DNA from: Planctomycetota bacterium
Lineage (GTDB): Bacteria; Planctomycetota; Phycisphaerae; Phycisphaerales; UBA1924
NCBI GenBank assembly: GCA_039819165.1
Contig: JBCBSM010000001.1
Span: forward strand, 2,170,001-2,234,000
Length of the DNA: 64,000 nucleotides
Reading direction: 5' to 3'
Part shown: positions 1 through 64,000 of the stretch, in pieces
Numbering within the stretch: position 1 is the stretch's first letter
How the letters are laid out: each line of letters opens with the position of its first letter
The notes under the pieces: generated by a model
Databases searched by the model: none
The model's input: only the letters and a program-made list of their open reading frames with translations
What the model was told of the DNA's origin: nothing
Program-made: the position numbers and the translations under genes

Positions 1-431
1 TGCGTCGCCGCGAGCGCCCGCAGCCGGGCGCGCAGCTCCAGCTCCCGATCGCACACCTGGTCCGCGATGTCCACCATCAGCGCCACGGCGTGCTCGATCT
101 CGACCGCCAGCGGGCCCTCGGTCGCCGGCGAGCGACCCACGTGCACCCAGCCGATGACGTCGCCCCTCGCGCGCACGGGCACCGCGAAGGCCCGCTCGGC
201 CGCCAGCTCCGCGGCCGATGGCGTGCGATCCGCCACGCGCCACGCCAGCGAGCCCTCCCGCGCCGGCTCGATCTGCCGGCCCTGCGCATCGATGAGCCGC
301 ACGCTGGAGCCCAAAAGGCCCCCCAGCGTCTCGCACAGCTGCACGAAGCCGCCGTCGCTCAGGAAGTCGGTGATGGACGGCCGCGCCGCGTCTTCGGAGC
401 GGGCCGCCTGTTCGGTCGCCGAGTCAGCCAT
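1..431 (-). CDS. Sensor-domain protein, 3' end beyond the window
   Basis: Only the first 143 codons are present; the frame is open to the window edge. The start is the ATG at 431, 28 nt downstream of the stop of the TPR gene transcribed in the same direction, so the two are probably co-transcribed. The visible part has a small alpha/beta domain (about residues 25-110, with a pattern such as SSVRLIDAQGRQIEP) that resembles GAF or PocR-type ligand-binding domains. A charged helical stretch beginning ELELRARLRAL follows and could be the linker to an output domain. No catalytic residues are visible. The output domain (GGDEF, phosphatase, kinase or sigma-54 type) lies outside the window, so I make no functional claim beyond a probable cytoplasmic sensor. 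Confidence 0.6.
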   Translation of the reverse strand, partial: MADSATEQAARSEDAARPSITDFLSDGGFVQLCETLGGLLGSSVRLIDAQGRQIEPAREGSLAWRVADRTPSAAELAAERAFAVPVRARGDVIGWVHVGRSPATEGPLAVEIEHAVALMVDIADQVCDRELELRARLRALAAT

Positions 432-458
432 GCACGCCGCCGCCCTCCCGCGGGCCCG

Positions 459-2138
459 CTAGCGGCCCGGTCCGCCCGCGGCCGCGGGCTGCAGCCACAC
501 GCCCCGCAGCAGCGGCACCAGCGGATCCCGCCGACCCTCGACGCCGTCCGCGAGCCGATCGAGCCCCACGCGCACCGCGATCGCGTCGCCCGACTGGAAG
601 CCGACGTAGGCCAGCAGCATCGCGCTCTCCCGCGGAAGCTTCCGCCGTGATTCGCCGCGGAGCTGCGCGAGCATCCGGCTCTTCGCCGCGGCGATGCGAT
701 CGCTCCGCGGCAGCAACCCGTCTTCGTACCGCGCACCCACGAACTCGGGGTAGGCCAGCAGGAAGGATCGCAGGTTCACCGAGGCCGACAGATCGAGCCC
801 CGCGCCCAGCTGCGCATGCACGCGGCCGACCAGCGCGATCGGATCCTCGGGCCGCGCCGCCAGCGCCATCGTGAAGCGCTGCTCGGCCTCGAAGTACCGC
901 GCCTCGCCCATCAGCGCCTTGGCCCGCACCACGTGCAGCTCGTACTCCGAGGCCGAATCCAGCTCGGGCGACGGCGCCGTAACCACCCCCGTGCCCTGTC
1001 GGAGGGTCTCCAGCAGCGCCTCCCAGTCGGCGACCGTGCCCGCCGCCGCCTGCGCCTGCGTGGGAGGCAGCGGCGCCCGCGCCGCCTCGGCCGGATCCAG
1101 CGCCGACCGGAGCGCGGTGGGATCGTCCTCGGCTTCACCCTGGGCGGGCTCCGGCGTCGCCGGGAACCCCGGCAGCGCCGATGGATCCTCTTCGTCCCCC
1201 TGGGGCACGAATTCGCGCTGCAGCGCCCGCCGGAGCGCCTCGATGCGGTCCTCGAACGAGCCCAGCGGGCGGTCGGCCTGGCCCTCGCGATCGCCCTCGG
1301 CGCCGGCGCGAGCCTGCTCGTACGCGTCCAGCCGGACCCGGAGGTCCAGCTGCGTCTCGCTCATGTCGCGGTCGTCTTCGGAATCCTCCTCGCCGCCCAG
1401 CCGCAGGCTCGGCGCCCGCGCGGGATTGACCTCCTCCGGCTCGTCCTCGCCCGCCTCGGCATCGCCAACCAGTTGCTCGCGGGCCAGCCCGCGCAGCGGC
1501 GAGGCGACGAGCCCCAGCGTCCGGCCGTCCTCGCTCTCGGCCATCATCAACATCGCCGGCGACAGGCTCCGGCCGCTCACGAAGCTGCTGGTGGAGCGCA
1601 GCGACGTGCCCGCCAGCGGGTAGAGCAGCTCCTCGGGATCGGCCTCGCGCAGCCCGGGCTGGGCATTGCTCATGCTCACCGCCAGCTGCGTGCGCAGCTC
1701 GGGCGTGAGCCGGTCGCCCGTCCGCGAGGTCAGCAGCGAGCCGCGGAGGTTCCGCGGCGGACGGTTGCCCACCGTCAGCGCGAGCTGGAACTGCAGCGCC
1801 TCGGTCCCGCGGATGCCCGCCCCCGCCAGCCCGCTGGTAAACGCGTCGCGGCGGAAGGTGAACAGGTCGTCGGACCCCACGAACTCGCGGAACTCGAAGG
1901 TGTCCTCGAAGCCCACGTCGCCGCGGAACGACAGCCCGTTGGGCGCGTTGCCCGTCACGATGGCGTTCCGCAGCCGCAACTCGGACTGGAAGTCCCGCAC
2001 CGGCACATTCAGCCCCCCGCTGCCCCGCAGCAGGTTGCGATCCAGCCGCCGGCCGTCGCCCAGCGCCGTCTGCCCGTACGCCGCGGGCGCGCCCGCCAGG
2101 CTCGCCGCGACGATCGCGATCAGTGCCCTCCGCGTCAT
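459..2138 (-). CDS. Secreted TPR-containing protein of unknown function
   Basis: 559 residues. The ATG at 2138 is chosen because GGAGGG lies 6 nt upstream and the protein then begins with a clear signal peptide (MTRRALIAIVAASLAG, cleavage near AYG-Q). After that comes a region rich in Gly, Phe and Arg (about residues 35-200), then acidic low-complexity linkers, then one or two tetratricopeptide-like repeats near residues 410-480 (RAKALMGEARYFEAEQRF). It is divergent from skp across a 383-bp intergenic region and lies upstream of the truncated sensor gene. Secretion and a scaffolding role via TPRs are inferences; I do not recognise the family. It may be a lineage-specific envelope protein. Confidence 0.75.
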   Translation of the reverse strand: MTRRALIAIVAASLAGAPAAYGQTALGDGRRLDRNLLRGSGGLNVPVRDFQSELRLRNAIVTGNAPNGLSFRGDVGFEDTFEFREFVGSDDLFTFRRDAFTSGLAGAGIRGTEALQFQLALTVGNRPPRNLRGSLLTSRTGDRLTPELRTQLAVSMSNAQPGLREADPEELLYPLAGTSLRSTSSFVSGRSLSPAMLMMAESEDGRTLGLVASPLRGLAREQLVGDAEAGEDEPEEVNPARAPSLRLGGEEDSEDDRDMSETQLDLRVRLDAYEQARAGAEGDREGQADRPLGSFEDRIEALRRALQREFVPQGDEEDPSALPGFPATPEPAQGEAEDDPTALRSALDPAEAARAPLPPTQAQAAAGTVADWEALLETLRQGTGVVTAPSPELDSASEYELHVVRAKALMGEARYFEAEQRFTMALAARPEDPIALVGRVHAQLGAGLDLSASVNLRSFLLAYPEFVGARYEDGLLPRSDRIAAAKSRMLAQLRGESRRKLPRESAMLLAYVGFQSGDAIAVRVGLDRLADGVEGRRDPLVPLLRGVWLQPAAAGGPGR

Positions 2139-2521
2139 GCTGCACCCTCCGGCTCTCGAGCGGGCCGGCCTCAACCAGGGCCATACCCAAACAAGATTCT
2201 GACAATCCTAGGCTCCGAGGCCGCCCGTTGGACGCCCCCGCACGCCATGTACGACATCGGCCGCCCGCGGGGTTCGATGCCCCGCGGCCGCGCCCAACCC
2301 CTTGCCGAGCCGCACGATCCGCCGATCGGTCGTCCTATAACGGGCCCGCCCGGAGCCCGGTCCGGGCGCATCTCCATCGGGAGTACAATCCCGGTCGATT
2401 GCGCCCGCTCCGACGCATTCGCGCGGCCCGCCGAATCCCGGCGGAGCCGAGATTCGCGGCGGGCGACGCCAACCGGCCGCGGAGCGGCCGCGAGACCCAG
2501 ACGCAGGAGGCTCATAGCGCC
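2139..2521. promoter_or_regulatory. Divergent promoter region upstream of skp
   Basis: This 383-bp non-coding stretch separates the divergent TPR and skp genes. On the plus strand there are two good -10-like hexamers, TATAAC at 2336-2341 and TACAAT at 2384-2389. Neither has a convincing TTGACA partner 17 nt upstream. The ribosome binding site AGGAGG for skp lies near 2505-2510. The 2175-2220 part is locally AT-richer and probably holds the promoter of the leftward gene. No RNA gene was seen here. Confidence 0.4.
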
Positions 2522-3172
2522 ATGCAGCACTTTCGCCAGAAGCTCGTCCTGGCCGCGATTGCGGCGTTGATGCTCGGCATGGGGCTGGGCGGCGCCCGGC
2601 CCGTCGCGGGCGCCGTCGAGCGGATGCTCGCCCAGCCCACGCCCGTCGCCACGGTCGACCTCTTCCTGGTCATCGACGGCCTCGACGAGTTCCGCCAGCA
2701 GCGCCAGCAACTCGAGTCCCGCCGTGATGGCATCCAGGCCCTGATCCAGCAGCTGACCACCGAGATCGAGGACAAGGCCGGCGACCTCGAGAAGCTCGAC
2801 CCCCAGAGCGACGCCTTCGACGAGGGCCGCCGCGAGCTCCGCATGCTGCAGGCCACCCGTGACACCCGGGCCCAGGTGCTCCAGCAGAACCTCGCCGAGG
2901 ACAACGCCCGGGCCCTCAAGGAGCTCTACGAGAAGACGCTCACCGCCGTCGACCAGGTCGCCGAGCGCGACGGCTGGCAGATCGTCGTCCACACGGGCCA
3001 GCAAAAGGGCGTGCCGCGCAACCCCGGCGTGCCCGCCAACCAGGCGGTGCTGTTTGTCGAGGATTGGATCCAATCCCGCCGAGTGATCTACAGCAACGAC
3101 AGCGTGGACATCACCCAGAGCGTGGTGCGGCTGATGAACAACCAGTTCGCCGCCGGCCCCGTGCAGCCCTGA
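2522..3172 (+). CDS. skp: OmpH/Skp-family periplasmic chaperone
   Basis: 216 residues. Start ATG at 2522 follows AGGAGG, and a signal peptide covers about residues 1-28. The mature part begins with a short beta strand (VATVDLFLVIDG), continues as a long Gln/Arg/Glu-rich coiled coil (about 55-140) and returns to strands (WQIVVHTGQQ, AVLFVEDW). This is the beta-core plus tentacle layout of Skp. The family binds unfolded outer-membrane proteins in the periplasm as a trimer. It sits directly ahead of lpxD and lpxC, the arrangement seen in many diderms (skp-lpxD), which supports the call. It is somewhat longer than the E. coli protein (161 residues). Confidence 0.85.
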   Translation: MQHFRQKLVLAAIAALMLGMGLGGARPVAGAVERMLAQPTPVATVDLFLVIDGLDEFRQQRQQLESRRDGIQALIQQLTTEIEDKAGDLEKLDPQSDAFDEGRRELRMLQATRDTRAQVLQQNLAEDNARALKELYEKTLTAVDQVAERDGWQIVVHTGQQKGVPRNPGVPANQAVLFVEDWIQSRRVIYSNDSVDITQSVVRLMNNQFAAGPVQP

Positions 3173-3231
3173 GCCCCACTCCCCTGCAACGCAAGACCCT
3201 CCCCAGCCGCCCAGCGAGGACAGACGTGCCC

Positions 3232-4305
3232 ATGCCCACCGCCTCGGCCACACCGCAGCAGCCCGCTCGCACCGAGGCGCCGGCGACCACCGGCACGCTC
3301 GCCACCATGCTCGACGCCCGGCTGGTCGGACCCGACGACATCCCGCTAGCCGACATCGCCGGCCTGGACAAGGCCACCGCCGGCGCCCTCACCTTCATCC
3401 GCGATAGCCGCTACGCCAAGCAGTGGCCCCAATCCAGCGCGTCGGCGGCCCTGGTCAGCGAGGGCGTCGAGGTCCCGGGCCACGATCCCTCCGATCGCGC
3501 CCTGCTCTTCGTGCCCGACGCCGACCGCGCCCTCCAGGCGCTGCTCCAGGCCTTCAGCGAGCGGGCCGCCCCGCCCCGCCCCGAATCCGACGAGAGCAAC
3601 AGCTCGGTGATCCACCCCTCGGCCAACATCCACCCCACCGCCACCATCGGGCCCATGTGCGTCATCGAGGCGGGCGCCAGCGTCGGCGCCGACGCCGTCC
3701 TCGCCGCCCGCGTGAGCATCGGCGCGGGCGCCCGCGTGGGCGCGGGCTCGCTGCTGCAGGCCAACGTGTCGGTGCTGCACGGCTGCACCATCGGCGAGCG
3801 CTGCGTGCTGCACCCGGGCGTGGTCATCGGGGCCGATGGCTTCGGCTACCTGCCCGGACCCGACGGGCCCATCAAGATTCCCCACCTCGGCTCGGTCGTC
3901 GTCGAGGACGACGTCGAGATCGGGGCCAACACCTGCATCGATCGCGGCAAGCTGGGCGATACCCGCATCGGCGGGCACACCAAGATCGACAACCTCTGCC
4001 AGATCGGCCACAACTGCGACATCGGCCGCTCCTGCGTCATCTGCGGCTGCTGCGGCGTCTCGGGTTCGGTCACGCTGGGCGACGGCGTCACCCTCGCCGG
4101 CGGCGTCGGCATCGGCGACGGCATCACCATCGGCCCCGGCGCCACCGTCGGCGCCCGCAGCGGCGTGATGAACGACATCCCCGCCGGCGAGACCTGGCTG
4201 GGCTACCCCGCCGCCCCCGCCCGCGAGACCGCGGCCAACATGGCCCAGTTCCGCACGCTCGCCCGCACGCTCCGCGAGATCCGCAAGCGGCTGCCCGACG
4301 CGTGA
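3232..4305 (+). CDS. lpxD: UDP-3-O-acyl-glucosamine N-acyltransferase (LpxD)
   Basis: 357 residues. Catalyses the third step of lipid A synthesis, adding a second 3-hydroxyacyl chain to UDP-3-O-acylglucosamine. A UDP-binding N-terminal domain (about 25-115) precedes a left-handed beta helix made of hexapeptide repeats, with the hallmark VVIGADGFGY and the catalytic-His segment KIDNLCQIGHNCDIG. A C-terminal helix (REIRKRLPDA) ends the protein as in the family. The ATG at 3232 is chosen; a GTG at 3226 is an alternative closer to the GAGGA at 3216-3220. It follows skp by 59 nt, and its stop overlaps the lpxC start. A cysteine-rich patch in the repeats (CVICGCCGVSG) is unusual. Confidence 0.95.
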   Translation: MPTASATPQQPARTEAPATTGTLATMLDARLVGPDDIPLADIAGLDKATAGALTFIRDSRYAKQWPQSSASAALVSEGVEVPGHDPSDRALLFVPDADRALQALLQAFSERAAPPRPESDESNSSVIHPSANIHPTATIGPMCVIEAGASVGADAVLAARVSIGAGARVGAGSLLQANVSVLHGCTIGERCVLHPGVVIGADGFGYLPGPDGPIKIPHLGSVVVEDDVEIGANTCIDRGKLGDTRIGGHTKIDNLCQIGHNCDIGRSCVICGCCGVSGSVTLGDGVTLAGGVGIGDGITIGPGATVGARSGVMNDIPAGETWLGYPAAPARETAANMAQFRTLARTLREIRKRLPDA

Positions 4306-5159
4306 TCCCACGACGCACCCTCGCGGCACCCGCCACCGTGACGGGCCGCGGCTTGTTCACCGGCGCGGCCGCGGCGGCCAGCCTGCTGCCCGCGCGACCG
4401 GGTGAGGGCGTCGCGCTCGCGCACGCCGATGGCGGCCCCCGCATCCCCGCGACCATCGCCTACCTCGACCCGCGGCCGCTGCACCCGATCTTCGCGCAGG
4501 CCGGCGCACGCAGCACCAACCTCGCCGCCGGCGACGCCCGCATCGCAACCGTGGAGCACCTGCTCTCCGCATTGCACGCCCTGGGCATCACCGACGCGCT
4601 CGTCGAGTTCGACGGCCCCGAGCTGCCCATCCTCGACGGCTCCGCCGCGGACTTCTCCGACGCTATCGATGCAGCGGGCGTCCGCGAGCTCGGCGAGGCC
4701 CTCGAACCGATCACGCCCGGCGACACCATCGCCCTCGAACGCGACGGCGCACGCATCGAGGCGACCCCCCGCGCCGAGCCCGGGTGGTCGGTGGCCTACG
4801 AGCTGGACTACGGCCCCGCCGCGCCCATCTCGCCGCAGCGCGCCGACTGGGACGGCACGCCCGGGGCCTACGCCCGCACCATCGCGCCCGCGCGGACGTT
4901 CTGTCTCGACGCCGAAGCGCGCGCGATGCGCGACGCCGGCCTATTCGAGCACCTGACGCCGCGGGACATGCTCGTCATCGGCGCCGGCGGCCCGATCGAC
5001 AACGCGTACCGCCTGCCCAATGAGTGCGCCGCCCACAAGCTGCTCGACGTCGTGGGGGATCTCGCGCTCGCCGGACGGCCGATCCAGGCCGACATCCGCG
5101 CCAGCCGCTCGGGCCATGCGCTCAACCACGAGCTGGCGGCCGCGCTCGCCGCCCTCTAG
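4302..5159 (+). CDS. lpxC: UDP-3-O-acyl-N-acetylglucosamine deacetylase (LpxC)
   Basis: 285 residues, near the family length of about 300. This zinc amidase carries out the committed step of lipid A synthesis. The zinc ligands are visible: VEHLLSALHAL (His near 86) and CAAHKLLDVVGDLALAG (His near 244, Asp near 248). The general-acid His is in SGHALN (near 271). The start is a GTG at 4302 whose last bases overlap the lpxD stop (GTGA), so the two are translationally coupled. lpxC directly after lpxD, together with skp, makes a compact outer-membrane operon. No FabZ fusion is present, although such fusions occur in some phyla. Confidence 0.95.
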   Translation: MIPRRTLAAPATVTGRGLFTGAAAAASLLPARPGEGVALAHADGGPRIPATIAYLDPRPLHPIFAQAGARSTNLAAGDARIATVEHLLSALHALGITDALVEFDGPELPILDGSAADFSDAIDAAGVRELGEALEPITPGDTIALERDGARIEATPRAEPGWSVAYELDYGPAAPISPQRADWDGTPGAYARTIAPARTFCLDAEARAMRDAGLFEHLTPRDMLVIGAGGPIDNAYRLPNECAAHKLLDVVGDLALAGRPIQADIRASRSGHALNHELAAALAAL

Positions 5160-5350
5160 CGACCACGCCCGTGCGCCATCTGCCCGCGGTGATGCGTTGC
5201 CGCCTTGCCCACGGTGCAGCGTGGCGTAGATTCTCCCGATAGCCCCCGCGACCCATCGCGAGCCCCCGTTTCGCCGCCCCCGCCGATGCCGAACCCGAGC
5301 CTCGCGGGCCGGCACCGCACGCGTCGAGGCCGCAGGACACGAGGGGCATC

Positions 5351-5995
5351 ATGGATACGAGCACACCGGCACGGAACACCCCGCGGGTAACGGGCATCCC
5401 CCTGAGGCGACTAAACTTGCGTGGCACGATCAGGCTGGCGGTCGCCCTGGCGGGCATCGCCATGATTGGGGGCTGCGTTGACCAGGCACGCGTCGAGGAC
5501 GAGGTCGGCCGGGCTCGCGAGGGCCTGCACGCCCTGCGTGCGAGCCTCGATGCGCGCGAGCGTGCGCTCCGCGATGCGCTGGCGGATCCGCAGGCCCCGC
5601 CCGCAGCCGCCGACCTCTGGCGGGCCGAGCTCGGCACCATCTCGGCCCAGCGTCGCGCCGCCGACGAGGCCATCCGAGCCGCCGACGACTACGCCGACGA
5701 TCCGGCCGGCGGGGTCGTCACCCGCACGGTCGGCACCGTCGCGCCCCTCGTGCCGGAGCCCTATCGCCTGCCGCTTGTCCTCGGGGCGGGCGCCATCGCG
5801 GCCCTCGCACGGGGCGTGCAGCTCCGCCGCGCCGGCCGCGCCATCGCCCGCGGCGTCCAGCGGGCGCTCGACGCCGACCCCCAACTCGCCGAGCGCTTCG
5901 GCCAGCAGGCGGCGGTCGTCCGAGGCGAGCAGTCCGCCCTTGCGCAGCGGCTCGTCGACGAGGCGACCGGACGACGCACGCCGCGCCCGATCTGA
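5351..5995 (+). CDS. Hypothetical lipoprotein
   Basis: 214 residues. A basic N-terminal stretch of about 28 residues precedes a hydrophobic segment ending in the lipobox IGGC (Cys 42), so it should be lipidated by Lgt, which is encoded at 53382-54542. The next part is helical and charged (AREGLHALRASLDARERALRD, split by linkers) and probably coiled. A second hydrophobic segment lies at about 139-157 (RLPLVLGAGAIAALARGV), followed by a basic helical tail. A GAGGGG precedes the ATG. The family is not recognised. The stop (TGA, 5993-5995) overlaps an ATG at 5995 that would fit the next gene apart from a frame problem. Confidence 0.75.
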   Translation: MDTSTPARNTPRVTGIPLRRLNLRGTIRLAVALAGIAMIGGCVDQARVEDEVGRAREGLHALRASLDARERALRDALADPQAPPAAADLWRAELGTISAQRRAADEAIRAADDYADDPAGGVVTRTVGTVAPLVPEPYRLPLVLGAGAIAALARGVQLRRAGRAIARGVQRALDADPQLAERFGQQAAVVRGEQSALAQRLVDEATGRRTPRPI

Positions 5996-6698
5996 TGCGC
6001 AGCCGCGCACCGCGCACGCGTCGCGGCGGGGCTTCACGCTCATCGAGCTGCTGGTGGTCATCGGCGTGATCGTGGTGCTCATCGGCATCCTGGTGCCGAC
6101 GCTCAGCGGCGCCCGCGAGAGCGCCCGCCGCACGCGCTGCCTCGTCAACCTCCAGCAGATCGGCGTGGGCACCCAGCTCTACATGGACTCGGAGAGCCAG
6201 GGCGTGCTGCCCATCGTCCGGCCGTTCCAGGGCGGCGTGCCCGGCGGCGGCAGCGACCCCACGCTCCTCGAGATCCTCCAGGACTACGTGGACTCGCCCA
6301 TCCCCCGCCGGTCCTCGCCCGACGAGGATTTCATCCTGGGCGCGGATTCGTGCTACCGCTGCCCGTCGGATCGCGGCGGCAGCGACGGCCCGTTGTGGGC
6401 CACCGCGGGCGTCAGCTACGAGTATCTGCCCGGGCTGATCATGACCGGCACCGAGTTGTTCTTCGCCGTCGAGAGCCCGCTGGTCGAGCGGACGGTGACC
6501 CGCGCCATCGAGCTGCAGGCCGAGGGCGGCCGGCCGCTGCCGATGCTCGAGGACGCCGACGACTGGCACACGGGCCGCGCGACCGGCCGCCCCCGCAACG
6601 CCGTCTACTTCCCGGGCATGAGCGCCGACTGGTCCCGCAACTACGACACCGATCTGGACGATCTATTCGGCAGCATCGGCCGGATCCTGGGGCGCTAG
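5940..6698 (+). CDS. Prepilin-like protein (DUF1559-like) with an apparent frameshift at its start
   Basis: The prepilin cleavage/methylation motif is clear: RRGFTLIELLVVIGVIVVLI, with G|F cleavage and Glu at +5. The body has a CPSDRGG segment, and the C-terminus, HTGRATGRPRNAVYFPGMSADW, split as HTGR and RNAVYFPG, looks like a degenerate H-X9-DG motif of planctomycete DUF1559 pilins. There is no in-frame ATG. The coordinates use the nearest upstream TTG (5940). The natural start would be the ATG at 5995, which overlaps the previous stop (TGATG) and reads MRSRAPRTRRG, but this is one base out of frame. One extra G in the G-run at 6028-6031 would join them. Either a sequencing error or a real disruption is possible. 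Confidence 0.75.
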   Translation: MRSGSSTRRPDDARRARSDAQPRTAHASRRGFTLIELLVVIGVIVVLIGILVPTLSGARESARRTRCLVNLQQIGVGTQLYMDSESQGVLPIVRPFQGGVPGGGSDPTLLEILQDYVDSPIPRRSSPDEDFILGADSCYRCPSDRGGSDGPLWATAGVSYEYLPGLIMTGTELFFAVESPLVERTVTRAIELQAEGGRPLPMLEDADDWHTGRATGRPRNAVYFPGMSADWSRNYDTDLDDLFGSIGRILGR

Positions 6699-6719
6699 CC
6701 CCGACGAGGGAGGCACCAC

Positions 6720-7523
6720 GTGGCCGCACTGCACGACGAGATGCAGCAGACGCTGGGCCGGCTGGGCGGACGAAGGCCCAGCATCCGCGCGCTCCGCGAG
6801 CGGGTCGCCGACTTCGAAGAGCGGACCCTTCGCAACCCCGAGCGGCTGCGTGCCCTCGCGCGGCGGGGCTGGCCCTTCGCGGCCGCGGGCGTGCTCGCCG
6901 CGGGCGTCGCCGCGTTCTTCGTGCTGCGGCCCACGCCGGTGCCCGACTACGAGGACGCGCCCATCGACACGCTGATGAGCTTCACGCTGCTCCAGGCCGA
7001 GTTCAATCGGCTGCCCATCGAGCGGCGACTCGAGCTGGTTGGCATGCTCGTGAGCCGGCTGGAGGGCATGAGCGGCAGCGACTCGCTGCTGCTGGCCGCC
7101 TTCGCGGGCTCCATCCGCGGCGAGGCCCGCGAGCAGCTCGAAGAGAACGCCAGCCGCCTGGCGATCGACCTGTGGGATTCGCTCGCCGTCGAGTACGAGA
7201 CGGTCGCGCTCGATGATCGCGAAGCCTTCCTGGCCGACGCGTTCGTGCGTTTCGAGCAGGCCACCGAGGTCATGTCGGGCAACGTCCGCGACCGCGACCC
7301 CGAGGAGCGGCTCCGCCGAGGCCGCGCCCAGGCCAAGCGCGACCAGGAGATGATGCGCAGCGGCAACGGCCCGCCCTCCCGCGTCGCCGGCCGCCTCTTC
7401 GACGTGATGAGCAACGACATCGGTGGCCACGCGACACCCCTGCAGCGGCAGAGGGGTCACCAGCTGATGCGGGACATGACCCGCTTCCTCCGCGGCCAGG
7501 ACATCGCCACGGGCGGGGGTTAA
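6720..7523 (+). CDS. Hypothetical single-pass membrane protein
   Basis: 267 residues from a GTG at 6720, which follows GAGGGAGG. The first 45 residues are charged and helical, and one transmembrane helix spans about 51-69 (WPFAAAGVLAAGVAAFFVL). The rest is a helical domain rich in Glu and Arg (for example LPIERRLELVGMLVSRLEG). It ends with a basic, Gly-rich tail. It lies 21 nt after the prepilin gene on the same strand and may be co-transcribed with it. No known domain is recognised. The large C-terminal part would be periplasmic if the positive-inside rule holds, since the N-terminus is basic. Confidence 0.75.
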   Translation: MAALHDEMQQTLGRLGGRRPSIRALRERVADFEERTLRNPERLRALARRGWPFAAAGVLAAGVAAFFVLRPTPVPDYEDAPIDTLMSFTLLQAEFNRLPIERRLELVGMLVSRLEGMSGSDSLLLAAFAGSIRGEAREQLEENASRLAIDLWDSLAVEYETVALDDREAFLADAFVRFEQATEVMSGNVRDRDPEERLRRGRAQAKRDQEMMRSGNGPPSRVAGRLFDVMSNDIGGHATPLQRQRGHQLMRDMTRFLRGQDIATGGG

Positions 7524-7672
7524 TGCCGGCGCCGGCCGCGCCGCTCATGCCCGATGCGGGACGCGATAGGGCGAACACTTCTGTCCAGAGGACCACGGGC
7601 CTGACCATCGTGCGCCTCGACACGCCGACGACGAGCACGCGGGCGTCCGGCGAACCCTGGCTGGACTAAACG

Positions 7673-10600
7673 CTAGCGGCCCATCTCCAGCACCACCGTC
7701 GAGCGATCGGTCGAGATGAGCGCGTAGCCGTCGACGAGCCAGGCGTCCCGCGGCGTGCCCACCAGCCGGATGGGCCGCGAGCCGGTGATCTTGGCCGACA
7801 GCGTGTCGATCGTCGAGACGACGTACTCGGGCAGCCCGCCCGCCATCGACCGGGCGATCTGCGGCACGATGAGCACGCGATCCTGGCCCAGCGCGGGCGG
7901 GGCCTTGGTGTCTCGGCGGACGCCCGTCCGGCGGAGCGCATCGCGGCCGACGATCTCGCCGCCCTCGTCGATCAGCGTGACGCCCGAGGAGGTGAGCGCC
8001 ACCAGCCCGCCGGGACCGACGCCCGGGTTGCGCGGGCCCACGCGGGGCACCTCGCCATCTCCCAGCACGAGCGCCGCGGGCGTGCCGAGGAACGCACCGG
8101 TGGCCAGGTCGGCCACGGCCAGCTCGCTCGTCGTAGGGCCGAACACCGCGAGCCGATCGCCGACGATCCAGCCGTAGGCGGCGTCGAGCGCCGGCCCCGC
8201 CACCGAGCGCCAGCGCACGGGCTCTTCGGAGCGCGCGGGGGCGTGCAGCTCGATGCTCGAGACCAGCCCGAGCGCGACCGAGCCGTCATCGGCGGCCGCG
8301 ATCCACCGGGGGACCTCGGCCAGGCCCTCGACGCGATAGGAGATCTCGCCGCTGGCCGGGTCGAGCGCCAGCAGCTCGAAGCTCTCCAGCGTGTCCTCGC
8401 GGGGCGAGCCCGGCGGCTCGGTGGTGCCCAGGACCCACGCGCGGCCGCCCGCGACGGCGACGTCCATCGCGGTGCCCAGCTCGGTGCGGCCGACGAAGCG
8501 CACCGAGCCGTCGGCGGCATCGAGCAGCAGCAGCAGGCCGTCCCGCCGCGCCGCCAGCACGACGCCGTCGCCCGCCGCGATGATCCAGCTCGCTACGCTC
8601 GCGCGGCGGCCGCCCGTGGCGAGCGCCGTCGCCCGCGGCCCGACGCTCACCGTCGGCCGCAACGCGTCGGGGATCAGGTCCTCCAGCGGGCCGCTGTTCC
8701 AGCTCTCGGCATCGAGCAGCGCGACCGAGCGGAGCGTGACCGACCCCCGCTCGGGCCAGCTGAACAGCGCCCGCTTCGAGTTCATGTCCAGCAGTGTCGG
8801 CGGGCTGGCGGCCTCGAAGCGGGAGGACCACACCAGTTCCAGCGGGCCGGCGGGCTCGGCCTCGAAGGGCTCGCCCTCGATGGGGCCCAGATCGGGCGAC
8901 ACCGCCCAGACGCCCATGCGGTCCTCGCTGGCGAGCACGACGTGCTCGGGCGAGAAGCCCCCCGCCAGCGTGCCCGCCGGCGTCACCAGCCGCCAGCCGC
9001 CGAAGTGCTGGCTGACGCCCAGCGGCCGATCGCCCACGCGGGCGGCGCGGACGCGGACCTCGTAGCGACGGCGGAGCTGCTCGAGCGTCTGCGCGTCGCC
9101 CTGCGCAATCGGCGACACCGCCGCCAGCTCCGCGACCACGCGGCGTGCGGCGGCGACCTGGTCGAGCGCCAGCAGGCTGCCCGCCAGCGCGGCGCCGATG
9201 TCCGCGACGTCGCCGCCGTCCACGGGCCCGCCCGCGGTCCGCAGCAGCCGCGCGGCGTCCAGCGCCCGCCGCCACCGCCGCGCCGCCGCGAGCTGGTCGC
9301 CCCGGGCGGCCTCGTGCCGGGCCAGCGTCCGCCACGCGCGGAGCGCCGACGCGGACGCCGGCATCGCGACGGCGATCTCGAGCCGCGCGGCATCCCCCTC
9401 CACGCCCGGGGGCAGGGCGTCGAGCGCCGCCAGCATCGCGGCGTCGGCGTCCTCGATGATCGCGTAGCCGTGCACCGGCAGCAGGTTGCGGAGCGTGCGG
9501 ACCGCGGCGGCGCCCGCCCGCTCCCGCGCCGGGCCCAGCGGCAGCAGCCGCATCCGCTCGTCGGCGAGCATCTCCAGGCACAGCGCGGCCGCCTCGGCGC
9601 CGCGGCCCTGGCGATCCCGCAACCCCGCCACCGCCAGCAGCGCCGCGGCCCGCTCGGGCGTGTCGCCCGCGGCCTCCAGCGCCAGCTGCGCGATCGCGTC
9701 GGCCAGCTCGCCCGGGGCCTCCAGCTCGGCGCCAGCGGAGAGCCGCTCGACGATCGACAGCAGCGCCGCGAACAGCCGCCCGCGCTCCGCCTGCGCCAGT
9801 CGTCGCTCGGCTGGATCTCCACCCGCCAGCGCCTCGAACACGCGGAGCGCCCGCGCCGCCGCCCCGGGCACCTCGTCGAGCACCCGCCGGCGATCGGCCA
9901 GCAGCACCAGGCTAACCAGCGACGCCATGTCGCTCGGGTCGCCGCGGAGCCGCTCGCTCAGGGCCGCCGCTGCCGTGTCGGCGTCCATCAGGCTCGCCAT
10001 CACCGACGTATCCACGACGAGCAGCTGGTCGGCCAGCGGCACCAGCGTGCCGGGCCTGGGCAGGTCGATCGGCTGGGCGACCCGCACGCCGGTCTCGGGA
10101 TCGAACAGCAGCGCGGCGCGGCCGCTTGGCACCAGCAGCGCATCGCCGGCGGCGACGGCCCGCCCGGTGATCGAGCGGTCGAAGTCCCGCACCTCGCGGA
10201 TCGTGCCCACCCGCCGCACGCCGTAGCCCCGGAAGACGCCGGGCTCGGCGAATCGGATCGACGATTGGCCGACCATCGCCACGTGCTCGCCCACGCGCAC
10301 GAGGTAGCCCAGCGGATCCACCGCCGACACGCCCCACACGCCCTCCAGCTCACCCGTCTCGCGATCGAGCCGGAAGTAGGCATCGAGCGGGCCGATGTGC
10401 ACGATCACCGCATCGTCGATGACGATGGGCTGGCGGACGTTCCACGCCGCGTCGGCGTTGCGGTCGTCGCCCCGCGGCACGGCGTTGAAGCGGCGCAGCC
10501 AGATGGGCCGGCCCGTCTGCGCGTCGAAGGCGCCCACGACGCTGAGCGGTTCGTGCCAGTACACCACGCCGTCGTGGACCACGCCGCCCGCGCCGACGTT

Positions 10601-11962
10601 CTTGCTCGACCGCGACCAGCCGCCGCCCGCGCTGCCCAGCGACCGCGTCCACGCGGGGCGTCCCGTCAGCGCATCGAGGCCCACCAGCGTCGCCTGCACC
10701 TGCCGGCCCGCGCCGCGGGCCTCGCGGACGCCGAAGACCACCCGGCCCTCGTCCGCCACCGGGCCGCCGCGGACGACGCCCAGCGCCAGCCCCGCGTCGA
10801 CGTCGCGGACCCGCGTCCGCCACAGCCGCCGTCCGCTCTCCAGTTCGACGGCCACGATCGCCGGATCGTCGTCGGGCGGCACCGACGTGTGCAGCCCCAG
10901 CGAGGCGTACGCCGCGCGATCATCGACCGCCACGATGTTGGGCGACTCGACGCGGATCGACGTCTGCGTGTTCTCGGTGCGGACGGCGCGCAGCGACTCG
11001 AGCTCCAGCGGATCGACGGTCTGTGTGACGCGCCAGCGGAGCCGCAGCGAGTGGCGGTCCCACGCCGACAGGCTCGCCGCGTCGTTGAGCAGGATGGTGT
11101 CGCCCGCGATGGTCGGCCAGATCCAGAACGGCCCGCCGCGTGGATCGGCCGACTGCGACGGCGGCAGCCCCGAATCCTGCGCCGGCGCCAGGTCGCGGTC
11201 GTAGGGCTGCGCCCACAGCGCCCGCGACGGCGGGGAGGGCGGCCGCGCCCCGCCCGCGAGCACGCTCGCCGTGGGCCGCGTCGCCGCCGCCGGGGGCTCG
11301 AAGCGCAGCGCCGCGAAGTCGGCCTCGGGCAGCCCCGCCGCGGCGCGCCACGCCGCCGCGCGCTCCCGGATCTCGCCGCCGCCGAGCTGCGCCGCGACCA
11401 CCGAGAGCAGGTCGGCCGCCGCGCCACCGTCGGCGTGCAGATCGGGGTGGTCCTCGAGCTGGAGCAGCGTGCGCGCGGCGCCGTCGAAGCGCGCAAGCTC
11501 GTAGCGGTCCTGGGCGAGTCGCAGCGCCGCCTCGTAGCCCGCCGGCGTCAGCAGGTAGGAGCGCTCGACGGCCTCGATCTCGCCCTGGTCCAGCAGCCGC
11601 TGCGCGCGGGCCGAGTACTCGACGCGGTAGCGTTCGAGCAGCCGTGCGCTGCCCAGCATCCGGGCGTGGATCGCCGACCGCACCGACACGAACAGGTCGG
11701 CGTCGTCGGCGTGCGGCAGCAGCCGATCGGGCGAATCGTCGAGCAGCGCCTGCAGCGAGCGGACGGCTTCGGCGATGTTGCCCGCGTTGAGCAGCGCGGG
11801 CAGCGCCTCGAGCGTGCTCTGGGCCGCCGGAGAGTCGTCCACGTACACCGTGTTCTCGGTCTGGGCGAGTGCGGGCCGCCCGATGAGGGATGCCAGCGCC
11901 ACGAGGAGAATCCCCGCCGGGGTGAAGCATCGCCGCTCGGGCTGCGTTGGTCGAGTGAGCAC
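7673..11962 (-). CDS. Large secreted PQQ-like beta-propeller protein
   Basis: 1,429 residues. The start is a GTG at 11962 with GAGAGG about 9 nt upstream, giving a signal peptide ending RPALAQ. The first 300 or so residues are helical and TPR-like (LPALLNAGNIAEAVRSLQAL). Then come several PQQ/BamB-type blades with the Trp-containing ends GRRLWRTRV, GRPAWTRSLG and GRPIWLRRFN. A helical Ala-rich middle follows (about 660-960), then a second set of propeller blades to the end. PQQ propellers of this type often scaffold envelope complexes or bind ligands. No haem or PQQ dehydrogenase residues were found, so an enzyme is not claimed. It is divergent from the DUF5658 gene. Confidence 0.8.
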   Translation of the reverse strand: MLTRPTQPERRCFTPAGILLVALASLIGRPALAQTENTVYVDDSPAAQSTLEALPALLNAGNIAEAVRSLQALLDDSPDRLLPHADDADLFVSVRSAIHARMLGSARLLERYRVEYSARAQRLLDQGEIEAVERSYLLTPAGYEAALRLAQDRYELARFDGAARTLLQLEDHPDLHADGGAAADLLSVVAAQLGGGEIRERAAAWRAAAGLPEADFAALRFEPPAAATRPTASVLAGGARPPSPPSRALWAQPYDRDLAPAQDSGLPPSQSADPRGGPFWIWPTIAGDTILLNDAASLSAWDRHSLRLRWRVTQTVDPLELESLRAVRTENTQTSIRVESPNIVAVDDRAAYASLGLHTSVPPDDDPAIVAVELESGRRLWRTRVRDVDAGLALGVVRGGPVADEGRVVFGVREARGAGRQVQATLVGLDALTGRPAWTRSLGSAGGGWSRSSKNVGAGGVVHDGVVYWHEPLSVVGAFDAQTGRPIWLRRFNAVPRGDDRNADAAWNVRQPIVIDDAVIVHIGPLDAYFRLDRETGELEGVWGVSAVDPLGYLVRVGEHVAMVGQSSIRFAEPGVFRGYGVRRVGTIREVRDFDRSITGRAVAAGDALLVPSGRAALLFDPETGVRVAQPIDLPRPGTLVPLADQLLVVDTSVMASLMDADTAAAALSERLRGDPSDMASLVSLVLLADRRRVLDEVPGAAARALRVFEALAGGDPAERRLAQAERGRLFAALLSIVERLSAGAELEAPGELADAIAQLALEAAGDTPERAAALLAVAGLRDRQGRGAEAAALCLEMLADERMRLLPLGPARERAGAAAVRTLRNLLPVHGYAIIEDADAAMLAALDALPPGVEGDAARLEIAVAMPASASALRAWRTLARHEAARGDQLAAARRWRRALDAARLLRTAGGPVDGGDVADIGAALAGSLLALDQVAAARRVVAELAAVSPIAQGDAQTLEQLRRRYEVRVRAARVGDRPLGVSQHFGGWRLVTPAGTLAGGFSPEHVVLASEDRMGVWAVSPDLGPIEGEPFEAEPAGPLELVWSSRFEAASPPTLLDMNSKRALFSWPERGSVTLRSVALLDAESWNSGPLEDLIPDALRPTVSVGPRATALATGGRRASVASWIIAAGDGVVLAARRDGLLLLLDAADGSVRFVGRTELGTAMDVAVAGGRAWVLGTTEPPGSPREDTLESFELLALDPASGEISYRVEGLAEVPRWIAAADDGSVALGLVSSIELHAPARSEEPVRWRSVAGPALDAAYGWIVGDRLAVFGPTTSELAVADLATGAFLGTPAALVLGDGEVPRVGPRNPGVGPGGLVALTSSGVTLIDEGGEIVGRDALRRTGVRRDTKAPPALGQDRVLIVPQIARSMAGGLPEYVVSTIDTLSAKITGSRPIRLVGTPRDAWLVDGYALISTDRSTVVLEMGR

Positions 11963-12196
11963 GCGGTCCGCCTCTCGCTGAAGGGGTGGCCCCGGGCGTG
12001 CCTGCGCGGGGCCCGGAGGCCCCATAAGCGCCGCCGCCAACCCCGTACGCATGGAGCCCTTGGCCTGATCGGCACAGCCCAAATCCTCGGCCAGTCTAAC
12101 CCGTCCGAGCGGACGCGCGAATGCGTGCCGCCCGCCACGGGGGCTGCACTGGCCCTCGCGCCCCGCCGATGCGAGATCCTCGAGGAGGGGGCTCGC

Positions 12197-12679
12197 ATGA
12201 TGGCACGCTTGTTCGCACGGGGCCACGCCGACCCGCCTGCGGCCGCCGCTGTCGCGGCGCCCAGGCCGACGTTCTGGGACGCGGTGCGGTGCCCCGAGAG
12301 CCGCAGCCGCCGCGTGGCGGTGCTGCTGCTGGCCATCGTCGCGATGAGCATCGCCGACCTGGTCATGACCATCGAGCACATGGTCGGCCCGGGCATGTAC
12401 GAGAGCAATCCGCTGGCCCGCATGATCCTCGAGTTCGGCACGCCGACCACCCTGGCGATGTTCAAGGCGATGACCACCCTGATCGGGCTCTGGCTGCTGT
12501 GGAAGACCCGCCGCAGCAAGGCCGGCGAGATCGGCGCCATCATCTGCCTCGTCGTGCTGACCTGGCTGATGGTCCGCTGGAAGGTCTACAGCGACCAGAT
12601 GACCTTGCTCACGCCCCGTCTGGCCGAGATCCAGTACGACCTGGGCCAGAACTGGGTCATGTTCCGCGGCGACGAGTAG
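12197..12679 (+). CDS. DUF5658-like small membrane protein
   Basis: 160 residues. Start ATG 12197 follows GAGGAGG; a second ATG is adjacent at 12200. Three transmembrane helices are visible: about 45-63 (VAVLLLAIVAMSIADLVMT), 85-108 and 118-137. The pattern D...T followed by ESNPLARMIL and a Lys in the next helix (AMFKAMTTLIGLWLL) matches the DUF5658 family, whose function is unknown. The N-terminal 40 residues are soluble and contain a Pro/Ala-rich stretch. It stands alone between the divergent propeller gene and the convergent pyrB. Confidence 0.75.
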   Translation: MMARLFARGHADPPAAAAVAAPRPTFWDAVRCPESRSRRVAVLLLAIVAMSIADLVMTIEHMVGPGMYESNPLARMILEFGTPTTLAMFKAMTTLIGLWLLWKTRRSKAGEIGAIICLVVLTWLMVRWKVYSDQMTLLTPRLAEIQYDLGQNWVMFRGDE

Positions 12680-12718
12680 AGCGCTCCGTCGCGGCCTTCC
12701 GGCCGCGGCGCTCGCTCT
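12678..12718. terminator. Hairpin between convergent genes
   Basis: A GC-rich hairpin has CGCGGCC (12690-12696) paired with GGCCGCG (12701-12707) around a TTCC loop, and AGAGCG/CGCTCT as an outer pair. It sits between the convergent DUF5658 and pyrB genes and could end transcription in both directions. There is no T-tract, so this is weak. Confidence 0.35.
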
Positions 12719-12810
12719 GGTACGGGCTGGCCGGAGTGAATCCGGCTCGCCTTGGACGGACGCCATCGCCATCCTCGAACCCGGACTGCCTCGGAGCCAA
12801 TCCGAGTGCG

Positions 12811-13806
12811 CTACGCCGATCGCGTGACCGACCCGAAGCGCTCCAGGCAGGCCATCCGCACCGGCACGCCCATCGCGACCTGCCGCGAGATGACCGAACG
12901 CTGGCTGAGCGCCGCGTCCTCGTCGATCTCCACGCCCAGGTTCGCCGGCCCGGGGTGCATGACGACCGCCCCGGGCTTCATCCGCGCCAGCCGCGGCAGC
13001 GTCAGCCCGAAGCGGAGGCGGTAGGCCTCGTCGGCGCCCTCTTCGTCAAGCTCGGTGCGCCCCCGCTCGTGCTGGATCCGCAGCGCCATGACGGCGTCCA
13101 CGCCCGACAGCCGCTGCTCGAAGTCGTGCTCGGGCTCGCCCCCCACGGTCCGCGCGAGCCGCTCATCGATCCCCGGGCCCGCCACCAGCACCCGCGCGCC
13201 CAGCGCCGCCATGCACGGCCCGCTGGACCGCGCCACACGCGAGCGCGCCACGTCGCCGACGATCATCACCGTGAGCCCGCCGAGGTCCAGCGCCCGCCAG
13301 CGGTCGCGGCGAGCGTCGCTGGCCGCATCGCACAGCGTGAGCGCATCGAGCAGGCCCTGCGTCGGGTGCTCGGCGTCGCCCGCGCCGGCGTTGAGCACCG
13401 GGATCCGCACGGCCGACGCGATCTCGAGCAGGTCGCACTCGCGCCGCGACCGAACCACGAGCCGCGAGACGCCCATCGCCTCGATCGTGCGGGCGGTGTC
13501 GGCGAGCGTCTCGCCCTTGCTCAGGGACGAACCCAGCTCGGTCAGCTCGACGAACCGCCCGCCCAGCCGCTGCACCGCGACGGCGAAGCTCAGCCGCGTG
13601 CGGGTCGAATCCTCGAAGAACAGCAGCCCGATGATCTGGCCGGTCAGCGACGCGGGCACGCCCGCGGGGTGGCCCGCGAGCACATCGGCGTGGTCGCGGG
13701 CGGCCGAGAGCAACTCGCGGAGGTCCTCGGCCGGCAGGTCGGCCAGCCGCAGCAGGTCCTTGCACGGCTGCGCATTCGCGTGCGTGATCGGGCTCGCGTG
13801 CGTCAC
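12811..13806 (-). CDS. pyrB: Aspartate carbamoyltransferase catalytic subunit
   Basis: 331 residues. Joins carbamoyl phosphate and aspartate in pyrimidine synthesis. The carbamoyl-phosphate motif FFEDSTRTRLSF is at 63-74 (STRTR 67-71), the mobile loop SSLSKGE follows near 93-99, and the HPTQ motif is at 147-150. The length suits the catalytic chain of the PyrB family. The best in-frame start is GTG 13806; a nearby ATG (13811) is out of frame. It lies 26 nt downstream of a lipoprotein gene on the same strand. No regulatory subunit pyrI and no pyrC are adjacent, although pyrB is often next to pyrC or pyrR in other bacteria. Confidence 0.95.
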   Translation of the reverse strand: MTHASPITHANAQPCKDLLRLADLPAEDLRELLSAARDHADVLAGHPAGVPASLTGQIIGLLFFEDSTRTRLSFAVAVQRLGGRFVELTELGSSLSKGETLADTARTIEAMGVSRLVVRSRRECDLLEIASAVRIPVLNAGAGDAEHPTQGLLDALTLCDAASDARRDRWRALDLGGLTVMIVGDVARSRVARSSGPCMAALGARVLVAGPGIDERLARTVGGEPEHDFEQRLSGVDAVMALRIQHERGRTELDEEGADEAYRLRFGLTLPRLARMKPGAVVMHPGPANLGVEIDEDAALSQRSVISRQVAMGVPVRMACLERFGSVTRSA

Positions 13807-13832
13807 GGCATGGGGTTCCTGTGGGACGCGGC

Positions 13833-14525
13833 TCAGCCGCCGTCGGACTGCTCGGTCGGCGGGTCGACCGCGAGGTCGGGCTCCGCCTCGGCCGACGCGT
13901 CGCCCTCCGCGCCCGCGAAGCTCAGCGGCGGCACCGGGGTCACGCCCGGGGAGTACTCCTGGATCCACGTCACCCGCCAGGGCCGCACGCCGCCCTCCAG
14001 GCGGACCTCGAAGCCCTGGTAGGCCTCGGCCAGGCCCAGCTCGCTCGCGTCCAGCTCGCCCGCGCCGAACACCGGACGCAGCACGTCGACCTCGGCGCGG
14101 CCCGCGCGGACCCGCACCCCCGCCACGTGGTACACCGGCAGGTCGGTCCGATCGACCGTCAGCGGCACGACGATGTTCGTCACGCCCGGCTCGTCCATGA
14201 TCCGCTCGGCCATCCGGCGGTAGACCGGGTCGGTCACAAGGTCCGTCGGCACGCTGATGGCCACCGGCTGCTGCTCGCCGCCCTCGGGCCCGGCCCGCGC
14301 GATCACCCGGGCCAGCGCCAGCTCCATGCTGCGGATGGCCGGGGCGCTGTTGCGGTTGGGCGTCGCGCTGCCGGATTGCTGCGGCCAGGTGTCCCAGCCG
14401 GCGCAGCCCGCCAGATGCCCGGTCGCAAGCACCGCCAGGAGAACAGACATCGCCGCCGCCGGCACGCGTGCTGCCAGATTCCCCGCCCCGATCCGCGTTC
14501 GCCCGATGCTCGTCCGTGCCGCCAC
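13833..14525 (-). CDS. Hypothetical lipoprotein upstream of pyrB
   Basis: 230 residues. The start is GTG 14525 with GGGAGG 5 nt upstream; an internal ATG at 14450 would give a shorter signal sequence. A hydrophobic segment leads to the lipobox LAGC (about Cys 41). The mature part shows alternating strands and helices (VTNIVVPLTVDRTDLPVYHV, LRPVFGAGELDASEL) and ends with an acidic, Pro-rich tail. The pattern VYRRMAERIMDEPGV followed by a strand suggests a small folded domain, but the family is not recognised. It is probably co-transcribed with pyrB, with no obvious functional link. It diverges from ubiX. Confidence 0.7.
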   Translation of the reverse strand: MAARTSIGRTRIGAGNLAARVPAAAMSVLLAVLATGHLAGCAGWDTWPQQSGSATPNRNSAPAIRSMELALARVIARAGPEGGEQQPVAISVPTDLVTDPVYRRMAERIMDEPGVTNIVVPLTVDRTDLPVYHVAGVRVRAGRAEVDVLRPVFGAGELDASELGLAEAYQGFEVRLEGGVRPWRVTWIQEYSPGVTPVPPLSFAGAEGDASAEAEPDLAVDPPTEQSDGG

Positions 14526-14701
14526 GATGGCCTCCCGTTGCAGGGGCTACCAATGCTCCGTGGGCGGTGCAGGTGGACCGCCCCACGCCAACCGCCGATG
14601 TCCTGGCGGATCGGCGGACAGTGTATTCGGGCCGCCCCGCGCCCGGGGCCAGGGCCCCATCGGCCCGCCCCTGCGTCCCGCAAGCCCACCGGAGAGCCCG
14701 C

Positions 14702-15388
14702 GTGCCCGTGTTCCCCCACGCCAGCCCCGATGCCGCCGCGAGCACCGCCGCCGCCGGAAGGCGGTTCGTGCTGGGCATCTCGGGCGCCTCCGGCGCCTGG
14801 TACGCGCTGCGGTTCCTCGAGCAGCTGCTGCTGGCCGGCGCGGAAGTGCACGCGGTCGTCAGCTCGTACGGCCAGCGGCTGCTCTACGACGAGTCGGGCA
14901 TCAAGAAGGTGAGCTTCGACGACCTGCTGCCGCATCTGTCCCAGCACCCGGGCGCCCAGGCCATGCGCGACCGGCTGATCTGCCACCCCAACAAGGACGT
15001 GGGCGCCGTGATCGCCAGCGGCAGCTTCCTGCACGACGGCATGGTGGTGCTGCCCTGCTCGAGCACGAGCCTGGGTGCCATCGCCACGGGCAGCGGCAGC
15101 AACCTGCTCTGCCGCGCCGCGATGGTCACCCTCAAGGAGCGCCGCCCGCTGGTCATCTGCCACCGCGAGAGCCCGCTGAGCCTCGTGGACATCGAGAACA
15201 TGCGGACGCTGGCGCTCGCCGGCGCGATCAACTGCCCGACCAACCCCGGTCTCTACCTTCGCCCCCAGACCGTCGGCGAGATCATCGACTTCGTCGCCGG
15301 CAAGGCCCTCGACCTGCTGGGCGTCGAGCACGCACTCAAGATCCGCTGGGAGGACGCGAGCGGCGGCGGCGAGGGGGAGAGCGACTAG
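14702..15388 (+). CDS. ubiX: Flavin prenyltransferase UbiX
   Basis: 228 residues from GTG 14702, which has GGAGAG upstream. UbiX makes prenylated FMN, the cofactor of UbiD-type decarboxylases. The flavin-binding start GISGASGAWYALRFLEQLL and the conserved block CSSTSLGAIATGSGSNLLCR are present, followed by LKERRPLVICHRESPLS, as in characterised members. The N-terminal 19 residues before the first strand are extra and low in conservation. A partner ubiD is not in the window. The gene converges on the Fic gene, and the two stop codons overlap by 4 bp (15385-15388). Confidence 0.93.
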   Translation: MPVFPHASPDAAASTAAAGRRFVLGISGASGAWYALRFLEQLLLAGAEVHAVVSSYGQRLLYDESGIKKVSFDDLLPHLSQHPGAQAMRDRLICHPNKDVGAVIASGSFLHDGMVVLPCSSTSLGAIATGSGSNLLCRAAMVTLKERRPLVICHRESPLSLVDIENMRTLALAGAINCPTNPGLYLRPQTVGEIIDFVAGKALDLLGVEHALKIRWEDASGGGEGESD

Positions 15389-16626
15389 GGCGTTGCGCCC
15401 GCGTCGTCCTCCACGATCCCCAGCACCACCGGCGCGTACCACGTCTTGCCGTAGGCCACCTCCTCGGTCAGCCGCAGGATGCCCAGCTCCTCGAAGAACT
15501 CGATGTCCTTGCGTGCGGTCGGGTTGCTCACCCCGAGCAGCGTCTCGACCCGCTTGGCCGACACCACGGGCTGCTCGAACAAGTAGTCCAGCAGCGTCGC
15601 GTGGCGGGCCTGGGCCTCGTGCGCCCGCAGCCGCTCGGCGTACTCGCGGTGCAGCGCGACGATCCGCTCGGCCAGCGAGCGCGTCTGGGCCGCACCACGG
15701 GCGACGGCCTCGGCGAAGAAGCGGATCCAGCCCGCCCAGTCGCCGTCGGCGCTGACGGCGAACAGCCGATCGACGTACTCCTGCCGGCGGGCCTGTAGAT
15801 CGGCGCTCACCGAGACGATCGGCAGTTCCAGCAGCCCTCGGCGGCACAGCTGGTGGAGGATGAGCGCCCGGCCGATGCGGCCGTTGCCGTCCCGAAACGG
15901 GTGGATGGTCTCGAACTGGTAGTGCTCGAGAGCGACGCACGCGATGCCCGGGATGTCCGCCCAGGTGCTGGTGGCGAACCGACCGAGGGCGTCCATCGCC
16001 GGTCCGACGTGCTCGGGCGGAGGCGGCACGAAGCGGGCCTTGTCCGGCCACCTGGGCGACCCGATGTACACCGGACCGTCGCGGTACTCGCCGGGCCTCT
16101 TGTCGCCGCCGCGGACGCCCACGAGCAGCTCGCGGTGCATGTCGCCGAGCAGCTCGGGGCCGAAGGGCTCGTTGGACTCCCAGGCGAAGCGGACGGCCTT
16201 GACGGCGTTCCAGGCCTCCAGGCCGGGGTTCGCGCCCTCGCCCGCCTCACCGCTGGCGCCGGCGAGCACCATGTCGAGGGCCGTGGTCTCGATACCCTCG
16301 ATCTGGCTGGACAGCCGCGCCTCGCGGAGCCACAGCCCGTGCCGCAGGATGTCGGTGCTGGGCACCGCGTGCAGCAGCCCGTTGACTCGCGACAGCGCAT
16401 TGCCCGCGGCGTCCAGCTCGTCGAACAGCTCGGCCTTGATCGCCCGCCAGTCGAGATCGGGCGGCAGCGGATCGGGCACGAAGCCGACCGATACGATCCG
16501 ATCCCGTACGGGCTCCCCCAGCGGCCCCAGCCCCCGCTTTGAGAGCGTCACGGGCTCGAGCCGGCCCGGGCTGGCGTCCGAGAACCGCTCGCGGACCATC
16601 AAGGGCCGTTTTGGATCGGGATCCAT
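15385..16626 (-). CDS. Fic-domain protein with C-terminal winged helix
   Basis: 413 residues. The Fic active-site loop HPFRDGNGRIGR is intact at 242-253, so AMP or another nucleotide transfer to target proteins is expected. The inhibitory motif (S/T)xxxE(G/N) is present upstream of the Fic core as SSQIEG (106-111), placing it with the class II enzymes that self-inhibit through an N-terminal helix. The C-terminal 90 residues look like a winged helix (VVSAKRVETLLGVSNPTARK), as in Fic proteins that bind DNA. The ATG at 16626 lies next to an 8-bp inverted repeat, so autoregulation is plausible. No antitoxin-like gene is adjacent. Confidence 0.92.
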   Translation of the reverse strand: MDPDPKRPLMVRERFSDASPGRLEPVTLSKRGLGPLGEPVRDRIVSVGFVPDPLPPDLDWRAIKAELFDELDAAGNALSRVNGLLHAVPSTDILRHGLWLREARLSSQIEGIETTALDMVLAGASGEAGEGANPGLEAWNAVKAVRFAWESNEPFGPELLGDMHRELLVGVRGGDKRPGEYRDGPVYIGSPRWPDKARFVPPPPEHVGPAMDALGRFATSTWADIPGIACVALEHYQFETIHPFRDGNGRIGRALILHQLCRRGLLELPIVSVSADLQARRQEYVDRLFAVSADGDWAGWIRFFAEAVARGAAQTRSLAERIVALHREYAERLRAHEAQARHATLLDYLFEQPVVSAKRVETLLGVSNPTARKDIEFFEELGILRLTEEVAYGKTWYAPVVLGIVEDDAGATP

Positions 16627-16628
16627 GA

Positions 16629-16656
16629 TTTAAAGCATATCGGCTCTTGCTTTAAA
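16629..16656. promoter_or_regulatory. Inverted repeat at the Fic promoter
   Basis: TTTAAAGC (16629-16636) and GCTTTAAA (16649-16656) form a perfect 8-bp inverted repeat with a 12-nt spacer, immediately upstream of the Fic start (16626, minus). It is strikingly AT-rich in a 70% GC genome. It could be an operator for the Fic protein's own winged helix, which is inference. Confidence 0.5.
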
Positions 16657-16727
16657 AGTGTCGACCCGATTGAAAACGGCCTTGGAAACCCGCGGGACGG
16701 CCCCAGACGCGTGATTCGCTGCGCGGG

Positions 16728-17210
16728 CTACCCGCCGATGGTGATCTCGAACTGCTTCTCGAGCTCGTCGGGGTCGCCCACGTTCCAGCCCGCGAGGGTG
16801 CCGTCGATGAAGCGGAAGTAGACCGGCTGGTCCTCAATGTAGCCGTAGCTGCTGGTGCCGAAGCGGTAGACGCGGCGGTCGCGGACCTCGTAGAGCTGGA
16901 CCTGCGAGCCGGCGTCCATCTCGCGGGAGTCGCGGAAGATGGCCTCGGGGAAGACGTGGCGGAACTCGTCGACGGTGGTCTCGGGGCCCAGCAGCGAGAC
17001 GCGCTCGATCTCGGCCACGCCGAAGCCCGGCACGTCGGCCTGCGAGCGGACGACGATGGCGTCGCTCCGCTCGTGCACGCCGAGGCGGACGCGGTCCTCG
17101 TTCTTCTTGCCAGCGGTGTTGCCGATGGCCACGACGCAGCCCGCGGAGCCCAGGCTGATGGCGGCGAGGGCGGCGATCGAGGCCGCACGCGTGATTCGGG
17201 AGGGGAGCAT
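16728..17210 (-). CDS. Hypothetical lipoprotein
   Basis: 160 residues. ATG 17210 follows AAAGGA. A lipoprotein signal peptide ends in GSAGC (Cys 25). The mature domain of about 130 residues is beta-rich (AIVVRSQADVPGFGVAEIER, VQLYEVRDRRVYRFGTSSYG, YFRFIDGTLAGWNVG). The last part, a strand with a Gly-Trp turn, is reminiscent of small outer-membrane assembly lipoproteins such as SmpA/OmlA or of similar beta-sheet modules, but I cannot assign a family. It is downstream of the ABC permease on the same strand but separated by 191 bp, so it probably has its own promoter. Confidence 0.72.
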   Translation of the reverse strand: MLPSRITRAASIAALAAISLGSAGCVVAIGNTAGKKNEDRVRLGVHERSDAIVVRSQADVPGFGVAEIERVSLLGPETTVDEFRHVFPEAIFRDSREMDAGSQVQLYEVRDRRVYRFGTSSYGYIEDQPVYFRFIDGTLAGWNVGDPDELEKQFEITIGG

Positions 17211-17401
17211 CTCGGGTCCTTTCTCGTTCGGGCCGGTCTTTCGGGCCGTGCAACGCGAGACGGTCCGCGCGGCCCCCGGCGGGTTCTCCTGACCTTCTTA
17301 GGGAATACTAACCCCGGCGTTGCACCGTGACGCTCCGTCGGGCCGCGACGGGGTCGATCATGATTTTCAAGTCTTGAATTTGCAGAGCTTTAGGATGCTA
17401 T
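17211..17401. promoter_or_regulatory. Promoter region of the lipoprotein gene, with a palindrome
   Basis: On the minus strand a TAGTAT hexamer (17305-17310) could be the -10 element for the lipoprotein. Farther upstream, TTCAAGTCTTGAA at 17366-17378 is a perfect 6+1+6 palindrome in a locally AT-rich patch that starts just after the permease stop. An operator is possible. There is no T-run that would make it a terminator. Confidence 0.4.
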
Positions 17402-19162
17402 CTACACACGGAAGATCGCGCCAAGCTTGCGCCCAAGGAGGATGCTCGCGCCCACGAGGGTGACCGTGAGCAGGGCCATGCCCCACACGCCCATGGCGCT
17501 GGCGATGTACGGGCCGTCGCCCTGGCGGTTGGTGAAGGCGTAGATCGCCCGGGTGATCGGCCAGTCGTCCTGCTTCTGGGCGAGGATGAGCGAGTCGGAC
17601 ACCTCGAGCATGCTAAAGGCGAACACGAGCAGCCCGCCGGCGATGATGTTGGCCAGGATCAGCGGGATGGTGATGCTGCGGATGGCGCGGAGCCGCGTGG
17701 CGCCGTGGATCATCGCGGCCTCCTCGAGCTCCTCGCTGGTCTGCTCCAGCCCCGCAACGACCGACCGCACGATGTAGGGCAGCCGGCGGACGGCGTAGGC
17801 CAGCACCAGCAGCGGGATGGGGTTGGGATCGACGCCGATGACCGAGACCACGCCCTCGAGGGGCGCGCCGATGCCCGTGCCGCCCAGCTCGCCGCGGAAG
17901 GGCCACGCCAGGCTCATCGCCACGAAGCCGAACGCCATGACCAGCCCGGGCACCGCCAGCGGCAGCATGCACAGCGTGTCGAGCACGCTCCGCCCCAGCA
18001 CCCGCGTCCGCACCAGGATGTAGCCCACGACGATGCCGATGCTGACGCACAGCACGACCGCCATGGCCGAGTAAACCAGGCTGTTGGTGATGGATCGCAG
18101 CGCGGTGTCGCCACCCAGCGCCACGCCGTAGTGCGCCAGCGTCCACGAGGTGGGCAGCGCCGTCTGGTACCACTGGCCCACGCCGCTGACGCTGACGAGC
18201 ACGACGCCGATGTGCGGCGCGACGGCCAGCACCGTCACCACCAGGAACAGCAGCGTCGCGGCCCAGCCCCGCGCGCCGCGGAGGGGCACCTCGCTGGAGG
18301 CCCGCGTCGCCCGCGTCTGGAGCGCGTAGCCCCGCCGGCCGAAGAGCACCTTGCCCAGCGCGTACGCCGCCAGCGAGGCCGCGAGCATCACGAAGGTCAA
18401 CGCATAGGGCTGGCGGGACTGCTCGACCTCGGATAGCCCCTTGAAGATCTGGACGGCCGTCACGCGGTCGTAGTCGAAGATCAGCGGCGTGCCCAGCTCG
18501 GTGAAGGCCCAGATGAAGACGATGGTGCCACCCGCGAACAGGCCCGGGCGGATCAGCGGCAGCGTCACCCGCGTGAACCGCCGCCACGGGCCAGCGCCGA
18601 GGTTCTCGGCCGCCTCGTTCATGGCGGGATCGAGGTTGGCCAGCGCCGCCGTCGCGTTGAGGTACAGGATGGGATAGAGGTGCAGCGCCTGCACCACGAT
18701 GACGCCGATCGCCTTGGCATCGCCCAGCACGTCGAATTCGGTGCCCAGGAGGCTGTTGAGCATGCCCTCCCGGCCGACGATCGCCCGGAAGCCGATGGCC
18801 CCGACGAAGGGCGGCAGGATGAGCGGCACGAGGATGGCGCTGCTGAACAGGCCCTTGAGCGGGAAGCGGTGCCGCGCGGCCAGCAGCGCCAGCGGCAGGG
18901 CGATCGCGGCGCTCAGCAGCGTGGTGAACACCGCGATCCAGAAGGCGTTGAACAGCCCCTCGCGGGTCACCGGATCGCGGAACACGCGGGCCACGTGCGC
19001 CAGCGTCCACGCGTCTCCGCTGAGCACGCCCGCGCCGGTGTCGGCCTCGAACCCGCCTCGGATCGTCAGCCCGATGGGGTAGAGCAGCGCCACCGCCAGG
19101 AAGGCGATGAGCGCGAGCGCGAGGGCCTGCTCGCCCGCGCGGCGGAGGGTCAGCGCGTGCAC
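17402..19162 (-). CDS. Fused ABC transporter permease of the FbpB/ThiP type
   Basis: 586 residues with about 12 transmembrane helices in two halves, each a binding-protein-dependent permease domain. The two EAA loops that contact the ATPase are visible: EAAENLGAGPWRRFTRVTLP and EAAMIHGATRLRAIRSITIP. Double-length permeases of this kind serve ferric iron (FbpB, SfuB), thiamine (ThiP) or phosphonate import; the substrate cannot be told from the sequence. No ATPase or binding-protein gene is adjacent. The GTG start at 19162 lies one base after the stop of the upstream M16-like gene, so the two are almost certainly translated from one mRNA. Confidence 0.88.
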   Translation of the reverse strand: MHALTLRRAGEQALALALIAFLAVALLYPIGLTIRGGFEADTGAGVLSGDAWTLAHVARVFRDPVTREGLFNAFWIAVFTTLLSAAIALPLALLAARHRFPLKGLFSSAILVPLILPPFVGAIGFRAIVGREGMLNSLLGTEFDVLGDAKAIGVIVVQALHLYPILYLNATAALANLDPAMNEAAENLGAGPWRRFTRVTLPLIRPGLFAGGTIVFIWAFTELGTPLIFDYDRVTAVQIFKGLSEVEQSRQPYALTFVMLAASLAAYALGKVLFGRRGYALQTRATRASSEVPLRGARGWAATLLFLVVTVLAVAPHIGVVLVSVSGVGQWYQTALPTSWTLAHYGVALGGDTALRSITNSLVYSAMAVVLCVSIGIVVGYILVRTRVLGRSVLDTLCMLPLAVPGLVMAFGFVAMSLAWPFRGELGGTGIGAPLEGVVSVIGVDPNPIPLLVLAYAVRRLPYIVRSVVAGLEQTSEELEEAAMIHGATRLRAIRSITIPLILANIIAGGLLVFAFSMLEVSDSLILAQKQDDWPITRAIYAFTNRQGDGPYIASAMGVWGMALLTVTLVGASILLGRKLGAIFRV

Positions 19163-19163
19163 G

Positions 19164-20402
19164 TCACGCCCCGGCCGCCACGGGCGTGGGCCCGAGCGTC
19201 AGCACCGTCTGCCGTCCGCGGTCGAAGCCGGCCAGGTGGGCCCGCAGCTCGTCGAGCGTCACCCGCTCGATCTCGGCGACGCGTTCCTCGAGCGTGCGGC
19301 AGCGGCCGAGCTTGCGGTAGTCGTTGGCGAGCGCCGCGGCGCGGGCCCCCGTGCTCTCGCCGCCGAAGACCAGCCGGCTCTTCAGCCCGATGCGGGCGCG
19401 GGCGAACTCCTCGGGCGTCGGCGCGCCCGCGTCGGTGGCGATGCGGTCCAGCTCGGCCTGGAGCACCTCGAGCGATTCGGCCGCGCGCTCGGGCGTGGTG
19501 CCCACGTAGGCGGTCAGCCAGCCCTCGGGCGTCTCGGGGGTGTAGCCCGCGCTGACGGCGTAGCAGAGCCCCCGCTTCTCGCGGACCTCGGTGAACAGAC
19601 GCCCCGACATCCCGCCCGACAGCACGCCGGCCGCCAGCCGCTCGCAGGCAGCGGCGCTGGTCCCGTCGGCGGGCGCATCCCGCATCAGGTAGACCTGCAC
19701 CTGGGCGCCGCCATCCTCTATATGCGACGCGCCCCGCGGGCCATCCTGGCCGGGCGGCGGCGGCTCCGCATCGCCCGCCCAGCCCTCGGTCGCGGCGTCG
19801 AGTGCCCGCTCGGCCCGATCGGCGTCGACGTCGCCCGCCAGCGCGATGATGCTGCCCCCCGGCACGTACCTCGCCCGATGGAACGCAACCGCGTCGCCGT
19901 GCGTGGCGGCGCGGAGGCCCTCGAGCGTGCCCAGCGTTGATCGGCCGAACGCCTCCGGCAGGTGGCGGGCGGCGACCTCGATGCTCGCCCGCATCTGCGG
20001 GTCGTCGGCCAGCCCCTCCACGTCCTGGATCGCCAGGCTCTGCGCGGGCGCGAAGTCGGCGGCGTCCAGGGCCGGCCGCAGCAGCGCATCGGCCAGCAAC
20101 GGGACGGCGTGCTCCAGGTCCGCGCCCACGAAGGTCGCCGAGAGCCGGCTGGTCCGCACGCCGGCGTCGACGGATCGCTCCACGCCCGCGCGATCGAGGG
20201 CGTCGGCCTGGGCCCGCGAGTCCCGCCCGCCCGCGCCACGCTGGACCAGCTCCGCGACGATGCCCGCGATGCCCAGGCGATCCTCGGGCTCGGCCGACAC
20301 GCCGGCGGGCAGCACCCAGTTGAGCGCACACGAGCGCACGCCGGCCATCGGCTGCACGAGCAGCGTGGCGCCGCAGGCGAGATCTCGGACCTCGATGGCC
20401 AT
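19164..20402 (-). CDS. M16-family peptidase-like protein lacking the zinc motif
   Basis: 412 residues. The fold is that of the M16 (pitrilysin/insulinase) family: an N-terminal domain with the pattern VRSCALNWVLPAGVSAEPE and a C-terminal domain with the conserved LFTEVREKRGLCYAVSAGY. The catalytic HxxEH should lie near residue 48, but the sequence there is GIAGIVAELVQRGAGG, with neither His. It is therefore probably a non-catalytic homologue, as found in two-subunit M16 enzymes, yet no active partner is adjacent. The ATG at 20402 has no strong ribosome site. It is immediately upstream of the iron-type permease. Confidence 0.85.
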   Translation of the reverse strand: MAIEVRDLACGATLLVQPMAGVRSCALNWVLPAGVSAEPEDRLGIAGIVAELVQRGAGGRDSRAQADALDRAGVERSVDAGVRTSRLSATFVGADLEHAVPLLADALLRPALDAADFAPAQSLAIQDVEGLADDPQMRASIEVAARHLPEAFGRSTLGTLEGLRAATHGDAVAFHRARYVPGGSIIALAGDVDADRAERALDAATEGWAGDAEPPPPGQDGPRGASHIEDGGAQVQVYLMRDAPADGTSAAACERLAAGVLSGGMSGRLFTEVREKRGLCYAVSAGYTPETPEGWLTAYVGTTPERAAESLEVLQAELDRIATDAGAPTPEEFARARIGLKSRLVFGGESTGARAAALANDYRKLGRCRTLEERVAEIERVTLDELRAHLAGFDRGRQTVLTLGPTPVAAGA

Positions 20403-20544
20403 CGGTGGGCGCAGTTTAGCGGACTCGACATCCGCCGGCGGGCGCCCCACGACTCGCCCGATCCGCCCAGCCGCACGCCCCGGGCCCATCCGCGACCCGC
20501 GGGCCGCACCCCGCCGTGTCGTCCGCCGAAGACGAGGTGGCACC

Positions 20545-21342
20545 ATGCAGCAGCGGCACGGACAAGGCATGCGACGCATCGTGGACGCCCTGGCGATGGG
20601 GCTCTGCGTCGTCGTGCTCGTGCTCGCGCTCGTCGGCTGGGCCCGCACCGACACCACCGCGACGCGGTCGGCCCAGACGCTGCTCGCACTCGATCGCTTC
20701 CACACCGTGCTCAAGCTGCAGGCCAACACGCCGGGCGTGGAGGTCAACGGCCGCGGGTGGCCCATCACGGTCGAGGCATGGTGGTTCGGCAAGGAGCCGC
20801 CCCGCAACCAACTGCTCAGCGGCGATCGGCCCTGGGTCGAGATCGCACCCATCGAGCACGCCGATCGCATGCATCCGGACGATCCGGTGGCCTTCGATGA
20901 GGACGGCGTGAAGCCTGCGAGCTTCTGGTACAACCCATACCGCGGCGTCGTTCGCGCAAGAGTTGCGCCCCAGATCAACGCCGAGGCCACGCTGCTGCTG
21001 TACAACGAGGTCAACGACGTGGCATTGGTGTCGCTCTCGCGCGACGCCGAGATGCGGCGCGAGCAGGCGGCGCTCGACGAGGCGTCGCAGCTCCGCGAGA
21101 TGGCCGACCGCGTGCGCGAGCTGGCCGAAACCACCGGCGCCATCTCCACAAGCGACAGCATGGTGCGCGTGCGTCGCGCAGACGGCGAGGACGACACCGA
21201 GGGCGCCGAAACGCCCCCTCAGGCGCCGCAGGGGCCGGTTTCGGACCCATCCGGCGACGGCGACGCGCCGGCCGATACGCCCGCGTCGGGCGGCGAAACG
21301 ACGGTTGATCCCGAGCCAGCACGCGCGGCGCCGCCGGCGTAG
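20545..21342 (+). CDS. Hypothetical membrane-anchored protein
   Basis: 265 residues. ATG 20545 is preceded by GAGGTGG at 5 nt. One N-terminal transmembrane helix (about 13-32, VDALAMGLCVVVLVLALVGW) anchors a domain with conserved-looking aromatic segments (PITVEAWWFGKEPP, ASFWYNPYRGVVRARV). A predicted coiled coil follows (about 165-200, REQAALDEASQLREMADRVR), and the tail is acidic and Pro-rich. The family is not recognised. It is divergent from the M16-like gene and ends before the long leader of the histone-like gene. Confidence 0.75.
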   Translation: MQQRHGQGMRRIVDALAMGLCVVVLVLALVGWARTDTTATRSAQTLLALDRFHTVLKLQANTPGVEVNGRGWPITVEAWWFGKEPPRNQLLSGDRPWVEIAPIEHADRMHPDDPVAFDEDGVKPASFWYNPYRGVVRARVAPQINAEATLLLYNEVNDVALVSLSRDAEMRREQAALDEASQLREMADRVRELAETTGAISTSDSMVRVRRADGEDDTEGAETPPQAPQGPVSDPSGDGDAPADTPASGGETTVDPEPARAAPPA

Positions 21343-21668
21343 CCGATCACGATCGCGGTGCGCGGCGCGCGTGTGATGGAGGCGCGCCGCACCTCGCACA
21401 ACGCACTCGAAATGGTGCTCGTGCGCGTTCTTGCGCGCGGCCGACGGGTGCGTCGCAGACGCTCGAGCGCACGTCGCGCGCGTGGTGCGTCATCGCGAAT
21501 GTCTTCCAAAAAATGTGGATTGCGCGTGAACATCCAGTAGACTACTCAAGCTGCATGGGTAACAGATCCGATACTCGCAGCGCGCGCTAGTCAATGCGGA
21601 GTGCCCGGATCGCGAATTCGGCGCGCGTTGTGGAAGGCGACACCGGGCACGAAAGCAGGAGCTCGCTC
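21343..21668. promoter_or_regulatory. Long leader/promoter region of the histone-like gene
   Basis: This 326-bp stretch has no convincing gene. The first part is rich in GCGC runs. From 21497 the composition becomes AT-richer, with an A6 run near 21508-21513, and TAGACT at 21538-21543 is a good -10 candidate for the downstream gene. AGGAG just before 21669 is the ribosome site. The A-tract could bend the promoter; this is inference. Confidence 0.35.
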
Positions 21669-22058
21669 ATGGCGAAGAAAGCCGCGAGGAAGAAGGCCAC
21701 CCGCCGGAAGGTCGCCAAGAAGGCGACGCGGAAGAAGGCCGCTCGCAAGACCACTCGCAAGGCCGGCGCCCGGCGCACCACGCGGGCCGCCAGCACCCGC
21801 AAGAAGGCCGCCAAGAAGACCACTCGCAAGAAGGCGACCCGCAAGAAGGCCGCCAAGAAGACCGCCCGCAAGAAGGCGACCCGCAAGAAGGCCACACGCC
21901 GCAAGGTCGCCAAGAAGGCAACCCGCAAGAAGGCGACCCGCAAGAAGGCCGCCAAGAAGACCGCCCGCAAGAAGGCGACCCGCAAGAAGGCCACACGCCG
22001 CAAGGTCGCCAAGAAGGCAACCCGCAAGAAGGCCAAGCGCCGCACCGTCCGCCGGTAG
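21669..22058 (+). CDS. Histone H1-like Lys/Ala/Arg-rich nucleoid protein
   Basis: 129 residues made almost only of Lys, Ala, Arg and Thr, arranged in KKA, RKKA and ATRKK units (for example KKATRKKAAKKTARKKAT). Such proteins resemble the C-terminal tail of eukaryotic histone H1 and the bacterial HC1/AlgP-type tails, which bind and condense DNA without a folded domain. The ATG at 21669 is preceded by AGGAG. The gene contains an exact 99-bp tandem duplication (33 codons), so its length may vary between strains. It stands alone, followed by a hairpin terminator. There is no globular domain. Confidence 0.85.
   Translation: MAKKAARKKATRRKVAKKATRKKAARKTTRKAGARRTTRAASTRKKAAKKTTRKKATRKKAAKKTARKKATRKKATRRKVAKKATRKKATRKKAAKKTARKKATRKKATRRKVAKKATRKKAKRRTVRR
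21825..22022 (+). repeat. Perfect 99-bp tandem duplication inside the histone-like gene
   Basis: Bases 21825-21923 and 21924-22022 are identical by direct comparison, and 99 bp is 33 codons, so the frame is kept. Sequence before and after the block is similar but not identical (actcgcaag against acccgcaag). Identity at synonymous positions points to a recent duplication or ongoing recombination. Confidence 0.85.
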
Positions 22059-22070
22059 GCCGGACCCCGC

Positions 22071-22099
22071 GAACAGGCCTTCATGAACAGGCCTTCGTG
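22071..22099 (+). repeat. Short direct repeat after the histone-like gene
   Basis: GAACAGGCCTTC occurs at 22071-22082 and again at 22085-22096, a 14-bp period. The following bases (ATG and GTG) differ by one. It is non-coding, with no known role. Confidence 0.5.
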
Positions 22100-22119
22100 G
22101 AACAACCCATGACGACTCG

Positions 22120-22152
22120 GCGGCGAGCCGGCTAACGCCAGCTCGCCGCTTT
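22120..22152 (+). terminator. Hairpin terminator of the histone-like gene
   Basis: GCGGCGAGC (22120-22128) pairs with GCTCGCCGC (22141-22149), a 9-bp stem around a 12-nt loop, followed by TTT. It lies 62 nt after the stop. Confidence 0.55.
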
Positions 22153-22192
22153 GCCGCGCGCCCGGGGCCGCCGCCGCCGCAACAATCCCGCC

Positions 22193-22828
22193 ATGGCGAG
22201 CGAGGACACCCACGCGCGGGCGCGGCTGATGGCCCATCTCGACGGCTGGCTTGTCTGCGACGCCGGCGTCGAACGGACCCGCCTGGTCGTGGCCGAGGCG
22301 GGCGACGCGGTGGTCCTGCCCCTGCACGCCGACCTGGCCGACGCCGGCGGCTGGTCCTACGCCGCCCCGCAGGAGATGGATCCGGCGATCGAGCTGGCGC
22401 TGGTGCCGGAGGAATCCACCGACGCGGGCGAGCCAATCGACGCTCGGGAGATCGAGGCCGACCGCTGGCTGGCCTACCACGGCGAGACCCCGCCCCGCTG
22501 CCGGCTCGTCGCGCTCGCCATCGACTTCGCGCGGTTCCGCAGCAATGGCACCACCCACGTCGCGGAGGGCGCGGGCGTGCTCACGGCCAACCCACTTGGG
22601 GCCGCGCTGCCCGCACTGTGCGCGCAGCTGAACTTCGACCCCGACCGGCTGCGCGCGGCGTGCGATCGGCTGGCGGGCGTCGCGCCCGAGCGACCCGTCG
22701 CCGTCGGCGTCGACGAGCTGGGCGTGCACGTCCGCGCCGCCTTCGACGTGCTGCGGCTTGCCTTCGAGGAGCCGGTGGCCGACGAGGCGCGCGCCCGCGT
22801 CGCGATCGAGGCGATGCTCGATGGCTGA
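22193..22828 (+). CDS. Conserved-looking protein of unknown function, coupled to an amidohydrolase
   Basis: 211 residues from ATG 22193. There is no Shine-Dalgarno; the upstream AACAAT at a 6-nt distance is a near match to the TANNNT element described for other genes here. The sequence begins ARLMAHLDGWLVCDAG, continues with strands (RLVVAEAGDAVVLPLHADL) and ends in an acidic helical region. It has no signal peptide or membrane helix, so it should be cytoplasmic. The fold could be a split-barrel or similar, but no motif identifies a family. Its stop overlaps the start of the amidohydrolase by 8 bp, which suggests that the two products work together. Confidence 0.7.
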   Translation: MASEDTHARARLMAHLDGWLVCDAGVERTRLVVAEAGDAVVLPLHADLADAGGWSYAAPQEMDPAIELALVPEESTDAGEPIDAREIEADRWLAYHGETPPRCRLVALAIDFARFRSNGTTHVAEGAGVLTANPLGAALPALCAQLNFDPDRLRAACDRLAGVAPERPVAVGVDELGVHVRAAFDVLRLAFEEPVADEARARVAIEAMLDG

Positions 22829-24062
22829 GCGACCCGCGCGGCTGCGGGAGGCGCACGCGCACGTCTACGCGCACGGCCGGGCGATGCGGATGGTCCAGCT
22901 AGCAGGCTGCCGCAGCGCGTTGGAGATGCTCGATCTCATCCGCGATGGCGTCCGCGCGCAGCGGGGCGCAGTGCTCGCGCACGGCGCACGGCCCGAGGCC
23001 TGGGATCCGCCGGGTTGGCCCTCGCTCGACCAGCTGGATGCGGTCTCCGGGGGTGCGCCGGTGGCCGCCTGGTGCTTCGACTATCACGCACTGGTCGCGA
23101 GCACGGCCGCGCTCGAGCTCGCCGGATTCCGGAGCGACACGCCCGATACGCCCAACGGACGGATCGGGCGAGACGACCGCGGGCGTCTCACCGGCGTGCT
23201 GTACGAGTCGGCGGCCGGCATCGCGTGGGATGCCCTGGAGCCCCGAGAGGTTGGCATCGGCGACCTCACCGAGGCCATGATCGCGCTGCACGCCGCCGGG
23301 TTCGCCGAGGTGCACGACCTCAAGTCGCAGGTGGATCTGGGCAGCGCGATGCGCGGCACCGGCCTGAACCAGGCCACCTGGGTGCTGTACCCGCTCGTCG
23401 AGGACCTGCCCCGCCTGATCGAATCGCGCGACGAATGGAGCACCGACGCCATCCGCCTGGGAGGCGGCAAGATCTTCGTCGACGGCACGCTCAATTCGCG
23501 CACCGCGTGGATGCTGCATCCCTTCGCGGACGGGCACGCGGAGCACCCCAGCGGCATGCGGCTGATGAGCGATGCCCACATCGACGACGCCATCCGCCAA
23601 TGCGCCGCCCACGGCCTCCAGCTCGCGGCCCACGCCATCGGCGATGCCGCGGTCCGCGCCGTGCTCGACGCCACCGAGCGGGTCCGCCCGCCCCGCGGCG
23701 CCGTGCGCATCGAGCACGCCGAGCTGATCGACGCCGCCGACGTGCCCCGCTTCGCCGACCTCGGCGTCCTCGCCAGCGTGCAGCCGTGCCACCTTCTCTA
23801 CGACATCGAGGCCCTGAGGCGGGCCTGCCCCGATCGCCTCGATCGCGTCCTGCCGCTGCGGGAGCTGATCGACGCCGGCCTGGCGCCGGGGCGGGAGCTG
23901 CTCTTCGGCTCGGATACGCCCATCGTGAGGCCGGATCCGGAGGATTCGATCCTGGCGGCGACCCGCCGGGCCCGGGCGGACATGGCCGCGACCGAGGCCA
24001 TCGCCCCCGCACAAGCGATCTCCGAGGGCGAGGCCTGGGGCTGCTTCGACGCCGATGCCTAG
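22821..24062 (+). CDS. YtcJ-like metal-dependent amidohydrolase
   Basis: 413 residues. Belongs to the amidohydrolase superfamily (Amidohydro_3, YtcJ type). Visible motifs are HAH near residue 12, KIFVDGTLNSRTAWMLHPF (usual VFADGALGSRTA), the metal-ligand His in LAAHAIGDAAV, IEHAELI, the ASVQPCHL segment and the metal Asp in LFGSDTPIV. The family usually has a beta-sandwich of 50-60 residues before HxH; here HxH comes almost at once, so the sandwich is largely missing. ATG 22821 overlaps the upstream gene. Likely an amide or carbamate hydrolase with an unknown substrate. Confidence 0.87.
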   Translation: MAERPARLREAHAHVYAHGRAMRMVQLAGCRSALEMLDLIRDGVRAQRGAVLAHGARPEAWDPPGWPSLDQLDAVSGGAPVAAWCFDYHALVASTAALELAGFRSDTPDTPNGRIGRDDRGRLTGVLYESAAGIAWDALEPREVGIGDLTEAMIALHAAGFAEVHDLKSQVDLGSAMRGTGLNQATWVLYPLVEDLPRLIESRDEWSTDAIRLGGGKIFVDGTLNSRTAWMLHPFADGHAEHPSGMRLMSDAHIDDAIRQCAAHGLQLAAHAIGDAAVRAVLDATERVRPPRGAVRIEHAELIDAADVPRFADLGVLASVQPCHLLYDIEALRRACPDRLDRVLPLRELIDAGLAPGRELLFGSDTPIVRPDPEDSILAATRRARADMAATEAIAPAQAISEGEAWGCFDADA

Positions 24063-24223
24063 CGGATCCCGACCCCGATCCCGAATCTAGGGTCTACCCC
24101 AACAAACTCCGCGGGAAGAACGGCGTATTTAGAACGGTTCCAATAAATGTAGAGGCGCGGAACAGGTCTGGAGGGCGGATCCGGCGACCGCACGCACGCA
24201 GCGAACTCTCTCTTTCTCCTTCG

Positions 24224-24260
24224 GGGGCGGGCCGAACTCCAAGGCGGCTCGCCCCTTTTT
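24224..24260 (+). terminator. Rho-independent terminator
   Basis: GGGGCGGGCC (24224-24233) pairs, with one mismatch, with GGCTCGCCCC (24246-24255) and is followed directly by TTTTT. It lies 160 nt after the amidohydrolase stop and before the phenylalanine hydroxylase gene. The preceding 24100-24220 is unusually AT-rich and non-coding. Confidence 0.7.
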
Positions 24261-24354
24261 CGTGCCGCCGCATCGCGGGCAGCGCAACGCCGTGGCGACG
24301 GCCGTGCGGCGTCCGCGAGTATCATGGAATGGTCCACGAACGCGGAGGGTGCGC

Positions 24355-25203
24355 ATGCGCGGCGACATCGAGTACAGCAAGGTCATCGACAGCGACGAGG
24401 CCCGCGAGGCCCAGGCAGCCGCCGACAAGGCCCCCTTCCAGCCCTCGGCCGACATCGACACCGAGAAGTTCTACATCACCCAGAACATGGACCTGTACAC
24501 CGACGAGAACCACGAGGTCTGGCGGACGCTCTTCGGCGAGCGGATGAAGACCCTCGAGCAGCAGGCGTCGACGGTCTTCCTCGACGGGATGCGGGCCATC
24601 GGCCTGCCGAGCGACAGCGTGCCCTCGGTCGCCACGATCAACGCCAACCTCGCGGCGCTCACCGGCTGGGCCAGCCGCCCGGTGCCGGGCTACCTGCCGG
24701 CCAAGGCCTTCTTCTCGTGCCTGGCGCACCGCCAGTTCCCCACCACGATCACGATCCGGCCCAAGCGGCTGATCAACTACCTGCCCGAGCCGGACATCTT
24801 CCACGACATCTTCGGCCACGTGCCGCTGCACGCCGACGACGTGTTCGCCGAGTTCCTGCAGACCTACGGCAAGGCCGCCCTGCACGCCGAGGACCCCGAG
24901 CACATCGAGCGGCTGGGCCGGCTGTTCTGGTTCACCGTCGAGTTCGGCCTGATCCGCGAGGGCGGCCGCACCAAGCTCTACGGCAGCGGCCTGATCAGCA
25001 GCCTGGGCGAGAGCGAGCACGCGCTGGCGAGCCCCAACGTGGACCGCCGGGACTTCGACCTGGACCTGGTGTGCGAGACGCCCTTCGAGATCGACCACTA
25101 CCAGCCGATCCTCTACGTGCTGGACAGCTTCGAGCAGCTCCGCGATGCGATGAACGAGTACGCCCAGCGGGTGATGAACGCGCGGAAGGGGCAGGCGGCG
25201 TAG
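24355..25203 (+). CDS. phhA: Phenylalanine 4-monooxygenase
   Basis: 282 residues. Converts phenylalanine to tyrosine with tetrahydropterin and O2. The iron facial triad is visible: FHDIFGHVPL (His 150 and His 155) and FTVEFGL (Glu 196). The pterin and substrate loop EPDIFHD and RPKRLINYLPEPD are as in bacterial PhhA. ATG 24355 is preceded by GGAGG. The length matches the catalytic-domain-only bacterial enzymes (about 260-300). Neither the pterin dehydratase phhB nor an aminotransferase is adjacent. A tryptophan or tyrosine hydroxylase is unlikely in this context, but substrate choice is by family. Confidence 0.93.
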   Translation: MRGDIEYSKVIDSDEAREAQAAADKAPFQPSADIDTEKFYITQNMDLYTDENHEVWRTLFGERMKTLEQQASTVFLDGMRAIGLPSDSVPSVATINANLAALTGWASRPVPGYLPAKAFFSCLAHRQFPTTITIRPKRLINYLPEPDIFHDIFGHVPLHADDVFAEFLQTYGKAALHAEDPEHIERLGRLFWFTVEFGLIREGGRTKLYGSGLISSLGESEHALASPNVDRRDFDLDLVCETPFEIDHYQPILYVLDSFEQLRDAMNEYAQRVMNARKGQAA

Positions 25204-25293
25204 CTCTTGACGAACCGTCGTCGTGAGGCGGGAGACAAGCCCGGGATCGTCATCACCGAGTATCCCTGGCCCCACGCTTGCGCGAGGGTTCGT

Positions 25294-25824
25294 TCAAGGT
25301 GCGATCAATTGCCGCCGCACCATCTCCGCCAGCGCCAAGTGATGATCATCGTGATCCGCGAAGAAGACGCACGTATCTACGACCCGCTTCTGCGCGCCGA
25401 GTCGCTCGTGCCACGCGCTGCGGGCGAAGAAGTCACGCGGGTAGGCCTCCAGCCGCTCGACCGAGGCTTCGCGCACCCGGCGCACGTCGGCGAGCACGTC
25501 CGCCAGCGGCCTCGCGTCGTGGCCGGCCTCCACCGTCCGCGTGTTCTGCATGTCGGCGGCGGGCAACACCGCCGCCCCGGCCTCGTACGCATCGAGACGA
25601 TCGGCCAGCAGACGCTCTAGGTCGGCCAAGTGCGCTAAGTGCCGCTGGATCGACCAACCTTCCCTGGGCGCCCTGGTCGCCTGCCCGGGCCCGAGCCGCG
25701 CCGCCAGCGCGTCGGCCCGCGCCGGCAGCCCGCGGAGGCGCTCGATCACCGCCGGATACAGCTCAGCGGGGAAGTCGAACCGCCAGCGCCGGTACGTCCA
25801 GGGCGTGAGGACTTGCCCTCGCAT
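25294..25824 (-). CDS. DinB/YfiT-like four-helix protein
   Basis: 176 residues from ATG 25824, with TATCAC 5 nt upstream and no Shine-Dalgarno. The DinB-like fold is suggested by a first helix ending in REGWSIQRHLAHLADLE (metal His) and a last helix with DHDDHHLALAEMVRRQ, giving the three-His metal site typical of the superfamily. Some members are thiol-dependent transferases or damage-inducible proteins, but the specific reaction cannot be predicted. A longer start at 25890 is possible, but it would overlap the neighbouring dockerin gene's 3' end. It converges on phhA. Confidence 0.8.
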   Translation of the reverse strand: MRGQVLTPWTYRRWRFDFPAELYPAVIERLRGLPARADALAARLGPGQATRAPREGWSIQRHLAHLADLERLLADRLDAYEAGAAVLPAADMQNTRTVEAGHDARPLADVLADVRRVREASVERLEAYPRDFFARSAWHERLGAQKRVVDTCVFFADHDDHHLALAEMVRRQLIAP

Positions 25825-25870
25825 GGCCAGTGATAGGCACCCGGCCCGCGTGCCGCTATGACACCGAATC

Positions 25871-26989
25871 TCACCCGCACCCATCCCCAAACACGTTCTG
25901 AAAAGCCAGGAAGTCGAACAGGTCCAGGTCGCAGTCGCGATCGAAGTCGGCGGCGGCCTGGCCGCGGGCGAAGGCGTTCTGGAATTCGAGGAAGTCGAAG
26001 ACGTCCAGGATGCCGTCGGCGTTGAGGTCTGCGGGGCATGCGTCGCTCACCGAGATGCGGTAGATCGTGTTGCCGTCGGCCGCCAGCAGGTCGCCGTTGG
26101 GCAGGAAGGCCAGCGGGCCGCTGAGTCCGCCGGCGATGCACTCGGCCGACGCGTCGGGGTGCAGCCGCAGCACGGCGCTGCGGTCCGCGTCCGACACCGC
26201 CAGGTCGTGGTCGAAGTCGCCCACGCCCGGGGCGGCGGCGATGTGCGTCGGGCGATCGAGCAGCCCGCCGACGGCGAACGGCGACACCACGCCGTCGCGA
26301 TCGACGAACCACACCGCGGCGCTCCCGGGGTCAACGGCGTACAGGCCGATGCCGAAGTTGCCGCCCGTGGTGAAGTCGATGCCGACGGGCGTGGCGTCGT
26401 CGCCCCACACGCCGCCGCCTTCGGTGAAGATGTCCTGCGCGGGGATCGACGGGTCGACGGTGAAGATCAGCGGCGCCTGCCCCGCACGACCCTGGAAGTC
26501 CACGACGAAGAGGGCGTCGCCATAGCCGCTGCCGAAGGGCGCGAAGGCGACGCCCGATGGATCGGCCGCGCCGCGTCCGGGGGCGCCGAAGGAGATGGGC
26601 GAGCCAACGCCGGTGTCGGCGTCGAGCCGCCAGACCGAGCCGTCGCAGCAGGTGCTGCCGCCGAAGTCGGCGTCGACCACGAAGAGGTCGGTGCCGACGC
26701 CGGGGCGGCCGTCGCCCCGCACGACGCCGTCCATGGCGGTGAAGGCCGGCGGCATGGGCAGCAGCGAGACGTCGCCGGTGAGCCCGAGGCGGACGATGAC
26801 CTCACCGGTCGCCTCCACGCTATGGACGGTGCCGTCGGGCGAGGCGTGCATGTCGGCGATGCTGGCGTAGGGCGGGCCGGCCTCGAAGACCGCCAGCTCG
26901 TAGCCTGGTGACGCGGAGGGCTGCGCGTGCGCCGCTGCACACCCGAGGTACAATCCGACACCAACTACCGCGGTGGCCAACCGGTGCAT
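25871..26989 (-). CDS. Secreted beta-propeller protein with C-terminal dockerin-type repeats
   Basis: 372 residues or so. ATG 26989 starts a signal peptide (LATAVVGVGLYLGCAAAHAQ). The middle is a propeller of NHL/SMP-30 character (SIADMHASPDGTVHSVEATG, PTHIAAAPGVGDFDHDLAVS). The tail has two calcium-binding dockerin-like units, DLNADGILDVFDFLEFQNAF and DRDCDLDLFDFLAFQNVF, and ends in GDGCG. This is the 'GC-type dockerin' tail known from Phycisphaerales secreted proteins, thought to anchor or sort them. The DxNxDG spacing shows the calcium loops are intact. It is probably exported and surface-associated; its ligand is unknown. Confidence 0.88.
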   Translation of the reverse strand: MHRLATAVVGVGLYLGCAAAHAQPSASPGYELAVFEAGPPYASIADMHASPDGTVHSVEATGEVIVRLGLTGDVSLLPMPPAFTAMDGVVRGDGRPGVGTDLFVVDADFGGSTCCDGSVWRLDADTGVGSPISFGAPGRGAADPSGVAFAPFGSGYGDALFVVDFQGRAGQAPLIFTVDPSIPAQDIFTEGGGVWGDDATPVGIDFTTGGNFGIGLYAVDPGSAAVWFVDRDGVVSPFAVGGLLDRPTHIAAAPGVGDFDHDLAVSDADRSAVLRLHPDASAECIAGGLSGPLAFLPNGDLLAADGNTIYRISVSDACPADLNADGILDVFDFLEFQNAFARGQAAADFDRDCDLDLFDFLAFQNVFGDGCG

Positions 26990-27051
26990 GATGGAGTCCC
27001 TCGCCGCGCCTGGAGGGACGATATGCCGGGCCCGCAACGCCCGGCCCGGGC

Positions 27052-27576
27052 CTAGCCGCACTCGCAGGGCACGTCGGGTGGCTCCTCGATCTGTCCCGCC
27101 GCCAGCTTCTCGAGCCATTGGGCGCGGAGATCCCGCTTCAGCCTGCAGCACAGTTCCGCGGCCAACCCGGGAGGAACAAGGCTCGTCGACTGCGCGACGA
27201 CGGCGTGGAACCACAGCTGCCACCGCGGATCGAATTGGATGGCGCGGAGTCTTCGGAGGATCACGCGGGCCGGCGAAACCGGAATCGGGTCGTCCTTCGC
27301 GAATGCACCCTTGAGCGTGGGGGTCGGATCGTCGGGCAGGAGATCACCGATGTTGTCCACCCGCAGCCGCGCCCAGGGATCGATGGGTGTTGGGAAGGGC
27401 GGCGGATCAACCCAGTAGCCCGCAAGCCCGAGCCGCAGGGTCTGTACGACGACAAGGGCGTGCAACTCGGGATCGCTCGCCCGGAGCTGATCGAGCCGGC
27501 CGGAGAGTTCGTCAGCGCCCAGCCGGGTGGCTCGGGCGTAGGCGTCCGACAGGTTGGCGGTGCCTCGTTCGACCAT
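27052..27576 (-). CDS. Hypothetical cytoplasmic protein
   Basis: 174 residues from ATG 27576, which has GGAGA just upstream. Mostly helical, with Arg/Leu-rich segments (LSGRLDQLRASDPELHALVV, PARVILRRLRAIQFDPRWQL), a Pro-rich loop (DPPPFPTPIDPW) and a Cys-containing tail (EPPDVPCECG). No known domain is recognised and there is no signal peptide. It is divergent from speA and 62 nt upstream of the dockerin gene's start on the same strand. The base composition is slightly lower in GC than that of its neighbours. Confidence 0.65.
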   Translation of the reverse strand: MVERGTANLSDAYARATRLGADELSGRLDQLRASDPELHALVVVQTLRLGLAGYWVDPPPFPTPIDPWARLRVDNIGDLLPDDPTPTLKGAFAKDDPIPVSPARVILRRLRAIQFDPRWQLWFHAVVAQSTSLVPPGLAAELCCRLKRDLRAQWLEKLAAGQIEEPPDVPCECG

Positions 27577-27684
27577 GATCGTCTCCGATATACCGCGGGG
27601 GCCAACGCACGCGGTGGTCTCTCGAGAGGCGACAAGAGCGCGCTCCGGGGGCCACGCGACGACGACGCTCGGACGGCGTCGCTC

Positions 27685-27690
27685 TACGCT
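27685..27690 (+). promoter_or_regulatory. TACGCT -10-like element of speA
   Basis: TACGCT ends 5 nt before the GTG at 27696 and no Shine-Dalgarno is present. This matches the TANNNT-N5-7-start pattern seen at other genes here and suggests a leaderless mRNA. Confidence 0.5.
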
Positions 27691-27695
27691 TGCCG

Positions 27696-29714
27696 GTGAC
27701 GACCACCCCCACGCCACCCCGGGATCGTACATTGGCCGCGCCAAATGGCCGGGCAACGCAAGCACACGCCGGTTCGCCACCCTGGACCACCGCCGACGCC
27801 GCCAACCTCTACGGCGTGCATCGCTGGGGCGCACCATACTTCGTTATCGGTCCAGACGGCCGCATGCGTGTGCGGCCCCGCGGCGCTGGCGGCCCGAGCC
27901 TGGACCTGATCGAGATCGTCGACGGGCTGCGGGCCCGTGGGCTGGAGGCGCCGGTGCTGCTTCGCTTCGACGACATCGTGGACCACCGGCTGGCGGCGCT
28001 GCGGGAGGCCTTCGATGCGGCGATCGCCGACGAGGAGTACCTCGGCGCGTACCAGGCGGTCTATCCCATCAAGGTCAACCAGCAGCGATCGGTGTGCGAG
28101 CACATCCGCGATGCCGCGCAGCGGGAGGGCTTCGGCCTCGAGGCGGGCAGCAAGCCCGAACTGCTGGCGGTGCTGGCACTAACCGCCGACGCCACGGGCG
28201 TGCCCATCGTGTGCAACGGCTTCAAGGACGCGGAGTACATCGAGACGGTGATCCTGGCCAGCCGCATCCGCGAGCGGATCTATCCGATCGTCGAGCGACC
28301 GGGCGACCTCGACCTCATCGTGCAATACGCCCGCGAGCACGGCGTGCAGCCGCGCATCGGCATCCGGATCAAGCCTGCGGCGAAGGGCGTGGGCCGCTGG
28401 CAGAGCTCGGGCGGCGAGACGGCCAAGTTCGGGCTGACGGCCGCCCAGCTGCTCGAGGCCGTCGAGACGCTCCGCGAGGCCGAGATGCTCGGCTGCCTGC
28501 AGGTGGTGCACTTCCACATCGGCAGCCAGGTCAGCGACATCCTGAGCTTCAAGGCCGCGCTCACCGAGCTGGCGTGGACCTACGCCGAGCTGCGGCGGCT
28601 GGGCGCGGGCGTGGAGATCATCAACGTCGGCGGCGGGCTGGGCATCGACTACGACGGCAGCCGCAGCGCCAGCGACAGCAGCGTGAACTACGACCTCAGC
28701 GAGTACGCCGCCGACGTCGTCTATCGCATCAAGGCGGTGTGCGACGAGGCGGGCCAGCCGCACCCAGGCATCTTCAGCGAGAGCGGCCGCGCGATGGTGG
28801 CCCACGGCAGCGTGCTGGTCGTCGACGCGCTGGCCAGCAGCGGGCTGCCCAGGCCCGTCGACGCGCCGGCGGTGCGGGCACGGCTCGGCGCCATGGACGA
28901 CCCGCCCCGCCCGGTCGTCGATCTGCTGGACGCCTACGAGCGGATGCGGAGCGGACGCATCGCCGAGATCAGCCACGACGCGCTGGCGGCCCGCGACGAG
29001 GCCATCAGCCTGTTCCAGTACGGCCATTTGAGCCTCGACATGCGGGCCACCGTCGAGCGGCTCTTCAAGGCGCTCGCCGCCGGCGTGCTGCAGCGGCCCG
29101 ACGCCATCGACGAGGACGGCCTGCTCATCGACGCCGTGCGGCCGCTGGCGGGCGTCGTCCGCGAAACGTATTACTGCAACTTCAGCATGTTCCAGTCGAT
29201 GCCCGACGCGTGGGCCATCGACCAGCTCTTCCCGGTATGCCCGCTGCGGCGGCTCGACGAGCGGCCCACGCGGCGGGGCATCCTGGCCGACATGACCTGC
29301 GACAGCGACGGCGCCATCGTCCGCTTTCCATCCGCGGAGGGAGAGGACTACGACGAGGCGCTCACGCTGCACGACGTCCGCGCCGGCGAGCCGTACGAGC
29401 TGGGCGTCTTCCTGGTCGGGGCCTACCAGGAGGTGCTCGGTGACCTGCACAACCTCTTCGGCGACACGCACGCGGTGCACATCGTGGTGGACGAGGCCGC
29501 CAACAACTCGGGCTGGGCGATCGACGAGGTCGTCGAGGGCGACACCGTCCGCGACGTCCTGGGCTATCTCCAGTACGACGACGCCGAGCTGCGCCGCGCG
29601 ATGCGGCGCGACGTCGAGCGGGCCGTCCGCGCCGGGAACCTGAGCGTGGCCGACGGCACCACGCTGATGCACTTCTACGAGGACGGCCTCGCGGGCTACA
29701 CCTACCTCGAATAG
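27696..29714 (+). CDS. speA: Biosynthetic arginine decarboxylase
   Basis: 672 residues, within the usual 630-660 plus a short N-terminal extension. Makes agmatine from arginine for polyamine synthesis. The PLP lysine is in YPIKVNQQ, and LEAGSKPELL, HFHIGSQVSDI, INVGGGLGIDYDG and YCNFSMFQSMPD are all family hallmarks. Two starts are possible, TTG 27690 and GTG 27696. The GTG is preferred because TACGCT lies 5 nt upstream, as at other leaderless-type starts. Agmatine-processing genes (speB, aguA) are not in the window. thiL follows 26 nt after the stop. Confidence 0.95.
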   Translation: MTTTPTPPRDRTLAAPNGRATQAHAGSPPWTTADAANLYGVHRWGAPYFVIGPDGRMRVRPRGAGGPSLDLIEIVDGLRARGLEAPVLLRFDDIVDHRLAALREAFDAAIADEEYLGAYQAVYPIKVNQQRSVCEHIRDAAQREGFGLEAGSKPELLAVLALTADATGVPIVCNGFKDAEYIETVILASRIRERIYPIVERPGDLDLIVQYAREHGVQPRIGIRIKPAAKGVGRWQSSGGETAKFGLTAAQLLEAVETLREAEMLGCLQVVHFHIGSQVSDILSFKAALTELAWTYAELRRLGAGVEIINVGGGLGIDYDGSRSASDSSVNYDLSEYAADVVYRIKAVCDEAGQPHPGIFSESGRAMVAHGSVLVVDALASSGLPRPVDAPAVRARLGAMDDPPRPVVDLLDAYERMRSGRIAEISHDALAARDEAISLFQYGHLSLDMRATVERLFKALAAGVLQRPDAIDEDGLLIDAVRPLAGVVRETYYCNFSMFQSMPDAWAIDQLFPVCPLRRLDERPTRRGILADMTCDSDGAIVRFPSAEGEDYDEALTLHDVRAGEPYELGVFLVGAYQEVLGDLHNLFGDTHAVHIVVDEAANNSGWAIDEVVEGDTVRDVLGYLQYDDAELRRAMRRDVERAVRAGNLSVADGTTLMHFYEDGLAGYTYLE

Positions 29715-29740
29715 CGCGCTGGGGCGCGGACGGTGGCACC

Positions 29741-30631
29741 ATGCGGGAACGCGAGCTGCTCCAACGCATCGCCGAACGCAGCGCCGACCTGGGCGCGGCC
29801 TTTCCGGGCGTGCTCGTGGGCCCCGGGGACGACTGCGCCGTGCTCGCGGGAGACCCGCGGCCGCTGCTGCTGACCGTCGACCACCTGGTGCAGGGGCGCC
29901 ACTTCGACGATGCGCTCCCGCTCGATCTCGTCGGCCGCAAGGCGGTGGCGCGCTCGGTGAGCGACATCGCCGCGATGGCCGGCCGGCCCGCCTGGGCGCT
30001 CGCCACCGCGCTGCTGCCCGCGGGCTGGCCGCACGCCGACGAGTTGTTCGGACACATGGCCGACGCGGCACGGGCCTTCGGCTGCCCGCTCGTGGGCGGC
30101 GACGTCGCCAGCCACGCCGGTGACGGCCCGCTCACGCTGACCGTGACGGCGGGCGGCCACCCGGTCGGCGAGCGGCCGGTGCTGCGGAGCGGCGCGAACG
30201 CCGGAGACTCCGTCTACGCCACCGGTCGCTTCGGTGGCTCGCCGGTGGCGCACCGGCACGCTCGCTTCGATCCACGCGTCGAGGAAGCCGCCGCCCTCGC
30301 CGGCCTCGCGACCGCGATGATCGACGCCTCCGATGGCCTCGGCGTCGACGCCGGCCGCATCGCCGAGGCGTCGGGCGCAACCATCGAACTGGACGCCGCC
30401 ACGATCCCGGTGCATCCCGATGCCCGCGACCTCGACGCGGCGCTCGGCGACGGCGAGGACTACGAGCTGGTCTTCACGGCGCCCGATGCAGCAACCGTGC
30501 CCGAGGCCATCTTCGGCACGCCGATCACCCGCATCGGGTTGGTGGTGGAGCGCGGCGAGCACGCGTGCGTCGTGGTCCTGCCCGGCGGCGCGCGGCGGAA
30601 CGCGAGCGATCTAGGCTTCGAGCATGGCTAA
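29741..30631 (+). CDS. thiL: Thiamine-monophosphate kinase
   Basis: 296 residues. Phosphorylates thiamine monophosphate to the active diphosphate. Motifs of the PurM-like fold are in order: GPGDDCAVL, TVDHLVQGRHF, SDIAAMAG, VGGDVASH, MIDASDGLGVD and GEDYELVF. Length is near the usual 310-330. It follows speA by 26 nt, and the tsaE start lies inside its 3' end. The association thiL-tsaE is not an obvious pathway link. No TPP riboswitch was seen upstream; the gap to speA is too short for one. Confidence 0.95.
   Translation: MRERELLQRIAERSADLGAAFPGVLVGPGDDCAVLAGDPRPLLLTVDHLVQGRHFDDALPLDLVGRKAVARSVSDIAAMAGRPAWALATALLPAGWPHADELFGHMADAARAFGCPLVGGDVASHAGDGPLTLTVTAGGHPVGERPVLRSGANAGDSVYATGRFGGSPVAHRHARFDPRVEEAAALAGLATAMIDASDGLGVDAGRIAEASGATIELDAATIPVHPDARDLDAALGDGEDYELVFTAPDAATVPEAIFGTPITRIGLVVERGEHACVVVLPGGARRNASDLGFEHG
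30612..30617 (+). promoter_or_regulatory. TAGGCT -10-like element of tsaE
   Basis: TAGGCT lies inside the 3' end of thiL and 6 nt before the ATG at 30624, with no Shine-Dalgarno. It may start a leaderless tsaE transcript independent of thiL. Confidence 0.45.
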
Positions 30632-31250
30632 CGCCGGCATCCAGACGCTCGCCACCGCGTCGGCGGAGGAGACCGAGGCCGTCGGCCGACGACTGGCCGC
30701 CGGGCTGCGGGGCGGCGCCGTGCTCGCGCTCGAGGGCGACCTGGGCGCCGGCAAGACCACGCTGGTGCGGGGCCTCGCCGCGGGCCTGGGGCTCGATCCC
30801 GCCGCCGTCTCGAGCCCGACCTTCGTGCTGGTGCAGGAGTACGCCGGCGACGACGCGCGACTCGGCTTGGCGCACATCGACGCGTACCGGCTGTCCGGCC
30901 CGGACGAGCTCGAGGGCCTCGACTGGTCGCGGCTGCTGGCCGACGACGGCGTCGCGATCGTCGTCGAGTGGGCGTCCCGCGTCGCCGCCGCCCTGCCGGC
31001 ATCCCGCACCACCACGGTCACGCTCGCCGCCACGGGCGAGTCTGCCCGCTCGATCACCATCGAGCCGCCGCGGACCTGGACGACCTGCCCCGCTACGGGC
31101 ATCCGCGTGCCCCCGGACGCGCCCAGCTGGCCCTTCGCCAGCGAGCGGGCGCGGCTGGCCGACCTCTACGGCTGGTTCGCGGGCACCCACACGATCTCCA
31201 GGCCCATCGAGGAGGGCGACGACCCCTCGGAGTTTCCGCCCGAGGGCTGA
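30624..31250 (+). CDS. tsaE: TsaE ATPase fused to a YacG-like domain with a lost zinc site
   Basis: 208 residues. The first 150 are TsaE, the ATPase of the t6A tRNA-modification complex: P-loop GDLGAGKTTLV (38-48), SSPTFVLVQEY, HIDAYRL (84-90) and VEWASR. The last 55 residues align with YacG, a DNA gyrase inhibitor: CPATG for CPxCG, then PFASERARLADLYGW for PFCSxRCxxxDLgxW, then an acidic tail. Three of the four zinc cysteines are replaced (Thr 158, Ala 172, Ala 176); only Cys 155 remains. The fusion is my reading from motifs. It overlaps thiL by 8 bp and precedes exbB. Confidence 0.9.
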   Translation: MANAGIQTLATASAEETEAVGRRLAAGLRGGAVLALEGDLGAGKTTLVRGLAAGLGLDPAAVSSPTFVLVQEYAGDDARLGLAHIDAYRLSGPDELEGLDWSRLLADDGVAIVVEWASRVAAALPASRTTTVTLAATGESARSITIEPPRTWTTCPATGIRVPPDAPSWPFASERARLADLYGWFAGTHTISRPIEEGDDPSEFPPEG

Positions 31251-31262
31251 CCGCGCGCGTGT

Positions 31263-31268
31263 TACCAT
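31263..31268 (+). promoter_or_regulatory. TACCAT -10-like element of exbB
   Basis: TACCAT ends 6 nt before ATG 31275, in the 24-nt gap after tsaE, with no Shine-Dalgarno. It fits the leaderless pattern. Confidence 0.5.
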
Positions 31269-31274
31269 CGCCGG

Positions 31275-32039
31275 ATGATCGCCCGGACCCCCGTATCTCT
31301 TCTCGCACAGTCGTCGGACGACCCACCGCTGACGGCGTGGTCGCTGTTCCTGCAATCGCTGGACGTGTTCACGGTGGTGCTGGTGGCGGGGTCGATCGCC
31401 GCTGCCGCCCTGTTCTACCGCTGCGTCGCCGACGTGCGGCGGACCCGGATGCTGCCGCCCGAGGACCTCGGCCGGCTCGACGCGCTGACCGCCACCCGCC
31501 CGCTGTCGGAGATCGCCGCCTACGTGCGGGGGCGGGACGCCTTCCCGGCCATCGTGCTACGGGTGATGCTGGAGAGCGCGTACACGTCGGCGTCGGCGCG
31601 GGAGGCCGCCCAGACCGCCGCCGACGCCGAGTGCGCCCGCTGGCTCCGCCGCATCGAGCCGCTCTCGACCATCGGCAACCTTGCTCCGCTCGTCGGGCTG
31701 GCGGGCACGGTCTGGGGCATGATCCTCGCGTTCACCACCATCGGCGTCGAGGGTGGCACCGCGGGGCCCGCCGAGCTGTCGCTGGGCATCAGCAAGGCGC
31801 TCTTCCACACGCTGCTAGGGCTGTGCCTCGCGGTGCCGACGCTGCTGGCCTATGGCTGGCTGCGGGGACGGACCGATCGGCTGTGCGACGAGGCGCTGGC
31901 GATCTCGGCGACCTACGTCGAGCGCGTGGCCGCGCGGCTCGACATGCCTCCCGCAGACGACGACGCGCCCGAGCAGCCGGCCGTCGCGGAGCCGGGCGCG
32001 GCCGAACCCGACGACGAGCCGCGGGCCGGGGACGGCTAA
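31275..32039 (+). CDS. exbB: MotA/TolQ/ExbB proton-channel protein
   Basis: 254 residues. Three transmembrane helices: about 29-47 (LDVFTVVLVAGSIAAAALF), 133-158 (PLSTIGNLAPLVGLAGTVWG) and 175-195. The block between helices 2 and 3 (GLAGTVWGMILAFTTI) is the most conserved part of the ExbB/TolQ family. These proteins form a pentameric stator around two ExbD subunits and use the proton motive force to drive envelope machines. Two exbD-like genes follow directly, with overlapping stops and starts. No tonB, tolA or receptor is near, so the driven partner is unknown. The C-terminus is acidic and Pro-rich. Confidence 0.88.
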   Translation: MIARTPVSLLAQSSDDPPLTAWSLFLQSLDVFTVVLVAGSIAAAALFYRCVADVRRTRMLPPEDLGRLDALTATRPLSEIAAYVRGRDAFPAIVLRVMLESAYTSASAREAAQTAADAECARWLRRIEPLSTIGNLAPLVGLAGTVWGMILAFTTIGVEGGTAGPAELSLGISKALFHTLLGLCLAVPTLLAYGWLRGRTDRLCDEALAISATYVERVAARLDMPPADDDAPEQPAVAEPGAAEPDDEPRAGDG

Positions 32040-32473
32040 TGCGACGCCGGCGGCGGGTCCGGGAGAACGGCGCGGGCCATCTCAACGTCACGCCGATGAT
32101 CGACGTGGTGATGTGCCTGATCATCTTCTACCTGCTCGTGGGCCAGCTGGCCTCGCAGCAGCGGAGCCAGCTGGTGCTGCCCCGCTCGAGCTCGGGCGAT
32201 CCCGAGGCCGACGCCGCGGGCGTCTTCCTCAACGTGCGGACCGAGGGCCCGAACCTGACGATCGACGCCGACGGCGTGCCGCTCGATCGCGGCGAGCTCC
32301 CCAGCGTGCTTCGCGGCGTGCGGGTCGTGCACCTCCGCGCCGATGCGGCCCTGCCCTACGCCGCCCTCGCCCCCGTGCTGGCCGACCTGCGCGACGCGGG
32401 CGTCGACGCCGTCCGGGTCGCCACCGAACGCACGGGCTCGCCCACCGGCCCCAGGCTGCGGGTGGCGCCGTGA
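32039..32473 (+). CDS. exbD: ExbD/TolR-family protein 1
   Basis: 144 residues. ATG 32039 overlaps the exbB stop (TAATG). A basic N-terminus leads to the single transmembrane helix with the proton-carrying Asp: LNVTPMIDVVMCLIIFYLL (Asp 22). The periplasmic domain has the usual strand-helix pattern (LTIDADGVPLDRGEL, VRVVHLRADAALPYAALAPV). It is first of two paralogues; the second begins inside its stop codon. Different ExbD copies with one ExbB could form a heterodimeric rotor, which is inference. Confidence 0.87.
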   Translation: MRRRRRVRENGAGHLNVTPMIDVVMCLIIFYLLVGQLASQQRSQLVLPRSSSGDPEADAAGVFLNVRTEGPNLTIDADGVPLDRGELPSVLRGVRVVHLRADAALPYAALAPVLADLRDAGVDAVRVATERTGSPTGPRLRVAP

Positions 32474-32910
32474 GGCGGAGCCGCGACACCCGGCCAATCT
32501 ACGGCCCCAACATGGCGCCCATGGTCGACGTGGTGCTCGTCATCCTCGTGTTCTTCATGGCGACGGTCGTGTTCGTGGGGCCCGAGTGGTTCCTGGCCGC
32601 GGGCCTGCCCCGGACCGACGGCGGCGACGCCCCGCCGGCCGACGCCTTCGCGCTGCCCGAGCCCGCGCTGGCCGTGCGGGTTCGCGTGGTCGACGGCGCA
32701 CCGGTCGTCTTCGGCCTGGGCGGCGATCCCATCCCGCTGGCGGACCTCGAATCCACCGCCGCCCGCCGCCTGAGCGCCGCCGACCCGGCAGCGCTCATCG
32801 TCCGCCTGAGCGGGGGCGACGGCGCGACCTGGCAGCACGTCGTCGCGGTGCAGGACGTTCTATCGAGGCTCGGCGTGCGGCGGATCGGGCTGGAGGCGGC
32901 GATGCCGTAG
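32470..32910 (+). CDS. ExbD/TolR-family protein 2
   Basis: 146 residues from GTG 32470, in a GTGA overlap with the first exbD. The transmembrane helix carries the conserved Asp: NMAPMVDVVLVILVFFMAT (Asp 20). The periplasmic part is longer between helix and fold (an acidic, Pro-rich loop DGGDAPPADAFALPEP) and then follows the ExbD pattern. Low identity to the first paralogue suggests they are not recent duplicates. The gene ends 6 nt before the convergent asnS stop. Confidence 0.86.
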   Translation: MRRSRDTRPIYGPNMAPMVDVVLVILVFFMATVVFVGPEWFLAAGLPRTDGGDAPPADAFALPEPALAVRVRVVDGAPVVFGLGGDPIPLADLESTAARRLSAADPAALIVRLSGGDGATWQHVVAVQDVLSRLGVRRIGLEAAMP

Positions 32911-32916
32911 GACGGC

Positions 32917-34314
<1,398 letters not shown>

Positions 34315-34359
34315 GTTTCACTCCTGTTCGCGGGCCGCAACCCGGCGAGGCGGGCATCG

Positions 34360-34365
34360 TACGCT
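34360..34365 (+). promoter_or_regulatory. TACGCT -10-like element
   Basis: TACGCT ends 5 nt before ATG 34371 with no Shine-Dalgarno, the same hexamer and spacing as at speA. It supports that start. Confidence 0.5.
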
Positions 34366-34370
34366 TGGGC

Positions 34371-34982
34371 ATGATCGAGCCACGCCCCCTCGCCGTCGCC
34401 GGCCTCGCCGCGTCCGCCCTGCTCGCCGCCGGCTGCGCCTGTGGGCCGTGCGGCGATCCCATCATCGAGCAGTCGCAGCCCGCCGACGACACGCAGGCGG
34501 CCGCACCCGAGCCCATCACGGTGCACGAGTGGGACCGCTGGCGGATCGCCGGCCAGCCCATGCCGAGCGACTACGCCCTCCAGGCACAGGACGGCACGGC
34601 GCTCGTGGTCAACCTGCGGACGCAGGAGGAGATCGACAGGCTCGACTTCGATCCGGCAGCCGAGGCCGAGGCCCGCGGCATGCGCTACGTGCACCTGCCG
34701 ATGGGCGGCGATATTGGCTACGACGCAACGCAGGTCGACGCCTTCGCGGCCGCGATCGACGGCGTCGACGGACCGGTGCTGGTGCACTGCGCGTCGGGCG
34801 GCCGCGCGCGGCACCTGTGGGCGGCCTACCTCGTCGAGCACGAGGGGCTGCCCGTCGGCGAGGCGATGCTCCGCATGGAAGAAGTCGGCGGCAACCCCGC
34901 CCTCATGGAGCGGCTGCTGGGCCATCGGCTCAACTACACCATCGGCGAGCCGCTGCCGGCGACGCCCGACGACGACGGCTGA
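34371..34982 (+). CDS. DUF442-like phosphatase-fold lipoprotein
   Basis: 203 residues. A signal peptide ends in the lipobox LAAGC (Cys 22), with Cys residues just after (CACGPCG). The domain at about 50-190 resembles DUF442/TIGR01244, a dual-specificity-phosphatase-like fold: strand LVVNLRTQEE, then RYVHLPMGG, then the catalytic-type loop VHCASGGRARHLWAAYL with Cys 140 and Arg 145 (C-x4-R as in the family). Some members sit next to persulfide-metabolism genes. Location outside the cytoplasm is unusual. A BFD-type ferredoxin gene overlaps its stop, so a redox or sulfur link is possible but unproven. Confidence 0.78.
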   Translation: MIEPRPLAVAGLAASALLAAGCACGPCGDPIIEQSQPADDTQAAAPEPITVHEWDRWRIAGQPMPSDYALQAQDGTALVVNLRTQEEIDRLDFDPAAEAEARGMRYVHLPMGGDIGYDATQVDAFAAAIDGVDGPVLVHCASGGRARHLWAAYLVEHEGLPVGEAMLRMEEVGGNPALMERLLGHRLNYTIGEPLPATPDDDG

Positions 34983-35272
34983 TGGGCCCCGACGACGACA
35001 TCTGTCTGTGCTTCCGCGTGCCGCTGCGGAAGATCACCGCCTTCATCGAGCGCGAGGATCCGCCGGTGGCCTCGCTCATCTCCGAGTGCCTCGGCGCGGG
35101 CACGGGCTGCGGCTGGTGCGTGCCCGTGCTGCGGAAGTTGCACGCCCAGCACGCCGCGAGCGAGCCGATGCGCATCGAGGCCGACCCGGCGGCGTACGCC
35201 GAGGGGCGGCGTGTCTATCGCCGGGCGGACGGCGGCGATCCACCCCCCGCGGCCACGACCGAACAGACATAA
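34982..35272 (+). CDS. BFD-type [2Fe-2S] protein
   Basis: 96 residues; ATG 34982 overlaps the previous stop (TGATG). The four-cysteine pattern of bacterioferritin-associated ferredoxin is present: ICLCFRV (Cys 8, 10) and GTGCGWCVP (Cys 43, 46), with the two helices between. BFD proteins release iron from bacterioferritin, and the same fold occurs in NirB and GltB-like proteins. The last 35 residues are extra and low-complexity. No bacterioferritin is nearby. Translational coupling to a lipoprotein is curious, since this protein has no export signal. Confidence 0.85.
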   Translation: MGPDDDICLCFRVPLRKITAFIEREDPPVASLISECLGAGTGCGWCVPVLRKLHAQHAASEPMRIEADPAAYAEGRRVYRRADGGDPPPAATTEQT

Positions 35273-35589
35273 GAAGCGCCCGGAGGTCGCACCCGACGTA
35301 GCGACGGACGGCGAGGCGCTTGGCACCCCCAGATCCGGGGGCACCGAGTAGAAAAGGCGACCCGACGCCACGAGATGCCGGGTCGCCCTTGCGAGGAATG
35401 CACCCCGAGTACCGACCGGGGCAGGCCCAGCATACCGAGAAACCCGCCCGGACGCAAGCCAATCTTGCCCCGCCGCCCAAAACCGGCGATCGGCCCCGAA
35501 CGCGGAGCGATCGCCGTCACGATTTCGATGGGGCGAGCGCGAACGGCCCACGCCGGCTCGCATCGGCAGAATCGGCGCGGTCGGCGGAT
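35273..35589. other. Non-coding region with the terminator of the leftward gene
   Basis: 317 bp between the convergent BFD and TPR/alpha-CTD genes. It holds the terminator at 35352-35387 and a second short hairpin CCCCC-N6-GGGGG around 35325-35340 without a T-run, which might end the rightward transcript. Nothing else was recognised. Confidence 0.5.
35352..35387 (-). terminator. Rho-independent terminator
   Basis: On the minus strand a 9-bp stem (GGCGACCCG 35356-35364 with CGGGTCGCC 35379-35387) is followed by TTTT (35352-35355 read in reverse). It is placed about 200 nt after the stop of the TPR/alpha-CTD gene. Confidence 0.65.
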
Positions 35590-36528
35590 CTACTCGTCGA
35601 AGGACCGCAGGCTGAGGTTGATCTCGGCCAGCCGCTGCTTCACCTCGCTGAGCGACGTGGCGCCGAAGTTCTTGACGCCCATCAGCTCGGCCTCGGTACG
35701 GCTGACCAGGTCGCCCAGCGTCTGGATGCTGAGCAGCTGCAGCGCGCGGCGGGCACGCACCGACAGCGCCAGGTCGGTGACCGGCTTGTTGAGCATGGCC
35801 TCCTGGCTGGTGCCGCGGAAGCGATCGAGCGCGCTGCGGCGGCCCGAGCGGTGGCCGTCGTCCACGCCCTGGCCGAGCGCCATGCCCTTGCCGGCGAGCA
35901 TCCGCTTGATCTCGTCGAGGCTCGACTCGCCGAAGTTCTTGTAGCTCAAGAGCTCGGCCTCGGTGGTCCGCAGCAGGTCGCCCAGCGTGCGGATGTTCAT
36001 CCGCTTGAGGGCGGTGCGGGCCCGCACCGAGAGATCGAACTCGGTGACGGGCGTCTCCAGCTCGGCCCGCCGCTTGAGGTGATCGCGCTCCGAGTCGTCC
36101 TCGGGCCGCATCTCGCGGCTGGCGGCGACGTCCTTCATATACAGCCGCGCGCGGATGTGGTTGGGATCGGTGTCGAGCACCTGCCTCAGGCACCGCTCGG
36201 CCCGGGCGTACTCGGCCCGGTCCTCGTAGAGCACGGCCAGGTTGAGCAGCGCGTTGACGGGCGCGGGCATCTTCTCGCAGACCCGCTCGTAGAGCGCGAT
36301 GGCCTCGTCCTCCTCGCCCAGCAGGTCGAGCTGGTAGGCCAGGTGGAACATGGCGTCGTCGTTCTGGGGGTCGGCGTTGATCGAGGCCCGCAGCGCCTCG
36401 ATGGCCCGCTCCCGCGCGCCCGCCTCGATGTGGACGAGGGCTTCCTTGTACAGCCTGGCGCCCTCGGCGGCATCGCCGCCGGCGCCGATGACCACGTCGA
36501 GAGCGCTGTTGGACGTGCTCGATGTCAC
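35590..36528 (-). CDS. TPR protein with two RNA polymerase alpha-CTD modules
   Basis: 312 residues. GTG 36528 is preceded by GGAGG. Residues 20-135 form TPR-like helices (AMFHLAYQLDLLGEEDEAIA, VNALLNLAVLYEDRAEYARA). Two helix-hairpin-helix modules of the RNA polymerase alpha C-terminal type follow: 159-212 (DLSVRARTALKRMNIRTLGD) and 248-303 (ALSVRARRALQLLSIQTLGD). Each keeps the Arg equivalent to E. coli alpha R265, but the N268 position is Thr or Arg. The alpha N-terminal assembly domain is absent, so this is not the polymerase subunit. It may bind UP-element-like DNA or activators and recruit partners through the TPRs; that is inference. Confidence 0.87.
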   Translation of the reverse strand: MTSSTSNSALDVVIGAGGDAAEGARLYKEALVHIEAGARERAIEALRASINADPQNDDAMFHLAYQLDLLGEEDEAIALYERVCEKMPAPVNALLNLAVLYEDRAEYARAERCLRQVLDTDPNHIRARLYMKDVAASREMRPEDDSERDHLKRRAELETPVTEFDLSVRARTALKRMNIRTLGDLLRTTEAELLSYKNFGESSLDEIKRMLAGKGMALGQGVDDGHRSGRRSALDRFRGTSQEAMLNKPVTDLALSVRARRALQLLSIQTLGDLVSRTEAELMGVKNFGATSLSEVKQRLAEINLSLRSFDE

Positions 36529-36589
36529 GCAGAACCTCCGGATGGTGCTTGCAAACGCGGTGCCCGACCGCTCGATGCCAGTCGCAATG

Positions 36590-38071
36590 CTAGGCGTCGG
36601 CGGGCGGCCGGGCCTTGTCCGGGGTGGGCCCGTTGGCTCGCGGATCGGCATCCGGCGGCGGGGCCTCGGCCAGCCGCATCCGCTTCCAGGCCCCCATCCG
36701 GAAGCGGACCAGCAGCGCCAGCCCGAGCACGACGATGTAGGCGCTCGCGCCGATCCACGGGCCCAGCACGCCCCACTCGGGCTTCAGCTCGATGGCCAGG
36801 TGGCCCCCGCCGACGATGAGCGCCCACGACAGCGTGATCGTCAGGATGCTGGGCACCAGCGTGTCGCCCGCGGCCCGCAGGGCGCCGCTGATGGTCACCG
36901 CGACGGCGTCGAAGACCTGGAAGACCGCGGCCGCGATCAGGATCAGCGCACCGGTCTGGAGCAGCTCGGCGGCCTCCTCCGCGGGCGTGCCCTCGGGCAC
37001 GAACAGGCCGATGAGCTGCTCGCGGAAGATCACGAAGCACGCCGCGCAGCCGCCCATGTACGCGACGGCCAGGCCCGTGCCGAGCCAGGCCCGCTTCTCG
37101 GCCAGGTCGAGGCGGCCCATGCCGATGAGCCGCCCGACGATCGCCGTCACCGCGATGGACAGCCCCACCGTGGGCATGAACGACAGGCTCATGTACCGCA
37201 GCGCGATGTGGCCGGCGGCCTGCTGCGCTTCGCCGAAGCGGCCGCCCAGCACCACCAGCAGGTAGCCGAAGCACACCATCTCGTTGACAAACATCAACCC
37301 CGCGGGCGTGCCGACGCGGAGCAGCTCGCCGATGGGCTTGATGCGCGGCCGCCACGATGCCCGCGTCGCGAAGCTGCGGGCCCACCGCGGCCCGAGGAAC
37401 ACGACGGCGGGGAGCACCAGCTCGACCGCGCTGCCGATGACCGTGCCGATGGCCGCGCCCACCAGGCCCATCTCGGGGATGCCCAGCGGCTCGAAGCCGA
37501 AGATCAGCACGAAGTTGGCGAGGATGTTGGCGGCGTTGCCCAGCAGCGCCGCGGTCATCGGGATGACCGGGCGGTGCATGCCGAAGAAGTAGTTCGCCAC
37601 GCCCTTGCTGGCCATGGGCAGCACGGCGCCTGCCAGCAGGATGGTCGCGTACTGGGTCTCGTGGCGGATGAGCTCCTCGCTGTGGCCGAAGGCCTCGAAC
37701 ATCCGCGGGTACAGCCAGATGAGCGGCAGCATGAGCGCGGCGGCGACCACGCTGATCCAGAACTGGGCCCAGGCGTACCGCGCGCCCTTCGCGGGCGTGC
37801 CCGCCCCGAGGTTCTGCGACACGAAGCTGTTCACCACGCCCGCCATGCCGAAGATGATGGACATGGGCACCCACACGCTGAAGCCGCCGTTGCCCTGGGC
37901 GGAGACGTAGATGGGGTCCTTGCCCCACAGCGCAACCATCCACGAATCGACGAACTGCATCAGCGTGTGGCTGGTCATCTGCACGACGCTGGGCGCCGCG
38001 ATGATCAGCATGTCCACAAGCGGGTGGCGCAGGAAGGCCCGCTGCTCCCTGGGGTCGCCCGGCAACGTCAC
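36590..38071 (-). CDS. MATE-family multidrug/cation exporter
   Basis: 493 residues with about 12 transmembrane helices. The MATE family exports drugs or organic cations against Na+ or H+. The first half has PLVDMLIIAAPSVVQMTSHT and MQFVDSWMVALWG in the place of the usual VDTIMVGRLG; the second repeats with LLRVGTPAGLMFVNEM. SFVSQNLGAG corresponds to the conserved inter-helix loop. GTG 38071 overlaps the pdxA stop (GTGA), so the pair is translationally coupled. The C-terminus is a Pro/Asp-rich tail. Subfamily (NorM, DinF or other) is not clear. Confidence 0.9.
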   Translation of the reverse strand: MTLPGDPREQRAFLRHPLVDMLIIAAPSVVQMTSHTLMQFVDSWMVALWGKDPIYVSAQGNGGFSVWVPMSIIFGMAGVVNSFVSQNLGAGTPAKGARYAWAQFWISVVAAALMLPLIWLYPRMFEAFGHSEELIRHETQYATILLAGAVLPMASKGVANYFFGMHRPVIPMTAALLGNAANILANFVLIFGFEPLGIPEMGLVGAAIGTVIGSAVELVLPAVVFLGPRWARSFATRASWRPRIKPIGELLRVGTPAGLMFVNEMVCFGYLLVVLGGRFGEAQQAAGHIALRYMSLSFMPTVGLSIAVTAIVGRLIGMGRLDLAEKRAWLGTGLAVAYMGGCAACFVIFREQLIGLFVPEGTPAEEAAELLQTGALILIAAAVFQVFDAVAVTISGALRAAGDTLVPSILTITLSWALIVGGGHLAIELKPEWGVLGPWIGASAYIVVLGLALLVRFRMGAWKRMRLAEAPPPDADPRANGPTPDKARPPADA

Positions 38072-39072
38072 GCCGCACCACCCCTCGCGAGCGCGACCGC
38101 CAGCCGCAACGCCGCCACCATGGAACCGCAGTCGGCGACGCCGGTGCCCGCGATGCCGAAAGCAGTGCCGTGGTCCGGGCTGGTGCGGGGCGCGGGCAGT
38201 CCCAGCGTGGTGTTGACCGCCGACTCGAAGGCCACCAGCTTGAGCGGCGCGAGTGCCTGGTCGTGGTACATCGCGACGACCATGTCGAAGCGAGACGACG
38301 GGTCGGTCCGCCGCGCGTCGCGGAAGATGGTGTCGCCCGGCAGCGGGCCCTCGACGCACAGGCCGGCGGCCCTCGCGCGCTCGACCGCCGGCGCGATGAC
38401 CCGCTGGTCCTCGAAGCCGAGTGCGCCGGCCTCGCCCGCGTGGGGGTTGACGCCCGCCACGCCTAGCCGCGGCCGCGCGATGCCGAGCGTGCGGCAGAGT
38501 TCGGCCGACAGCTCGATCACGTCGACGATGCGATCGGTGGTCAGCGCGCCGGCGACCTCCCGCAGCGGCACGTGCGCCGTGGCCAGCGACACCAGCAGCG
38601 GCTCGCTCACGAACGCCATCGCGTGCCGCCGCGCTCCCATCCGCTCGGCCAGCAGCTCGGTGTGGCCCGTGTGGTCCCGCAGGCCGGCGGCGAACCAGGC
38701 CTCCTTGCTGATGGGCCCGGTGCAGATCGCGTTGGCCCTCGCCGGGTGGCCCTCGGGCAGCCGCGTCGCGTCGATGGCGGCCAGCACGGCGGCGTGGCTG
38801 ATGGCGCCGCCCCGCGGGCCGGGCGCCGCCTCGAAGGGCGCCCCGTCGTCGGCGTGCGCATCGCACACGGTGACGTCAGCCCGAGGATCGACGTCGCCCG
38901 CGTCGCGCACCACGGGCCACGCGTGCTCGCCCATCGCCCGGGATGGCCCGTACACGACGCTGCGGGCGCCATCGGTGGCACCGGCCTCGAGGGCGCCGCG
39001 CAGCACCTCGGGCCCGATCCCGCCCGGATCGCCCATCGAAATCGCGATCACGGGCCGCCGTTCGTGCGTCAT
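38068..39072 (-). CDS. pdxA: 4-hydroxythreonine-4-phosphate dehydrogenase
   Basis: 334 residues. PdxA acts in the DXP-dependent route to pyridoxal phosphate. Motifs in order are ISMGDPGGIGPEV, CTGPISKEAW, HTGHTELLAERMG (metal His), VAGVNPHAGEAGALG, GPLPGDTIF, YHDQALAPLK (metal His) and TSPDHGTAFGIAG. ATG 39072 has TACCAT 9 nt upstream and no clear Shine-Dalgarno. The PdxA2 subfamily, with other substrates, cannot be excluded. The following gene, a MATE exporter, has no known connection. Confidence 0.95.
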   Translation of the reverse strand: MTHERRPVIAISMGDPGGIGPEVLRGALEAGATDGARSVVYGPSRAMGEHAWPVVRDAGDVDPRADVTVCDAHADDGAPFEAAPGPRGGAISHAAVLAAIDATRLPEGHPARANAICTGPISKEAWFAAGLRDHTGHTELLAERMGARRHAMAFVSEPLLVSLATAHVPLREVAGALTTDRIVDVIELSAELCRTLGIARPRLGVAGVNPHAGEAGALGFEDQRVIAPAVERARAAGLCVEGPLPGDTIFRDARRTDPSSRFDMVVAMYHDQALAPLKLVAFESAVNTTLGLPAPRTSPDHGTAFGIAGTGVADCGSMVAALRLAVALARGGAA

Positions 39073-39123
39073 GAGCCGGGGATGGTATCTCCGCGCGCCG
39101 CCGGGGCCGGCGGCCGCAAGCCC

Positions 39124-39129
39124 TAGAGT
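39124..39129 (+). promoter_or_regulatory. TAGAGT -10-like element
   Basis: TAGAGT ends 5 nt before ATG 39135 with no Shine-Dalgarno. It supports that start rather than the next in-frame ATG (39150). Confidence 0.5.
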
Positions 39130-39134
39130 CGCCG

Positions 39135-40928
39135 ATGAATGCACGCTCCATGCGCGTAGACGACCCGCGTCGATCCCGAGCGGCCCTGCTGCTGGTGGCG
39201 ATCGTCTCGGCCCTGGTCCTGCCCGGTTGCAGCGGCAACGGCGAGGGCGAGGGCGACCAAGCAGCCGATACGGCCGCCGACAGCGCCGCCGGCGATTCCA
39301 CCGAGCCAACGCCGGGCCCCCAGCCGCAGGACGCGCCGCGGGAGCCGACCGTTGCCGATGCCCCGCCATCGGACGATGCCCCGGAGCCGCCCCCGTCCGA
39401 ACCGACGACCGAGCCCGCTCCGGAACCAGAAGTACAACCCGAGCCCGCGGCGTCGGAGCCTGATGCACCCGAGCCCTTTACCCAGCTGGGCATCGAGGAC
39501 CTGGTCGTCGGCGATGGCGAGCTCGTCGAGCCCGGCGCGACGGTCACCATCCACTACCGCGGCACGCTGGCCAGCGACGGCTCGGAGTTCGACTCCAGCT
39601 ATTCGCGCGGCCAGCCCGCCACGTTCCCGCTAAGCAGCCTCATCGCGGGCTGGCAGGAGGGCATCCCGGGGATGCGCGTGGGCGGCACGCGGCGGCTCGA
39701 GATCCCGTGGGCGAAGGCCTACGGCGCCTCCGGCCGGCCGCCGACGATCCCGCCGATGGCCGACCTGATCTTCCAGGTCGAGGTGCTCGGCGTCGAGAAC
39801 CCGCCCAAGCCGCCGCAGCTGGCCACCGAGTTCGAGGGCGAGCCGGTCGACCTGGGCGACGGCCTAGTCATCCGCGACATCGCCGTCGGCTCGGGCGACA
39901 CCGCCATCGAGCCGGGCGCACCGATGGTGCTGCTGCACTTCGTGGGCGCGGTGGCCGACACGGGCGAGATCTACGAGTGGAGCCGCCGCACGGGGCAGCC
40001 CGTGACGCTGCGGCTGGCCAACACCCTGCCGGCCTTCGAGCGGGGCGTCGTGGGCATGAAGGCCGGCGGCGTGCGACGCATCGAGGCCCCCGCCGCGCTG
40101 GCCTTCGGCGACGCCGAGCGGCGCCCGCCGGGCGTGCCCGCCGGCGCCGATCTGGTCTTCGAGGTCGAGGTGCTCAGCTTCCGCAACGCCCGCAAGCTCG
40201 CCGCCGAGTGGCTCCGCGAGGAGGACCTGGGCGAGGGCCTCGTCCGCCGCGTCGTGCGCGAGGGCGACGCCGGCGGGGCGGTCCTGCCCGACGACGCCTC
40301 CATCACGATCCACCTGATCGGCGAGCTGCAGGACGGCACCCGGATCGACTCGACCTACGACGCGGGCCAGCCCATCACCATCCCGCTGGGCAAGGCCGTC
40401 GAGGGCTGGAAGCGGGCGCTGCCGGGCATGCGGCCCGGCGGCGTCATCCAGATCGTGATGCCCCCGGAGCTGGGGTTCGGCAGCGAGGGCAGTCCGCCGC
40501 TGGTGCCGCCCGACGCCACGCTCGTCTACGAGATCGAGCTGATCAACTGGAAGCCCGTCCGCACCTGGTCGACCACCTTCGCGAGCGAACCTGAGGTCGT
40601 CGCCGAGGGCATCACCATCCGCGACGTGCTCGCCGGCACGGGGGATCTGGCCGAAGAGGGCCGGACCGCCGTGGTGCACTACCTCGCGCAGCTCGAGGAC
40701 GGCACGCAGGTGGCCGACACCTTCTCGGTCAACCAGCTCCAGGTCGTGCCGCTCGTCGTGGAGGAGCCGCTGCCGGGCCTCCGCCGCGCCCTCATCGGCA
40801 TGCGCGTCGGCGGGGTCCGCCGCGTGGAACTGACCGCCGACCAAGCCTTCGGCGACGCCGGCAACGAGCCGCTCGTCCCGCCGGGCAGCGCGATGGTCTT
40901 CGAGGTCGAGCTCATCGGCCTGCAATAG
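39135..40928 (+). CDS. Lipoprotein with four tandem FKBP-type domains
   Basis: 597 residues. Lipobox LPGC (Cys 32), then a Pro/Glu/Asp-rich linker of about 80 residues, then four FKBP domains: about 117-222, 236-350, 355-478 and 490-597. Domain 1 keeps the prolyl-isomerase pocket (HYRGTL, EFDSSY, IAGWQEGIPGM, YGASG). Domain 3 keeps the Trp (VEGWKRALPGM). In domains 2 and 4 the pocket Trp is Phe (AFERGVVGM) or Leu (GLRRALIGM), so they are probably structural or chaperone-like. It would be membrane-anchored and periplasmic, acting on exported proteins. A single-domain FKBP gene follows 64 nt later. Confidence 0.9.
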   Translation: MNARSMRVDDPRRSRAALLLVAIVSALVLPGCSGNGEGEGDQAADTAADSAAGDSTEPTPGPQPQDAPREPTVADAPPSDDAPEPPPSEPTTEPAPEPEVQPEPAASEPDAPEPFTQLGIEDLVVGDGELVEPGATVTIHYRGTLASDGSEFDSSYSRGQPATFPLSSLIAGWQEGIPGMRVGGTRRLEIPWAKAYGASGRPPTIPPMADLIFQVEVLGVENPPKPPQLATEFEGEPVDLGDGLVIRDIAVGSGDTAIEPGAPMVLLHFVGAVADTGEIYEWSRRTGQPVTLRLANTLPAFERGVVGMKAGGVRRIEAPAALAFGDAERRPPGVPAGADLVFEVEVLSFRNARKLAAEWLREEDLGEGLVRRVVREGDAGGAVLPDDASITIHLIGELQDGTRIDSTYDAGQPITIPLGKAVEGWKRALPGMRPGGVIQIVMPPELGFGSEGSPPLVPPDATLVYEIELINWKPVRTWSTTFASEPEVVAEGITIRDVLAGTGDLAEEGRTAVVHYLAQLEDGTQVADTFSVNQLQVVPLVVEEPLPGLRRALIGMRVGGVRRVELTADQAFGDAGNEPLVPPGSAMVFEVELIGLQ

Positions 40929-40992
40929 CGGGGCCAGACACCGGCGGCACGCGAAACCACACACAACGCACACCCGCGAAAGGAATGCACAC

Positions 40993-41334
40993 ATGGGCGA
41001 GCGCATCGAGATGACCGGCGGCGTCGTGGCCGAGGAGATCCAGGTTGGCGACGGCACCGAGTGCCCGCCGGGCGCCACCGTCAAGGTCCACTACACCGGC
41101 ACGCTCGAGGACGGCACCAAGTTCGACAGCAGCCACGATCGCGGCGAGCCCGTCGAGTTCCCGCTGGGGCGGCTGATCCAGGGCTGGCAGGTGGGCATCC
41201 CGGGCATGAAGGTCGGCGGCACCCGCCGGCTCGAGATCCCCTGGTCCATGGGCTACGGCGAGCGAGGCTCGCCCCCGAGCATCCCGCCGCGGGCGAACCT
41301 CATCTTCGACATCGAGCTGCTCGACGTGGATTGA
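40993..41334 (+). CDS. FKBP-type peptidyl-prolyl isomerase
   Basis: 113 residues, one FKBP domain with the active-site residues kept: VHYTGTLEDGTKFDSS, LIQGWQVGIPGMKVGG, SMGYGERGSPPSIPP and LIFDIELLDV. ATG 40993 is preceded by AAAGGA. No signal peptide, so it should be cytoplasmic, unlike the upstream four-domain lipoprotein. The two are probably one transcript. Its domain resembles the first domain of the lipoprotein most, which suggests a shared origin. Confidence 0.93.
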   Translation: MGERIEMTGGVVAEEIQVGDGTECPPGATVKVHYTGTLEDGTKFDSSHDRGEPVEFPLGRLIQGWQVGIPGMKVGGTRRLEIPWSMGYGERGSPPSIPPRANLIFDIELLDVD

Positions 41335-41359
41335 CCGACAGGGTCAGTGACCGGGCGAC

Positions 41360-42307
41360 CTAGAGCGCGCCGTTGACCTCCGGGGCCGACATCCGCTCGG
41401 CCATGTGCTTCGTGTCCTCGGCGTTGGTCGTCACGAGGTAGTGCACGAAGTCGCCCCGCCGCCAGCCGACGACGGTCTCGGACTCGTCGCCCACGCGGAA
41501 GGCCTTGCCCTCGGCGAAGCGCTCGTCGTCGCAGTGCTGCACGTAGAGGCTCACCTCGACCTTCTCGCCCTGGGCGTTGAAGGCTTCGTAGAGCAGGTGG
41601 ACCGAGGGGCCGTCGCCCGGCACGCCGCAGCGGCCGGCGCCGATGAGCCGCGCGTCGCCGCCCAGCAGGTGGGTCGTCGAGAGATCGGCGCCCAGCCAAT
41701 CCCGGAAGGCCGCGGGTACCTGCGCGAGGTCGCGCTCGGTGAACTTCTCGATCATGTCGGGCGCCATGCGGCACCGCGAATGCTCGTCGGTCATGAAGCT
41801 GGCCAGCTGCAGGCCCGAGGGTGGCCCGCCGGCCGAGCCCGTGCCGAATTGCTGGAAGGCGATCACCGCGGTGACGACGAGAAGCACCGCCGCCGCCAGT
41901 GCCAGTGCACGGCCGACGAACGGGACGCGCTGCCGCAGCACGATGGGCTGCGGCGGATCGTCGTGCGCCTCGCCTGGATAGTGATCGTCCGCAGGCGTCG
42001 CGGACCGCACGTCGGAATGGGAATCCGATACGGGCTTGGCTCCATCGAGCGGCGTCGACGCGAGCAGCGCCGCCACGCGATCGCGGGTCGCCTGCGGGCA
42101 CGGGGGCCCGTCCATCACGCGCGCCACGGCCGAGCGGAGCCGGCGCTCGTCTTCGACGAGATCGAGCACCTCGGGCCGCTCGGCGACCAGGGCATCGAGC
42201 CGGGCCTGCTCGTCGGCGAGCAGCTCGCCGTCGGCCGACCCGCGGATCAGGCGGGCGAGTTCGGCCTCGCCCAGGCCTCCAGGATTGCCACCACCAACGT
42301 CCGACAT
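41360..42307 (-). CDS. Putative anti-sigma factor, single transmembrane
   Basis: 315 residues from ATG 42307. The cytoplasmic N-terminus (about 1-75) is helical (ELARLIRGSADGELLADEQA) and resembles anti-sigma domains but has no HxxxCxxC zinc motif. One transmembrane helix is at about 132-152 (ALALAAAVLLVVTAVIAFQQ). The outer domain has three Cys (SRCRMAP, GRCGVPG, QHCDDERF) that could form a disulfide or bind a ligand. It lies 111 nt downstream of the ECF sigma gene on the same strand, the usual partner arrangement. The signal it senses is unknown. Confidence 0.78.
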   Translation of the reverse strand: MSDVGGGNPGGLGEAELARLIRGSADGELLADEQARLDALVAERPEVLDLVEDERRLRSAVARVMDGPPCPQATRDRVAALLASTPLDGAKPVSDSHSDVRSATPADDHYPGEAHDDPPQPIVLRQRVPFVGRALALAAAVLLVVTAVIAFQQFGTGSAGGPPSGLQLASFMTDEHSRCRMAPDMIEKFTERDLAQVPAAFRDWLGADLSTTHLLGGDARLIGAGRCGVPGDGPSVHLLYEAFNAQGEKVEVSLYVQHCDDERFAEGKAFRVGDESETVVGWRRGDFVHYLVTTNAEDTKHMAERMSAPEVNGAL

Positions 42308-42418
42308 TGCCACCAACTCCGATTGCCAGGAGACGATCGAGCAGAGAACCCCGCGATGTTGCACCCGACGGGCCCCTCGGACCCCGATACGGGACCCGCG
42401 GCCGGCGTCGCTACACGC

Positions 42419-43012
42419 CTAACCCCGGTCCTCGCCGTTTTCATCCGAAGAAAGGCGATCCAATCCGAGTCTTTCTACCGTGGCGGCATCCGCCATCAGG
42501 GCGTCCGCCAGCAGCCGCCGGGCGCGGTGCAGCCGCGACATGACCGTCCCGATCGGCACTTCCAGAACCTCGGCGATCTCGCGGTACTTCAGCCCCTCGA
42601 CGCCCCACAGCAGCAGGATCTCGCGGAACTCGGGCTTCAGCTCGGTGACCGCCTCCTTGAGCGAGTCGTCGACCTGGTCCCAGTCGAAGTGGGCCCGATC
42701 CCACGCGGGCATCGCCTCGCCCGGGCCGGTCTCGCCGTCGCTCTCCTCGAAGAACTCGCCCACGGGCGTCGGGCGGCGGCCCTCCCGCTTGAGGTCCGAA
42801 TAAAACGCGTTGTGGGCGATCGTGAAGAGCCAGGCCCGCATGCCCCCGCCCCGCTCTTCGAAGGACTTCCACGTCTCGCTCTTGAGGGCGCGGAGGTAGA
42901 CCTCCTGCACGAGCTCGTCGGCCCGGTCCGGGCTGCGCGTCAGGTGGTACGCCAGCCGGTAGACCGCATCGATGTGCTCTACCGCGCTCGCTTCGAACTC
43001 TGCTCGATCCAT
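42419..43012 (-). CDS. ECF-type RNA polymerase sigma factor
   Basis: 197 residues. Region 2 (AVYRLAYHLTRSPDRADELV, VYLRALKSETW, MRAWLFTIAHNAFYSDLKR) and region 4 (LKPEFREILLLWGVEGLKYR, IGTVMSRLHRARRLLADAL) are both present and nothing else, as in sigma-E/RpoE-like ECF factors. ATG 43012 is used; GGGTGG lies just upstream. The acidic linker between regions is long (about 40 residues). The downstream membrane protein is the probable anti-sigma factor. The target promoters cannot be predicted here. It is divergent from fpg. Confidence 0.92.
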   Translation of the reverse strand: MDRAEFEASAVEHIDAVYRLAYHLTRSPDRADELVQEVYLRALKSETWKSFEERGGGMRAWLFTIAHNAFYSDLKREGRRPTPVGEFFEESDGETGPGEAMPAWDRAHFDWDQVDDSLKEAVTELKPEFREILLLWGVEGLKYREIAEVLEVPIGTVMSRLHRARRLLADALMADAATVERLGLDRLSSDENGEDRG

Positions 43013-43096
43013 GGCACCACCCTGACGACCGCCGACGTGCACCGCCCCCGAGCAGGGTACTCCGCGGCGTGCGGCGACGCCCGATCGGCCGGCCGA

Positions 43097-43102
43097 TAGC
43101 CT
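43097..43102 (+). promoter_or_regulatory. TAGCCT -10-like element of fpg
   Basis: TAGCCT ends 5 nt before GTG 43108. Fpg must begin Met-Pro-Glu, so this start is fixed by biochemistry, and it independently supports the leaderless pattern. Confidence 0.55.
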
Positions 43103-43107
43103 CGCGG

Positions 43108-43977
43108 GTGCCCGAGCTGCCCGAGGTCGAGACCCTCCGCCGATCGCTCGAGCCGCACCTGGTCGGCCGGACGGTCGCCGCCGCCACGCTGCACCGCCGC
43201 GACATCGCGGTCGCGCCGGGCGACCCGCCTGGCGGCTTCGCGCGGCAGCGAACCCCCGCCAGGCCCCGCCGCCTGGCACGCGACCAGATGCTCGCCGGCG
43301 CGGTGATCGCGGGCCTCGAGCGGCGGGGCAAGCAGCTGGCCATCATCGCGACCGACGGCCGGGCGATCCGCGTGCACCTGGGCATGTCGGGGCAGCTGCT
43401 CCGCGCCGCCCGGGCCGGCCGCCTGCCGGGCGACCACGTGCACGCGACCTGGCGCCTCGATGACGGCGGCCGCCTGGTCTTCCGCGACCCCCGCCGCTTC
43501 GGCGGGCTCTGGCTAGTCGACGCCGGGGGCGAGCGGTTCGACGCTGCGCTGGGGCCCGATGCCCTGGCCATCGGGGCCGCGGAGCTGCGGGCCGCCCTCG
43601 ACGGCGCCCGCAGGCCCATCAAGGCGGCGCTGCTCGACCAGCGGGTGCTCGCGGGCGTGGGCAACATCTACGCCGACGAGAGCCTCTTCGCCGCGCGGAT
43701 CCATCCCCGGGCGATCGCCGCCGCCCTGGATCCACCCCGGATCTCCGCCCTAGCGGCTGCCATTCGCCGCACGCTGGCGAGCGCGGTCCGGGCCCGGGGG
43801 TCCTCCATCCGCGACTACCGCGACCCCAGCGGTGAGCCCGGCGGGTTCCAGGCACGTCACCGCGTCTACGGCCGGGCGGGCCTCGCCTGCCACGGATGCG
43901 GCCGCATGCTGGCCTCGGATCTCGTGGCCCAGCGCACCACCGTCTGGTGCCCCGGCTGCCAGGGCACGGACTATTGA
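43108..43977 (+). CDS. mutM: Formamidopyrimidine-DNA glycosylase
   Basis: 289 residues. Removes 8-oxoguanine and nicks the DNA. The N-terminal Pro nucleophile and Glu follow the start directly (PELPEVETLRRSL after the initiator), so GTG 43108 must be the start. HLGMSGQLL and RFGGLWLV are present, and RVLAGVGNIYADESLFAARI is the helix-two-turn-helix. The C-terminal zinc finger has four Cys (CHGCGRML...WCPGC). An insertion of about 15 residues lies after residue 45 (PPGGFARQRTPARPRRLAR). It is divergent from the sigma factor and followed by a 445-bp non-coding island. Confidence 0.95.
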   Translation: MPELPEVETLRRSLEPHLVGRTVAAATLHRRDIAVAPGDPPGGFARQRTPARPRRLARDQMLAGAVIAGLERRGKQLAIIATDGRAIRVHLGMSGQLLRAARAGRLPGDHVHATWRLDDGGRLVFRDPRRFGGLWLVDAGGERFDAALGPDALAIGAAELRAALDGARRPIKAALLDQRVLAGVGNIYADESLFAARIHPRAIAAALDPPRISALAAAIRRTLASAVRARGSSIRDYRDPSGEPGGFQARHRVYGRAGLACHGCGRMLASDLVAQRTTVWCPGCQGTDY

Positions 43978-44422
43978 CTGGTTATCCACATCATGGACAC
44001 ACGTTCGCCACGCGGCAGCCCAATGGCCGGTCCGGCTCGGGCCTCCTCTTCTTCTTGATATGAGAGAAAGAGATAGACGTAGCCGTGATCATCGCTGTCG
44101 GGATGTGTGCAACGCCGGGCCAACGGCCGTAAGTCTTTATTCCACAAAAACTTGGAATCATCGTTCCGCGCTCGTACGCCGTCGCTTGGCCGTCGCCCGC
44201 ACTGTTGTCGGGGTGTCCCTGGCGGAAGCCGGAGTTCGGAGCGAACATCCTGCGCCCCGGGCCGCGCGCATCCGACAGGTTGCCCCCGAGCCAGGCGACA
44301 GGCACTCGCGGGGCCACGAGCATCCAATGAACCAACCCTCGCCATTGGCCGGCGAGGTCGGCACAGATGCAGGTTCTAGGGAAGGGGTGCCCGGGCGTGT
44401 GTGCCCGGATCCGAGAGGTCGA
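43978..44422. other. Non-coding island with lower GC and a DnaA-box-like site
   Basis: 445 bp between fpg and the convergent HTH protein gene. By eye 44041-44160 is close to 50% GC, far below the surroundings. Both strands have short open frames (for example 43971-44345, minus), but none has a ribosome site, consistent codon usage or a recognisable domain. A perfect TTATCCACA lies at 43982-43990, and TTATTCCACA occurs near 44137-44146. A hairpin CCGGGC-N6-GCCCGG is near 44391. It may be a decayed gene or an acquired fragment. Confidence 0.4.
43982..43990 (+). other. DnaA-box consensus match
   Basis: TTATCCACA matches the 9-mer DnaA-box consensus exactly. It is alone and no dnaA or dnaN is near, so it is not evidence of an origin. 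Confidence 0.3.
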
Positions 44423-45241
44423 TCAGCCGGCCATCTTGCCGGCCAGGGCGCCGATGATGGCGCCGAGGACCACCAGGCCCGCGGATGCGCCGGCCGCGAT
44501 GAGCAGGCTGAGCTGGTTGAGCAGGTCGCCGAAGACGGCCTCGCCGCCGGTCATGATGGCGACGAGCACCGCGAAGCTGAGGGCCATGGCGACCGCCAGG
44601 CCCAGGCAGGCGCCGCCCGCGAGGCCCGAGGGCAGCGGGCTGATGGTCTCCTCGGCGTAGACGACGGCGGCGGGCTGGGCGGCGGCGGGGTTGCCGGCGT
44701 CCTCGAAGAGGGCTCCGCCGCCGACCTCGGCCCCTTCGCCCACCGTGGAGGCCTCGCCGTCGCCGGCGCCGAAGTCCTCGAGCAGGTCGGCCCCGAGCGA
44801 GGTGTCGTCGGCCTCGCGGGTCATGTCGAGCAGGCCCGAGCCCGAGGCGGCCGGATCGCCGTGGGTCTCCATGCCGAAGCTGGGAGCGGAGGTGATCTGG
44901 GTCTGGGCGGCGGCGTCGGCCTCCTCGGTCTCGTCAACGTCGAAGATGCTGATGCCGGTCTGCTCCTTGGCCTCGCCGGCCGCGGGCTCGTCGTCGGCGA
45001 AGCCCAGCACGCCCGAATCGTCGGTCTCCAGGCCGATGGCGGGCTCGTCGTCGGCGAAGCCCAGGCCGCCGTCGTCGTCGTCGCCGCTGGCCAGCAGGTC
45101 GACCTGGTCGACCTTGAAGATCAGCTTGTCGCCGTCGACGAACTTGCTGAGCTGGTTGGACTCCACGAGGGCCATGACCTCGTCCTCGGACTTGCCGAGC
45201 TTCTGGCACGTCTCATCGAGCGAGTAGAACAGCTTGGCCAT
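44423..45241 (-). CDS. Excisionase-like HTH protein with two C-terminal membrane helices
   Basis: 272 residues. ATG 45241 follows GGGAGTG. Residues 1-50 (YSLDETCQKLGKSEDEVMAL, LSKFVDGDKLIFKVDQVDLL) match the excisionase/MerR-type winged helix found in planctomycete proteins. A long acidic, Gly-rich linker with repeats of LGFADDEPA (at about 60-90) follows. Two transmembrane helices end the protein (about 207-231 and 246-268). A DNA-binding fold tethered to the membrane suggests a membrane-linked regulator or nucleoid anchor; the linker repeat could be a spacer. It diverges from mgtE. Confidence 0.8.
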   Translation of the reverse strand: MAKLFYSLDETCQKLGKSEDEVMALVESNQLSKFVDGDKLIFKVDQVDLLASGDDDDGGLGFADDEPAIGLETDDSGVLGFADDEPAAGEAKEQTGISIFDVDETEEADAAAQTQITSAPSFGMETHGDPAASGSGLLDMTREADDTSLGADLLEDFGAGDGEASTVGEGAEVGGGALFEDAGNPAAAQPAAVVYAEETISPLPSGLAGGACLGLAVAMALSFAVLVAIMTGGEAVFGDLLNQLSLLIAAGASAGLVVLGAIIGALAGKMAG

Positions 45242-45350
45242 CGCGATGCACTCCCAGGGCGTCGAGCCGCCGATTCGCCGGGGCGTCGGTCGTGGGTCCG
45301 GAGGAGCCGATCCGCAGCCCACCCAGCCGCGGATCCGCCGGTCGCGACGA

Positions 45351-45356
45351 TAGGCT
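45351..45356 (+). promoter_or_regulatory. TAGGCT -10-like element of mgtE
   Basis: TAGGCT lies 8 nt before ATG 45365, with no Shine-Dalgarno. The spacing is slightly longer than at other leaderless-type starts, giving a 1-3 nt leader at most. Confidence 0.4.
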
Positions 45357-45364
45357 CCGCTCCC

Positions 45365-46753
45365 ATGCCCGGACAGACCAACCCCACCGCCCAGCTGCTG
45401 GACGTCGAGATCCGCGAGCTGATCGCGGCCCGGCGTTATCGGGAGCTCCGCGACGCCCTGGCGCCGCTGCCGCCCTTCGACGTCGCCGCCGTCCTCGACC
45501 TGCTGAGCCCCCAGGAGGCCGCCGTCGCGTTCCGGCTGCTGCCGCGGGAGCTGGCGGGCGAGGCCTTCGCCACCCTCGACTACGAGAGCGAGCAGGCGAT
45601 CATCGACGCCCTGGGCGACCGCGCCACGCGGACCATGCTGGGCGCCATGGACCCCGACGACCGCGCGGCGCTGCTCGACGAGATGCCCACCGCCGCCGCC
45701 ACCCGGCTGATGAACCAGTTGGGCGACGAGGACCGCCGCGTCACCCAGCAGATCCTGGGCTATCCCGACGAATCCGTGGGGCGGCTGATGACCCCCGACT
45801 ACGTGCGGCTGCGGCCCGAGTGGACCATCGCCCAGGCGCTCGCGCACATCCGCCGCTTCGGCCGCGACGCGGAGACGGTGCACTGGGTGTACGTCATCGA
45901 CGACGACAACAAGCTGATCGACGACCTGCACATCCGCTCGGTGCTGCTCGCCGAGCCCGGGGACGACGTGCGGTCGCTGATGGACGACGGCTTCCTGGCG
46001 TTGAGCGCCACCGACGACCAGGAGCACGCCGCCCGCACCATGCTCGACTACGACCGCACGGTGCTGCCGGTGGTCGATACCACCGGGGTGCTGCTCGGCA
46101 TCGTGACCATCGACGACGTGGCCGACGTGGTGGAGGCCGAGGCCACCGAGGACATCCAGCTCCTCGCCGGCGTCGAGGCGCTGGGTGAGCCCTACATGCG
46201 GACCTCGCTCGGTTCGATGCTCCGCAAGCGCGGGCTGGCGCTGGCGGTGCTCTTCGTCGTGCAGGTGGTCACCATCGCGATCCTCGGCGGTTTCGACGCG
46301 GCGCTCGAGGCCCACCTCATCCTGGCGATGCTCGTGCCGCTGATGATCTCGTGCGGCGGCAACACGGGCACGCAGGCGTCGAGCCTGCTGATCCGCGCCG
46401 TGTCGCTCCGCGAGGTGGCGCCGCGGGACTGGCTCCGCGTGGCCCGCAAGGAACTGCTCACCGGCGCGGCGCTGGGGCTGGCGCTCGGGGCGATGGGCGT
46501 GGGCATCGTGTTCGTCGTTGATCGCCTCGGGCTGGCGACGACCGACGAGCCCGCCCGCGTCGGCCTGGCCGTGGGCCTGGCGGTCTTCGCGATCGTGACC
46601 TGGGCGGCGATGCTCGGCGGGCTGCTGCCGCTGGCGCTCGAGAAGCTGCGGGCCGACCCGGCCAACCTATCCAGCCCGCTCGTCGCCACGCTGATGGACA
46701 TCAGCGGCATCCTCATCTACCTGGGCGTGGCGACGGCCCTACTGGGCGTCTGA
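45365..46753 (+). CDS. mgtE: MgtE-type magnesium transporter
   Basis: 462 residues. MgtE_N domain (about 35-135, [20 protein letters not shown]), then a pair of CBS domains ([37 protein letters not shown]), then five transmembrane helices with the pore motif [18 protein letters not shown]. MgtE is a Mg2+-gated Mg2+ channel of the inner membrane. The length is normal (450-470). The 123-bp gap to the divergent HTH gene is too short for an M-box riboswitch. The 3' end overlaps the convergent YyaL-like gene by 15 bp. Confidence 0.94.
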
Positions 46754-49078
46754 CGCGCCGGCGCGATCGATCGCCACGTCGAGCTCGACGACCCGCGGCG
46801 GCAGGCACCGGGAGTCGTCGCACGCCTGGAAGCGGACGGCGAGCATCGGCCGGCCCGACCACTCGCCCTCCAGCTCGAGAGCGACGGGGAACTCCAATTC
46901 CCGCTCGTGCACCAGGACGCCGGTGTCCCGCGACCACGGGGAGCCCTTGGGGTAGTCGGCGTACACGCGGACGCCCGAGCCACGGTGCAGGCCGACGCGG
47001 AGGCCGGGCAGATCCTCGCCCCCGGGATCGGCCGCGTAGATGTGCCAGCCGGGGGCGATGCGGAGCACCAGATCGATCTGCGCCGGGGCGCCGGGCGCGA
47101 GCGTCACGCGGTCGCCGTTGGCGTAGATCTCCACGGGCGTGAAGTCTGGATCGATCGGCGGGCCGTCGGCCTCGAGCCGCTCGGCTTCGGCGGCCGTCGC
47201 GTCGCGGGCAAGATCGGGATCCAGCCGCAGCCAGCGGAGCAGGGCCGCCGTCGAGCCCGCCGTAGCGACGGGCGACTCGGCGATCGCGCCCGACAGCGAT
47301 GCCAGCAGCAGCCTCGCGCGCTCGGCGTGGCCGCCGCCGGGATCCAGCTCGTGCAGCGTCGCCATTGCGTGCAGCAGCGCGCTCTGGGCGCTGGGCACGG
47401 CGCCGTCGTAGGTCGAGCGGCCCCGCACGAACAACTCGGCCGACCTCGTGTCGTAGAGCACGCCGGGGCGATCGGGATCGCCGAAGGTCCGCCACGCGGC
47501 ATCGAGGACGGTAGCCGCGTGCTCGATCGAGTCGGCGCCATCGCCCCGGTCCAGTGCCCGCTGCGCTCGTGCAAGCTCCGCGAGGCCCAGCGCGTAGTAG
47601 GCCGCGTCCTCAAGGAAGCCGGGCTGCTTGGCGACGCCGCTGCGCCAGGTTCGGAAGGGCAGGCCGTCGCTGGCGACCATCCGTGTGCGCAGGAAGCCGG
47701 CCAGATCCGAAGCGGGGTCGAGGTAGTCGGTGCGGCCGAGGGACGCCGCCGCCCGCGCCAGGCCCGCGAGCGCCATCGCGTTCCACGACGCGAGCACCTT
47801 GTCGTCGCGGATCGGTTGCTTCCGCGCATCGCGCACGGCGAGCAGCGCGGCGTTGGCGGCGTCGAGGTCCGCGGGGTCGTTGCGCCGCGCCTCCAGACGC
47901 AGCACGTTCGCGGGCGGATCCTCGGGATGGTGCGGGTCGCGGAAGTTGGGCCCCGCGTCGAGCCCGTAGGCCTCGATGGCGGCGTCGCCTCCGTCGCTGA
48001 GCGCGTCGCGGACCTGCTCGGGCGTCCACAGGTAGTTGAGCCCCTCGCGGTGGTCGACCTCGGCGTCCAGGGCCGACGCGTAGCCCCCACCATCCAGGCG
48101 CATCTCTCGGCGGGCCCACCGGTCGATGCGTGCGACGACGTGCGCGAAGTGGGCGTCGTCGTAGATCGCCGCCGCCCGGGCGTACACCGCCATCAGCTGG
48201 GCGTTGTCGTAGAGCATCTTCTCGAAGTGGGGCACGGTCCACGTCGCGTCCACGGCGTAGCGATGGAAGCCGCCGCCGACGTGGTCGTGGATGCCGCCCA
48301 GCGCCATGGCGTCGAGGGCTCGCACCACCGCCGTGTCGATGGCGGCGCGGGTGTCCTCGTCCACCGACTGGCGTGCTTCGAGCAGCAGCTCCAGGTACAC
48401 CGGCTGGGGAAACTTGGGTGCGCCGCCGAAGCCGCCGTTGGTGCGGTCGACCATCTGCGCGAGCGCCTGCACGGCCTTGGCGACCGCCTGCGGGCCGACC
48501 GCGATGCGCGGCGCGCCGCCCGCGTCGACGCCCAGGCTCCGCCGCACGGCGTCGGCGAGCGTGCCGGCCTGCTCGAGCACCTCGCTCCGCTGGTCCTTCC
48601 ACGCCGCGGCCATGCCGCCGAGCACCTGTGCGAAGCTGGGCCGCCCGTGCGCGGGCTGCCTGGGGAAGTAGGTGCCGCACCAGAAGGGCTTGCCGCCCTC
48701 GGGCTCGAGGAAGACGCTCATGGGCCAGCCGCCCGAGCCGGTCATGATCTGGGTGGCGGCCATGTAGGCCTCGTCGACGTCGGGGCGTTCCTCGCGGTCG
48801 ACCTTGACGCACACGAAGTGCTCCGCCATGAGCCGCGCGGTGGCCTCGTCCTCGAAGCTCTCGCGCTCCATCACGTGGCACCAATAGCAGGTGGCGTAGC
48901 CGACGCTCAGGAAGACGGGCATGTCCCGCCGGCGGGCCTCCTCGAAGGCAGCATCGCCCCACGGCCGCCAGGGCACCGGGTTGTGCGCGTGCTGCAGCAG
49001 GTAGGGGCTGGTCTCGCCGGCGAGCTCATTGGCGGACCGGTTGGCAGCCTGGTTCTCCGGCGCGTCAGGCGGCGGCAT
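46739..49078 (-). CDS. YyaL/DUF255 thioredoxin-domain protein fused to a DsbD-alpha-like domain
   Basis: 779 residues. The N-terminus is the DUF255 thioredoxin-like domain ([35 protein letters not shown] with Cys 64/67, [15 protein letters not shown]). An (alpha/alpha)6-barrel of about 430 residues follows, as in YyaL and SSP411. The last 130 residues are not usual for Yya[21 protein letters not shown] and [14 protein letters not shown] (Cys 753/758) match the N-terminal DsbD-alpha immunoglobulin-like domain. DsbD-alpha is periplasmic, yet no signal peptide is seen here. ATG 49078 overlaps the upstream gene's end by 14 bp. Confidence 0.88.
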
Positions 49079-50057
49079 CGCGGCTCATCACCCGGATGAC
49101 CATCGACGACACGGGGCGGCCGGCCAGCTCGTCCATGGTCGCAAGCTCGGAGGCCGGGCTCCGGCCGCGCCCGCTGGTCCGCAGCGTTCGCGTCGCCATG
49201 GAGCTGGCCTTGAGCACGACGTCCACCGGGTGCGTCGTGAGCGTGACGCCCACCAGCCCGCTGACGAGCGCGACGTCGTCGGCGTCGTGGCACGCGACCA
49301 GCTCGGGCAGGTGCTCGGCGAACGCGGCGGCGTAGCGGCCGGCGGCCTCTCGCGCCCGGGTGCACCAGGCCTCCCGCTCGAGCCCCGGCCCGCCGTTGCG
49401 CACGGGCTGGGCGGTCAGGCCCTCGACCACCGCGTTCATCGCGGCGCGGAGGGCCTCCAGCTCGGGCTCGAGCAGGTCGCGGGCGATGATCACCGTGTCG
49501 GCGTCGGCCTGCAGCAGCACCGGCAGCACCAGCGCCAGGCGGTCCCGCCGGGCGCTCAGCTGCGCCTCGGCTTTCTGCACGACGGACGCGGGCTCGGGCC
49601 GCACCACCGTCAGCGCGTGCCGCGCGGCGTAGCGATCCAGCCCCAGCATGACCGGCACCGACACGCCGGGATCCGGGCCGGCCTTGAGCACGTCGCGGGC
49701 GACGGCTTGCAGGTAGTCGTCCTCGCTGCCGTAGAGGTCCAGACGCATCAGCGGCGCGAGCGGCGCGCAGGTCGGATCGGTGGTCAGTCGCCGCCAGGCG
49801 TAGGCCATCTCGCTCGCCGGCGGCAGGTCGTCGGCCACCGAGGGTGACACCACGCCGGCCTCCCACAGGGGCTGGCTCCACCGCCAGGACCGCATCATCT
49901 CGAGGTAGTCCGGCACGCGGTCGGCGGCGAGGCGGGCGGCATCCTGCCCGCCCGGCGGGCTGGGCAGCAGCGTGAACACCCGATCTGCCAGCAGCGCGGC
50001 GGCCATCACCGGCGGCTCGCGGGTCGTGAAGTGGTATGGGCTGACCAGGGCGTCCAC
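49065..50057 (-). CDS. Conserved-looking protein of unknown function
   Basis: 330 residues from GTG 50057; TACGCT lies 7 nt upstream. It has no signal peptide or membrane helix. The start [20 protein letters not shown] is followed by mixed helices ([20 protein letters not shown]) and long Ala/Leu/Arg helices near 150-215 ([20 protein letters not shown]). A Leu-Ala-rich C-terminal part ends in [11 protein letters not shown] recognise no domain. It overlaps the YyaL-type gene by 14 bp and probably shares an mRNA with it, so a role linked to that protein is possible. Confidence 0.7.
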
Positions 50058-50064
50058 GAAGGGA

Positions 50065-50070
50065 AGCGTA
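50065..50070 (-). promoter_or_regulatory. TACGCT -10-like element
   Basis: On the minus strand TACGCT ends 7 nt before GTG 50057, again without a Shine-Dalgarno. Confidence 0.45.
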
Positions 50071-50110
50071 GCGGTGGTCCTCCACGCCGCGGATGGGGGT
50101 TCGCCCGCCG

Positions 50111-51349
50111 CTAGGGTCCCCCGACGTTCGGCAGGGCCAGCGGCTCGCCCTCGAGCCAGCCGTTGATCTCGTCCATCCACTCGGGCAACGCCAGGAACAG
50201 CGTGACGTGGTTGGTCGGGTAGCTCCGTCGATCCGGCCGGCCCAGCCGCTCCCACAGCAGCGTGCTGTCGCGGAAGGGGACGGCCTTGTCCTTCGTGCCA
50301 TCGACGATGAGGACGCGCGTGCCCCGCATCGCGGCGGCGGCGTGGTAGGGATCGAGCGTGGAGGCCCGCAGGTAGGCCTCCTCGAGCTCGGCACGCTGCG
50401 CCGCCGGATCGGCGCCCAGGAACTCGTAATCCACCGAGCGGATGTAGCGTTCGACGAAGGTGCTGTCGATGCTGATCGCCGCCGTGTTGGCGCCGCCCGC
50501 GACGATGACGGCCGACTCGTAGCGCTCGGGCTCCCGCGCCACCACCGTGGGCAGCAGGATGGCGCCGCCGCTGAAGCCGACGATCTGCCGCGGCGTCCCG
50601 GCGAGTTCCGGATAGAGCCCCTCGGCGAAGCGGGCGGCGGCCTGCACGGCGTAGGCGGTTTCGGCGGCCCGCTGGTCGGCGATCTGCGCCACCCGGCGAC
50701 CCTGGGCGACGGCCTGGCCCTCGGCGACGTCGATGGGCACGTACTCGGTGAACCGCGACGGCTGGCTGAGCAGCCGCAGCACCGTCCAGCCGCGGCTGCG
50801 CAGGTCGTCGCTCCAGGCCTCGTACAGCTCGCGGGGGAAGCCGAAGGTGCCCGGCAGCACGACCGCCAGCCCGCGGATGCGATCGGTGTGCGCGGGCTCG
50901 AGCGCCATCCACGTGCGCTCGATGGCGAGCGCGGCGCCCTCGGTCGGCCGCAGCGAGGCGAACAGCAGCGTCCGCGAACCATCGTCGGGCGCCCCACCGC
51001 CCCGCCGCGCGAACACCACCGAGTTGAAGCCCTCGCCCGCGACGGCGTCGGCCTCGGGGCGCGCGGCGTCGGCATCGAGGCGGTCCAGCAGCAACGCCGC
51101 ATGCTCGCGCGCGTCGGCGGTCTGGCCGGGCCGGCCGACGCTGCCGCTGGCGTACTGGTCGGGGTGGCCGGGCAGCTCGAGGATCACGCCCGTGCCGCCC
51201 AGCGCGTCCTCGAATGCGCGGACGGGCCAGATGGCCTCGGCGGGCTCGAGCTTCCAGCGGTCGATCTCGTCGTCGTTGCGCGTGCCGTCGGCCAGCGCAC
51301 AGGCCGACGCGAGCAGCACGAGCACGACGTGCAGCAGCGGCGCCCTCAT
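50111..51349 (-). CDS. Exported alpha/beta hydrolase
   Basis: 412 residues. A signal peptide (LLHVVLVLLASACALADG) precedes an alpha/beta-hydrolase domain: the nucleophile elbow IVGFSGGAILLPT (GxSxG form), a likely acid in VLIVDGTKDKAVPF and a His in SYPTNHVTLFLALP. An extra N-terminal segment of about 100 residues comes before the core. LASAC is not a perfect lipobox, so it may be soluble in the periplasm or lipidated. Substrate unknown; an esterase is likely. ATG 51349 shares its first base with the stop of the upstream galE gene (one-base overlap). Confidence 0.82.
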   Translation of the reverse strand: MRAPLLHVVLVLLASACALADGTRNDDEIDRWKLEPAEAIWPVRAFEDALGGTGVILELPGHPDQYASGSVGRPGQTADAREHAALLLDRLDADAARPEADAVAGEGFNSVVFARRGGGAPDDGSRTLLFASLRPTEGAALAIERTWMALEPAHTDRIRGLAVVLPGTFGFPRELYEAWSDDLRSRGWTVLRLLSQPSRFTEYVPIDVAEGQAVAQGRRVAQIADQRAAETAYAVQAAARFAEGLYPELAGTPRQIVGFSGGAILLPTVVAREPERYESAVIVAGGANTAAISIDSTFVERYIRSVDYEFLGADPAAQRAELEEAYLRASTLDPYHAAAAMRGTRVLIVDGTKDKAVPFRDSTLLWERLGRPDRRSYPTNHVTLFLALPEWMDEINGWLEGEPLALPNVGGP

Positions 51350-52365
51350 CACGAGGCGTACCCCGCGGGATGGGCGTGCATCCACTTCCAGGCCGACTCG
51401 ACGATCGCGTCCAGCTCCTGCACGCTCGCGGTCCATCCGAGTTCCTCCTGCACCTGGGCGGGGTTGGCGTACAGCGCCGGCGGATCGCCCGGCCGCCGCG
51501 GAGCGACCTCCGCGGGGATGTCGTGGCCCGTCACCCTCCGGCACGATTCGATGACTTCCTTGACCGAATAGCCCCGGCCGATGCCCAGGTTGTACGCGCG
51601 GCGGTCGCCGTCCCGCAGCGCATCGAGCACGCGGAGGTGGGCGTCGACCAGGTCCTCGACGTGGATGTAGTCGCGGATGCAGGTGCCGTCGGGCGTGTCG
51701 TAGTCGTCGCCGAAGATCGAGATCGTCTCGCGTTTGCCCAGCGCGACCTCGAGCACGATGGGGATCAGGTGCATGTGGGGCGTGTGGTCCTCGCCCAGGA
51801 CGCCCCCGCGGTCGCAGCCGGCGACGTTGAAGTACCGCAACGCGGCGCAGGCGAAGGGCGAGCCCCGCTCGCGGGCGGCGTGCGCGAAGTCGCCGAGCAC
51901 CTGCTCGCCGTGCAGCTTCGAGACGCCGTAGGGGCTGATGGGCGCCCGCGGCGCCTGCTCGTCGACGGGCATGCCGGGGGGCTGGCCGTAGATGGCGCAG
52001 GTCGACGAGAAGATGAATCGCGGCACGCGGGCGGATCGGACGGCTTCGAGGATGGCGACCAGGCTGTTGTTTCGGTGGTAGTCCAGCGGCTTCTCGACGC
52101 TCTCGCCGACGAGGCTCAGCGCCGCGAAGTGCAGGACGGCCGAGATGCGGTGCTCGCGGAGCAGCTTCTCCATGAGCGTGCGGTCGGTGGTGTCGGCCAG
52201 CTCGAACTCGAAGCGGTCGCCGCCGAGGGTCCGCAGGCGGGTGACGGCGCCGGCGTTGCCCCGGGCCATGTTGTCGACGGCGACGACGGCGTGGCCGTCG
52301 GCCAGCAGCCGCTGTACCGCGTGCGAGCCGATGTAGCCGGCCCCGCCGGTAACCAGTATCGCCAT
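51349..52365 (-). CDS. galE: UDP-glucose 4-epimerase
   Basis: 338 residues. Short-chain dehydrogenase fold: NAD site TGGAGYIGSHAVQRLL, SSTCAIYGQP (catalytic Ser/Thr) and SPYGVSKLHGEQ (Tyr-x3-Lys). GalE hallmarks are NNSLVAILEAVR, ALRYFNVAGCD and TPDGTCIRDYIHVEDL. It interconverts UDP-glucose and UDP-galactose for glycan synthesis. ATG 52365 gives the normal GalE start (MAILVTGGAG). Length 338 equals E. coli GalE. The 3' end shares one base with the downstream hydrolase start. Confidence 0.94.
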   Translation of the reverse strand: MAILVTGGAGYIGSHAVQRLLADGHAVVAVDNMARGNAGAVTRLRTLGGDRFEFELADTTDRTLMEKLLREHRISAVLHFAALSLVGESVEKPLDYHRNNSLVAILEAVRSARVPRFIFSSTCAIYGQPPGMPVDEQAPRAPISPYGVSKLHGEQVLGDFAHAARERGSPFACAALRYFNVAGCDRGGVLGEDHTPHMHLIPIVLEVALGKRETISIFGDDYDTPDGTCIRDYIHVEDLVDAHLRVLDALRDGDRRAYNLGIGRGYSVKEVIESCRRVTGHDIPAEVAPRRPGDPPALYANPAQVQEELGWTASVQELDAIVESAWKWMHAHPAGYAS

Positions 52366-52436
52366 GGCGTCCCCTATCCTGCGTCCCGCGCGGCCGCATG
52401 GTATCGCCGCCGTCCACCCGCCCCCGGACCCCACGC

Positions 52437-53453
52437 ATGACCAGCCGGACGAGCGAGCCCGCCGCCTACCAGCCGACCCCGGAACCGGACTGCGTACCGA
52501 CGCCGCCGGCCCCGATGTTCGCCCGCGTGCTTAGGCTGGGCGTCGGCGGCGCGATGATGGGACTGGCCAACCTCGTGCCGGGCATCAGCGGCGGCACGAT
52601 GCTCGTCGCCGCCGGCGTCTACCGCGACTTCGTCGATGCCGTCTCGGACGCCACGCGGCTGCGGATCTCCCGCGGCATGCTGCTGACGCTGGCCGCCATC
52701 GCCGGGGCGGCGGGCGTCGCCATCGTCCTTGGGGCCCGCCCCGTGGCGTTCGGCCTCGAGCACGCGCGGTGGGCGATGTACGCCCTGTTCATCGGGCTGA
52801 CCATCGGCGGCGTGCCGGCGCTGCTCGCCCTCGTGCGGCCGCTCGACGCCCGCGTGCTGGGTTTCGCGGCGCTGGGCCTGCTGGCGATGATCGGCATCGT
52901 GATCACGCAGGAATCGGGCGCAACCGGGGGCGCGACCTCGGGCTGGCCCTTCCTCGTGCTCGCGGGTGCCGCGGGCGCCGCGGCCATGGTGCTGCCGGGC
53001 GTCAGCGGCGCGTACCTGCTGCTGCTGCTGGGCCAGTACGAGAGCGTCGTCAGCGCGATCAAGGACCTGGCCAGCGGCGATCGGGCGGCGGCGATCCGCA
53101 CGCTCATCCCCGTAGGCATCGGCGTGGCGTTGGGCATCGCGCTGGTCGCTAACGCGCTCCGCTGGCTGCTGCACCGCTGCGAGCGGCCGACGCTCGCGGT
53201 GCTGCTCGGGCTGCTGGTTGGCGCACCCGCGGGGCTCTACCCATTCCGCGAGGCCGTGCCGCCCGTGCCCGGCGACGTGATCGACGGCGAGGTCGTGACG
53301 GCGGAGAACCAGAGCGAATTCGACGCCGAGGACTGGCCGACGCGGGCGTTCACGCCGGGCGTCGGCCACGTCGCGGGGGCGTTAGCTCTGGTCGGTGTCG
53401 GCTGCGGACTGACGATCGCCGTTGGCCACCTCGGCCGCCGCCGCGATGCGTGA
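52437..53453 (+). CDS. DUF368 polyprenyl-phosphate transporter
   Basis: 338 residues, about eight transmembrane helices. The DUF368 signature is present twice: GLANLVPGISGGTMLVAAG and AMVLPGVSGAYLLLLLGQYE. This family (PopT) was recently shown to flip undecaprenyl phosphate back across the membrane for reuse in cell-wall and glycan synthesis. The start is uncertain: ATG 52437 is used, ATG 52398 or the internal ATG of MFARVLRLGVGG are alternatives. The 3' end overlaps the convergent lgt by 72 bp. Neighbours lgt and galE share an envelope theme. Confidence 0.87.
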   Translation: MTSRTSEPAAYQPTPEPDCVPTPPAPMFARVLRLGVGGAMMGLANLVPGISGGTMLVAAGVYRDFVDAVSDATRLRISRGMLLTLAAIAGAAGVAIVLGARPVAFGLEHARWAMYALFIGLTIGGVPALLALVRPLDARVLGFAALGLLAMIGIVITQESGATGGATSGWPFLVLAGAAGAAAMVLPGVSGAYLLLLLGQYESVVSAIKDLASGDRAAAIRTLIPVGIGVALGIALVANALRWLLHRCERPTLAVLLGLLVGAPAGLYPFREAVPPVPGDVIDGEVVTAENQSEFDAEDWPTRAFTPGVGHVAGALALVGVGCGLTIAVGHLGRRRDA

Positions 53454-54542
53454 GCCCTTCGCACCGCGCTTCGACAGCCAGCCGCCGAAGCGGGGCGCGT
53501 CGGGCCGGCCGCGGGCCTTGATCAACGCAAGCCCCGCGACGCCGATGGCGATCAGCGCGACGCTCAGCCACTGGCCGCGGCTGAGGCCCAGCGGCGTCTG
53601 GTTCTGGAAGTGGGCATCGGGCAGCCGGAAGAACTCGGTGGCGACGCGACCCACGCCGTAGGTGATGACGAACCAGCACGAGATCACGCCGCTTGCGCGG
53701 GGCCTGGCCCACACGATCGCGAGCACGGCGAGCACGACGACGCCCTCGGCCAGCGCCTGGTAGAGCTGCGAGGGATGCCGCGCGTTGAGCGAGGCCTCCA
53801 GCAGGTTGCGGGCGGCCGGATCGCCGTCCCGCATCTGCGCCACCAGCGCCCGCCAGGCCTGCCCGAAGCGGTCCCAGCCGCCCTCGACGCGGAGCTCGAG
53901 CGGGCTCATGCCCACCGCCTCGGCGGCGGCGATCCGCTGGTCGTCGGAGAGTTCGTCCCAGCGGGCGGTGACCTCCTGGGGGTACTTCACCGCCCACCAC
54001 GGCGCGGGCGTGCCGAAGGGCGCGGCCACGCGGCCCAGCAGCTCGCCGTTGACGAAGTTGGCCAGCCGCCCGCACAGCAGCCCGATCGGTGCGGCGAAGG
54101 CGGCGAGATCGAACAGGTGCGTCCGCGGGACGGCCAGCTCGGGCCGATCGTCGAGCCTCGCCCGCTTCGCCAGGCTGCGCTGGAGCAGCAGGAAGCCCAG
54201 CATGGCCCCGAGGAAGCCGCCGTGGCTCGCCATGCCGCCCTTGGTGATGTTGATGGCGCCCCAGAAGGGCACGCTCGACGAGACGTCGGCCAGCAGGTCG
54301 GGGCGGTAGAGCAGCACGTAGCCCACGCGTCCGCCGATGACCCCGCCCAGCCCGCCCCACACCACCATGTCGCCGAGCGCAGGCGCGTCCAGCGGCGTGG
54401 CCCCCCGCGTCCGCAGCCAGCGGAGCACGAGGTAGGCCAGGACGAAGCCCAAGATGTACGAGATGCCGTACCAGTAGATCGCGAACGAGCCGCCGAGGCG
54501 GACCACCACCGGGTCGAGATCGTGCAGCCAGGCGAGCGTCAC
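53382..54542 (-). CDS. lgt: Prolipoprotein diacylglyceryl transferase
   Basis: 386 residues, seven transmembrane helices. Transfers diacylglycerol to the lipobox Cys; many candidate substrates occur in this window. Motifs are YWYGISYILGFVLAY, GGMASHGGFLGAM (His), GRLANFVNGELLGR (Lgt signature) and RHPSQLYQALAEG. An insertion of about 60 residues lies between the signature and RHPSQ, and the C-terminal 40 residues are an extra soluble tail. GTG 54542 is chosen because TACCAT lies 6 nt upstream and this start gives the full first helix. It overlaps popT at the 3' end by 72 bp. Confidence 0.94.
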   Translation of the reverse strand: MTLAWLHDLDPVVVRLGGSFAIYWYGISYILGFVLAYLVLRWLRTRGATPLDAPALGDMVVWGGLGGVIGGRVGYVLLYRPDLLADVSSSVPFWGAINITKGGMASHGGFLGAMLGFLLLQRSLAKRARLDDRPELAVPRTHLFDLAAFAAPIGLLCGRLANFVNGELLGRVAAPFGTPAPWWAVKYPQEVTARWDELSDDQRIAAAEAVGMSPLELRVEGGWDRFGQAWRALVAQMRDGDPAARNLLEASLNARHPSQLYQALAEGVVVLAVLAIVWARPRASGVISCWFVITYGVGRVATEFFRLPDAHFQNQTPLGLSRGQWLSVALIAIGVAGLALIKARGRPDAPRFGGWLSKRGAKGSRIAAAAEVANGDRQSAADTDQS

Positions 54543-54548
54543 GCGGCG

Positions 54549-54554
54549 ATGGTA
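54549..54554 (-). promoter_or_regulatory. TACCAT -10-like element of lgt
   Basis: On the minus strand TACCAT ends 6 nt before GTG 54542 and lies between lgt and the 3' end of the upstream zinc-ribbon gene. Confidence 0.5.
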
Positions 54555-54561
54555 CGGGCGG

Positions 54562-55764
54562 CTAGGGCGCGTCGCGAGCCGGCGGTTCGCCGACCTCGAC
54601 CGCGGTCTTGGCCTCGGGCTGGGCGTCCGGCTGGGCATCGGCGATCCGCCACGCCGCGCCGCACTCGGGGCACACCGTGCAGCGGTCGGCCTCGGGCGTG
54701 AGGCGGTTGAGGTCGTAGTAGCAGGCGTGACAGATCGCCAGGCGGGCGTGGGCGCGGCGGCGGTCGAGGGGAATCATGAAGAACGACCGGAGGGCCACCA
54801 GAAGTGCGATGACCGCTGGTAGCAGCACTGCGATCCAGAACGCCGCCAAGTTCTCATCCAAGCCGATCACCGCCCTGGCCATGAACAGCAGCCACATCAG
54901 GAGGAAGAAGAGAACCGGGGATCCCCAGAACAGCAGCTGATGCATGTAGGTGCGCAGCCGTGCGCGCTCGATGAGGCCGCGGGGTCGCTGGCCCAGCGCC
55001 GCGCGCAGGTTCTCGCGGGTGCGGCGCAGCCTGCGGCACCGGCCGCGGTCGTCGATCACGAGGCCGAGCAGCCGGATGCCGGGCGGGCATTCCGCGTTGC
55101 CGCAGGCCTCGCACGCGGCGGCATCGGGATCGCGCCGCGAGCCGCACGACAGGCAGCGTTCCCGCCGCCCCCGCCAGGTGTGCCGGGCCACTCGAGCAGA
55201 CCACCACAGCGCGATGAACGCGCACGCATACACGACCGCGTTGCCGGCCAGGCCACCCCACCGCGGCAGATACACGAAGTCGACCTGCGTCATCCCGAGG
55301 GTGCGACGCACGTAGCCGCGGCTCCGCTCGATCTCTATCGACTCGAAGCGTGCCTGCTCGCCCCGCCAGTAGCCCTCGTATCTGCCATGGGCGGACTCGA
55401 AGGGCCATCCGGCGGACATCTCGCACGACATCGTGTACGGCACTTTGGCGGGCCGCGCGCGGATCCACTTGAGGGAGCCAACCACCATCGATTCCGCATC
55501 ATCGCGCTGCCAGTGCAGCGTCAGCAGGACACGCGAGGAGGCGACAACGCGATCGTCCTCCACGTAGAAGTAGACCCAGTCCTCCTTATCGGCAACGTAC
55601 CGCATGTCCTCGTACGTGCCAGCGCTCGAGAGCAACTGCGCGGCGAGCATCATCGCTGGTGCAACGGCGATGGATGCCAGGACGCCGATGACTGCGCCAA
55701 GGATCGCCATCCGCGGCGTGGCCTGCCGCACGCGTCGGCTTCGCCTCCTCGCGGTCTCCGCCAT
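54562..55764 (-). CDS. Membrane protein with two zinc-ribbon-like motifs
   Basis: 400 residues from ATG 55764, with TAGTGT 5 nt upstream. Four transmembrane helices in two pairs: about 19-43, 176-193, 285-305 and 318-340. A beta-rich segment (about 60-165) lies outside. Between the pairs is a Cys cluster CLSCGSRRDPDAAACEACG, and near the C-terminus CHACYYDLNR and CPECGAAW form a second. Both look like zinc ribbons in the cytoplasm. The tail is a Glu/Ala/Pro repeat. Base usage fits the region. Function unknown. Confidence 0.75.
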   Translation of the reverse strand: MAETARRRSRRVRQATPRMAILGAVIGVLASIAVAPAMMLAAQLLSSAGTYEDMRYVADKEDWVYFYVEDDRVVASSRVLLTLHWQRDDAESMVVGSLKWIRARPAKVPYTMSCEMSAGWPFESAHGRYEGYWRGEQARFESIEIERSRGYVRRTLGMTQVDFVYLPRWGGLAGNAVVYACAFIALWWSARVARHTWRGRRERCLSCGSRRDPDAAACEACGNAECPPGIRLLGLVIDDRGRCRRLRRTRENLRAALGQRPRGLIERARLRTYMHQLLFWGSPVLFFLLMWLLFMARAVIGLDENLAAFWIAVLLPAVIALLVALRSFFMIPLDRRRAHARLAICHACYYDLNRLTPEADRCTVCPECGAAWRIADAQPDAQPEAKTAVEVGEPPARDAP

Positions 55765-55769
55765 GGCGG

Positions 55770-55775
55770 ACACTA
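55770..55775 (-). promoter_or_regulatory. TAGTGT -10-like element
   Basis: On the minus strand TAGTGT ends 5 nt before ATG 55764, with no Shine-Dalgarno. Confidence 0.5.
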
Positions 55776-55808
55776 GCGGTATCGGACCTACTTCGGAGTC
55801 TTGCGTGC

Positions 55809-56591
55809 TCAGAACTCGATCCCGAAGAACCGCCTCGCGTTGGCGTCGGTGTGCTCTTCGAACGCCCCGAGCGTCTCGCCCCGCGCTTCGGCCAGTATCG
55901 CCGCCGTCAGCGACACCATCCACGGGCGGCACGGCCGCTGCCCCCGCACGGGCTGCGGGCTGAGATAGGGCGCGTCGGTCTCGACCATGATGCGGTCCGC
56001 CGGCGTGAGCACCGCCGCCTCCAGCGTCGGCCGGGCGTTCTTGTACGTCGCCACGCCGGTGTACGAGATCATGGCGCCGAAGTCGAGCACGCCGCGGGCC
56101 TCGTCCGGGCCGGCCGTGAAGCAGTGGAACACGAAGCGGTCGCCCGGTATGCCGCTGCTCCGCAGGATGGGCAGCAGGCGATCGAAGGCCTCGCGGCAGT
56201 GCACGACCACGGGCTTGTCGATGCCCCGTCCGCGGGCGGCCGCGATCAACCCGAGCTGCGCGTCGAGCACCTCCAGCTGCTGGGCGAGGGGCGGACGGTC
56301 GTAGTGCTCGTCGAGCCCCAGCTCGCCCCAGGCGACGCACCGCTCGTCCGCGATGGCCCTGCCGAGCGCCGCCATGTCGAATGGGCCCTCGCCCGCGTAC
56401 AGCGGGTGGATGCCCGCGCTGCACCAGACGTTGCCGTGCGCCCTTGCGAGCGTGAGGCACTCGAGCGCGTTGGCCGGCGTCGTCGAGATCGTGATCGCGC
56501 CCCGCACGCCGTGCCGCCGCGCTTCGGCCAGCTCGTCGGCGACGCGGCCCTCGAACTCCGGGAATGTCAGGTGGCAGTGCGTGTCGATCAC
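55809..56591 (-). CDS. tatD: TatD-family metal-dependent hydrolase
   Basis: 260 residues, the family length. Metal ligands appear in order: VIDTHCHL (two His), WGELGLDEHYD (Glu), VVHCREAFDRLL (His), VFHCFTAGP (His) and VETDAPYLSPQP (Asp). TatD proteins are 3'-5' DNases or quality-control nucleases. GTG 56591 starts the protein directly at VIDTHCH, usual for TatD, and has TAGGGT 5 nt upstream. The gene diverges from the transglutaminase; only 36 bp separate the two starts. Confidence 0.93.
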   Translation of the reverse strand: MIDTHCHLTFPEFEGRVADELAEARRHGVRGAITISTTPANALECLTLARAHGNVWCSAGIHPLYAGEGPFDMAALGRAIADERCVAWGELGLDEHYDRPPLAQQLEVLDAQLGLIAAARGRGIDKPVVVHCREAFDRLLPILRSSGIPGDRFVFHCFTAGPDEARGVLDFGAMISYTGVATYKNARPTLEAAVLTPADRIMVETDAPYLSPQPVRGQRPCRPWMVSLTAAILAEARGETLGAFEEHTDANARRFFGIEF

Positions 56592-56596
56592 GGGCA

Positions 56597-56602
56597 ACCC
56601 TA
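56597..56602 (-). promoter_or_regulatory. TAGGGT -10-like element of tatD
   Basis: On the minus strand TAGGGT ends 5 nt before GTG 56591. With the element at 56617-56622 it makes a back-to-back leaderless promoter pair. Confidence 0.55.
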
Positions 56603-56616
56603 GCGGATCGTGGACG

Positions 56617-56622
56617 TAGTAT
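56617..56622 (+). promoter_or_regulatory. TAGTAT -10-like element of the transglutaminase gene
   Basis: TAGTAT ends 5 nt before GTG 56628. It favours this start over the in-frame GTG at 56610, which would put the element inside the coding region. Confidence 0.55.
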
Positions 56623-56627
56623 TTTTG

Positions 56628-58100
56628 GTGATCGCCCGGCCGCTTGCACGCTGGTTCGTCTCGATGCTGCTCGCGGTATTGCTCTTCGCCCATGTGGCGT
56701 GGGGAGACACGCTGTGGTACGTGGTGCGCCTGGACGGCACGCCCGCGGGCTGGATGTCGATCGAGACCACGACCGCCGGCGAGCGGACGACGACGCGGAC
56801 CGAGATGCGGGTCGCCGTCCGCCGCGGGGCGTCGGTGCTCGAGACCGCCTTCGAGACCGAGGTCGTCGAGCACGCCGACGGCCGCGTGCTATCGATGGCC
56901 CGCACGCTCCGCGAGGATGTGGCTACGCAGCGGACGAGGTGGCGCTTCGAGGACGGCGGCGTGCGGGTCGAGGCGTCCGTCGGCGGCCTGCCGACGCGGA
57001 GCGTGGAGCCCACGCCCGAGGGCCGCCACGTGGGCCCCGCCGGCGATCGGGCACGATTCGCCGAGCAGGTGGCCCGGGGCGTGGCGCAATTCGACGCCGC
57101 GGTGCTCGATCCGCTGGCCGGCCTCCGTCCCGTCGCGGTCCGTCGCACGATCATCGGCGGCGACACGCTGGCGACGCCCGAGGGCACGGTCCGCGTCACC
57201 CGCGTCGAGACGCTGCGGGGCGAGGACGACCGGGCCGTCACCGAGTGGCTCGACGCCGAGGGCCACCTCGTGCGGGCCGAGCTGGCGATCGGCGCCGTCG
57301 TACAGATCATCGAACGCGCCGCCGAGGGCGACGCGCGGCGCGCCATCGACGATCCGCCCGACCTGGTCGATCGCACGCGGGCCCCGGCCGACACACGGCT
57401 GCGGTCGCACGAGCGGCTGCGGCGGGCGAGCTACGTGCTGCGGGTGCGGCGCGGTGCGCCGGCGACGCCCGTGGACGGCTGGCCCCAGGCCATCGAGCAC
57501 GCGGGTCCCGGAGCCGTGCGGGTCCGCATCGATCTCGATAACGCCGGTGCGCCCGCGGCCGTGCCCGTCGCCGACCGCGATCGATTCCTGGCGGCGACGG
57601 ACCTGCTCGAGCGGGACGACCCGCTCGTGCGGCAGCTGGCCGACCGCGCGCTCCGTGGCGTGCCCGCTGATGCCGACGAGCGCCGCAAGGCCGAGGCGAT
57701 GCGGGGCTTCGTGCACCGCTACATCGACGCCAAATCGCTCGACGTCGCGCAGGCCAGCGCCGCCCGCGTGGCGCGGGACCGCGAGGGCGACTGCACCGAG
57801 CACGCCGTGCTGCTGGCGGCCATGCTGCGGGCGGCGGGCGTGCCCTCCAGGCTCGTCGCCGGGCTGAGCTACGAGGACGCCGCCGCGCCGTCCTTCATCT
57901 ACCACGTGTGGACGCAGGCGCTGGTGCAGGACGCCGACGGCGAGCGTTGGATCGACCTAGACGCCACGCAGCGCCGCCGCGCACGGCACGCGGCGCAGAT
58001 CGCCCTGGCGACCTCGGACGCCGCCGACGCCCGAGAGCTGTGGCGCGAGCTGGGTGCCACCCTCGGCAGGCTGTCGGTCGAGGTGGAGTCCACGCGGTGA
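56628..58100 (+). CDS. Exported transglutaminase-like protein
   Basis: 490 residues. A signal peptide or anchor covers about 1-25 (WFVSMLLAVLLFAHVAWGDT). The catalytic triad of transglutaminase-like cysteine proteases is in the C-terminal third: REGDCTEHAVLLAAMLRAAG (Cys), SFIYHVWTQALVQ (His) and RWIDLDAT (Asp). The N-terminal 350 residues are beta-rich and may bind a substrate. Members act as peptidases or amidases in the periplasm. GTG 56628 is chosen on the TAGTAT element; GTG 56610 is the alternative. The stop overlaps nnrD (GTGA), so they are coupled. Confidence 0.85.
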   Translation: MIARPLARWFVSMLLAVLLFAHVAWGDTLWYVVRLDGTPAGWMSIETTTAGERTTTRTEMRVAVRRGASVLETAFETEVVEHADGRVLSMARTLREDVATQRTRWRFEDGGVRVEASVGGLPTRSVEPTPEGRHVGPAGDRARFAEQVARGVAQFDAAVLDPLAGLRPVAVRRTIIGGDTLATPEGTVRVTRVETLRGEDDRAVTEWLDAEGHLVRAELAIGAVVQIIERAAEGDARRAIDDPPDLVDRTRAPADTRLRSHERLRRASYVLRVRRGAPATPVDGWPQAIEHAGPGAVRVRIDLDNAGAPAAVPVADRDRFLAATDLLERDDPLVRQLADRALRGVPADADERRKAEAMRGFVHRYIDAKSLDVAQASAARVARDREGDCTEHAVLLAAMLRAAGVPSRLVAGLSYEDAAAPSFIYHVWTQALVQDADGERWIDLDATQRRRARHAAQIALATSDAADARELWRELGATLGRLSVEVESTR

Positions 58101-59065
58101 CGAGCCCAGCGCCGGACCCGCCACCGACGCTGCCCGTGCGGCCGAGCGACGGGCACAAGGGCACCTTCGGCACCGTGGCGGTCGTCGGCGGGTGCGCGCT
58201 GCCGGGCAGCCGGATGCTCGGCGCGCCGGCCCTCGCCGCTCGCGCGGCGGCCCGCGTCGGCGCGGGACTCGTGCGTCTGGCGTGCCCGGCGCCGGTGCTC
58301 GATGCTGCGCTGGCCCTGGCCGACCACGCCACCGGGCGGGCGATCCCGGTCGACGCCGAGGGCGGCCTCGTACCCCACGAGTCGGCCGCGATCATCGACG
58401 ATCTTGCGGCCAACGCCACGGTGCTCGTGGTCGGCCCGGGCCTCGGCCGCGGCGCGGGGTCGGCCGCCGCGGTGCTGCGGGCGGTGCAGCAGCGCGAGGC
58501 AATCGCCGTGATAGACGCGGACGCACTCAACGAGCTGGCCGCCACGCCGCAGCTCGCGCTGGACTTCCACGCCCCCGCGGTGCTCACGCCCCACCCCGGC
58601 GAGTACGCGCGGCTCGCTGCGGCGCTCGGCCTGCCCCAGGTCCCGCGGACCGACGGCGAGCGGCGGGAGGCCGCGGCGGAGCTTGCGCGCCGGCTGGGCT
58701 GCATCGTGGTCCTCAAGGGCGCCCGCACCGTGGTCAGCGACGGCTACCGGCACTGGGCGGACGACACGGCCGACGCCGCGCTCGCCGCGGGGGGCACGGG
58801 CGACGTGCTCGCCGGCGCCATCGCGGGATTGGCCGCCCAGTTCGCGAGGCCGCCGGTGCACGAGCGGGCCCGTGCGCGGCTGGGGGATCGCGCGCCCCGC
58901 GACGCGGCGCTCTCGCTCTATGACGTGGCCCGCGGCGGCGTGCGGGCGCACGCGCTGGCCGCCGCGGGATGGCGGGCCGCGCACGACGCCGACGCGGGCC
59001 TGCTGCCGGCCGAGCTGGCCGACGCGCTGCCGGCCGCGATCGCGTCCATGCGTGCGCCGGGTTAA
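58097..59065 (+). CDS. nnrD: ADP-dependent NAD(P)H-hydrate dehydratase
   Basis: 322 residues from GTG 58097, overlapping the previous stop. Repairs hydrated NAD(P)H. Carbohydrate-kinase-like fold with GHKGTFGTVAVVGG, LVVGPGLGRG, IDADALNELA, LTPHPGEYARL and AAGGTGDVLAGAIAGL. The epimerase domain NnrE, fused in many bacteria, is absent. An insertion of about 25 residues after the GGTGDVL motif (RPPVHERARARLGDRAPRD) is unusual. Coupling to an exported transglutaminase has no known meaning. Confidence 0.92.
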   Translation: MTSPAPDPPPTLPVRPSDGHKGTFGTVAVVGGCALPGSRMLGAPALAARAAARVGAGLVRLACPAPVLDAALALADHATGRAIPVDAEGGLVPHESAAIIDDLAANATVLVVGPGLGRGAGSAAAVLRAVQQREAIAVIDADALNELAATPQLALDFHAPAVLTPHPGEYARLAAALGLPQVPRTDGERREAAAELARRLGCIVVLKGARTVVSDGYRHWADDTADAALAAGGTGDVLAGAIAGLAAQFARPPVHERARARLGDRAPRDAALSLYDVARGGVRAHALAAAGWRAAHDADAGLLPAELADALPAAIASMRAPG

Positions 59066-59077
59066 GCTCGGCGTGTC

Positions 59078-59701
59078 CTAGTCCTCGTCGTCTAGCCGCC
59101 GCGGCGAGGTGCTCGCGACCAGCCGCAGCGTGGGCGCGTCCCACTGCGCGGTCATGCCGGTATCGCCCAGGTCGTTGGGTTCGACGGTGATGTCGACCGT
59201 CGCCCGCCGCAGCCGGGGCCCGGGGTCGTACTCGAGCGTGAAGGTTGCGTCGCGGATGCCCCGCAGCAGCGGCCTCGTCTCGCTGGACGTCAGCACGCCG
59301 TCGGTGAACTCGTCGACGTTCAGCATGAGCCGCTGGGTGCCGTCGGTCGCCTCGGGGTCGGCTTCGGCGGCGATCCGCGTGACCTGGCGGAAGTTCGTCG
59401 CCTCGTCTTCGGCCGACACGAACTCGATGCTGTTGCTGAACAGCGGGTTCTGCGCCGCATCCAGCACGTCGAGGGGGTAGGGCGCAAACTCCTCGCCCGT
59501 GCGCACCATCGTGAGGATGCGGTGCACCACGATGCGGGTCACCACGTGCGTCGACGCGGTCTCGCTCGTCTCCTGGTAGCTCTTGAAGGCCGTATCCAGG
59601 GCGGTGAGCGATGCCGTCAGGAGCGCCGCGCTGATCGACAGCGCGACCATCATCTCGATGAGGCTAAAGCCCCGGCGACCTCGGCGTGCACGCCCGATCA
59701 T
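59078..59701 (-). CDS. Pseudopilin, GspJ-like
   Basis: 207 residues. Prepilin signature RRGFSLIEMMVALSISAALL (cleavage after Gly, Glu at +5) followed by the N-terminal helix and a C-terminal beta domain (ATFTLEYDPGPRLRRATVDI). The position as the last gene of a cluster after a GspI/V-like and a PilX-like gene suggests a minor pseudopilin of a type II secretion or pilus machine, probably J-like; the exact subtype is not sure. Its start overlaps the stop of the PilX-like gene by 4 bp (ATGA). Confidence 0.82.
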   Translation of the reverse strand: MIGRARRGRRGFSLIEMMVALSISAALLTASLTALDTAFKSYQETSETASTHVVTRIVVHRILTMVRTGEEFAPYPLDVLDAAQNPLFSNSIEFVSAEDEATNFRQVTRIAAEADPEATDGTQRLMLNVDEFTDGVLTSSETRPLLRGIRDATFTLEYDPGPRLRRATVDITVEPNDLGDTGMTAQWDAPTLRLVASTSPRRLDDED

Positions 59702-62586
59702 GGCCGGCCCTCCCGGTACGAGCCCACGACGGTGCTGACCTGCATGGGCAGCATGATGCCGTCGGGCAGCCCCATGTTGGGGTTGAAGCGCAGGTGCACC
59801 CGGCCGTAGCCGTAGAACGGCACCGCCACCGCCCCCGCGGGGATGTCGGTCTCGTCGGGGCCTAGGTCGGCGAGTCCGTCGCCGTCAACGTCGTAGCCGA
59901 CGATCTTCTGCATGCGCATCTCGCCGGTCTCGGGATCGGGCGCCAGGGCCTCGGGCAGCGTCGCGGGGTCGAGCGACTCCGAATCGCCGTCCTCGGGGCC
60001 GAAGTAGCCGATCGTGGTGTTGAACGCCGCGGGCGAGCCCACCGGCACGCCGAACTGGTCGACCAGCGGCGCCTCGCCCGGCACGGGCTTGAAGGTCAGC
60101 AGCAGCGCGCCGTCGATCTCGGCGTTGCCGCGGATGTCCATGACGCCCGCGACCACCGCGCCGCCCAGCTCGATGTCCTGCTCGGGCGGGCTGTTGAACG
60201 AGCCCAGGTCCACCGAGTAGCCCGGCAGCAGCATGCTGCTCAGGTCGATTAGCTCCTCGTCGGCGTCATCGGGCTGGTACCGCTCGTCGCCGGCGTAGTC
60301 CGGATCGGGGTGCTCGCGGGCGAACCGCGTGGCCCCGGTGAACTGCAGCTTGTTGCGCGTCGGCGTGTACTGCGCGGGCGTGTCCGAGATGATCGACCCG
60401 ATGAACAGGCAATCGTGGAAGCGGATGTTGTTGGACATCGCCTTCGTGTCCACGACCCGCCGGCCATCCAGGATGATGGCTTCGGGCATGTCGTCGAAGT
60501 TCACCGGCCGGCTGCTCAGCAGGAAGTCGGCCTTGTCGAGCGCCTGGTTGAAGGGCTGCTCGGGGATGAAGAACCCCTGCTCGGGCGGCAGCGCCGTCGC
60601 GGGCAGGATGTCCGTGGGGAACTCGGCCCCGTCGGTCACCTCGACGCGGGGCACCGTCGGCAGGGGTCGCTGCTCGCCGCTGTCCCACTCCATGCTGCCG
60701 TACAGCTCCCAGTTCAGGTGCGTGTTCTGCTCCTGCACGCGGACGTAGGTGATGCCCACGAAGACGCAGTTGATGAACAGCGCGTTGAGGCCCGGGTCGA
60801 TCACGGCGTCCTTGAACACCATGTTCTTGTACACCGGGCGGTAGTACCAGTCGGTGAAGCTCGGGCTGCCGAACGGCGTTCGCTCGAAGTAGGCCGTCTC
60901 CCAGTTGTCGGGCAGGCCGTCGCCATCGGCGTCCGGATCCAGCCGGAAGTACTGGGGCGCCTCGGGGTCCAGGCCCTCCTCGACGTAGCTCGCCAGGTCG
61001 CCCGGGCCGCCGAGCCCGAGGCTGCGGGCGACCTGCACGGCGAAGGCGTCGCCGTTGAGCGTGCCGGCGGCCAGCTGCAGCTTGGCCTTCTCGAACAGGG
61101 CGGTGCTCAGCTCGGGCAGGTCCTCGTCGGGCACGTCGAAGGCCATCGCGGCGTCCTCCCCGCCGTCGATGGGACCCTCGAGCCGCTCGGACAGGTCGCC
61201 CTGCTGGGCCTCCCAGTCGCTCCGCGTCACGCGGAAGGACAGCGAGCCATCCACCTTGCGGTACAGGTCGCGGCCGTCGATGTAGCCGTCGCGGAAGCCC
61301 AGCACCTGGTCGCTGTAGAGGCCCGAGTACGGATCGACGTCCAGCAGCGGCTCGTCGCCGGGCTGCCACTCGCCGTCGCCGTTGAGGTCGTCGTAGCCGA
61401 AGACGCCGTTGCGGTTGCGGTCGGGCTTGGCGCTATCGATAAGCATGGCCAGGTCGTCGTCCTCGGTGAACTCCTCGCTGGCGAACTCCGCGGGCGTGCC
61501 CTGGCGGAGCGCGTCCGAGAGCGCCACGCGGCCGTCACCGTTGGCGTCGTAGAAGGCCAGGAACATGTCGAAGTCGTCAATGAACCCGTCCTGGTTGATG
61601 TCGTCGGCGCTCTCGTCGGCGATGCCGTCGCCGTCCAAGTCGAGCCCGGCGCCCTGGTCCTCGACCGGGTGGCCCACCCGCAGGCGGTTGTCCTGGTCGG
61701 TGTCGAAGTTCTCGATGTTGCTCATCAGCGCATCGATCCGCTGATCCAGGTCGGGATCGAGGTGGCGGAAGTCGGTGCGGATGACCATCGGATCGCCGTT
61801 GTCGTAGGTCAGCTGCGAGTAGGTCGAGCCCAGGTCGCCGTCGACCATGACGTTCTTGCCGATCATGATCCGCGAGGGCGCGATGATCGCGTGGTTGACC
61901 CGCTTGACCATCCGGTAGTCCTTGGTGATGGTCCGCGTCAGCGGCACGCCACCCCGCTGGTGGTCGAAGTCGAAGCCCGTGACCACGATGCGGATGTCGG
62001 TGCCGTTGGCCAGCGGCGCGTAGGTGACCTGGTAGGCCGAGCCCGCCGGATCGGCGCCGTCGGCCTGCGCGACGAGCCCGACCGCCGGCGTAAATAGCCA
62101 GTTGTCGTCGGCGTAGAGCGTCAGGTCCACGCCCACCGGGGCGGCGCCCATGATCGGGACCGAGATCCCATCGATGTCGATCGTGTTGGCGTCGGTCTCG
62201 TGCATCGTGCCGAGCGCGTCGGCCACGCCCGTGGGCACGGTGCCGTCGGGCAGGGCCCGCACCGCGCTATCCACGCCCGCGGGGATGGTGCCCAGCCACA
62301 GGTCCTCGCCCATGTCGCTATCGATGATGCCGCGATCGATGATGAAGCGGGTGACCGCCTCGTCGAGGCGTTCCTCGGCCACCCCCATGCCCGTCTCGGC
62401 CGCGCTCATGGCGCGGCTGACGTGCAGGTGCGCCGCGGCGGCCCGCAGGTTGCCCTGGCTGACCACCGCCATCGCCGCCGCCAGCGAGCCGAACAGCAGC
62501 AGGAACATCATCGAGAGGATGGACACCACGCCGCGGCGGGAGAGCCGCGTGCGGCGTCGCTTCGTAAGCCTGGGTGTCGCGCTCAT
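59698..62586 (-). CDS. Very large PilX/GspK-like protein with EF-hand-like loops
   Basis: 962 residues. ATG 62586 follows AAAGGGAG. A basic start and one hydrophobic helix, RRGVVSILSMMFLLLFGSLA, is followed by SRAMSAAETGMGVAEERLDE, the PilX/GspK-type N-terminal pattern (no Glu+5 prepilin motif is seen). The long outer part has several Asp-rich calcium-type loops: DLDGDGIADESADDINQDGF (about 360-380), DANGDGRVALSD and DPDADGDGLPDNWE. Usual PilX is about 200 and GspK about 320 residues, so this is an expanded form. It lies within the pseudopilin cluster and may be the tip or a surface-exposed subunit. Confidence 0.82.
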   Translation of the reverse strand: MSATPRLTKRRRTRLSRRGVVSILSMMFLLLFGSLAAAMAVVSQGNLRAAAAHLHVSRAMSAAETGMGVAEERLDEAVTRFIIDRGIIDSDMGEDLWLGTIPAGVDSAVRALPDGTVPTGVADALGTMHETDANTIDIDGISVPIMGAAPVGVDLTLYADDNWLFTPAVGLVAQADGADPAGSAYQVTYAPLANGTDIRIVVTGFDFDHQRGGVPLTRTITKDYRMVKRVNHAIIAPSRIMIGKNVMVDGDLGSTYSQLTYDNGDPMVIRTDFRHLDPDLDQRIDALMSNIENFDTDQDNRLRVGHPVEDQGAGLDLDGDGIADESADDINQDGFIDDFDMFLAFYDANGDGRVALSDALRQGTPAEFASEEFTEDDDLAMLIDSAKPDRNRNGVFGYDDLNGDGEWQPGDEPLLDVDPYSGLYSDQVLGFRDGYIDGRDLYRKVDGSLSFRVTRSDWEAQQGDLSERLEGPIDGGEDAAMAFDVPDEDLPELSTALFEKAKLQLAAGTLNGDAFAVQVARSLGLGGPGDLASYVEEGLDPEAPQYFRLDPDADGDGLPDNWETAYFERTPFGSPSFTDWYYRPVYKNMVFKDAVIDPGLNALFINCVFVGITYVRVQEQNTHLNWELYGSMEWDSGEQRPLPTVPRVEVTDGAEFPTDILPATALPPEQGFFIPEQPFNQALDKADFLLSSRPVNFDDMPEAIILDGRRVVDTKAMSNNIRFHDCLFIGSIISDTPAQYTPTRNKLQFTGATRFAREHPDPDYAGDERYQPDDADEELIDLSSMLLPGYSVDLGSFNSPPEQDIELGGAVVAGVMDIRGNAEIDGALLLTFKPVPGEAPLVDQFGVPVGSPAAFNTTIGYFGPEDGDSESLDPATLPEALAPDPETGEMRMQKIVGYDVDGDGLADLGPDETDIPAGAVAVPFYGYGRVHLRFNPNMGLPDGIMLPMQVSTVVGSYREGRP

Positions 62587-62627
62587 GGCCGGACTCCCTT
62601 TCGTGCGAATCGGTTGGCCCTGCATGC

Positions 62628-63281
62628 CTACGGCACCACCCACACCACCCGCGTGATCTCCGTCGGCCCGCTCGCAAACGGGCCGGCGTAGCTCACGGTG
62701 ACCTCTACCTTGAGCGGGAACTCGTCCATCGCGATGCCCCGCGAGCCGCCACCGGGCGCCTCCTCGTAGTCGGGCGCTAGCTCCCACGTCGGATCGGTGG
62801 GGTGCACCTTCACGACGCGGACGGTCTGCGTCCAGCCCGCCATGGGCACGGGGTCGCCGTCGTCGTCGAGCATCACGGTGCCGTCGGCGAAGATCTCGGG
62901 GATCAACACGCCGAAGGCGTCGACCGGGCCCGGCAGGTCGCCGTCGTCGATGAAGCCCGGCGTGCCGTCGAAGGCGAAGCTCAGCCCGTCGAAGTCGTCC
63001 AGGTCATCGAAGTCGGTGACGAGCACCTCGCCGTCCTCGGGGCCCCAGTCGTCGGGGCCCGCCAGCCCGGTCACCGGATCGTGCCGGGGCAGCGGCTGGC
63101 TGAGCTCTCGGATCTCGTTGCCCAGGAACGTGGCGGTGGCCGCGTGGCTCGACCAGTGGTTGCTGCGGATGAAGGCCTGGTAGGCCTCCACGATCGCGAC
63201 CACGCCCACGCCGATGATGACCGTGGCCAGCGCCGTCTCGATGAGCGTGAAGCCGCGTCGGTTGCGTCGCGTTGCTCGCAC
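62628..63281 (-). CDS. Pseudopilin, GspI/PilV-like
   Basis: 217 residues from GTG 63281, with GGAGG 7 nt upstream. Prepilin signature RRGFTLIETALATVIIGVGV. The body is Asp-rich (TDFDDLDDFDGLSFAFDGTP) and the C-terminal strand is EVTVSYAGPFASGPTEITRV. The Glu+5 and Thr/Ala pattern is that of a minor pseudopilin of the I/V type. It is first of three minor pilin genes after the GspF-like gene. Confidence 0.83.
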   Translation of the reverse strand: MRATRRNRRGFTLIETALATVIIGVGVVAIVEAYQAFIRSNHWSSHAATATFLGNEIRELSQPLPRHDPVTGLAGPDDWGPEDGEVLVTDFDDLDDFDGLSFAFDGTPGFIDDGDLPGPVDAFGVLIPEIFADGTVMLDDDGDPVPMAGWTQTVRVVKVHPTDPTWELAPDYEEAPGGGSRGIAMDEFPLKVEVTVSYAGPFASGPTEITRVVWVVP

Positions 63282-63344
63282 GGGAAGACCTCCGCCGGGC
63301 CGAACGCCGGCCCCTCAGCCTCGAACTTCCAAACCGTGCGGCGA

Positions 63345-64000
63345 TTAGCCCACGATCTGGCTCATCCGGAAGATGGGCAGGATGATGGCCATGGCGATGA
63401 AGCCGACGATGCCGCCCATGACGATGATCATGATCGGTTCGATCAGGCTGGTCACGGCCTTGATCTGGTCCTTCAGCTGCTTGGCGTAGTACACCGACAC
63501 CTCGTCGAGCACCTCGCCCAGCTTGCCGGATTCCTCGCCCGCGCTGATCATCTGCACCACCGCTCGCGGCAGCAGCGTCGTCTTGCTCAGCGGCAGGCTG
63601 ATCTTCTTGCCCTGCTTGACGGCCACGTACACGTTCCGCCACATCGCCTTGTACAGCCGGTTGCCCGAGATGTCGCCCGTGATCGCCAGCGTGTCGAGCA
63701 TCGGCACGCCCGCGTTGATCAGCTGCCCCTTGGTGTGCAGGCTCCGGCTGATGTACAGCGAGCGGAACATGTTCTTGAGCACCGGCAGCGTCAGCTTCAG
63801 CCGATCCGCCAGCAGGCCGCCCGGCTCGGTCTTCAGCCCTAGGAACAGCGCGATGCCCACGCCGAAGAGCCCGGCGATGATGAAGGGCCACTGCTCCTGC
63901 ATGAACGCGCTGAGGTTCATCAGGAACTTGGTGGACGCCGGCAGGGCGTCTTCCTTGCCCTCGAACACCGCCTTGAACTTGGGCAGCACGAAGGTCAGCA
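63345..64000 (-). CDS. gspF: GspF/PilC-type inner-membrane platform protein, 5' end beyond the window
   Basis: The visible 218 codons are the C-terminal part of a GspF/PilC protein. One transmembrane helix near the start (EQWPFIIAGLFGVGIALFLG), the cytoplasmic GspF domain (SLYISRSLHTKGQLINAGVP, LPRAVVQMISAGEESGKLGE) and the last helix (IEPIMIIVMGGIVGFIAMAI). The family forms the platform under the pseudopilus and works with a GspE ATPase, which is probably just beyond the edge. The frame runs open through position 64000, so the start is not in this window. Confidence 0.93.
   Translation of the reverse strand, partial: LTFVLPKFKAVFEGKEDALPASTKFLMNLSAFMQEQWPFIIAGLFGVGIALFLGLKTEPGGLLADRLKLTLPVLKNMFRSLYISRSLHTKGQLINAGVPMLDTLAITGDISGNRLYKAMWRNVYVAVKQGKKISLPLSKTTLLPRAVVQMISAGEESGKLGEVLDEVSVYYAKQLKDQIKAVTSLIEPIMIIVMGGIVGFIAMAIILPIFRMSQIVG

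Follow-up and report, generated by a model that had tools for sequence, protein, structure and literature searches.

The window analysed here, a stretch of 64,000 nucleotides, encodes a TsaE protein that continues past its ATPase domain into a short C-terminal module resembling the gyrase inhibitor YacG, with most of the zinc ligands missing. This raises the question of whether the module is a YacG by descent and, if so, whether it is a relic, has been put to another use or would still act on gyrase in a zinc-free form. We found no description of a TsaE-YacG fusion or of a zinc-less YacG in the open-licence literature (automatically built domain databases may include it), and the available part of the t6A review PMC9654439 names no TsaE fusion. 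The layout of the fused gene and of its upstream neighbour is given in Table 1.

Table 1. Features of the fused tsaE-yacG gene and of the gene preceding it (positions in the window).
Feature	Position	Strand	Remarks
ThiL-like AIR-synthase-family gene, upstream of tsaE	29741..30631	+	Pfam AIRS and AIRS_C
Fused TsaE-YacG-like gene	30624..31250	+	208 aa, stop codon included in the coordinates; ATG start, no internal stop
TsaE domain, residues 12-143	30657..31052	+	P-loop GDLGAGKTT, SPTF, HIDAYR and EW motifs
Short linker, residues 144-154, with P149 and W152	31053..31085	+	
YacG-like domain, residues 155-200, zinc-less	31086..31223	+	Pfam and profile matches, predicted fold
C155, equivalent to E. 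coli C9, sole zinc cysteine retained	31086..31088	+	Present in 54/55 zinc-less domains
T158, replacing the second zinc cysteine (E. coli C12)	31095..31097	+	Thr in 87% and Ser in 10% of 55 zinc-less domains
A172, replacing the third zinc cysteine (E. coli C28)	31137..31139	+	Ala in 60% of 55; others Ser, Ile, Phe, Val, His, Arg
A176, replacing the fourth zinc cysteine (E. coli C32)	31149..31151	+	Ala in 89% of 55; Cys in one genome, G301
W184, equivalent to E. coli YacG W40, the tryptophan entering GyrB	31173..31175	+	Trp in 55/55 zinc-less and 90/90 zinc-type domains (the pattern used as anchor accepted either Trp or Arg at this position; every domain had the anchor)
Acidic C-terminal tail from R193 (RPIEEGDDPSEFPPEG)	31200..31247	+	Acidic fraction and Arg conservation

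The first-pass annotation had assigned residues 1-150 to TsaE on account of a clear P-loop, and this was borne out. The Pfam TsaE model matched residues 12-143 with 119.8 bits (E 9.1e-35, cut-off 26.6) and NCBIfam TIGR00150 scored 97.5 bits against a cut-off of 60.1. The protein therefore has the full domain of the TsaE/YjeE/YdiB family (PF02367, TIGR00150), the ATPase of the t6A complex, including P-loop, SPTF and EW motifs, and differs from it in additionally bearing the C-terminal YacG-like module. The P-loop GDLGAGKT and the pair E115 W116 are present in the domain sequence, and G43 K44 T45, S64 P65 T66 and E115 W116 are invariant across 48 zinc-less alignment rows. In structural comparison, the TsaE part gave a Z of 21.8 to Bacillus subtilis YdiB (5np9). 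A TsaD is encoded in the same genome (TIGR03723, 357 bits versus a cut-off of 296).

Residues 153-208 had been read as YacG-like, and the Pfam YacG model did match residues 155-200, so that the failure to match by which this assignment could have fallen did not occur. The match scored 21.7 bits within the whole protein (E 1.7e-4, below the cut-off of 25.5) and 25.5 bits with the tail alone (E 1.1e-5, equal to the cut-off); the best NCBIfam YacG model gave 22 bits and E 9e-5, far under its cut-off of 79. The alignment to E. coli K-12 YacG (NC_000913.3), from which the equivalences in Table 1 were taken, paired C9, C12, C28, C32 and W40 with C155, T158, A172, A176 and W184, respectively. This agrees with the earlier reading that three of the four zinc cysteines had become Thr, Ala and Ala: the pattern CxxC...CxxxC is incomplete, with C155 alone remaining.

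The modest single-sequence scores could suggest that an unrelated C-terminal extension resembles YacG by chance. Such an explanation is scarcely credible, since zinc-type fusions carry all four cysteines at the equivalent position of this gene and a profile built from 32 zinc-less tails matched the solved E. coli YacG structures 4TMA and 1LV3 at E 2e-5; beyond E. coli YacG, nothing in the PDB fell below E 0.19. The same profile aligned with a zinc-type YacG of the order at 99.1% probability. Sequence comparison thus supports a true TsaE-YacG fusion by descent. The window's domain is a YacG by descent, though not a canonical YacG, because it does not have the zinc feature. It shares with YacG (PF03884, gyrase inhibitor, E. 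coli 1LV3/4TMA) detectable homology, the DLxxW tryptophan, the acidic tail and, as predicted here, the hairpin-helix core. It differs from E. coli YacG in the absence of three of the four zinc cysteines and in its fusion to TsaE; E. coli yacG, unlike that of the window, adjoins zapD and coaE.

We have also searched the window's genome, an assembly of 35 contigs with a listed completeness of 100%, with the Pfam YacG model. The fused gene was the single place matched at E ≤ 0.001, and the separate yacG that the first-pass annotation had proposed to look for was not found at this threshold. Relaxing it to E ≤ 1 added one YacG match, 15 positions long.

The structure of the fused protein was predicted with AlphaFold2 from the 48 zinc-less rows only (mean pLDDT 92.1, pTM 0.78). 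Block means of pLDDT were 88-96 over residues 151-190, where a helix (174-185) is preceded by short strand pairs, and 78 and 66 over the acidic tail. A zinc-type control (G066, 41 rows) showed an identical order of elements in the YacG region and a longer linker helix. In a Foldseek search, nine chains of known TsaE structures came first, followed at rank 10 by gyrase-bound YacG 4TMA, with a probability of 1.00, a TM of 0.66 by target and 37% identity, but with E 0.066 and an rmsd of 6.4. The VIA-align rows listed were uninformative on the YacG part, since they covered nearly residues 1-151 alone. The zinc-less module is predicted to keep the hairpin-helix fold of 4TMA/1LV3. In this it would be like the treble-clef domains without zinc, for instance the U-box and YlxR-like domains, which according to the available part of PMC4999995 retain their fold despite missing some zinc ligands; YacG is not among the zinc-losing treble clefs named in that part.

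With regard to the neighbourhood, the end of the gene upstream, an AIRS-family member which we take to be ThiL, shares 8 bases with the start of tsaE. A homologue of it lies upstream of tsaE in 139/168 genomes and in every family (loci cut at ~1.5 kb). The overlap and this recurrence suggest that the thiL-like gene and tsaE form a conserved transcription unit. Downstream of the fused gene, ExbB/TolQ and ExbD genes occupy positions 31275-32473 of the window; an ExbB/TolQ homologue was seen 3' of tsaE in 30/55 zinc-less, 7/23 other family and 0/90 outside-family genomes, again with loci cut at ~1.5 kb. No tandem repeats were found in the window between positions 28000 and 34000.

We have then sorted 168 genomes of the order, from 178 with TsaE, by the state of their tsaE locus. 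The two genes were fused in 103, a separate yacG lay downstream in 42 (the YacG match being 60-779 bases past the TsaE domain in these adjacent cases) and none was nearby in 23, which gives fusion or adjacency in 145/168 genomes. The first-pass annotation had pointed to the homologues in close relatives, and these do share the architecture: within the window's own family (f1, 78 genomes with tsaE), 61 genomes have the fusion, 14 a separate yacG downstream and 3 neither, and in the window's genus a weak YacG match was present in 6/6 sampled genomes. Beyond what had been annotated, the fusion extends to five further families (42 genomes, each with the Cys3 and Cys4 of the zinc type), with zinc loss confined to part of f1 in the samples. 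These are f2 (8 fused), f3 (7 fused, 28 with a separate yacG), f4 (20 fused, and 20 without YacG nearby, a class that takes in one 5.7-bit match and one locus, G367, ended by its contig), f5 (6 fused) and f28 (1 fused). The zinc-type fusions of these families, together with 6 in f1, resemble the window's protein in architecture, mostly with a thiL-like gene upstream, and differ from it by their intact zinc cysteines.

In a class-wide sample, a YacG match was obtained in 219/298 genomes at E ≤ 0.01. At none of 30 YacG loci from other orders of the class did tsaE lie within ~1.5 kb of yacG, nor did it lie near yacG at 19 further loci of the phylum outside the order. In the genomes sampled, linkage of tsaE to yacG is therefore peculiar to this order. 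The 20 f4 genomes with TsaE and without YacG nearby indicate that the link is dispensable there. Some of the f4 genomes (such as G125, G177, G197, G228 and G294) have TsaE and no genome-wide YacG match at E ≤ 0.01; YacG has apparently been lost completely in part of f4.

The 145 YacG domains fell into 90 with the third and fourth zinc cysteines and 55 without. All 55 zinc-less domains are fused and all belong to f1, where they make up 55 of the 61 fused YacGs; the four cysteines are intact in 14/14 separate YacGs of this family. Outside f1, 70/70 domains were zinc-type, and the five of these that failed the Cys2 pattern do have Cys2, two of them in a wider-spaced pair. The zinc-less tail profile matched 243/392 genomes of the phylum at E ≤ 0.001, and none of the 19 profile matches inspected outside the order was zinc-less, all 19 having Cys3 and Cys4. 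Among 61 family genomes, of which 39 carry the zinc-less form, none had two YacG matches over the cut-off, so that in these 39 the module stands without a normal YacG as backup.

The loss of the cysteines followed a regular course in the 55 domains, Cys2 being replaced by Thr or Ser, Cys3 by Ala or mostly small or hydrophobic residues and Cys4 by Ala. PF, DL and the I-S-R motif of the tail were conserved at similar rates in zinc-less and zinc-type YacG. The tail arginine (R193 position) was found in 90% of the former and 88% of the latter, with acidic fractions after it of 0.40 and 0.45, respectively. The residue following DL was Gly in 64% of the zinc-type domains and Tyr, His or Asn in ~80% of the zinc-less ones.

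Selection was estimated from mean pN/pS within the window's genus (Nei-Gojobori counts, 6 genomes, 15 non-independent pairs). Taken descriptively, the values were 0.44 for TsaE and 0.31 for the zinc-less YacG core; the acidic tail, at 0.53, is looser and evolves faster than the core. The core is under purifying selection within the genus and, at 0.31, is not decaying. A functionless YacG relic in decay, to which the loss of three zinc ligands and the whole-protein Pfam score under threshold might point, is thus very unlikely: purifying selection is at least as strong as on TsaE, the replacement residues are regular, the tryptophan is invariant in 55 genomes and the fold is confidently predicted. 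With the key tryptophan and the acidic tail kept and selection acting, the module is probably still functional in a zinc-free form and not a relic.

The history of the two changes was followed on a GyrB tree of 78 genomes and E. coli (quick method, reading frames chosen by motif). One f1 branch of 17 genomes (support 98) contains 12 separate zinc YacGs, 3 fused zinc YacGs and 2 genomes without YacG; another of 47 (support 100) contains 43 zinc-less genomes, 3 with fused zinc YacG and 1 without YacG. Since the branch of 47 stands beside f4, f5 and f28 (support 89), the f1 genomes do not form a single clade here. Zinc loss took 3 changes, or 2 with E. coli and the YacG-lacking genomes left uncounted, and the fused versus separate state at least 5 changes on the best tree; fusion and separation of tsaE and yacG have changed several times. 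A single clade of all zinc-less rows was mildly rejected (AU test, p 0.037), owing to the zinc-type fusions G119, G321 and G406, which nest among the zinc-less genomes. This nesting could stem from independent losses, from re-acquisition or from gene transfer. Zinc was lost once or a few times, possibly with regain, and G301, which has Cys1 and Cys4 only, may represent an intermediate stage. The association of zinc loss with fusion has no statistical force on the tree, which offers only 2 independent contrasts. A quick tree built from the 144 columns of the TsaE domain was set aside, being too weakly resolved (84/162 inner branches open; 11 zinc-loss changes).

Changes as frequent as those between fused and separate genes are what easy stop-codon loss would give, and they fit an account in which the two domains are independent, the fusion is a by-product of a thiL-tsaE-yacG cluster and the zinc loss reflects general zinc saving. 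The ribosomal proteins offer some support to the latter, a cysteine-poor L31 being the sole L31 in 19/19 sampled f1 genomes and L36 being cysteine-poor in 6/12 sampled genomes with zinc-less YacG. However, the zinc-type YacG branch of f1 also has the cysteine-poor L31, two genomes of other families (G155 of f4 and G346 of f5) keep a zinc-type YacG despite cysteine-poor L31 and L36, and the 14 separate f1 YacGs all kept their cysteines. L36 was cysteine-poor in 0/7 genomes of the other f1 branch, and L31 was not cysteine-poor in G066 (f2) and G143 (f3). As cysteine-poor L31 and L36 occur alongside zinc-type YacG, zinc saving alone is no predictor of the zinc loss in YacG, and genome-wide zinc saving was rejected as its cause, the states of L31 and L36 not tracking YacG. 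A zinc-saving tendency exists but does not alone explain the loss, and we consider the by-product account as a whole unlikely.

In the window's genus, 4/4 genomes had only cysteine-poor forms of L36 (loci L406, L404, L405 and L403) and L31 (loci L433, L440, L439 and L434). Such forms suggest zinc-sparing ribosomes in the genus and family.

What a zinc-free YacG could do on gyrase can be judged from E. coli. In the available sections of PMC10886550, the zinc-finger domain of E. coli YacG contacts GyrB via an inserted tryptophan, the C-terminal region reaches across GyrB and GyrA and keeps DNA from binding, and YacG is able to protect gyrase from poisons. The earlier statement that YacG binds GyrB through its C-terminal region holds for the tail and has to be widened, given that the zinc-finger tryptophan makes contact with GyrB too. 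We consider it most likely, with moderate confidence, that the module is a zinc-independent YacG, tethered to the t6A ATPase TsaE and putatively still binding GyrB.

Alternatively, the module could have been repurposed, no longer binding gyrase and serving TsaE instead, for example as a TsaB-TsaD surface or an ATPase cap. The zinc loss was found in fused proteins only, TsaD is present in the genome and the junction residues P149 and W152, each at least 90% conserved in the 48 zinc-less rows, are typical of zinc-less proteins: PxxW by the TsaE end was seen in 45/55 of these, 3/20 family zinc-type proteins, 2/3 family genomes without YacG and 0/90 other genomes. Against this, the residues retained are the gyrase-linked ones (the W40 equivalent and the acidic tail), at rates as in zinc-type YacG, and TsaE is kept without a nearby YacG in the 20 f4 genomes. 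We therefore regard repurposing as rather unlikely, while giving it some weight. The junction PxxW was also considered as a substitute for zinc and dropped; several separate TsaEs also have a Trp at about that position, and hence we make no claim from this motif.

Under the gyrase-binding reading, the simplest account would have a neighbouring yacG joined to tsaE, yielding a C-terminal YacG module, this being the direction that we infer. In part of f1, the module lost three of its four zinc ligands and kept the tryptophan that contacts GyrB, the acidic tail and, as predicted, the hairpin-helix. It would dock on GyrB through W184 without zinc, and the tail would block DNA entry as in E. coli YacG. 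TsaE would meanwhile perform its usual ATPase work in t6A formation with TsaD and TsaB, and the tether would set the YacG dose equal to the TsaE dose. A further proposal, that the nucleotide state of TsaE or its TsaB-TsaD occupancy gates the zinc-free YacG on gyrase, so that tRNA modification and, through it, the translational state directly set supercoiling, seems quite unlikely to us; if true, it would provide a gyrase brake indifferent to zinc supply and thiol oxidation.

In six families of one order, the fusion brings t6A modification and DNA supercoiling, otherwise unlinked, together in one polypeptide, so that a functional link between them can be tested directly. A natural series running from the separate zinc YacG through the fused zinc form to the fused zinc-less one also bears on the role of zinc in a gyrase inhibitor, and with it one can ask whether gyrase binding requires zinc.

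On the gyrase side, the available part of PMC5507300 names YacG residue 40 (as F40) and GyrB F513. This pocket residue of GyrB was found in 43/43 zinc-less genomes, and also in 6/7 genomes classed as without YacG (3/3 within the family, 3/4 outside). F513 was therefore discarded as a test of binding, being kept in nearly all genomes whatever their YacG state. Residue 40 itself, given as F40 in that part of PMC5507300, is Trp in the K-12 sequence.
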